Below, in pieces: positions 1 through 26,399 of a stretch of 26,399 nt of DNA. This stretch comes from a virus, in IMG/VR virus record IMGVR_UViG_3300027905_000210, positions 1 through 26,399 of that record. The stretch is one strand, 5' to 3'. The notes beneath the pieces were generated by a model. That model saw only the letters and a program-made list of their open reading frames with translations, ran no database searches and was not told where the DNA came from. Position 1 is the first letter of the stretch, and each line of letters begins with the position of its first letter. A program made the position numbers and the translations under genes.

Positions 1-150
1 GCGCACGTCACGGTGCCGCTCGACATCTACAAGGCAATCGGGCGCGTCGCCGAGCGCGAGCAGAGCGATCCGTTTGTGGCGCGGCGTTTGGCCGCACACT
101 ACCGGCAGGGCATATGGACGCCGTCTGACGACCAGCGAGCAAAGCAATGA
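1..150 (+). CDS. C-terminal end of a cut-off gene, unknown
   Basis: The window opens inside a reading frame that gives 49 residues, ending in SDDQRAKQ, before a TGA at 148-150. I do not recognise the family; the visible piece is charged and probably helical. Its stop overlaps the ATG at 147 of the next gene (ATGA), the coupling used throughout this region, so the two are probably co-transcribed. The N-terminus lies outside the window. Confidence 0.6.
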   Translation, partial: AHVTVPLDIYKAIGRVAEREQSDPFVARRLAAHYRQGIWTPSDDQRAKQ

Positions 151-344
151 AAAAGGAACGGCGTGGTGCCGTGCGGCAGTGGCAGACTCAGGCTTTGCCA
201 TCACAACCACATAAGCAAGGTGGCAAGGCGCATTACTATGCGGCTGATCGACTGAAACGCGACGAGTATATCGCAACGGTCGGCATGTATCCCGAGCGAG
301 CGATGATGACCGGGGAACGAAGCGATGACTTCGCCACGGAATAA
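147..344 (+). CDS. small basic protein, unknown
   Basis: This 65-residue, Arg/Lys-rich protein overlaps the previous stop by ATGA. It ends about 20 bases inside the following Cys-rich gene. I do not recognise a family. The ribosome-binding site is weak, so expression may depend on coupling to the upstream gene. It is kept because it fills an otherwise empty gap in a tightly packed train and its sequence is not low-complexity. Confidence 0.5.
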   Translation: MKKERRGAVRQWQTQALPSQPHKQGGKAHYYAADRLKRDEYIATVGMYPERAMMTGERSDDFATE

Positions 345-513
345 ACAGACACAGTGCCCGCATTGTGAGCCACACGGCTGTCCCGGCGTGGGCGCTTGCG
401 AGTTTTTTGGTAACCCCGAGTGCACGATCATCTGCCCCGAGTGTAAGCACCCCGGCTTGTGCGTACACTTCGGTTACCCGCCGCACTGCCCATTATCGAG
501 GGCGGCGTCATGA
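325..513 (+). CDS. small Cys-rich, probably zinc-binding protein
   Basis: The protein is 62 residues with at least nine cysteines, several in CxxC-type spacing (CPHC near residue 11, CPEC near residue 38) plus nearby histidines. Such a pattern usually marks a structural zinc site in a short adaptor or anti-host protein; I infer metal binding and cannot name the family. Its stop overlaps the ATG at 510 of the membrane-protein gene. A longer frame at 365-694 covers the same DNA, but it cuts across this junction and is likely a shadow. Confidence 0.55.
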   Translation: MTSPRNKQTQCPHCEPHGCPGVGACEFFGNPECTIICPECKHPGLCVHFGYPPHCPLSRAAS

Positions 514-770
514 ATTGGCTTTGGTCTGTATTTGGGTTCATCGGCGGTGCTTGCTTCGCTTTTGCGGCGATTCCGGCTGCTATTCGTTGTATTCGCACCG
601 GGCAATCGAGCGGTACGCCGCTGAGTATAGCATGGGTGGTGTTTGTGGGGTGTATCTGCCTCTACACGTATCTAACCGGGCTGCATGGGTTTGATTGGCT
701 GCTCACACTGATCTATGGGACTGAAACGGTTTCGTGGGGTGTAGTGCTTTGGTACGGTGATCGTTCATGA
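510..770 (+). CDS. small membrane protein, PQ-loop/SWEET-like
   Basis: This 86-residue protein has three hydrophobic segments, about residues 3-21, 32-52 and 58-80. The first two flank the stretch AIPAAIRCIRTGQSSGTPLS, which resembles the Pro-loop-Ser/Thr pattern of PQ-loop (MtN3/SWEET-type) triple-helix units. It would sit in the host inner membrane. The ATG at 510 is preferred over the GTG at 459 because it overlaps the previous stop and has GAGGG upstream. A transport or sensing role is speculative; the membrane location is well supported. Confidence 0.65.
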   Translation: MNWLWSVFGFIGGACFAFAAIPAAIRCIRTGQSSGTPLSIAWVVFVGCICLYTYLTGLHGFDWLLTLIYGTETVSWGVVLWYGDRS

Positions 771-1153
771 AGATAGACGACCTGCCATTAACCGCGAACG
801 ACTCCGACATCGCCCAGGCGATCACTGACGAACTTTTGCAGGTCTCGCGTCTGCCGCCGTACAAATTGGCGGTGTGGCATAAAGCCAAGGAGGGACCGTG
901 CGCGCTGCCGGTGCACTCAATCATCGACAACGGTCGAATGTGCATGGTCGTTTACCAAAACCCGCACGAGGCGGGGCAGTGGATTGTCAAGGCGCTACGA
1001 ATGGGGTACATTGTTGCACGGCAGGAGGGTCGGGATTGGCTTCTTCACCGGCACTCGGTCGCCGACATCCGCCGGGCACTTGACTATCGCGCTAAACGGG
1101 CGCAAATGACTCCCGCAGAGCGACAGGCAGAGGACGATGAAATTCCGTTTTAA
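767..1153 (+). CDS. unknown protein with SSB-like acidic C-terminal tip
   Basis: The 128-residue protein starts on an ATGA overlap. I do not recognise the main domain. Its last residues, EDDEIPF, closely match the acidic tip of bacterial single-stranded DNA-binding proteins (consensus DDDIPF), which docks replication and repair proteins. The body (about residues 20-110) looks mixed alpha/beta. By inference it either binds DNA or imitates the SSB tip to recruit or compete for host replication proteins. No OB-fold can be confirmed by eye. Confidence 0.65.
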   Translation: MKIDDLPLTANDSDIAQAITDELLQVSRLPPYKLAVWHKAKEGPCALPVHSIIDNGRMCMVVYQNPHEAGQWIVKALRMGYIVARQEGRDWLLHRHSVADIRRALDYRAKRAQMTPAERQAEDDEIPF

Positions 1154-1231
1154 GCGCGACGACGCCGGACAGCCTTGGTTGAGTTGGGCTATACGGTTTC
1201 CGATACTCGGGACGCTTTTTGGGAGTGTGAC

Positions 1232-1384
1232 ATGGCATTGAGGATCGTGTTTGCAGCGACGCTCTTGATCGCCGCGCTTTTGCCAGCGGCAGCGGATCAA
1301 TGCGGCGACCAGTTCCGCTGGACTTGTCAGGTCACCGGTACGGACGGTCACGGTCACGACGTAATCAAATGTTGGTGTGAGTGA
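1232..1384 (+). CDS. small secreted Cys-containing protein
   Basis: This 50-residue protein begins with a clear Sec-type signal peptide: MALR, a hydrophobic core to about residue 18, then AAA before a likely cleavage site near residue 20. The mature peptide of about 30 residues carries four cysteines, which could form two disulphides in the periplasm. The ATG at 1232 is chosen over the in-frame TTG at 1175 because GGGAG lies just upstream and the signal peptide begins there. The TGA shares its last base with the next ATG. Function unknown. Confidence 0.6.
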   Translation: MALRIVFAATLLIAALLPAAADQCGDQFRWTCQVTGTDGHGHDVIKCWCE

Positions 1385-1677
1385 TGGGCGCCCCCGACAC
1401 CGTGTCACCTACAGCGGCCGACGAGACAAGTCGCCGCATCACCTTTTGGGAACAAGCCGAGGCGGAGGTCAGGAGCGCCGAACACACGCTTCGTTGCGCA
1501 CAATCCGAGCGGGACAGAGCGAAGGCCGGGGTTATTGAGTGGCTCGTGCCCGATGGTGTCCAAGCGAAGAACGGCGACAAGTTCAACATTTGGTGCGGGG
1601 ACAACCTGTACACCGTCACCAAGCTCAACGCTTCCGAATATGGGATTACTGAAACCAAGAGGCCCGTCGCCAAATGA
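1384..1677 (+). CDS. unknown 97-aa protein
   Basis: Starts at the ATG sharing a base with the upstream TGA; a GTG one codon earlier is possible. Residues about 20-50 (WEQAEAEVRSAEHTLR onward) look like a charged amphipathic helix or coiled coil. The C-terminal half looks like short beta strands (KFNIWCGDNLYTVTKL). I do not recognise the family. It ends in an ATGA overlap with the next gene, consistent with one operon. Confidence 0.55.
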   Translation: MGAPDTVSPTAADETSRRITFWEQAEAEVRSAEHTLRCAQSERDRAKAGVIEWLVPDGVQAKNGDKFNIWCGDNLYTVTKLNASEYGITETKRPVAK

Positions 1678-1958
1678 AACTACCTAAATCGGACCTACTT
1701 CCACGAACATTGACACCGACTCAATCCGCTGTCCGGGCAACACGTCAGTCTGTCAGCGACGTAGCAAAGAATATGCACGAAGCTGCCGACGCCGAACTAG
1801 CCGCCCGGCTTAATCTCGACATCAAAGGCGACCCCAACGATCCGCTCAAGGGGGCTATCGAGAAAGCTATACCGCATCGTGTGAAAATGGATATAGCTCC
1901 GGATGGGCGGCGCCTAGAGACTCACGTGAGCAACAGGGATCGTGAGCCGAGCAAATGA
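1674..1958 (+). CDS. unknown 94-aa protein
   Basis: Starts and ends on ATGA overlaps with its neighbours, directly before the cytidine deaminase gene. The sequence is hydrophilic and helical in the middle (VAKNMHEAADAELAARLNL), with no membrane segment or known motif. I do not recognise it. Coupling to the deaminase suggests shared expression but says nothing about its role. Confidence 0.55.
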   Translation: MKLPKSDLLPRTLTPTQSAVRATRQSVSDVAKNMHEAADAELAARLNLDIKGDPNDPLKGAIEKAIPHRVKMDIAPDGRRLETHVSNRDREPSK

Positions 1959-2431
1959 AGCTCACAGTTACCACCTACGATGAAATGGTGCGCGAGACGC
2001 TTCGCAATATGGCGTTCGGCGCGCGCGAGCGTTCGCACTGTCCAATTTCCAACTTCAAGGTCGGCGCAGCTATCCTTAGCTCCCGCCACTTCGCCGCCAC
2101 TGAGCGCCTAGAGCAAATCAAGGGTCATCATTTCTATGTCGGGACCAACTTCGAGGACCCGGCTTTCAACCATACGATTCACGCCGAGCAAGCAGCCATC
2201 GGTGCCATGATCGCCGAGGAAGGTGCTGCCCCGCTCGACGCTGTTGTCGTAGTCGGCGGCGCCTGTGATAAGGACCCGATCCTTCCCTGTGGTCACTGTC
2301 GGCAGTTGCTTGTCGAACTCACGGACGATGACACGCCAATCTTTTCGTACAGTGAGGACGACACGTATCGAGGGATGTGGACACTCGGCACGTTGCTTCC
2401 TTTCGCGTTCCGCTTGAGTAACTTCAAATGA
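1955..2431 (+). CDS. cdd: cytidine/deoxycytidine deaminase
   Basis: The 158-residue protein belongs to the zinc-dependent cytidine deaminase family, which converts (deoxy)cytidine to (deoxy)uridine in pyrimidine salvage. The family start motif is visible as CPISNFKVGAAI (about residues 29-40). The catalytic HAE is at residues 76-78, with His76 as zinc ligand and Glu78 as proton shuttle. The second zinc motif PCGHC is at 111-115, giving Cys112 and Cys115. The length fits the small homotetrameric class plus a short insert at about residues 45-58. Phages use such enzymes to adjust the dUMP/dTTP supply. A related deaminase with a different nucleoside substrate cannot be excluded. Confidence 0.88.
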   Translation: MKLTVTTYDEMVRETLRNMAFGARERSHCPISNFKVGAAILSSRHFAATERLEQIKGHHFYVGTNFEDPAFNHTIHAEQAAIGAMIAEEGAAPLDAVVVVGGACDKDPILPCGHCRQLLVELTDDDTPIFSYSEDDTYRGMWTLGTLLPFAFRLSNFK

Positions 2432-2694
2432 GCCAGTGGGGCACACCGAGACGGTTCGGTCGAGGCGGCACACGTATTCGTGTGTTGCCTGCCGTGGATA
2501 CCGGCAGCGTTTGGAATAAGATTGAAAAAGATACGGATACGATTGCAGAGTTGGTCCTGATCGACATCGAATTCATTGACGGCAAGCAGACCCAGGAAGA
2601 AGTGGCGCGCGCCAATCGGATGCTCGCGGAGTTGAAGAATGAGTACGTTGGGCGTCCGTACTTCGAATGGACCGAGCCGGTGACAGTATTATGA
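2428..2694 (+). CDS. unknown 88-aa protein
   Basis: ATGA overlap with the deaminase stop; it ends on an ATGA overlap with the next gene. The N-terminus is Gly/Arg-rich (about residues 5-18). The rest looks alpha/beta with a charged helix near residues 50-72. I do not recognise the family. Confidence 0.55.
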   Translation: MSQWGTPRRFGRGGTRIRVLPAVDTGSVWNKIEKDTDTIAELVLIDIEFIDGKQTQEEVARANRMLAELKNEYVGRPYFEWTEPVTVL

Positions 2695-3449
2695 CCAGCA
2701 TCGGACCAGGAAAGTGCTACCGATGCGGCGAGCCGGTACTCTCGTGGAGCATTTCGCTCGGACCGGGCATGAGGCCGGAGCATGATGTTTGTTTGAAGCC
2801 GGACATCCGGACTCTCGACGAAGTACAAGCCGACATCGACGCGACGGTCGAGCAAGGACCGTTCAACGAAATCGAGAGCAAACGCAATCGTCAAGTGCTC
2901 GCCGACTGGAACGACGCGATACGCTTCGGCTACACAATTGTTTGGGATAATATGGTGATCGGCCATTGTTCGAAATCATATTGCTTTTGCGTGGCGGAGA
3001 AACTTCGACCGGAAGGATGTCTGTACTTCACTCCCGTTTGGAAACAAAGGAACGATCCCATGAACGACACGATGTCTAATCCCACACGAGCCACTGCCAC
3101 TGCTCTCGTTAACAAGTGGGCGGCCGATTGGGGGAGCCTCTCACTCTCCGGAGGCGGTGCTCTGAGCGATTTGATCGACCGTGTAACCAAGGCGCTCTCC
3201 CCGCCTGTGCCGCCGACTCCGCGTACATGGGACGGCAAGCCGGTCGTTGACCGTTATTGTGTGATCGGTGTTGATGCTTATCAGCGGACGTGGTTGCCGA
3301 CACTCGCTGAGGCGCTCGATCATGCAGGTACGCTGTTTGAACGCGGCAAGGACAACAGCAAGAAGGGGTTCCTGATATTCTCCGATCCGCACACCGCCGT
3401 CATCTTCTTCATTGGCGGCTTGTTCGGTAGTCTGCGCTATGACGGCTAA
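2691..3449 (+). CDS. unknown protein with N-terminal CxxC motif
   Basis: The 252-residue frame starts at the ATG overlapping the previous stop; an ATG at 2667 would overlap by 28 bases and is less likely. CYRCGEP near residue 9 and a later Cys are consistent with a small zinc-binding module. From about residue 124 (MNDTMSNPTRATATALVNKW) the protein changes character, and an internal ATG at 3061 follows AAAGGAA. This may be two fused modules or a gene with an internal start. Neither half is recognised. Confidence 0.5.
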   Translation: MTSIGPGKCYRCGEPVLSWSISLGPGMRPEHDVCLKPDIRTLDEVQADIDATVEQGPFNEIESKRNRQVLADWNDAIRFGYTIVWDNMVIGHCSKSYCFCVAEKLRPEGCLYFTPVWKQRNDPMNDTMSNPTRATATALVNKWAADWGSLSLSGGGALSDLIDRVTKALSPPVPPTPRTWDGKPVVDRYCVIGVDAYQRTWLPTLAEALDHAGTLFERGKDNSKKGFLIFSDPHTAVIFFIGGLFGSLRYDG

Positions 3450-3511
3450 CCTTTAATAAGGGAGCCGAACCGTCTCCATATTGAAGGTTGCCGATAACAA
3501 GGGAGTTGACG

Positions 3512-3979
3512 ATGACGACTAAAGCTAAAACGAAGGCGGCAAAGGCAAAGGCCACTCACAAACGCGCACAGGCTTTCGCTGACCGTACCGGGGTCTACAT
3601 CCCCGACATGGGGATCGAGCCGCATGTGAAGCCGGGCTTCACACCCCCGAATGCGAGCGAGACCGAGGTATGGCCGGCACCCGGCACAAAGGCGCCCGGC
3701 GGCGCGGCTACCTACAGTGATGTGGTCGAGGCGCTCCACCTCGTTCGCAACGTCTGCGGCAAAGATCAAGCTCTCACCCTTCTCAGGAGTGCGGGTGCGA
3801 TGAGTGTTCGCAATCTTGAGCCGCGGTGTTATGATGCACTTGTCGTTTCGTGTGAGCAAGTGGTTGCTTTGATGCTACACACACGTCGCGGCGGTCGGGG
3901 CGTCCCCGATGCCACCGCTGCCAGCCAAGCTGACGCCCCGGATGCCTTACGGGCTGCATTTCGCGTTGCGGGCGCTTGA
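3512..3979 (+). CDS. Lys-rich protein with phage helical domain (paralogue of 7844-8455)
   Basis: This 155-residue protein has a Lys/Ala-rich N-terminus (MTTKAKTKAAKAKATHKRAQ), a Pro-rich linker, and from about residue 66 a compact helical domain beginning TYSDVVEALHLVRN. That domain aligns with one in the protein at 7844-8455, with about 20 identities over roughly 53 residues. The shared pattern is DVVEAL, then G, VRxLxP and YDA. Short helical modules of this kind occur in several phage DNA-binding or adaptor proteins; I cannot name the family. The start at 3512 has AAGGGAG upstream and is preferred over the TTG at 3488. Confidence 0.65.
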   Translation: MTTKAKTKAAKAKATHKRAQAFADRTGVYIPDMGIEPHVKPGFTPPNASETEVWPAPGTKAPGGAATYSDVVEALHLVRNVCGKDQALTLLRSAGAMSVRNLEPRCYDALVVSCEQVVALMLHTRRGGRGVPDATAASQADAPDALRAAFRVAGA

Positions 3980-4304
3980 GTCGATCCTTAAGGGCGATCC
4001 GGTTCTGATCCAACACGCAGCCCTGGTCGCGCCTTATGATAATCGAGCGCACGTCGCGCTTGTGCACGAAGAGGGTCGCCGAGCGGCTACTATTCTGCTC
4101 GGCGTCGCCAAGGGTGCGCTCGCAACCGGTTATCCGACTATGGAGAAGCCGGTGGTGAAAGCCGCAATGAGCGCCCATCTGCGGGCGATTGAGACGGCAT
4201 TGAACCCGAAGGGGTATGACTGGACGCACCGCCTCGCGGCAGTGGCTCACGTGCGCGCGGCTATCGAGCTTTGGTCAGTTGCGGTCTCGATGCATCAGAC
4301 TTAA
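3909..4304 (+). CDS. unknown helical protein
   Basis: The 131-residue, Ala-rich, mostly helical protein overlaps the preceding gene by about 70 bases; an ATG at 3942 would shorten the overlap. Its TAA interlocks with the stop of the minus-strand primase-helicase gene, so the two are convergent with no spacer. I do not recognise the family. Confidence 0.5.
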   Translation: MPPLPAKLTPRMPYGLHFALRALESILKGDPVLIQHAALVAPYDNRAHVALVHEEGRRAATILLGVAKGALATGYPTMEKPVVKAAMSAHLRAIETALNPKGYDWTHRLAAVAHVRAAIELWSVAVSMHQT

Positions 4305-6985
4305 TTTTCGACGCCCTCAAAGTCGCTGGCGCGCTGAGCATCCGCTTGCTTATTGCTGGCCTTACGCTCACTCTCGTACTGTTCTGCGAGACGATCTTTG
4401 AGCATAGCGTAGCGACCATGCAGGACCCACACACGAATCTTCTGCCCGGAACTCAGGCGCACTTGTTTTGGGTGTTTGATCCCCCGCAGCCGGTCCCGGA
4501 GAAAGTTCGGGACGGTCGCTGTCGTCAGTCGATTGGCTCGCTGAATCGTGGACGGCATTGCCTCCACAATGTCGGTGATGGTGACGACGTTGCGAGTCAG
4601 TGGGACGTTGCCTTCGTTTTCAATAAGCCATGTCTCCGCGTCGGTGCGCGACAGTTCGATCATGGTTTCCTTCGCTGCGGACCATGGTGCTCGGCTAAGC
4701 CCGTTGTAGATGATCTTTACTTCGTTGCCGGCCCGGTCCTTGGTAACCAGCGGGAAGTCCCCGATCTTGCGATCCAAAAGTTCTTGGTATATCGCGGGCA
4801 CCATGTCGGGGTCGCGCGCGGGCATACCCGGTTCATCAGGGACGGCGGCGAGCAGCGGAGCGTAGTAAGCAGCTTCCTCGTCGGGAGCTTTTGTCTCCGC
4901 GAGGGTCTCGATAATGAACCAACGCCGATCCTTGTCGTCAACCGGGAGCGCATCCGTGTGATTGGTGATCCCCAACATGGCGGCGTAGTTCGGAATTTTG
5001 AACGCCGGGATACCTTTCATGTTCACTTCGACAGATGTCTCGGTGATAAGGTCGCGCATGGCATTGATGTTCTCGCGGCGCCCGACCTGCATCACTTCTT
5101 CGAGGAGGCACAGGCGGCAGTCTTTGAGCCACGAGTTGAAGTCACCGCCCATCGACGAGTTCTTCGGGCGCTGTGTGTTGTTCTCCCCGATGATTTGCTC
5201 CATGACGCGGGCGATCCAGCTTTTGCCGGTGCCGGTTTCGCGACCGACAATGAGGAGCGCGTGATTGGGTTTGCGCGAGGGGTTTTGAATGACCCACGCC
5301 ATCCAATTCAGCACGGCGTTGCGGTCGTTAGGGTCCGGAAACAGATACTCAAGATGTTTGTTCCACAGCGTCGTATCGCCGGGCATTGGAGTGACCGGAC
5401 TTGGGCGCCATACATTATACTCGGAGCCATTGATTTCCGGGTGACCGGGGCGAAAGGCAATGACGTTGAAGCGGCGCAGAATGTCTTTCCGCTTGAACAG
5501 ATACCGCGATATGGACGAGGCTCCCTTGGGGCAAAGATAGTTGAATTCCGAGTCGAACTGCGAACCCTCCCAATTCATCGTAGGTTTAAGCCGGTTGATG
5601 AATCGCTTGATACCGGTGACCCAAACCCAACGATTGCACAGTTCGGTGAGCGCGCCCCAAGTCTTGCCGTCCTTCGTCTTGTGAACGGTGTAATCCGGCT
5701 TCACCGACTCGTCGATTTCGCCGAGGAGGATCATCGGAGTGTTGGTGGATGGTTCATCATCGTCCCAAGGTTCGCGCTCCGGCGCAGCGGTGTCGGCGGG
5801 CGCGGCGGCCGGCGCATCCTCCTCCTCTACAACAGCCGACTCGTTCAGCCACGAGTCATCCTCCGCCGTGGCTTGTGCAGCGGCTTTAGCCGCTTCCCCT
5901 TGCAAACGTGTCCCTTCGTCGCTTTCGTTACCGGGGGCGTCAGTGACCGCTTGCTTTTTGTCCTTGAATGTTTTGCGCCATTCCTTTTGCGCAGCGAGCA
6001 CGGCGTCCGAAGGCTGGAACCGGACCACTCCGCCATCGCCGACTTCATAGTTGGCGCCCCAATTCTCCGGAGTCGGTTCGTCATTCCCCTCATAGTCAGC
6101 GGCGGCAGTAGCCGCGCCCGGTTGTGTTTCTTTGAGGTAGAGCCACGCGTTGTGGACTTTCACGTCGAGCCGGTCTGCGGGCGCCCCTTCAAACGCCTCC
6201 CATTGCGGCACGCATCGTGGATTGTAGTGTTCGAGAAGAAGATTGACCGAGTTGCTTTCCGATATGCCGTGGTCCTTCAAGACGCCAGCGACCATCAACA
6301 GTGTGTTCTCGCCGTTGTTGCCTTGGATAGCGGGCGGCGCATCGGTTTTGAGATAGTCGATAGCCCACTCGACATTCGCGTCGGTGTCCAACTCGATCAC
6401 CGGGGTTTGGTCCGCCTCCGCTTGATTGGTGTTGCGGAGATAAAGACCAAACCAGTCTGGCGTTGGCGCTATGCGTTCGTCGTTGATGGCTTCATAAGTA
6501 CCAGCAACTTGACGGGCGGCCGGATCGTCGTCAGTCACGCAACCGGGCAACAGCACGTAGTTGGGCGAGTCCACGTCCCGACCAAAGCCATTGACCCCGA
6601 GCCGGCACTTGTGGGTAACTCCGTTGGCCTCCTCAAAATAGAAGTGGAAGCCGCCGCTCGGCGTGCGCACGATAAACGTTGGCGGGAAAGCGCCGTGCTT
6701 AGCGAAAAGATTTTCGAGTGTTTGCTCGCCGACTTTGCCGGGCTTCATGTCGCCATCGACGACAACGACTCCGGACTTCTTGAGGGCCAAGCCCCAATTG
6801 CAGTTGCGGTACGCCGAGTTCCACTTGCGGATTTGAATGATGTCGTTGGACGCTTGTTCCAGGCCGGGTCCCAAGGGAATGCACGGCGGGTCTTTCTTGA
6901 GCGAGCGGATCGGGAAAATGAACCAGTTTGGGTGAGCCTGCAAATTTTTGAACGCAACGTTAGTAAGGGTGTCTCCGGGATTCAT
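4301..6985 (-). CDS. fused primase-polymerase / SF3 helicase
   Basis: The 894-residue replicative protein contains two enzymes. Residues about 15-200 form an archaeo-eukaryotic (PrimPol-type) primase: VVVVDGD puts the metal-binding acidic pair at Asp77/Asp79, and TPSGGFHFYF puts the conserved His at 114. A flexible Ala/Glu-rich linker follows (about 330-415). Residues about 440-700 are a superfamily 3, DUF5906/VirE-like helicase: Walker A GRETGTGK at 581-588, Walker B LCLLEE near 625-630, motif C GITNHTDAL at 672-680 and an arginine pair near 687-688. It would make primers and unwind the origin. The start has GAGG seven bases upstream. It is the only confident gene on this strand, divergent from 7100 and convergent with 3909-4304. 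Confidence 0.9.
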   Translation of the reverse strand: MNPGDTLTNVAFKNLQAHPNWFIFPIRSLKKDPPCIPLGPGLEQASNDIIQIRKWNSAYRNCNWGLALKKSGVVVVDGDMKPGKVGEQTLENLFAKHGAFPPTFIVRTPSGGFHFYFEEANGVTHKCRLGVNGFGRDVDSPNYVLLPGCVTDDDPAARQVAGTYEAINDERIAPTPDWFGLYLRNTNQAEADQTPVIELDTDANVEWAIDYLKTDAPPAIQGNNGENTLLMVAGVLKDHGISESNSVNLLLEHYNPRCVPQWEAFEGAPADRLDVKVHNAWLYLKETQPGAATAAADYEGNDEPTPENWGANYEVGDGGVVRFQPSDAVLAAQKEWRKTFKDKKQAVTDAPGNESDEGTRLQGEAAKAAAQATAEDDSWLNESAVVEEEDAPAAAPADTAAPEREPWDDDEPSTNTPMILLGEIDESVKPDYTVHKTKDGKTWGALTELCNRWVWVTGIKRFINRLKPTMNWEGSQFDSEFNYLCPKGASSISRYLFKRKDILRRFNVIAFRPGHPEINGSEYNVWRPSPVTPMPGDTTLWNKHLEYLFPDPNDRNAVLNWMAWVIQNPSRKPNHALLIVGRETGTGKSWIARVMEQIIGENNTQRPKNSSMGGDFNSWLKDCRLCLLEEVMQVGRRENINAMRDLITETSVEVNMKGIPAFKIPNYAAMLGITNHTDALPVDDKDRRWFIIETLAETKAPDEEAAYYAPLLAAVPDEPGMPARDPDMVPAIYQELLDRKIGDFPLVTKDRAGNEVKIIYNGLSRAPWSAAKETMIELSRTDAETWLIENEGNVPLTRNVVTITDIVEAMPSTIQRANRLTTATVPNFLRDRLRGIKHPKQVRLSSGQKIRVWVLHGRYAMLKDRLAEQYESERKASNKQADAQRASDFEGVEN

Positions 6986-7062
6986 AGGGATGCCTCATGA
7001 CAGTGGCGGGGGGACGGTGTTCGATAGCAGATGATTCAAAACAACGCAACAGTCAATCGCAC

Positions 7063-7092
7063 TTGACACACGAAGAAAAATACGCGTAGAGT
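7063..7092 (+). promoter_or_regulatory. alpha-type sigma70 promoter, possibly leaderless
   Basis: A perfect TTGACA at 7063-7068 is preceded by AC (ACTTGACA), with an 18-base spacer to TAGAGT at 7087-7092 (4 of 6 matches). Transcription would start about at the ATG at 7100, which has no Shine-Dalgarno sequence, so the mRNA may be leaderless. It lies in the short divergent gap beside the primase-helicase gene. Confidence 0.5.
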
Positions 7093-7099
7093 GCGTGCC

Positions 7100-7717
7100 A
7101 TGGAAGCCCCCAAGATATTGAATCGTTTGATCGGAGTTGCACTCGCCATCGGCGTCCTCGTCGTTGGTTTGCACGCGACCGGCGTTGATGATTATTTCGC
7201 TAAAACGATTACCTACCAACAAGAGCATTCATCGCCCGCGCCGAACCCGTATGAGGTAGCGCGGCCGATTCTGAATTTGGGTTTGTCAGATTTTCCGTGT
7301 CTGCCGACCAAACAAATAACTAAAACGAGCGACGGTGCGAGGCGCGCCGACTTCCTTAAGCGTTTCGTTGCGCCGACCATTTACGCCTCGACCGTTGACG
7401 AGGCGAAGGCAAAACGCATCATCGCCGACTCCGTTAACAAGCTCTCGACCATTAAGAAGCGTTACGCCGGTCACGCGATTTCCGCTAAAACGAAGGCGAA
7501 GCTCAGGCGGTCGATGTTTACGAAGATGAAGGACGCGCACGTTTACAAGTTTATCGTGTCGCACCACCACAAGTCTAAGACGCACCACCACCACCACCAC
7601 CATCATTCAGGCGGTCATCACCACCATCACCACAGCGGCGGTCACCACCATCATTCAGGACCGCAAAAAATATCTGCTCACGGACCGCCGACCCACTTGA
7701 CGGGGTGCGGTCCATGA
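7100..7717 (+). CDS. membrane-anchored protein with long histidine runs
   Basis: The 205-residue protein has an N-terminal hydrophobic anchor or uncleaved signal (about residues 8-26) and a soluble, Lys-rich middle. Residues about 155-187 are a natural histidine-rich tail: runs of 8, 6 and 4 His separated by Ser-Gly-Gly. CAC and CAT codons alternate, which argues against simple slippage of a pure triplet. Such a tail would bind Zn, Ni, Cu or Co, probably in the periplasm. The ATG at 7100 is preferred over the GTG at 7091 and may be leaderless. A strong hairpin covers the 3' end. Function unknown; metal capture or metal-dependent assembly is inference. Confidence 0.65.
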   Translation: MEAPKILNRLIGVALAIGVLVVGLHATGVDDYFAKTITYQQEHSSPAPNPYEVARPILNLGLSDFPCLPTKQITKTSDGARRADFLKRFVAPTIYASTVDEAKAKRIIADSVNKLSTIKKRYAGHAISAKTKAKLRRSMFTKMKDAHVYKFIVSHHHKSKTHHHHHHHHSGGHHHHHHSGGHHHHSGPQKISAHGPPTHLTGCGP

Positions 7718-7810
7718 TGTACGGGTTTGCTTGGACGGCGGAGAGAGGACCGCGCGCGCAAAAAGAACGTATGGCCTCTCTGGTGATTGACACCCGACAC
7801 TGCGCCGTCC
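7682..7810 (+). other. cluster of inverted repeats at gene end and intergenic gap
   Basis: Three complementary pairs lie here. GGACCGC (7682-7688) pairs with GCGGTCC (7707-7713) across the stop codon region. GGACGGCG (7733-7740) pairs with CGCCGTCC (7803-7810). AGAGAGG (7742-7748) pairs with CCTCTCT (7775-7781) inside the second pair. No T-run follows, so this is not a classic terminator. The outer arm ends at the -10 element of the promoter at 7787, so it may be regulatory or an mRNA-stability structure. Confidence 0.45.
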
Positions 7811-7815
7811 AAAAT
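7787..7815 (+). promoter_or_regulatory. sigma70-type promoter TTGACA-17-CAAAAT
   Basis: A perfect TTGACA at 7787-7792, a 17-base spacer, and CAAAAT at 7810-7815 (4 of 6 matches). The predicted start near 7822 gives a short leader with AGAAGGAAG before the ATG at 7844. It should drive the downstream gene cluster. Confidence 0.55.
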
Positions 7816-7843
7816 TCCGCTTGCAACAGAAGGAAGTCCCCAA

Positions 7844-8455
7844 ATGTCTGATGCTCTCCTGACTCGTATCGCGGTCGCGATCGAAGCCTTGGTTACTATC
7901 AAGAGCGGCGTAGCCGGCAAAACAACCGGCAAATCGACACCCACCCAAACACCATCCACTGCGGCAACTGGCAAACCGGCGACTGCTCCGGCGACTGGCG
8001 CGTCCAAGCCGGCGACTGCTCCGAAGGCGACTCCGGCGGCTGGCACCAAGCCCGCTACGCCGACCAAGCCTGCGGCGGCTACTCCAAAGACCGCTGCCAC
8101 GACTACGGTTCCGGCGGATGGACCAGCCAGAGACACCAAGGACCCGAACGGCAAGAACACCTACGGCGATGTGGTGGAGGCGTTAAAGGCCGTTAAGAAC
8201 GCGCAGAACAAGGAAGCGGCTCTCGCCATCATGGCGAAAGTTGGCGGCGTCGGCGCGGTTCGGGATTTGAAGCCGCCTCTCTACGACGCGGTTGTCGCGG
8301 CGGCTACCCACGCGCTTCACCCGCCAAAGGCTACATCAGCCGGGACGGTCGTTGTCACCGACGACTTGGGCGAGGCGGTCGATACTTCCGGCGCGAGCGC
8401 CGGGACTGCGGAAGCGGACGAACCGCCCGAAGGTGGCTCCGGCGAGGACCTGTAA
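7844..8455 (+). CDS. Pro/Ala/Thr-linker protein with phage helical domain
   Basis: The 203-residue protein has a short N-terminal helix (MSDALLTRIAVAIEALV). A long disordered linker of Pro, Ala, Thr and Lys follows (about 25-100). The helical domain starts at about residue 105 (NTYGDVVEALKAVKN) and is paralogous to that at 3512-3979. The protein ends in an acidic tail. The two paralogues share the linker-plus-domain design, suggesting duplication within this phage lineage. AGAAGGAAG lies before the ATG at 7844; an upstream in-frame TTG at 7787 is the promoter -35 and is rejected as a start. The molecular role is unknown. Confidence 0.7.
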   Translation: MSDALLTRIAVAIEALVTIKSGVAGKTTGKSTPTQTPSTAATGKPATAPATGASKPATAPKATPAAGTKPATPTKPAAATPKTAATTTVPADGPARDTKDPNGKNTYGDVVEALKAVKNAQNKEAALAIMAKVGGVGAVRDLKPPLYDAVVAAATHALHPPKATSAGTVVVTDDLGEAVDTSGASAGTAEADEPPEGGSGEDL

Positions 8456-8586
8456 CGAGAATGAGCGCGGGGCACAGTCCCGTAATTCAGCCTTGAAGCC
8501 GAACAGCCGCAAAGGTGAGTCGGCACCATGAGCGAAAAAAGTGGTGACAAGCTGGCGCGCTCAGACCTTTTAATGGAGGTTTTACC

Positions 8587-8847
8587 ATGCGCAAGTTCAC
8601 ACGTTCGGACCTTAACGCCGCGATCTATGCTCATGTTTATAAGTTTGGCGGTGTCAAGACATGCGAGATTTTGGTGGCTGTGACCGGGATACCGGAAGCG
8701 AACTCTGGTTCTGATTTTCCCGAAGTCTACTGGTCTGCGCTGATCGAGCGGCTCACCAATTTCGGGCAAGAGGATGCGCTGTGGTCTCAGATGCCACCAA
8801 AAGCTCTACTTCGGGCGTTGCGTTTCAATCAAATGGCAGGTCGATAA
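8587..8847 (+). CDS. unknown 86-aa helical protein
   Basis: A strong GGAGG at 8575-8579 lies seven bases before the ATG. The 86-residue product is mainly helical (SDLNAAIYAHVYKFGG and later ALLRALRFNQMAG). I do not recognise it. The gap 8456-8586 before it holds no gene I can support beyond a doubtful 51-codon frame from 8528. Confidence 0.6.
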   Translation: MRKFTRSDLNAAIYAHVYKFGGVKTCEILVAVTGIPEANSGSDFPEVYWSALIERLTNFGQEDALWSQMPPKALLRALRFNQMAGR

Positions 8848-9423
8848 TTGTGTGCAGGCAAGGAACGGGAGGCTGCGTGACCATGGCAAGCCCAAATCAA
8901 GTAACCAAAGATTTCACGCTCGCGCGCACATCGCTTATCATGGGCGCGTATGCCATTACTCAAAAGCTGCGGCAGGGTCAGCCTCTCACGCTTCTCCGCG
9001 AGCCGACCAGCAAAGTTTACGCGAACGATGTTATGGTCGTTGTGGCTACGCCCGGCGGTAACCGTAAGATCGGCTACCTGCCGCTCGGCCTCGCCGACGA
9101 GATTGCGCCCCTCATGGACCGCAACATCAAGGTCATCGCCCGTAAGGCACCGAACGTGCTCTATGGCATCTGCCAACTTGCCTATATCAAGCCTTCCGAA
9201 GAAGTCAATCCGGAGACCGGCTTATCCGGTGCCGAGGCTGATCTTCATCCTATTCCCGCCGAACCGCCGGTACTTGCGCCGGGTGTTACGGCTGAGGTAT
9301 ACGAACGCGCACGCGCTAACCAGTTGCCCGAAGGTGTGACGCAAGAGGACCTCGACACCGCCACCGATCTTCCGCCGCTCGGCGACAGTCGCCGGCCACA
9401 TATCAAACCCCAAGAGGACCCCA

Positions 9424-9999
<576 letters not shown>

Positions 10000-10026
10000 C
10001 CACCCACCAACTGGAAAGGAAGTCCC

Positions 10027-10413
10027 ATGGCAGACTACATTACAGCGGCGCAAGACGCCGATGCGATCATTGCCGGCGAAGTCGCTCGGCAGGATCAAAT
10101 GTGGGGCGTCGCGAACGAACGCGCCGACTCTACTCAAGGTCAGTTGCTCCGCGCTGGTCTCGCGCAGTTGGAGGCTCTCTTGCTGCGACGCGATGGCGAG
10201 GCTAATACGTTTGGCGGAGCGCCGAACGTTTATCCGGCCGACTGGTCCGGCTTCCGAGACTACGGGTCCGACGTGGCGAACCTTGCGGTCGCTGCGGCGT
10301 ATATCCGGCAGGAAATCAAGCGGCTCATTGCGCAAGGTGCAGACACCACGCGCACGTCCCGCGATCCCGCTACTCAGCCGTACACGGGCGATCAACCGGC
10401 GGTGCAATTCTAA
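10027..10413 (+). CDS. unknown phage protein, helical
   Basis: The 128-residue protein is preceded by GGAAAGGAAG. The sequence looks conserved and folded: RQDQMWGVANERADSTQGQL near residue 22, and YPADWSGFRDYGSDVANLAV near residue 72, followed by a helix IRQEIKRLIAQG. The layout recalls phage proteins in which a WG/N-E-R segment precedes a C-terminal IRQEI helix, some annotated as nucleotide pyrophosphohydrolase-like. I cannot identify catalytic residues and leave function open. Confidence 0.65.
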   Translation: MADYITAAQDADAIIAGEVARQDQMWGVANERADSTQGQLLRAGLAQLEALLLRRDGEANTFGGAPNVYPADWSGFRDYGSDVANLAVAAAYIRQEIKRLIAQGADTTRTSRDPATQPYTGDQPAVQF

Positions 10414-10590
10414 ATGCCAATGCTGCGAAGCGCGCGCACGCTGAGCTACTTCGGCGTGACGCACGAAGCCCCCACCGGACGCGGATCGCGTCCGGCGGAG
10501 ACGTATCGAGGAGCGCGGCGCAATGCCGCACGCGATGCAAAGTGGCCGTCCCGACGCCGCAAACGGAGGGAGCCGAAGTTCGACGAATAA
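10414..10590 (+). CDS. small very basic protein
   Basis: This 58-residue frame starts at the base after the previous TAA and ends just before the protease-like gene. It is Arg-rich (GARRNAARDAKWPSRRRKRR near the C-terminus), suggesting nucleic-acid binding. There is no convincing Shine-Dalgarno, and it could be a chance frame in GC-rich DNA, but it fills the gap exactly. Confidence 0.35.
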   Translation: MPMLRSARTLSYFGVTHEAPTGRGSRPAETYRGARRNAARDAKWPSRRRKRREPKFDE

Positions 10591-10604
10591 CGGGGGACGG
10601 TGTT

Positions 10605-11147
10605 ATGACGATCATTGTGTGGCGTGCAGGCGTAATGGCTTGCGACTCGTGTTGGGCTAGTCAAGGCACGCAAACCGTCAGCATGATAAAGATTAAGCGG
10701 CTGTCGAGCGGAGCATTGCTCGGCGGTGCCGGCGATAACGACGGTCGCGAAATGGAAGTTCTCCTCGATAAAATTCGCGACCCCGCCAAGCTCCCGACCC
10801 GGCAACAACTGATCGCGACCAAACTCGGCTACGAAGGCTTGCTTGCATTTCCGCGCGGTGGCGTGTGGATGATTTCGGCTGGTCGCGTCGATGACGCGGG
10901 CTACCCCACCGAAGAAGATGTCGAGACAGATATGGGCGTGTGGCCTGCCGCCACTATGGGCGGATATGCCGCATGTGGCTCCGGCGCAGACTACGCGCTC
11001 GCGGCTATGGATGCAGGCGCGACAGCACGTCAAGCGGTCGAGATAGCGTGCAAGCGCAACATTCATTGTCGTCCCCCGGTGCATGTGCGTAAACTGTTTG
11101 ATGACAAGCATCCGCAGCCGGGGCGTGGTCGTGCGAAACGATCTTGA
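10605..11147 (+). CDS. HslV/proteasome beta-like Ntn hydrolase
   Basis: The 180-residue protein resembles the HslV/proteasome beta fold. Removing Met1 would expose Thr as the N-terminal nucleophile (TIIVWRAGVMACDS). The Asp of ACDS at mature position 13 and the Lys in SMIKIKRL near 28 match the catalytic Asp17/Lys33 of HslV with shorter spacing. GSGADYALAAMDAGATARQA matches the conserved GSGxxYALAA segment near the C-terminus. No partner ATPase (HslU-like) is visible. Phage versions may process proteins or interfere with host proteolysis. The ATG at 10605 is preceded by a G-run and is the only start giving the Thr at position 2; an in-frame start at 10542 is rejected. Confidence 0.8.
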   Translation: MTIIVWRAGVMACDSCWASQGTQTVSMIKIKRLSSGALLGGAGDNDGREMEVLLDKIRDPAKLPTRQQLIATKLGYEGLLAFPRGGVWMISAGRVDDAGYPTEEDVETDMGVWPAATMGGYAACGSGADYALAAMDAGATARQAVEIACKRNIHCRPPVHVRKLFDDKHPQPGRGRAKRS

Positions 11148-11397
11148 TGCTTTATCGACGCCGCCGGTCTACTGCTACTTCGGTCAACAGACGGAGGTTG
11201 CCGAGTTCTGTCGCCGCACATTCTTGATGTCTCCGCTACGTGCGGCGTTTACACCCGATCAAATCGACGGTGAGCGACCAACGTTTATCTATGTTCGGAA
11301 TCACATTAACCCGGTGCCTGACGAATGGTGGTACTATCTCGCGGGAGTAAACGCTCGGTACGCGGAACTCGCGGACACGTCGGACAAGGCGCTATGA
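11131..11397 (+). CDS. unknown protein, start uncertain
   Basis: The frame overlaps the end of the protease-like gene. I choose the GTG at 11131 (88 residues), which has GGGG upstream; a GTG at 11125 and ATGs at 11101 or 11083 would also be in frame. The sequence looks folded (PVYCYFGQQTEVAEFCRR, then PDEWWYYLAGVNARYAEL). Family not recognised. It ends on an ATGA overlap. Confidence 0.5.
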   Translation: MRNDLDALSTPPVYCYFGQQTEVAEFCRRTFLMSPLRAAFTPDQIDGERPTFIYVRNHINPVPDEWWYYLAGVNARYAELADTSDKAL

Positions 11398-11636
11398 GCA
11401 TCGTTACGATCAACTATCGAGTGTCCTACCGCAGCCTCATGAAGCGCAGCAAAGCCGATGTCGTCAGTGCCTACCTGCAACTCATGGAGTCGATCAAGCC
11501 AGCGAGCGCCGACGCCTGCTCAGCCCGCAACATTTTGGATAAAACCGAGCCGAAGCTCTTGACAGTGACCCACGAACTAGGCTTATTGCGGCGTTGGTAC
11601 GAAGGATCGAAGCATCTAGTCGGAAGCGACTCATGA
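11394..11636 (+). CDS. unknown 80-aa protein
   Basis: ATGA overlaps at both ends. The product is a basic, helical protein (RSLMKRSKADVVSAYLQLME). I do not recognise it. The in-frame upstream start at 11325 would overlap the previous gene by more than 70 bases and is rejected. Confidence 0.55.
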   Translation: MSIVTINYRVSYRSLMKRSKADVVSAYLQLMESIKPASADACSARNILDKTEPKLLTVTHELGLLRRWYEGSKHLVGSDS

Positions 11637-11845
11637 GCAAGTCCCCCAAACAGCCACTCACGAATGCCGAGTTCACTCGGCATATTTCACGTATGGGTCG
11701 TACCATAAGTATGACGCTTGTGACGTTGACGGAAGGCATGTGGAATCCCGACTACTGCAAAGCATCAGCCGATATGTACGCGCTCAGTGTCATCGACGAT
11801 CTTGAACATCAAATCAAATGGATCAAAAAGCGGCTCAAATCATGA
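11633..11845 (+). CDS. unknown 70-aa protein
   Basis: ATGA overlaps at both ends, directly upstream of the saccharopine-dehydrogenase-like gene. The small product has a likely C-terminal helix (VIDDLEHQIKWIKKRL). I do not recognise it. Confidence 0.5.
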   Translation: MSKSPKQPLTNAEFTRHISRMGRTISMTLVTLTEGMWNPDYCKASADMYALSVIDDLEHQIKWIKKRLKS

Positions 11846-12870
11846 CCGATGAACAACCCCAACTTAAGAAGATCGCGCTTCAAGGTCTCGGGCGTGTCGG
11901 CTCGACTATTGCGGCGATCCTCAAGAACCCCGCTCCGCTGCGATATGAAGTCGTGGCAAAAGACGTGTTGGACGACGATGATCTTGTCGGCGCGTTCGCA
12001 GTTATCAATGCGGCGCCATACTTCACATCAGTTCCGCTTGCTACGAAGGCTGTGTTGGGTGGTGCCCACTATCTCGACATGACTGAGGATGTCGAAGTTA
12101 CCCGCGAGTTGCGCGACCTTGCCGAGACTCTGCCAATCATGAGCGAAGCCGCTTGTGGCGTAGCAATCATTCCGCAATGCGGATTGGCGCCGGGTGTTGT
12201 CTCGATTATAGCCGGGCATATGGCTCGTAAATTCGAGAAGCTCGACACTCTAAAGATTCGCGTCGGGGCGCTCCCGCGTCACCCGAACAATATGCTCGGC
12301 TACGCGCAGACCTGGAATCTTGACGGTCTCGTAAATCAGTACCACGGATGGGCTGACGTAGTGCGTGAAGGCGAGCACTGCAAAGTGCCTCCGCTTGTCG
12401 ATGTTGAGGAACTGACCGTCGAGGGCGGTCAGTATGAGGCGTTCACTACCGCCGGAGGTATTGGCACGCTTTGCGATTCGTTTCCCAAAGCCCGGACGAT
12501 CAACTACAAGACCATCCGGTATCCCGGACACGCGAAGCTCATGCGGTTTTTAATAGAGGACATGGGACTTAGCCGTGTCGAACTTAAGAACGCGCTCGCA
12601 CGCGCTCTGCCGTTAATAGATCAAGATGTCGTTTTGATTTCGATTTCGGCGACCGGCATTGGCGGCGGCCTGCTTCGGCAGTTGACCTATTCCAAAGTAG
12701 TGCTCGGCGTGCCCGGTCGCAGCGCCTTACAGACGACGACGGCGGGTGCAACTTGTGCGGTGCTTGACTTATTGACCGAAGGCGCGATAGAACAGCGCGG
12801 TTTCATTCGGCAAGAGAACATCCCTCTTGAGGCTTTTGTGAAAAATCGTTTTGGCCGAGGATTTGCATGA
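11842..12870 (+). CDS. saccharopine dehydrogenase-like oxidoreductase
   Basis: The 342-residue protein has a Rossmann start, KKIALQGLGRVGSTIA, with the GxGxxG-type dinucleotide site near residues 14-19. The family core NAAPYFTSVPLATKAVLGG and HYLDMTEDVEVTRELRDL (about 60-95) follows, then QCGLAPGVVSIIAGHMA. These match saccharopine dehydrogenase/Lys9-type and related lysine or carboxynorspermidine dehydrogenases, which use NAD(P)H to join or split amino acids. The length is close to the short, single-subunit members. The substrate is unknown. The ATG overlaps the previous stop; the 3' end overlaps an endonuclease gene. Such a metabolic enzyme is unusual in a phage replication region. Confidence 0.82.
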   Translation: MTDEQPQLKKIALQGLGRVGSTIAAILKNPAPLRYEVVAKDVLDDDDLVGAFAVINAAPYFTSVPLATKAVLGGAHYLDMTEDVEVTRELRDLAETLPIMSEAACGVAIIPQCGLAPGVVSIIAGHMARKFEKLDTLKIRVGALPRHPNNMLGYAQTWNLDGLVNQYHGWADVVREGEHCKVPPLVDVEELTVEGGQYEAFTTAGGIGTLCDSFPKARTINYKTIRYPGHAKLMRFLIEDMGLSRVELKNALARALPLIDQDVVLISISATGIGGGLLRQLTYSKVVLGVPGRSALQTTTAGATCAVLDLLTEGAIEQRGFIRQENIPLEAFVKNRFGRGFA

Positions 12871-13412
12871 TCGAAAAGAGGGTCACGCGAAGAAAGAAGG
12901 ACGCCGCATACCGTGCTCGACCAGAGGTTAAGAGGCGGAGAGAGGAAACGTCGGCTGCGTGGTACGCTCAAAACCGAACACGAGTAAAGAAGATAAAGGC
13001 TGCGCAATATGCCGAGAACAAAGTGCCTATGCAGGTTAAGAGTCGGCGCTATTATGCCCAAAACAAAGTACAGATAGGCGCGCGAATGAAGAAATATCGG
13101 GCTAAACTTGAAAATCGAGCGCGAAAAATAGCTTATGACTCAGGAATGTGGATTGAAATACCGAATCGCTTACCTCCCGATTTATGTGAATGTTGCAACC
13201 AAAAATCAACTCGCGGATTTCATTTCGATCATTGCCATGAAACAGGTCGGTTTCGTGGGTGGTGCTGTCACCAATGCAATACCGGGCAGACGGCAGCGAA
13301 CGGTGTTCGCGGAGCAAAAATATGGCTTGCATATCTTGAGCGCCCGTGGCAACAAGCCGAGCCGATTAGATGGGCGTATCCAAGGGAGCGGCTAGTCGCC
13401 GTCGCGGCATGA
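12867..13412 (+). CDS. endonuclease VII-like HNH-type nuclease
   Basis: The 181-residue protein has a Lys/Arg-rich N-terminal region with three YAQN/YAEN-type repeats (about 32-70). The catalytic core of the recombination endonuclease VII (T4 gp49) family follows: a CxxC zinc pair at 107/110, FHFDHCHETGRFRG with Asp121, His122 and His124, and CHQCN supplying the second zinc pair at 134/137. Family members cut branched DNA or act as free-standing homing nucleases. The gene is ATGA-coupled at both ends yet looks AT-richer than its neighbours, suggesting a later insertion that kept the operon phase. It is probably a resolvase-like or mobile nuclease; which one is not decided by sequence. Confidence 0.85.
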   Translation: MIEKRVTRRKKDAAYRARPEVKRRREETSAAWYAQNRTRVKKIKAAQYAENKVPMQVKSRRYYAQNKVQIGARMKKYRAKLENRARKIAYDSGMWIEIPNRLPPDLCECCNQKSTRGFHFDHCHETGRFRGWCCHQCNTGQTAANGVRGAKIWLAYLERPWQQAEPIRWAYPRERLVAVAA

Positions 13413-13750
13413 ACATACCCCAGGCGCTCGCCGACCTGCTTAACCAGACTGATCCCGGCTTCGTGGCATTCGTATTCGCGCATCCGACGCGCATCTTTCG
13501 TGTCTCCGCCAAACAGGACTTCTGTACGTTCCGCGTCGAGCAGTTCACACGCACCAATAAGGACAACATGAACCCGAGAGGGTCCTGGCATACGCTCAGC
13601 ACGCACGGAAGCGAAATGCCCGGCATGATGTTGGATACCGCGTGCAAAGCTATGATAAAAGCGCAATTGGACTTCATCAATAAACTGACTAAGCGCTTGG
13701 CGCCGACGCCAGACCAAGTGAAGCAACAGATTTTGAGGACGAAACAATGA
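13409..13750 (+). CDS. unknown 113-aa protein
   Basis: ATGA-coupled to both neighbours. The sequence looks folded alpha/beta (ALADLLNQTDPGFVAFVF, later RVEQFTRTNKDNMNPRGSWH). No family recognised. The upstream start at 13370 would overlap the nuclease gene and is rejected. Confidence 0.55.
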   Translation: MNIPQALADLLNQTDPGFVAFVFAHPTRIFRVSAKQDFCTFRVEQFTRTNKDNMNPRGSWHTLSTHGSEMPGMMLDTACKAMIKAQLDFINKLTKRLAPTPDQVKQQILRTKQ

Positions 13751-13950
13751 CGCGCCGAGTGCTTGCCGTGACCGATCCGACGTGCGATATTGTAGTGTTT
13801 TTCCGACCCGATGGTTCTGCGCAAGCGGTCATCAAGGCTCGGGAGCACTCGACGACACATGAGATACCCGCGCCACCTAAGGGCGAGCGCATCGCAGTCA
13901 AGCGCACGCCAGATGGATGCGTTGAAGTAGTGTATGAGGAGATAGAATAA
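13747..13950 (+). CDS. unknown 67-aa protein
   Basis: ATGA overlap upstream; its TAA shares a base with the next ATG. The small product is beta-rich (DIVVFFRPDGSAQAVIKARE) and otherwise featureless. Not recognised. Confidence 0.5.
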   Translation: MTRRVLAVTDPTCDIVVFFRPDGSAQAVIKAREHSTTHEIPAPPKGERIAVKRTPDGCVEVVYEEIE

Positions 13951-14402
13951 TGGGTCACACCGAGGACAGTGAAATGCGAGAGCCGAGCCGGATGTCAGAG
14001 GCCGAGTTGATCGACGCATTGGACACCAAGTTCGGCACTAAATCCATCTTCCCCGACGAGCCGGTGTGGATCGAGGACGACTTCTCTGAGTTGAACGAGG
14101 CGTTCGACGCTTTCACAGCCAAGTATGGTCCGGATGCGCCCGACGTGTCTCGCTACCCCATCGACCCCGAGCGTGCTGCGAAGAAGGCGGCGTGGTACGC
14201 GTCGCAAGGCTTTGGTACGTTGCGCGTCAAAGCCATCGAAGTCTCCAAGCGGGTCGGCAACGTCTCTCGCAAGACCCGTTACGAGTTCGAAGGCGGCGGC
14301 CCTTGCATAGTCCTGGGGGTCAAACAATCAGGACTGACTCCTCCAATCATCGGTGAGGAGATTTTTGTAGCGGCTCTCGAACCGGAAGATGTCGATGCCT
14401 GA
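13950..14402 (+). CDS. unknown acidic 150-aa protein
   Basis: The TAATG junction couples it to the previous gene. The N-terminal half is acidic and helical (SEAELIDALDTKFG, then DDFSELNEAFDAFTAKYG). The C-terminal half is probably beta (RKTRYEFEGGGPCIVLGV). Not recognised. The 129-base gap after it holds a T-rich stretch (14403-14411) but no clear hairpin. Confidence 0.55.
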   Translation: MGHTEDSEMREPSRMSEAELIDALDTKFGTKSIFPDEPVWIEDDFSELNEAFDAFTAKYGPDAPDVSRYPIDPERAAKKAAWYASQGFGTLRVKAIEVSKRVGNVSRKTRYEFEGGGPCIVLGVKQSGLTPPIIGEEIFVAALEPEDVDA

Positions 14403-14531
14403 TTTTCTTTTTAACTGATCTGTCCGACTTCTGTAGTTGGCAGTGCGTTCGAGGCTTCGCATCGTTGCCCCGAGAAATGCAACAGCCGCGCCGAAAGCGG
14501 GCAATGCCGAATTTTACCTGCGAGAAAGTAG

Positions 14532-14984
14532 ATGACTCAACACGCTAAGCATCCATCAATCCCCGGTTTGTCCGCGACCCGCGACGGTCGCGTATTCCGA
14601 AATGGGCGACAACTAAAAGACCGCCCGGATAAGGATGGCTATCGCATCTTCTCGTTCTGGATGGGTAGCGGATATTTGACTCTGCGCGTTCATAGGGTTG
14701 TTCTCGCGTGCTTTAGGGGCGAAAGCAACCTCGAAAGTGACCACAAAGACCGTAATCGTGCGCACAATGCACTAAGAAATCTCCAATACCGCGACGTGCC
14801 CGCTAACCGACGCAACGTCGGTGTACGATATGACTCGTCATCGGGAATAAGGAATGTGCGCTATCGTCCGTCCCGGCGAAAATGGCAAGCATATTGCCGG
14901 GACGCCGGTCGGTTTAAGTCGCTCGGTCATTTCCAAACAGCCAGAGAAGCTAAGCAAGTAGCGGAGACACGTTATGGCGGGTAA
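14532..14984 (+). CDS. HNH-AP2 homing endonuclease
   Basis: The 150-residue protein pairs an HNH_3-type nuclease with an AP2 DNA-binding domain. The nuclease part (about 35-90) shows VHRVVLACF, ESDHKDRNRAHNALRNLQY (His54, Asp70-His71, Asn79, Asn83). The AP2 part (about 104-145) shows SGIRNVRYRPSRRKWQAYCR and LGHFQTAREA. This pairing is typical of phage free-standing homing nucleases that cut relatives lacking the gene. It overlaps the start of the DUF2800 gene by 11 bases in another frame, so insertion did not break that gene. The DNA looks AT-richer than the flanks. Confidence 0.88.
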   Translation: MTQHAKHPSIPGLSATRDGRVFRNGRQLKDRPDKDGYRIFSFWMGSGYLTLRVHRVVLACFRGESNLESDHKDRNRAHNALRNLQYRDVPANRRNVGVRYDSSSGIRNVRYRPSRRKWQAYCRDAGRFKSLGHFQTAREAKQVAETRYGG

Positions 14985-16308
14985 GCACGCGAAACTTAGT
15001 CCTAGCAGTGCTTCGCGTTGGATGCACTGTCCCGGTTCGATCCGCAAGATCGGCGACGAGCCGAACCAAGCTGGTATGCCCGCCATGATGGGCACGGCGG
15101 CGCATAAAGTCATCCAGTTCATGCTCGAAAAAGGCGACCGAAATGCCGAGGCGTTTCGGGGCTACATCGTCCAGGTCCAGCAAGCCGGCGAGGAGGAAAC
15201 GCTGATCTTCGCGAGCGACGATCCGCTGGCGTTGTCCGAAAAGCCGGGCTGGTTTGCGTTCCCGGTGAACGACGAAATGGTCTACGGCGTGCAAACCATG
15301 ATCGACGAGGTTGACCGCCTCACCGCCGAAATGGTTGATCCGGCGATCTTCACTGAACGCTTCCTCGATATGACGTGGCTCGACTCACGTCTCGGGGGCA
15401 CCGCCGACGTGACGCTGATCGACAACGATCCGCTCGGCGACGGCTGGATTCATTTGCTCGACTACAAAAATGGTCGCGTGATCGTCGAAGTGTTGGACAA
15501 TGAGCAGATGAAGAACTATGCTGTGGGATTGCTCCACGAGCACCCCGAGGCGCTCGGCGTGGTGGTGCATCTTGTGCAGCCAAACGCCACGCACGAAGAT
15601 GGTATTATCCGTACCGCGATCTACACGCGTGACGAGTTGCTGACTTTCGAAGTCGAATTGAAGAAAGCAGCCGACGCAACGTCGGCACCGAACGCGCCGT
15701 TGCGGGCTGGCGAGTGGTGCATGTATTGCCCGGCCAAGGTGAATTGTGAAGCCTTTGAGGCGCTCGCCAAGGACGAAGCCGCCGCCGACTTTGGGGCGGA
15801 CCCGGAGGAGTTCTTGCCGGTGCCGCAGTTGGCTTTAGACAAGGGGGGACCGGAAGTTTACGACGAACCAACCGAATACCGTGCGGCGCTCGCCCGCAAG
15901 GCTAGATGGATTCCGTTGCTCGACCAGTGGGCACGCGACATCCGCGCTCGCATTCAGATCGAACTTTGTAATCGCAATCCAGTGGGTGACTGGAAGCTGG
16001 TACGCGGCAAGTCAAACCGGGCGTGGTCGCCCGACGAAGTAACGGTGCAGGGTGTATTCAATGAAAAGTGGGGTATCTCTGACGATTATTTGTTCGCGGC
16101 GCCGAGGATGAAGTCACCCGCGCAAATCGAAAAGACGACGATCCCTGGCAAAGACAAAAAGACGCTCAAGAAGATCGTTGACTCGCTTGCGAAGAAACCG
16201 CCCGGCAAGCTCAGCATTGCGCCCGGCACTGACGCACGGGATGCGGTCGATCCTGTGAGCATTGCCGCATCTGACTTTGGGAATGACGAGGAGGAGTTCG
16301 GGACATGA
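14974..16308 (+). CDS. DUF2800 RecB/Cas4-like nuclease
   Basis: The 444-residue protein belongs to the phage DUF2800 family, a PD-(D/E)xK nuclease related to RecB/AddB and Cas4. Visible parts: GTAAH near residue 40, GGTADV (Asp145), LLDYKNG with Asp163/Lys165 as the active site, and the QxxxY motif NEQMKNYA (Gln178, Tyr182). Cys19 plus WCMYCPAKVNC (Cys249, 252, 258) give the four-cysteine pattern of a 4Fe-4S cluster as in AddB/Cas4. It ends in an acidic DEEEF tail. It likely processes DNA ends in phage replication-recombination together with DUF2815 (20391-21065), a pairing common in phages. GGAG lies before the ATG. Confidence 0.85.
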   Translation: MAGKHAKLSPSSASRWMHCPGSIRKIGDEPNQAGMPAMMGTAAHKVIQFMLEKGDRNAEAFRGYIVQVQQAGEEETLIFASDDPLALSEKPGWFAFPVNDEMVYGVQTMIDEVDRLTAEMVDPAIFTERFLDMTWLDSRLGGTADVTLIDNDPLGDGWIHLLDYKNGRVIVEVLDNEQMKNYAVGLLHEHPEALGVVVHLVQPNATHEDGIIRTAIYTRDELLTFEVELKKAADATSAPNAPLRAGEWCMYCPAKVNCEAFEALAKDEAAADFGADPEEFLPVPQLALDKGGPEVYDEPTEYRAALARKARWIPLLDQWARDIRARIQIELCNRNPVGDWKLVRGKSNRAWSPDEVTVQGVFNEKWGISDDYLFAAPRMKSPAQIEKTTIPGKDKKTLKKIVDSLAKKPPGKLSIAPGTDARDAVDPVSIAASDFGNDEEEFGT

Positions 16309-16310
16309 GC

Positions 16311-16318
16311 AAAGGAGG
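16311..16318 (+). promoter_or_regulatory. consensus Shine-Dalgarno AAAGGAGG
   Basis: A full AAAGGAGG lies six bases before the ATG at 16325. It fixes that start against upstream in-frame alternatives and predicts strong translation. Confidence 0.85.
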
Positions 16319-16324
16319 ACATCT

Positions 16325-16690
16325 ATGAAATGGGTAAATGTTAGAGGATCAAACGCCGACTTCGCTAAGCCGCGTAATTGGGATGAGGAGCGCGACGGTC
16401 CATGCGGCACGCTGCCGGTGCGTGTCGAGCCGGTCGGTCTCTATAACTACCATTACAGCGCGTGGAAGCCGGACGCCGAAGAATTGGCGCTACTCAATGG
16501 CGGCGGCGTCGTCGAGCTTTGCTGTGTCGGCCAACAGCCGCCGGTTTCCGTGGGTGTTGTGCCTGAGTTCATTCCCGTGACGCCGAGTAGTGGGAATGTC
16601 TTTGAGGACTTGAGCCTCCCTGACGCTGATGCTTTGCTCAAGGAAGCTGTGGGCCAAATAACTGACGAGAACCAGCACAAGGAGGCGTGA
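16325..16690 (+). CDS. unknown 121-aa protein, strongly translated
   Basis: The product of the consensus ribosome-binding site at 16311. The 121-residue protein is probably alpha/beta with a conserved-looking middle (PVGLYNYHYSAWKPDAEELA). No family recognised. It ends on a GTGA overlap with the next gene. Confidence 0.6.
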   Translation: MKWVNVRGSNADFAKPRNWDEERDGPCGTLPVRVEPVGLYNYHYSAWKPDAEELALLNGGGVVELCCVGQQPPVSVGVVPEFIPVTPSSGNVFEDLSLPDADALLKEAVGQITDENQHKEA

Positions 16691-16692
16691 CA

Positions 16693-16965
16693 GTGGGTGA
16701 CCGCTATTATCCTGACAGCGATCTACAGGGCTGGCGACAGGGCGGCAACAATCGAGAATATCCAGGGTATCGCATGGAGCGTTTTATCTGTTGCGAGAAC
16801 GATCCCGACTGCGATGCGCCGTGCGTCGCGCATCCGTGGGGCACCGAGGAGGGCGAGGAAGAACGCTTCCGACGCGGGCGTGGCGCTATCCGCATGTCGC
16901 GGCTGTTGCTCGCCATCGGTTTGTTTTTTGGCACCCTCTATATTGTGGTATGTCTATGGCCGTGA
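16693..16965 (+). CDS. small protein with C-terminal membrane anchor
   Basis: The 90-residue protein has a soluble part with five Cys (ICCENDPDCDAPCVAHPW near residue 32), an acidic/basic stretch, and one hydrophobic segment at the C-terminus (LLLAIGLFFGTLYIVVCLW). The second GTG (16693) is chosen because AAGGAGG sits seven bases upstream; the GTG at 16687 is too close. It overlaps the Tat-exported gene by a few bases, so the two may be translated together. Role unknown. Confidence 0.55.
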   Translation: MGDRYYPDSDLQGWRQGGNNREYPGYRMERFICCENDPDCDAPCVAHPWGTEEGEEERFRRGRGAIRMSRLLLAIGLFFGTLYIVVCLWP

Positions 16966-17537
16966 ACCGACGCTCGTTTCTCGCTCGCACCGCTTCCTTG
17001 GGGCTGTTTTACGGCCTAGGCTACAGCATCGTTCGTGCGCAAGGGTTTGATCGTCCGGCCGATCCGACTGACAATATCGAGTATATTGATGAGGACCGCG
17101 CTCGGTGGTTTGAGGCGCTCACGCGCACTGATGTCGTGGATGACAAGGCAAACGGCACCGTCGTCGAAGCGGCGCCGCAGAGTTGTTGCAATGCTGGCGA
17201 TGGCTACCCGATCATCATCGACGAGGATGCCTATCCGCCGCACAGTGGCAAAGAGGAGAACGGCACCGCGCATGTTATAGACCCGAGCGCAAAGATCATC
17301 ATGGTGCCAAACGGCAAGGAAGCGGACGGTTCGACCCATTACACTCCGAAGTATCGCCCGGCGATCACCGGCAATCTGACGTTCCATTTTTCCGGCAACA
17401 AGATCACGCGCGAGATTGAAGGCAATCCGACCAAGACGGCGTGGCTATTCGCGAAGGTCGGCTATCCGAGTGAGGGCATGGACGCCGGTCAAATAAAGAT
17501 CGTCTACTGTATCGTTCCACTGCCGCCGAGTGCCTAA
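16956..17537 (+). CDS. Tat-exported protein, unknown function
   Basis: The 193-residue protein begins with a clear twin-arginine signal: NRRSFLARTASLG, then a hydrophobic stretch to about residue 22 and a likely cleavage after VRAQG. Tat substrates fold in the cytoplasm before export, often with a cofactor. The mature part has a conserved-looking CCNAGDGYPIIIDEDAYPP near residue 70 and a C-terminal KYRPAITGNLTFHFSGNK. It resembles small periplasmic proteins found in alphaproteobacteria, but I cannot name the family. An ATG at 16950 is also possible. A terminator follows at 17652. Confidence 0.7.
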   Translation: MAVNRRSFLARTASLGLFYGLGYSIVRAQGFDRPADPTDNIEYIDEDRARWFEALTRTDVVDDKANGTVVEAAPQSCCNAGDGYPIIIDEDAYPPHSGKEENGTAHVIDPSAKIIMVPNGKEADGSTHYTPKYRPAITGNLTFHFSGNKITREIEGNPTKTAWLFAKVGYPSEGMDAGQIKIVYCIVPLPPSA

Positions 17538-17651
17538 TGATCTCCCACCGCTCAGCTACGTTGCGTTAACCATCTGGATTGATGCCTATTGACGCCGAGT
17601 CCGAAGTCTGAATCAATGCGAACGGCTGACGAGGTACGAGCCAACAATTCC

Positions 17652-17669
17652 CCGCTAAGAGCGGTTTTT
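17652..17669 (+). terminator. rho-independent terminator
   Basis: CCGCT, loop AAG, AGCGG, then TTTTT. It lies downstream of the Tat gene and just before the promoter at 17692, so it separates two transcription units. Confidence 0.75.
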
Positions 17670-17691
17670 GGTCACGATTCTTGTCAGCCAC

Positions 17692-17721
17692 TTGACACTT
17701 AGACTCAGGCGTGGTTACACG
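17692..17721 (+). promoter_or_regulatory. alpha-type promoter ahead of the ParB-like gene
   Basis: TTGACA at 17692-17697 within ACTTGACA, as at 7061; the -10 is weak (TACACG, 18-base spacer). An ATG at 17727 falls about where transcription would start, as at 7100. Confidence 0.45.
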
Positions 17722-18005
17722 ATTCCATGATTCCGAGATTCACGACGCTGCTCAGAGCTAGAATCCTGCCCCGTGATAGGGGCGGCGATATAGAGCGCGG
17801 ACGCGAGTTTCGTCTTGAGGATGTTTACAGAATTGGTAAGCCTTTGCGAGACCAATGTCGTCCTCTCAAACACGTGGAATCTTATGAGGCTACATCTCGG
17901 TGTTGTCTCGAAAGGTTACGCGACAATGACGGACTTCGTTTTCTTGACAACGACGCCACGTATATGTGGCCGTCAGTAGACCGCTACGGCGGTAGGAGTA
18001 TGAAC
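17722..18005 (+). other. long leader or N-terminal extension of the ParB-like gene
   Basis: From the ATG at 17727 the frame stays open for 91 codons into the ParB-like gene. The extension has no recognisable domain and no Shine-Dalgarno, while AGGAG at 17994-17998 sits seven bases before the ATG at 18006. Either this is a structured leader of about 280 bases or a leaderless N-terminal extension. The stretch 17538-17651 before the terminator shows no gene. Confidence 0.4.
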
Positions 18006-19151
18006 ATGTTAGACCAAACTAGAACCGAGGGTGTGATAGGCGCAAAGTTGAGAGAGGCTATCGCGGCTAAGGAAACGGCGATAAAGGAAGGTCGTATGCG
18101 CCGTACAGGTGCTCCCGGCGCATTCGCCGATAAGGTGATTATCCCGGACATACCGTTTACGGAGGCGGCATTGCCGCCGGACCTTGGCCGGTGCCCGCCG
18201 TGGGCGGCCGGGTTATTCGTTGTCAAGTGGGTCAGGGTTTCTCTCTTTGATTTGCCGGACTACCACGGCAACCGCTCGCCATGGAAAAACCAGACACGCC
18301 GCAACGCTCTTAACGGGCATCTGCGGCGTCGCGGGGGTTTTGACCTGTCGATCATGGACCCTCTCGTCGGAAACCTCAACTCCAAAACAGGCCGTATCAA
18401 TATCATTTGTGGCGCTGGTCGGTGGTGGATGGCGGAGCAACAGAAGGATCGCCCGGTTACTTCCTTGCCGGTGCGGCTCGCCGTTGACCTGTCATACGAG
18501 AAGGAGCGCGACTGGTATAAATGGGACCTGAAAGAGCGCACTAAAGGTTCGCCGCTCGACGAATGGCTTGCGGATCGTGGCACTAACGAAATGACCGACA
18601 AGATAATGACGTGTGTCGAGAAAAATAAGTTCGAGATTACCGGCGGTCGAAAGGCGGCAAAAGGTCACCATATATCGCTCAATGCTTGCGTGCTTGCGTG
18701 GTATATGGGCGACGAGACAACGGATGTGCTTGATTTGGTACTCAACCATGTCAAGAATACTTCGTGGGGCAGCTCCCCAAATGTCACCAGCACTCATATG
18801 GCATTTCTTGCTGTGCTGATCGGCCGCAATCGCGCGGTTTTTAGGACCAAAAACGCAAGTGATCGGCTACGCGAGACTATGAACGGGATGACGCCGGGAG
18901 CACTTCACAAGGACGCCTTCTCTAACGCGGCCGACCGCGAAATTAGGAAGGCTCAGCCCCGGCATCTAGCGTGGTTGATGGGCGGCCCCTTCTTGGAGAC
19001 GAAGAAGATCGGCTATAACGCGCGACTCGGAGCGGCGAATAAGATCAAGTCGAGCAGTCTTGTGTTCGAATGGCCGAAGGATCATCAAGACTACAAGCGG
19101 CTTCGCGATGTGTATTGGCCGTATCCGCCGAAGCCGGACACTGACGACTGA
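18006..19151 (+). CDS. ParB/Srx-like phage protein
   Basis: The 381-residue protein has a ParB/sulfiredoxin-like core at about residues 75-200. It shows NGHLRRRGGFDLSIMDPLVG, then INIICGAGRWWMAEQ, which occupies the place of the family's DGxHR-A motif, followed by strands and a helix containing WYKWDLKERTKG. Phage members of this superfamily bind or nick DNA or act as regulators. The C-terminal 180 residues are helical, resembling the tail of DUF6551-type proteins. The canonical DGxHR is degenerate here (GAGRW), so nuclease activity is uncertain. Start chosen at 18006 for AGGAG; the in-frame 17727 start remains possible. A strong terminator follows. Confidence 0.6.
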   Translation: MLDQTRTEGVIGAKLREAIAAKETAIKEGRMRRTGAPGAFADKVIIPDIPFTEAALPPDLGRCPPWAAGLFVVKWVRVSLFDLPDYHGNRSPWKNQTRRNALNGHLRRRGGFDLSIMDPLVGNLNSKTGRINIICGAGRWWMAEQQKDRPVTSLPVRLAVDLSYEKERDWYKWDLKERTKGSPLDEWLADRGTNEMTDKIMTCVEKNKFEITGGRKAAKGHHISLNACVLAWYMGDETTDVLDLVLNHVKNTSWGSSPNVTSTHMAFLAVLIGRNRAVFRTKNASDRLRETMNGMTPGALHKDAFSNAADREIRKAQPRHLAWLMGGPFLETKKIGYNARLGAANKIKSSSLVFEWPKDHQDYKRLRDVYWPYPPKPDTDD

Positions 19152-19173
19152 TACAAACGTTCTTGAGTTCATC

Positions 19174-19208
19174 AAATCGGCGACTCGCGCGGTCGCCGAT
19201 TTGTTTTT
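19174..19208 (+). terminator. strong rho-independent terminator
   Basis: An 11-base-pair stem (AAATCGGCGAC / GTCGCCGATTT) with a seven-base loop is followed by GTTTTTG. It ends the ParB-like transcription unit; the A-rich left side could let it act in the reverse direction too. Confidence 0.85.
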
Positions 19209-19325
19209 GTACAACGTGCCCCGTTCTTAACTACTCTCCGAATAAATCTAAAACGAAATCAGACACTTGACAGGCCGTTGCAAATCGGCCACACACATCC
19301 TTGCCTAGTCTAGTTGGGTTACACC

Positions 19326-19997
19326 GTGGCTGAACTCTACAAACTGACATTTCCGAATGGCCGGGCGTATATCGGGGTCGCGCTAAACGCGAGACGGCGA
19401 TTTCAACAACATTGCGCGGCGAGAACCGAGGTTGGTTCGGCTATTCGGTTAGTCGGTCGTGAGCAGGTCGCACTTTGTGTTCTTGTTGTTGGGACTTCGG
19501 AATATCTTTATGGACTTGAACCGCGCGCTATTGAAGTCTTTCAAACTCGTTGGCCTCTTGGTTTGAATTTAGCGGCTGGCGGGGAGCGCGGGCGCAACGG
19601 TAAAAATAGACTGCCGCGAAGTCTTGAAAAACAGTCTCAGGCTATGCGCGGAAAAAGACATCCACAGACTACCGAGACGCGTGCCCGAATAGCTGCAACT
19701 CTTACAGGGCGTAAACATTCGCCCGAGTCGATAGAAAAAATGCGCGGTCCTAGACATGGGCCAGAAGCGCGTATGAGAATATCTCGCGCTCAACTTGGGA
19801 AGAAAAAGCCACCGCGCTCATTTGAGCACCGGCAGAATCTATCTCGCGCCAGATTGCCGCCAATGGGATCGCGGTTAGGGCGCACCATTCCAGCGCGGAG
19901 CTTGTGCAGGATTTGGAAAGCGGTTTCGCGTCTAAGACCAAGCTGGCGCTGGAACTGCACTGTCGAAATGCCCGGAGTCGAGGTTGCCGCAAGGTAG
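19326..19997 (+). CDS. GIY-YIG homing endonuclease with chimeric C-terminus
   Basis: The frame starts at GTG 19326 (TTG 19314 also possible); neither has a good Shine-Dalgarno. Residues about 3-85 are a GIY-YIG nuclease: LYKLTFPNGRAYIG carries the two-part signature, and LEPRAIEVFQT supplies the metal-binding Glu before GLNLAAGGE. Residues about 95-175 carry NUMOD3-type DNA-binding repeats (TRARIAATLTGRKHSPESIE and similar). From about base 19853 the frame enters DNA that is antisense to an IS1595-type transposase, so the last 48 or so residues are foreign and meaningless in family terms. The nuclease and repeat core may still work. It sits alone between a terminator and the DUF2815 gene. Confidence 0.75.
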   Translation: MAELYKLTFPNGRAYIGVALNARRRFQQHCAARTEVGSAIRLVGREQVALCVLVVGTSEYLYGLEPRAIEVFQTRWPLGLNLAAGGERGRNGKNRLPRSLEKQSQAMRGKRHPQTTETRARIAATLTGRKHSPESIEKMRGPRHGPEARMRISRAQLGKKKPPRSFEHRQNLSRARLPPMGSRLGRTIPARSLCRIWKAVSRLRPSWRWNCTVEMPGVEVAAR

Positions 19998-20235
19998 GCA
20001 CCCCAAAACCAAGTCGCCAGTGGCGTCCTGGTGTCCTGCATAACCGTTCCGGCGGTCAGCGGCGCGTCCGCTTGACAATGGCGGCATCGGAGCACCCGCC
20101 CGGATACTTCACGCCTTCAAGCCATTTGGCGCAAGCAGCGTCATCCGGGAACAGTTTTTGGAACTGTGGCAGGGTGCGCGGGAAAGGCTGGTTTTCCCAC
20201 TGGAAAATGTCATGGCGTGAGGCGGCTATTGTCAT
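19853..20235 (-). pseudogene. IS1595-family transposase remnant
   Basis: On the minus strand, an ATG at 20235 opens a frame typical of IS1595 transposase N-termini (FPDDAACAKWLEGVKYPGG). After YPGG the frame shifts, and another frame continues with VLRCRHCQADAPLTAGTVMQ, RTPLATWFWGAYLAATST and LHKLRAGMVRPNRDPIGG. The missing piece between the frames is where the first zinc-knuckle CxxC normally lies. All similarity stops at about 19853, before the DDE catalytic domain. The element is thus dead twice over: an internal deletion with frameshift, and loss of the catalytic half. It lies antisense to the GIY-YIG gene end. Bases 19998-20390 hold no other gene. Confidence 0.8.
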
Positions 20236-20241
20236 GAGTCC

Positions 20242-20270
20242 AATATAGTGCTAGTAGGCTTGGGTGTCAA
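20242..20270 (-). promoter_or_regulatory. near-consensus promoter of the IS remnant
   Basis: Read on the minus strand: TTGACA (20270-20265), 17 bases, TATATT (20247-20242), seven bases before the transposase ATG. This is the best sigma70 match in the window. It still points into the remnant and antisense to the GIY-YIG gene, so it may produce antisense RNA. Confidence 0.7.
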
Positions 20271-20310
20271 CCGGAAAAGCATGTCTCGCATTGCGTAAAG
20301 ACAGTTCGAC

Positions 20311-20339
20311 TTGACAATACCAACAAAAACAGTCATCAA
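20311..20339 (+). promoter_or_regulatory. putative promoter for the DUF2815 cluster
   Basis: TTGACA at 20311-20316, again within ACTTGACA; the -10 is weak (CATCAA at 17 bases, or ATCAAA at 18). It would give a leader of about 50 bases with AAAGGA before the ATG at 20391. Confidence 0.45.
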
Positions 20340-20390
20340 ACAGTTGCCTAAGACTTGTTGAAACAGTGAACAGAGAAAGGATGTGGTCTC

Positions 20391-21065
20391 ATGGCAAAAG
20401 CAACGAGAAAACGACTCATCACGCCGCGCTTCCGGGTATCGTTCCCGGACGTATTTGAAAAGCGCGTGTTTCAGGGACAGAGCGAGGAGAGTGCCCGCTT
20501 TTCTTGCGCTGCACTGTTCGAAGGCTTCGCGGTCGGCCCTCTCAAGACCGGCGGCACCGGCACTCTTATCAAGGTGCCCGAATCTTGGTCCAAGCAAGAG
20601 AAGGACTATTGGGCGGCGTTGATCGCCGAGTGCAATCGGGTCTCCATGGACGCCTTCAAAAAGCCGATGGGGGAACTGGATCGCAGCGTCTACAAGCTGC
20701 CCTTCCATCGCGGCGAAGAAAAGGAATACACGGGCTACGGTCCGGGTATTGTCTACGTCACCATGTCGGCGAAGAAAGTGAAGCCACAAGTGGTGCACGC
20801 ACGCGATCTGAACACCGGCATCGGTGCCGACGAGTTCTACGCCGGCTGTTACGCGCGGGCGACGGTCACGCCGTTCGCGTTCAACAATATCGGCAAGGGC
20901 ATTGCGCTCGGGCTGAACAGCTTGAAGAAGCTGAGCGAAGGCGAGCGTCTTGACTCGGTTCGTTCGGCCGCAGACGACTTCGGCGCAGACACCGAGGAGT
21001 TTGCCGACGAGAGCGATGCTGGCGGCACAGAGGCCGTCGAGGACACCGCCGCCGACTTCGAGTAA
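20391..21065 (+). CDS. DUF2815 protein, probable ssDNA-binding protein
   Basis: The 224-residue protein belongs to the phage DUF2815 family, usually found with DUF2800 nucleases and phage polymerases and thought to be a single-stranded DNA-binding replication protein. Visible family segments: ITPRFRVSFPDVFEKRVF near residue 10, YVTMSAKKVKPQVVHARDL near residue 122, DEFYAGCYARATVTPFAFNN and KGIALGLNSLKKLSEGERL near residues 145-185. It ends in a long acidic tail (ADDFGADTEEFADE and on), the kind of tail SSB-type proteins use to dock partners. AAAGGA lies upstream. It should coat the template strand for the polymerase at 22704. The ssDNA-binding role is family inference. Confidence 0.85.
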   Translation: MAKATRKRLITPRFRVSFPDVFEKRVFQGQSEESARFSCAALFEGFAVGPLKTGGTGTLIKVPESWSKQEKDYWAALIAECNRVSMDAFKKPMGELDRSVYKLPFHRGEEKEYTGYGPGIVYVTMSAKKVKPQVVHARDLNTGIGADEFYAGCYARATVTPFAFNNIGKGIALGLNSLKKLSEGERLDSVRSAADDFGADTEEFADESDAGGTEAVEDTAADFE

Positions 21066-21072
21066 GCAAACA

Positions 21073-21229
21073 CAGTGGGGCGGGGAACAGGCCTTCCGCG
21101 TGCGCACGCGGCTCGCCCCACTGCTAGGGGTCCTTTCCGAACTTGCCGCCTCCCGATGTTATCGGGAGCAACAGCCAAGCTAAGGACTGGACTGGCCGAA
21201 CGGAAGCGTAGAGTAACCTACGCTTCCGT
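21073..21229 (+). other. three consecutive perfect hairpins, possible structured RNA
   Basis: In the 214-base gap after the DUF2815 gene: (1) CAGTGGGGCG at 21073-21082 pairs with CGCCCCACTG at 21114-21123 and encloses CCGCGT/ACGCGG (21096-21101/21106-21111). (2) CTCCCGAT pairs with ATCGGGAG (21150-21157/21161-21168, loop GTT). (3) ACGGAAGCGTAG pairs with CTACGCTTCCGT (21200-21211/21218-21229, loop AGTAAC). None is followed by a T-run, so these are not ordinary terminators. They could be a non-coding RNA, an mRNA-processing or stability element, or a replication signal. Confidence 0.65.
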
Positions 21230-21279
21230 CACTTTCTCCCGGAGAGGCGGATGGCGTCACCACAAGCTCACAGGGCAGC

Positions 21280-21537
21280 ATGAGCAAAGCAGTTGTAAAT
21301 TTCAAAATTGAGCGTGCCGCCGAGGCCGTCGAGAGTCTGACCGTCGCAGTTTGCGCGGCCCAAGGGCATCCAGCGCCGTCCAAAGAATTCATCAACGTGA
21401 TCGACGCGCGTCAAGAGTTGCGCGAAGCATTCACTGAGTTTCTTGCCCCGACGCTCCGCGTTGTACCTTATGAGGCTCCCCCGGAGCCAACGAAGAAGCC
21501 ACCCCGCGATGACTCGATACCGATGACGAGAAAGTAA
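21280..21537 (+). CDS. unknown 85-aa protein
   Basis: The product is helical for residues about 8-60 (AAEAVESLTVAVCAAQGHP, then FINVIDARQELREAFTEFL), with a Pro-rich basic tail. The Shine-Dalgarno is weak (AGGG). Its TAA shares a base with the next ATG. Not recognised. Confidence 0.55.
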   Translation: MSKAVVNFKIERAAEAVESLTVAVCAAQGHPAPSKEFINVIDARQELREAFTEFLAPTLRVVPYEAPPEPTKKPPRDDSIPMTRK

Positions 21538-22253
21538 TGAACATCTATGCGACCCTGAATGGCGGCGTCGGCGACATGCTCTTGCGCATGGCACAGCCGG
21601 GCAACGACTTGGGGTACTTTGCCGACCTGAAATCGCGTGGCGATCACACGACCATGCTACAGGTCGCAGGCAATCACGAGTTCTCCGTCGATTTGTTCGC
21701 CGGTATGCAGCACATAGATAGCGTTGTGTATAGGTCGCGACCGATTCCCTGCTTCCCCGGCTTTCGGCGACTCAATCACAGCCATATCTCGGGTTTGAAG
21801 TGGGCGGCTCCTGAGATTGTGCTCGACGCCGACGAACAGCGCATTCTCGCCGATGTCATGCGCGAGCCTTACGTCGCGGTCCATATGTTCGGATCGCACC
21901 CCCACAAAATCCCGGCGAAGTGGGGTGTGTTACTTGCCGCATTGCGTGAGGCTCGGATACGAACGATACTGCTTGGCAGTGAAACCCAAGATGACCTGCC
22001 TCCTAAGTTGCGGCTGCATGTCGCGGTTGCTCAACGCGCTCGCAAGTTTATTGGGACACTGAGTTGCTTCAACTGCGCGGCGCAGATTGCGAAGGTTCCG
22101 TCGTTTGTCATCGTCAACCGCTCACTGCAAGACGGGACCATTTATCCTCTGATGCGGGCGAACCGAGCGCGCATCGAACCTTGGAACCTCGGACCCGGCA
22201 GGAAGTCTATCGAGCAAATTTACCACGAGGCGGCTGAGTGGGCGAAAATCTGA
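21537..22253 (+). CDS. glycosyltransferase family 9-like protein
   Basis: The 238-residue protein resembles GT-B fold transferases of the heptosyltransferase (GT9) type. NGGVGDMLLRMA at residue 8 matches the N-terminal glycine loop. VAVHMFGSHPHKIPAKWGVL (about residue 113) followed by TILLGSETQD matches the nucleotide-sugar domain. FIGTLSCFNCAAQIAKVPSF matches the late segment where the family has the acceptor/donor site. At 238 residues it is shorter than cellular enzymes (about 320-350). Phage versions may modify DNA bases, phage proteins or host surface sugars; the target cannot be told here. Confidence 0.7.
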   Translation: MNIYATLNGGVGDMLLRMAQPGNDLGYFADLKSRGDHTTMLQVAGNHEFSVDLFAGMQHIDSVVYRSRPIPCFPGFRRLNHSHISGLKWAAPEIVLDADEQRILADVMREPYVAVHMFGSHPHKIPAKWGVLLAALREARIRTILLGSETQDDLPPKLRLHVAVAQRARKFIGTLSCFNCAAQIAKVPSFVIVNRSLQDGTIYPLMRANRARIEPWNLGPGRKSIEQIYHEAAEWAKI

Positions 22254-22663
22254 AATTCGTCGAAACAGACGGTGGTCGGGCGGCGGCGGGCTTCGAGGGC
22301 GACGCAGGTGATTGCGTGGTGCGTGCCATCGCCATTGCAGCCGAGCGCCCGTACAGGGAAGTCTACAACAGGCTCCGCTACCAGACCGGCCGTGTGCGCC
22401 ACAGCAAGCGCCGTCCGAGTCCCGAGAACGGTATCGTCACAGCATACCCATGGTTCAAGGTGTACATGGCTGAGCTTGGATTTCGGTTCATAAGCTCCGC
22501 CGTACTTCCGAACAATGGACGCATAGTGGTGGAGACCGCCGATCACGCATTCGCGATCATCGCCCATGACGGCGAGTTCGAAGTACATGACACGCATATG
22601 AAACGGGTGCTCGCCCCTCGGCGGGGCTACTGGATTAAACGGCTCCCAGGAGTGAAGGCGTGA
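22238..22663 (+). CDS. papain-like-fold phage protein, possible cysteine peptidase
   Basis: The 141-residue frame starts at GTG 22238, seven bases after GAGG and overlapping the previous stop. EGDAGDCVVRAIAIAAERPY puts a Cys at the start of a helix, as in papain/C39-type folds. VETADHAFAIIAHDGEFEVHDT follows with a candidate His and Asp. This GDCxxRAIAIA family is widespread in phages, usually without a proven activity. A peptidase or transamidase role is inference from the Cys-His-Asp order. Confidence 0.65.
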   Translation: MGENLKFVETDGGRAAAGFEGDAGDCVVRAIAIAAERPYREVYNRLRYQTGRVRHSKRRPSPENGIVTAYPWFKVYMAELGFRFISSAVLPNNGRIVVETADHAFAIIAHDGEFEVHDTHMKRVLAPRRGYWIKRLPGVKA

Positions 22664-22703
22664 TGGGTCGTCGAAAATTGACATCTTATCGGGCGAGGTA
22701 CAG

Positions 22704-25700
22704 ATGACCGTGTATCTGGACTTCGAGACTCGTTCTCCTGTTGATCTGACGAAGCTCGGGGCGTGCCGCTATGCGTGGGACGCCTCCACGGCTGTCCTCT
22801 GCATGTGTTGGGCTTACAATCACGACGAGGAAGTCCATCTGTGGCACCGACGCCATGAGGACAAGGGCGTTTGCTGGACCGAGCGAAGCGAGCGCCCCGA
22901 CGAACTGATCGAGCGCATCAAGGGCGGCGAGCTTGTCGAAGCGCACAACGCCAAGTTCGAATACGTCATCTGGAACTTCGTGCTCATGCGCGAGTTTCCC
23001 GAGTTGTTTGATGTGCCGCTGCAAGTGGAGCAGATGCGCTGCTCCGCCGCGAAGGCGTCGTGCCTCTCGCTGCGCCGCAAGTTGGGCGACGCGGCGAACG
23101 ACATCGGCTTGACCGAACGTAAAGATGTGGATGGCTCCCGGTTAATCAACAAGCTCTCGAAACCGATGAAGCCGCGCAAGAAGAAAGGCGTGGTGCCCTC
23201 AACCGAACTGACTTGGTGCGAGGAAGAAATTGAGCATCGCCGCAACTGGAATTACTGCGCGCAGGATGTGCGCACCGAACGTGCGCTGTCCGACTTCTGC
23301 CCGGAAATGACCGAGCGCGAGCTTGAATACTGGCGGATGGACTTCCGCATGAACATGCGCGGGATCAAGCTCGACAAAGCCGCCGCCGAAGATGCTATCG
23401 AGTTATGCCGACGCGAAGTCGTGCGGCTAGACGGCGAAATGCAAGACCTGACCGGCGGTCGAGTGCTCGGAGGCTCCAAACGAATCGCGTTCCGTGCCTG
23501 GGCGAATGAACAAGTAGCCGAACTTAATAAAACAACTCAGCCGAGCAAGTCTCGCGCGCTGGTAGACAGCGCAATGGAACCGCTCGCCGACACGCGAGCC
23601 GACACGCTCAGTTTCGCTTTACATGGTGTCCCTACGAAAGCCGCCGAGGAAGCTAAGGTTGCGCGCAAGCCCGAAATGGACAAGCTCTGGCAGAGCCGAG
23701 GAACTATAGGTGCTACGCTTAAGAAGGCAATGGAAATCTGCCTCGAAGTCAACCGGTCGTCAGTCGCCAAGTTCAAGACCATGAGAGATTCCGTGTGTCC
23801 AGATGGTCGGCTGCACGACATCATGCTCTATAACGGTGCCGACCGCACAGGCCGCTGGTCGGGGCAAGGCGTCCAGCCCCATAACTTCGTGCGTGGCTAC
23901 ATGAAAGAAATGGGGGAGTACACCCTCGCCGACAAAGATGATCCCGAGCGCGGCGAAAAACCGAGTGTGTGGGAAACCCTGCTCACCCGAGACGAATTAG
24001 GCGACCTCGACCTGGACTTCATTACGTTGATCGAGGGCGCGCCGCTGCCGGCTCTCGCGAAGGCGTGTCGCGGGGCATTGATCGCCAGCGACGGCAAGGA
24101 ACTGTATGCAGCCGACTTCAAAGCCATCGAAGCGCGCAAGCTCGCATGGATGGCTAATTGTACATCGCAACTCGACTTGTTCCGAAATAAGGGCGATCCG
24201 TATCTCGCGATGGCAAGTGCCATATACGGTCGAGAAATAACAAAGGCTGACAAGATGGAGAGGCAACTAGGTAAAAAATGCTTCGCCGCCGACACTAGAG
24301 TATTGACGGATCGGGGTATTATGCCTATAGTCGAAGTTCTCGCTAGTGATCGGCTATGGGATGGTAAAGAATGGGTAACACACGACGGTCTAGTAGATCG
24401 GGGCGTAAGAGAGGTTTGTTTGTTCGGAGGAACATGGGCAACCCCGGAGCACCCGGTGTCCGGTGGGGGAAATTGGTATCATTGGGAATCGCTGGCACAA
24501 GACGAAAATATAAGCCTCCGAGCATTGGCGTACGCTTCGGGGAACTTACCATCCGGGGGTACGCATACGGAATCCGTGGCGGGGTTGTCGGCGCGGTCGC
24601 CTCATGTTCATGCGGCGCTCCGTTTCATTTGGTCTATTTTCCAAACCTGCGTGCCGGACGTTCGACTCGATGTAATAAATGCGCTAAAAAAGCTGCGGGG
24701 CATTGGAGAAAGCATTTTTGGGGGTATGCTGACATCGTGCCCAACGACGCTCATCGGGTTCGGCTCCTTAACAGGATTTCAGCTTGCATTGGACGATGTT
24801 CAAGTTCTGGCAACCCGGCATGGGAGCACTACGGAAAGCGGAGGATCAAAGTCTGGCCCGCTTGGCTTAAGGATAGACGAAAATTTCTCAGGTATTTGGT
24901 CACGCTACCGGGGTGGGACAACTCCATTCTCGAACTTGATCGTAAAAACAATGACCGAGGCTATCAACCAGGGAATTTGCATTTCACAACTAAAAAACAA
25001 AATATGGCAAACCGTCCAACGGTTGCAGACTTGCGCAGACGGATCGCGTATCTTGAAGCGTGTCTACGACATTGCAAATGCCGGTCCTAGGCGCCGTTTC
25101 ACTATTATAACAGATGTTGGACCTCTAATTGTTCATAATTCGGTTTTGGGCCTCGGGTACAATATGGGATGGGAGAAGTTCCAACTTACCGTCTGGAACG
25201 AGGAAGGTATTTGGCTCGACGATGCATTCTGCAAGAAGGTCGTTCAAATCTACCGTAAGAAGCAATGTCCCGAAATGCCGGTGCTGTGGAAAGCAATCGA
25301 ACGCGCCGCCATCGCAGCGGTGCAAGAGGGCGACGAGCACGTTGCTATTCCCGGTCCCGGCCAAGTCTCTTACTTTGTCAACGGGCGCTTCTTACATTGT
25401 CGGTTGCCGAGCGGTCGTCTGCTTGCATATCTTGATCCCGAAGTCCACGAACGGATCAATTATCGCTACATGGCGAAGAATGAGCGTGGAACACCGTGCT
25501 TGGTGACGTTCCAGTCGAAGATCGGCGTCCCCATGAGCCGGGTCAAGCGCCACGCCGAGCAGATTGCCGAGCGTCAACGCAAGACCCTGAATGGCGAACA
25601 ACCCGAAACCTTCCTGTCGCCCCACCTGTCGTTCATGGGGCGCCACATCGTCACGAAAGAGTGGAAAAGGCTCGGAACGCACGGTGGGTCGCTCACTGAA

Positions 25701-25931
25701 AACGCCGACCAAGCGTCGAGCCGGGACCTTCTCGCCGAAGCGATGTATAGGGTTGACCAAGACGAGCGGTTCGATTTACTCTTGAGTATTCACGACGAGG
25801 TTATCGCGGAAGCCCCCATCGGAACCATGAAGGTTTCCGAGTTTGAGTCTATCATGAGCGAGGTTCCAATATGGGCGCCGGGGATGCCAATAGAGGCGGA
25901 GGGCTGGATAGGCCCACGGCTGCGCAAATGA
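22704..25931 (+). CDS. family A DNA polymerase with 3'-5' exonuclease, interrupted by an intein
   Basis: The 1075-codon precursor contains a replicative phage polymerase. The DEDDy proofreading domain shows YLDFETR (Asp6, Glu8), AHNAKFEYVIW (79-90) and YCAQDVRTERAL (about 180). The polymerase domain shows motif A AADFKAIEAR (Asp471, Glu476), motif B split as RQLGKK (520-525) and SVLGLGYNMG (813-822), and motif C SIHDEV (His1030, Asp1031). Residues 526-812 are an intein sitting between the essential motif B Lys and the O-helix residue L815. Splicing is therefore required for an active enzyme, and the mature enzyme would be 788 residues. GAGG precedes the ATG. Its stop overlaps the next ATG. 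Confidence 0.93.
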   Translation: MTVYLDFETRSPVDLTKLGACRYAWDASTAVLCMCWAYNHDEEVHLWHRRHEDKGVCWTERSERPDELIERIKGGELVEAHNAKFEYVIWNFVLMREFPELFDVPLQVEQMRCSAAKASCLSLRRKLGDAANDIGLTERKDVDGSRLINKLSKPMKPRKKKGVVPSTELTWCEEEIEHRRNWNYCAQDVRTERALSDFCPEMTERELEYWRMDFRMNMRGIKLDKAAAEDAIELCRREVVRLDGEMQDLTGGRVLGGSKRIAFRAWANEQVAELNKTTQPSKSRALVDSAMEPLADTRADTLSFALHGVPTKAAEEAKVARKPEMDKLWQSRGTIGATLKKAMEICLEVNRSSVAKFKTMRDSVCPDGRLHDIMLYNGADRTGRWSGQGVQPHNFVRGYMKEMGEYTLADKDDPERGEKPSVWETLLTRDELGDLDLDFITLIEGAPLPALAKACRGALIASDGKELYAADFKAIEARKLAWMANCTSQLDLFRNKGDPYLAMASAIYGREITKADKMERQLGKKCFAADTRVLTDRGIMPIVEVLASDRLWDGKEWVTHDGLVDRGVREVCLFGGTWATPEHPVSGGGNWYHWESLAQDENISLRALAYASGNLPSGGTHTESVAGLSARSPHVHAALRFIWSIFQTCVPDVRLDVINALKKLRGIGESIFGGMLTSCPTTLIGFGSLTGFQLALDDVQVLATRHGSTTESGGSKSGPLGLRIDENFSGIWSRYRGGTTPFSNLIVKTMTEAINQGICISQLKNKIWQTVQRLQTCADGSRILKRVYDIANAGPRRRFTIITDVGPLIVHNSVLGLGYNMGWEKFQLTVWNEEGIWLDDAFCKKVVQIYRKKQCPEMPVLWKAIERAAIAAVQEGDEHVAIPGPGQVSYFVNGRFLHCRLPSGRLLAYLDPEVHERINYRYMAKNERGTPCLVTFQSKIGVPMSRVKRHAEQIAERQRKTLNGEQPETFLSPHLSFMGRHIVTKEWKRLGTHGGSLTENADQASSRDLLAEAMYRVDQDERFDLLLSIHDEVIAEAPIGTMKVSEFESIMSEVPIWAPGMPIEAEGWIGPRLRK
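24426..24430 (+). promoter_or_regulatory. possible ribosome-binding site of the nested endonuclease
   Basis: GGAGG lies three bases before the out-of-frame ATG at 24434 inside the intein. The spacing is short but the core is strong. The upstream ATG at 24371 lacks a comparable site, so 24434 is preferred as the start. Confidence 0.45.
24434..25090 (+). CDS. HNH-type homing endonuclease nested out of frame in the intein
   Basis: The 218-residue frame (239 from ATG 24371) runs one base out of phase with the polymerase-intein frame, entirely within the intein DNA. It matches a common phage HNH family. The N-terminal part has SIGVRFGELTIRGYAYG and a zinc-ribbon-like CxC...CxxC (CSCG, then CNKC). 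The nuclease part has RLLNRISACIGRC, NPAWEHYGKRRIKVWPAW, LELDRKNNDRGYQPGNLHF and TTKKQNMANR, mirroring the family consensus LDRIDNxGxYxPxNCRWAT. It would be made as a separate protein by internal initiation and could spread the intein by cutting intein-less polymerase genes. Inteins normally carry the endonuclease in frame, so this is unusual. Expression is not shown. Confidence 0.85.
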   Translation: MGNPGAPGVRWGKLVSLGIAGTRRKYKPPSIGVRFGELTIRGYAYGIRGGVVGAVASCSCGAPFHLVYFPNLRAGRSTRCNKCAKKAAGHWRKHFWGYADIVPNDAHRVRLLNRISACIGRCSSSGNPAWEHYGKRRIKVWPAWLKDRRKFLRYLVTLPGWDNSILELDRKNNDRGYQPGNLHFTTKKQNMANRPTVADLRRRIAYLEACLRHCKCRS

Positions 25932-26275
25932 CCCAATCACAGCCGGGTACGCACCTGTTAATCGAATTGCTCAGCAAGTTTGCCGCTGAGGATGAACCGT
26001 CGAGTCTACGACGGGCGACTATGCTGGATGCTGTGGACGTTCTCCGAGCCACAACCACTCGACAGCGGGCGAAAAATCCGCTAGAGGACCCGGAGTTAGA
26101 AGCGGTCTCATATTCGACAGCGACTATTGAAGAAGAAAAGAAACTGCGGCTCACCCTCTACAAGAATCCCGGTCAGAAGGACCCGCTCGGCTACATGATC
26201 CTGCAATGCGAAGAAATCTACGACGTAGCGATGCACTTGATGGGGAACTACGACAAACTCGAAGGGATCAAATGA
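25928..26275 (+). CDS. unknown 115-aa protein
   Basis: ATGA overlap with the polymerase stop. The protein is helical (LLIELLSKFAAEDE, then RRATMLDAVDVLRATTTRQR). Its C-terminal part looks conserved: KKLRLTLYKNPGQKDPLGYM and CEEIYDVAMHLMGNY. Not recognised. Close coupling to the polymerase suggests a replication accessory role, which is only an inference. Confidence 0.6.
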   Translation: MTQSQPGTHLLIELLSKFAAEDEPSSLRRATMLDAVDVLRATTTRQRAKNPLEDPELEAVSYSTATIEEEKKLRLTLYKNPGQKDPLGYMILQCEEIYDVAMHLMGNYDKLEGIK

Positions 26276-26399
26276 ATGGTTTTGGTTAGCGGAAGTATCG
26301 GCGACATGCGGTTCGGCCTAGCGCCACCCGCGCCGAAAGACCCCCACGAGACCGAGTACAAGGCGGCGGAGTTTATCGAGACCTACACGGGGCGACCTT
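26276..26399 (+). CDS. start of a gene cut by the window end
   Basis: The ATG at 26276 opens a frame with no stop to the window end (41 codons: FGLAPPAPKDPHETEYKAAE and on). It directly follows the previous TGA. Too short to identify. Confidence 0.45.
   Translation, partial: MVLVSGSIGDMRFGLAPPAPKDPHETEYKAAEFIETYTGRP

Follow-up and report, generated by a model that had tools for sequence, protein, structure and literature searches.

A phage DNA polymerase intein with an HNH-family endonuclease encoded in an overlapping reading frame

The usual description of an intein is of one polypeptide with both a splicing and a cutting activity. The 'fractured genes' of Dassa et al. (2009, NAR 37:2560, cited in PMC10448857) reportedly contain split inteins with a free-standing endonuclease gene between the two intein halves. 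A reference carried by PMC5050341 credits an intein containing an HNH-family endonuclease to Dalgaard et al. 1997. The ShiLan domain, an out-of-frame HNH element in a mycobacteriophage methylase, has been described as neither an intein nor an intron (Arsenault, Gosselin and Gogarten 2025, Genes 16:178, PMC11855218). Where it touches on overlapping frames, that paper cites a preprint on phage inteins of 'non-canonical architecture' (bioRxiv 10.1101/2025.01.02.630785), which may cover part of the subject for actinobacteriophages. Our searches of an open-access library turned up no description of an intein with a nuclease encoded out of frame within it.

In this study, we analysed a 26.4-kb virus contig (the window, 26,399 nucleotides) in which the gene for a phage family A DNA polymerase contains an intein (Table 1). 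The PHROGs phage DNA polymerase match ran to residue 525 of the polymerase frame and resumed from residue 814. The intein starts with CFAADTRVLT...LWDGKEWVTHDG...ATPEHPV and ends with VYDIANAGPRRRFTIITDVGPLIVHN, with S as the next residue. All of the splicing blocks were present, namely Cys526, TPEH at 580-583 (T580 to H583), the block VYDIANAGPRRRF, VHN (H811-N812), and Ser813, and the intein positions C1, T55, H58, H286, and N287 were invariant in a 31-sequence alignment. In the AF2 model, intein residues 1-94 and 254-287 formed a Hint fold (pLDDT ~95-98) and residues 95-253 were disordered. The first 29 Foldseek matches of this model (best E 4e-3, prob 1.00) were to inteins or to domains resembling them. 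Family and profile searches of the polymerase frame found no nuclease-domain match in the intein middle. Instead, an HNH ORF sits entirely within the polymerase ORF in the -1 (+2) frame. The in-frame homing endonuclease of a canonical intein is thus missing from this intein, since the HNH is in frame -1 and the in-frame middle is disordered in AF2. The original prediction had placed an intein with an out-of-frame HNH nuclease at 24279-25139, and its coordinates, frames, and motifs agreed with the ORFs, the PHROGs matches, and the splicing blocks.

Table 1. Coordinates of the polymerase, intein, and nested nuclease features in the window
Feature	Position	Strand	Evidence
Precursor of the family A DNA polymerase, intein included, 1075 aa	22704..25931	+	ORF; matches to Pfam DNA_pol_A and to PHROG DNA polymerase flanking the insert
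N-extein, polymerase residues 1-525, ending ...RQLGKK	22704..24278	+	Alignment with intein-containing phage polymerases
Intein, 287 aa, Cys526-Asn812, +1 residue Ser813	24279..25139	+	Blocks C..DTRVLT, WDGxEWV, TPEH, VYDIANAGPRRRF, and VHN conserved in 31-sequence alignment; AF2 Hint model
Hint N-part, ordered, intein residues 1-94	24279..24560	+	AF2 pLDDT ~95-98; top Foldseek matches all inteins
TGGGATGGTAAAGAATGG, intein motif W-D-G-K-E-W, also SD-like stretch and conserved HNH-frame ATG (24371)	24357..24374	+	Motif and start comparison across loci
Nested gene for an HNH-family endonuclease of 239 aa, in the -1 frame with respect to the polymerase	24371..25090 (codons 24371-25087)	+	ORF; PHROG; permutation test; 38-locus comparison; AF2 confident ~50-220
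GGAGGAACATG, second candidate HNH start, ATG 24434, strong SD, short spacer	24426..24436	+	Sequence; SD duplex -8.9 kcal/mol, best among the candidate starts of the locus
Folded nuclease core: zinc ribbon (C79, C81, C101, C104 invariant) and HNH-like core, ending LDRKNNDRGYQPGNLHF	24518..25030	+	Alignment invariants; pLDDT mostly above 90
Intein middle, 'shadow' of the HNH frame, intein residues 95-253, predicted disordered	24561..25037	+	pLDDT <50 throughout; median 26% identity to relatives vs 43-62% for splicing blocks
Hint C-part, ordered, intein residues 254-287	25038..25139	+	pLDDT mostly 93-97
C-extein, polymerase residues 813-1075	25140..25931	+	Alignment with intein-containing phage polymerases

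The protein of the nested frame matched two families named HNH endonuclease, PHROG 374 (E 1.4e-20) and PHROG 3377 (E 1.2e-14). No HNH match to this protein was found in Pfam, a profile search against PDB sequences gave chance coiled-coil matches only, and Foldseek found no significant match for its AF2 model. With VIA-align, PacI ranked first for the model, and the match was marginal (Z 5.4, 87 residues, rmsd 3.5), with a Z that may reflect merely a common arrangement. The canonical HNH histidines were not evident. The frame was intact in the window and retained the invariant residues of the family.

Further nuclease genes were seen elsewhere in the window, at 14532-14984 (HNH endonuclease, PHROG 99), 19314-19997 (homing endonuclease, PHROG 314), and 12867-13412 (endonuclease VII-like). 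A separate long antisense ORF was also observed. The primase gene at 4301-6985 on the minus strand (PHROG 1156, E 1.3e-56) lies opposite a fully open 909-aa ORF at 4271-7000 on the plus strand; its 895 codons include no TTA, CTA, or TCA, and about 9 were predicted from the other genes of the window.

A codon-permutation test was performed in which synonymous codons were shuffled in one frame, its protein being kept, and stops were counted in the other. With the polymerase protein fixed, 8.1 stops were expected in the HNH frame of the window and none of 2000 permutations was stop-free; with the HNH protein fixed, 4.3 stops were expected in the polymerase frame (P=0.0005). No stop was observed in either frame, and the third frame of the overlap contained 17. 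The openness of both frames, already pointed out in the original prediction, thus exceeded chance. Another 28 loci of the window's class likewise had no stop in either frame, where roughly 2-8 stops were expected in the polymerase frame and 5-12 in the HNH frame, and the same held for the second offset class described below, two split-gene loci excepted. As a control, 55 loci of distant, mostly free-standing HNH relatives were screened, and a long open second frame was found only in L035 and a few ambiguous cases.

These results bear on whether the nested ORF could be the endonuclease ORF of a group I intron, with the polymerase frame open by accident. HNH ORFs are frequent in phage introns, and gp39 of Sodalis phage SO-1 is annotated as a 'type I self-splicing intron'. 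However, the polymerase frame was stop-free in 29 of 29 permutation-tested loci, with intact intein blocks that fold as Hint. Rfam gave no match at the gathering score in 7 loci and nothing meaningful in the window at a relaxed threshold. We therefore consider an intron very improbable.

Which of the two proteins is constrained was seen from the nucleotide differences between relatives. In the nuclease core, pairs 80-90% identical differed by 0.137, 0.075, and 0.333 nucleotides per codon at HNH positions 1, 2, and 3. Across 38 loci, HNH position 3, equivalent to polymerase position 2, had the most differences in the core and HNH position 2 the fewest. Polymerase position 3 was the fastest in the exteins of related pairs, and this pattern reverses within the overlap. 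Since differences peak at HNH position 3 there, the nuclease is the constrained protein in the overlap. Purifying selection in both frames had been proposed as a check of the arrangement. It was clear on the HNH frame; the intein frame was selected for its splicing blocks and stop-avoidance only, and the amino acids of the middle were unconserved. The linker sequence is set by the HNH frame, and the amino acids of the intein middle are an unconserved 'shadow' of the nuclease.

The AF2 models of the two frames were reciprocal, in that where one was ordered the other was mostly disordered. Residues ~50-220 of the HNH-frame model were confident and the first ~40, which overlap the Hint-coding part, were not. 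Across relatives, the splicing blocks aligned throughout, and the middle was an unconserved Ser/Thr/Arg-rich stretch. The impression that Ser/Thr-rich middles occur in other phage polymerase inteins was thus borne out, since the stretch recurs in the relatives and is not an in-frame nuclease according to the alignment and AF2. So was the view of the middle as lacking a recognisable domain and constrained by the other frame, given the absence of a nuclease match, the disorder, and the position-3 bias that belongs to the HNH.

The expression of the nuclease was considered from its candidate starts. Among 61 loci of the window's class, 55 have an HNH-frame ATG at the E-W junction of the W-D-G-x-E-W motif or two codons beyond it; in the +1 class, that frame had such an ATG in 8 of 23. 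The Glu codons of the motif were GAA or GAG in a ratio of 41:13, compared with 527:728 in exteins (Fisher p=9e-7, a guide only because the sequences are not independent). The excess of GAA indicates that the conserved ATG seems to be maintained by codon choice. An SD-like stretch of -6 kcal/mol or lower preceded 66% of the first ATGs of the class compared with 14% of the background, although the protein motif itself (TGG GAY GGN) accounts for part of this signal. The window's candidate ATG at 24434 is preceded by GGAGGAAC. Ribosomal frameshifting inside the intein, which would make a fusion of N-extein, N-intein, and HNH with no internal start, would require the constant -1 offset seen within the window's class. 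It is nevertheless improbable, because many loci have a stop at most two codons before the conserved ATG, the ATG itself is kept by codon choice, the second class has the other offset, and such a fusion would waste polymerase molecules. Internal initiation is the best reading of how the HNH is expressed, as suggested by the codon bias at the conserved ATG.

A tblastn search with the HNH protein matched 225 phage records, most of which were polymerase genes from Jersey-type phages of Salmonella. The isolate genomes opened from this search were EBPR siphovirus 2, Vibrio phage 97.13, Pseudomonas MR14, Salmonella Ent1, E. coli Pubbukkers, Sodalis SO-1, and eight more, and each of them has the HNH within the polymerase ORF in the -1 frame, as in the window. 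When viral contigs were scanned, a single HNH protein as query gave no relatives, and an alignment as query recovered them. The HNH relatives were mostly 36-50% identical to the HNH of the window. Median identities of the window to members of its own class were 46% for the HNH, 43-62% for the splicing blocks, and 29-35% for the exteins. All 38 loci compared have an intact out-of-frame HNH with an unchanged offset, and no homologue of the stop-broken kind, named in the original prediction as evidence against the arrangement, was among them.

Two surveys seeded with inteins were carried out. The first searched viral contigs with the intein N-terminal block alone, which avoids choosing loci by their HNH. 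Among its 80 loci, the HNH was in +2, the window's class, in 54, in +1 in 22, absent in 4, and in frame in none (out of frame, 76/80). The second, centred on APSE-2 and partly overlapping the first in that some contigs were common to both, covered 85 inteins in 80 loci, with 56 in +1, 18 in +2, 11 without HNH, and none in frame (out of frame, 74/85). An in-frame HNH counterpart in the same Hint family was sought and was not found in either survey. The guess of a family-wide two-frame design was thus supported by both the 38-locus comparison and the surveys. A lone frame-0 HNH match, in L113, was rejected; it begins at codon 369, beyond the end of the 281-aa intein of that locus. A sequencing or assembly frameshift error that split an ordinary in-frame HNH domain from its intein would resemble what is seen in L026, a Salmonella-type phage contig with two frame disruptions in the intein at about 3200-3500 that are probably sequencing errors. 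As an explanation of the arrangement, such an error can practically be dismissed, because 76 of 80 viral contigs, and many isolate genomes as well, have both intein ends in a common frame and the HNH in a different one.

After near-duplicates were removed from the loci then gathered, 86 distinct nested cases were obtained, 63 in +2 and 23 in +1. The host genes were mainly PolA, where the insertions occupy several points near motif B and the YGGK-x-EN-x-Q region, and also included helicase-like and other genes. In one contig (L027/L142), a window-class intein with the HNH nested in the same frame is inserted after ...LLLNRPSE of a helicase-like gene, so the element is not restricted to polymerases. 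Three loci (L125, L170, and L177) have a DNA polymerase with two serial inteins, the first with its HNH in +2 and the second in +1. Eight bacterial-assembly contigs, one of them from Erwinia, also have the +2 arrangement. At about 4001-5100 of L148 and L178, the host-frame N-intein half stops after ~160 codons and is followed by an HNH in +1, after which the C-intein half (VYDIL..HNC) and the C-extein are in +2. From their sequences, these two loci resemble a fractured polA in which each half overlaps the HNH.

The HNH tree placed the 63 +2 sequences in one clade and the 23 +1 sequences in three groups among free-standing HNH genes. The out-of-frame design probably arose at least twice, because a switch of offset would be hard to make without breaking one of the two genes midway. 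Deep support in the tree was weak (0.38-0.62 for large clades), and the existence of two frame offsets is therefore the main basis for counting origins. The existence of the second offset goes beyond the original prediction, as does the fact that an out-of-frame HNH element outside inteins is already published (PMC11855218).

Inteins without an HNH were mostly mini-inteins of 110-195 aa or had a shortened middle. The mini-intein L138 retains an apparent remnant of the shadow sequence, which suggests that its nuclease was lost by deletion. Loss does therefore occur, as mini-inteins without HNH and shortened 'shadows' (L138, L164, L165) show, and the HNH frame could in principle be a decaying, non-functional relic beside a mini-intein whose activity alone matters. 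However, the frame of the window is intact with the invariant residues of the family, and the family has a strong position-3 bias. A relic is thus unlikely.

Mobility was examined in relatives. An inteinless version of the same polymerase, with an exact in-frame 897-bp empty site, is present in the Salmonella phages dunkel and S111. Between intein-containing Ent1 and the inteinless alleles, identity was 72% in the 50 nt upstream of the insertion, compared with 98-99% downstream and 91-97% over 800 nt upstream. The short diverged tract beside the insertion in these Jerseyvirus/Salmonella relatives, which are not the contig of the window, resembles the co-conversion that homing leaves. Inteinless alleles and a co-conversion-like flank were thus found in Jerseyvirus relatives.

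We conclude that the window very probably carries a mobile intein whose two functions are divided between two overlapping genes, one for Hint splicing and one for an out-of-frame HNH nuclease with an internal start that would serve homing. In the polymerase frame, the two ends would form a Hint domain around a ~160-residue disordered linker, and, judging from the intact blocks, this intein would splice out of the polymerase. In the -1 frame, the same linker DNA would encode a free-standing zinc-ribbon/HNH endonuclease, translated from an internal start that is most often the ATG within the WDGxEW motif. The nuclease would cut inteinless polymerase alleles, and repair would copy the whole element in. 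The HNH frame would dictate the linker sequence, and the intein frame there would need only freedom from stops. Free-standing HNH genes probably invaded intein linkers out of frame at least twice, as the two offsets suggest. It is also likely that the window represents a large phage intein class of at least two origins that carries splicing and homing as overlapping genes, in which the linker is dictated by the nuclease frame and the nuclease start, in the larger class, was carved from WDG-x-EW.

If this is true, the view of homing inteins as in-frame fusions misses the nuclease of most members of this Hint family. Should the two be separate proteins with separate expression, regulation or loss of homing could leave splicing unaffected. 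A nuclease one frame over would explain why some phage inteins are annotated with 'splicing domains only', which offers a route to hidden homing endonucleases in existing genomes. The element would also be a natural case of overprinting, with a folded enzyme in one frame and a disordered, stop-avoiding linker in the other, in dozens of divergent lineages and at two offsets.

Canonical inteins with an in-frame homing endonuclease (LAGLIDADG or HNH) share with the window a Hint domain, a nuclease placed in its middle, and presence/absence polymorphism; here, however, the nuclease is a separate protein in another frame and the in-frame middle is disordered. The PolA inteins of Jerseyvirus and Dhillonvirus (Salmonella phage vB_SenS-Ent1 gp37; Sodalis phage SO-1 gp38/gp39) are homologous to the element of the window, and the same HNH is nested in them in an identical frame. 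Ent1 is annotated as having an intein with splicing domains only and SO-1 as having a type I intron, and the overlap is left uninterpreted in those records. In contrast to the 'fractured genes', the host gene of the window is continuous and the nuclease overlaps it, whereas L148 and L178 resemble the split version. Group I introns with HNH ORFs likewise have a nuclease ORF with its own start inside an intervening sequence, but the element of the window has no intron RNA match and its removal would be by protein splicing. The ShiLan domain is also a stop-free in-frame insertion in a phage gene whose other frame is an HNH endonuclease with zinc-finger motifs, and its patchy distribution suggests homing (PMC11855218). 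As in ShiLan, the host frame of the window is open and the HNH lies in another frame, but splicing features are present. ShiLan lacks intein splicing motifs and is believed to remain in the methylase, whereas here the overlapping frame is a complete intein, so that the insert should be removed. The element family of the window further differs from ShiLan in being found mainly in PolA, in having two frame offsets, and in its start-site signature.
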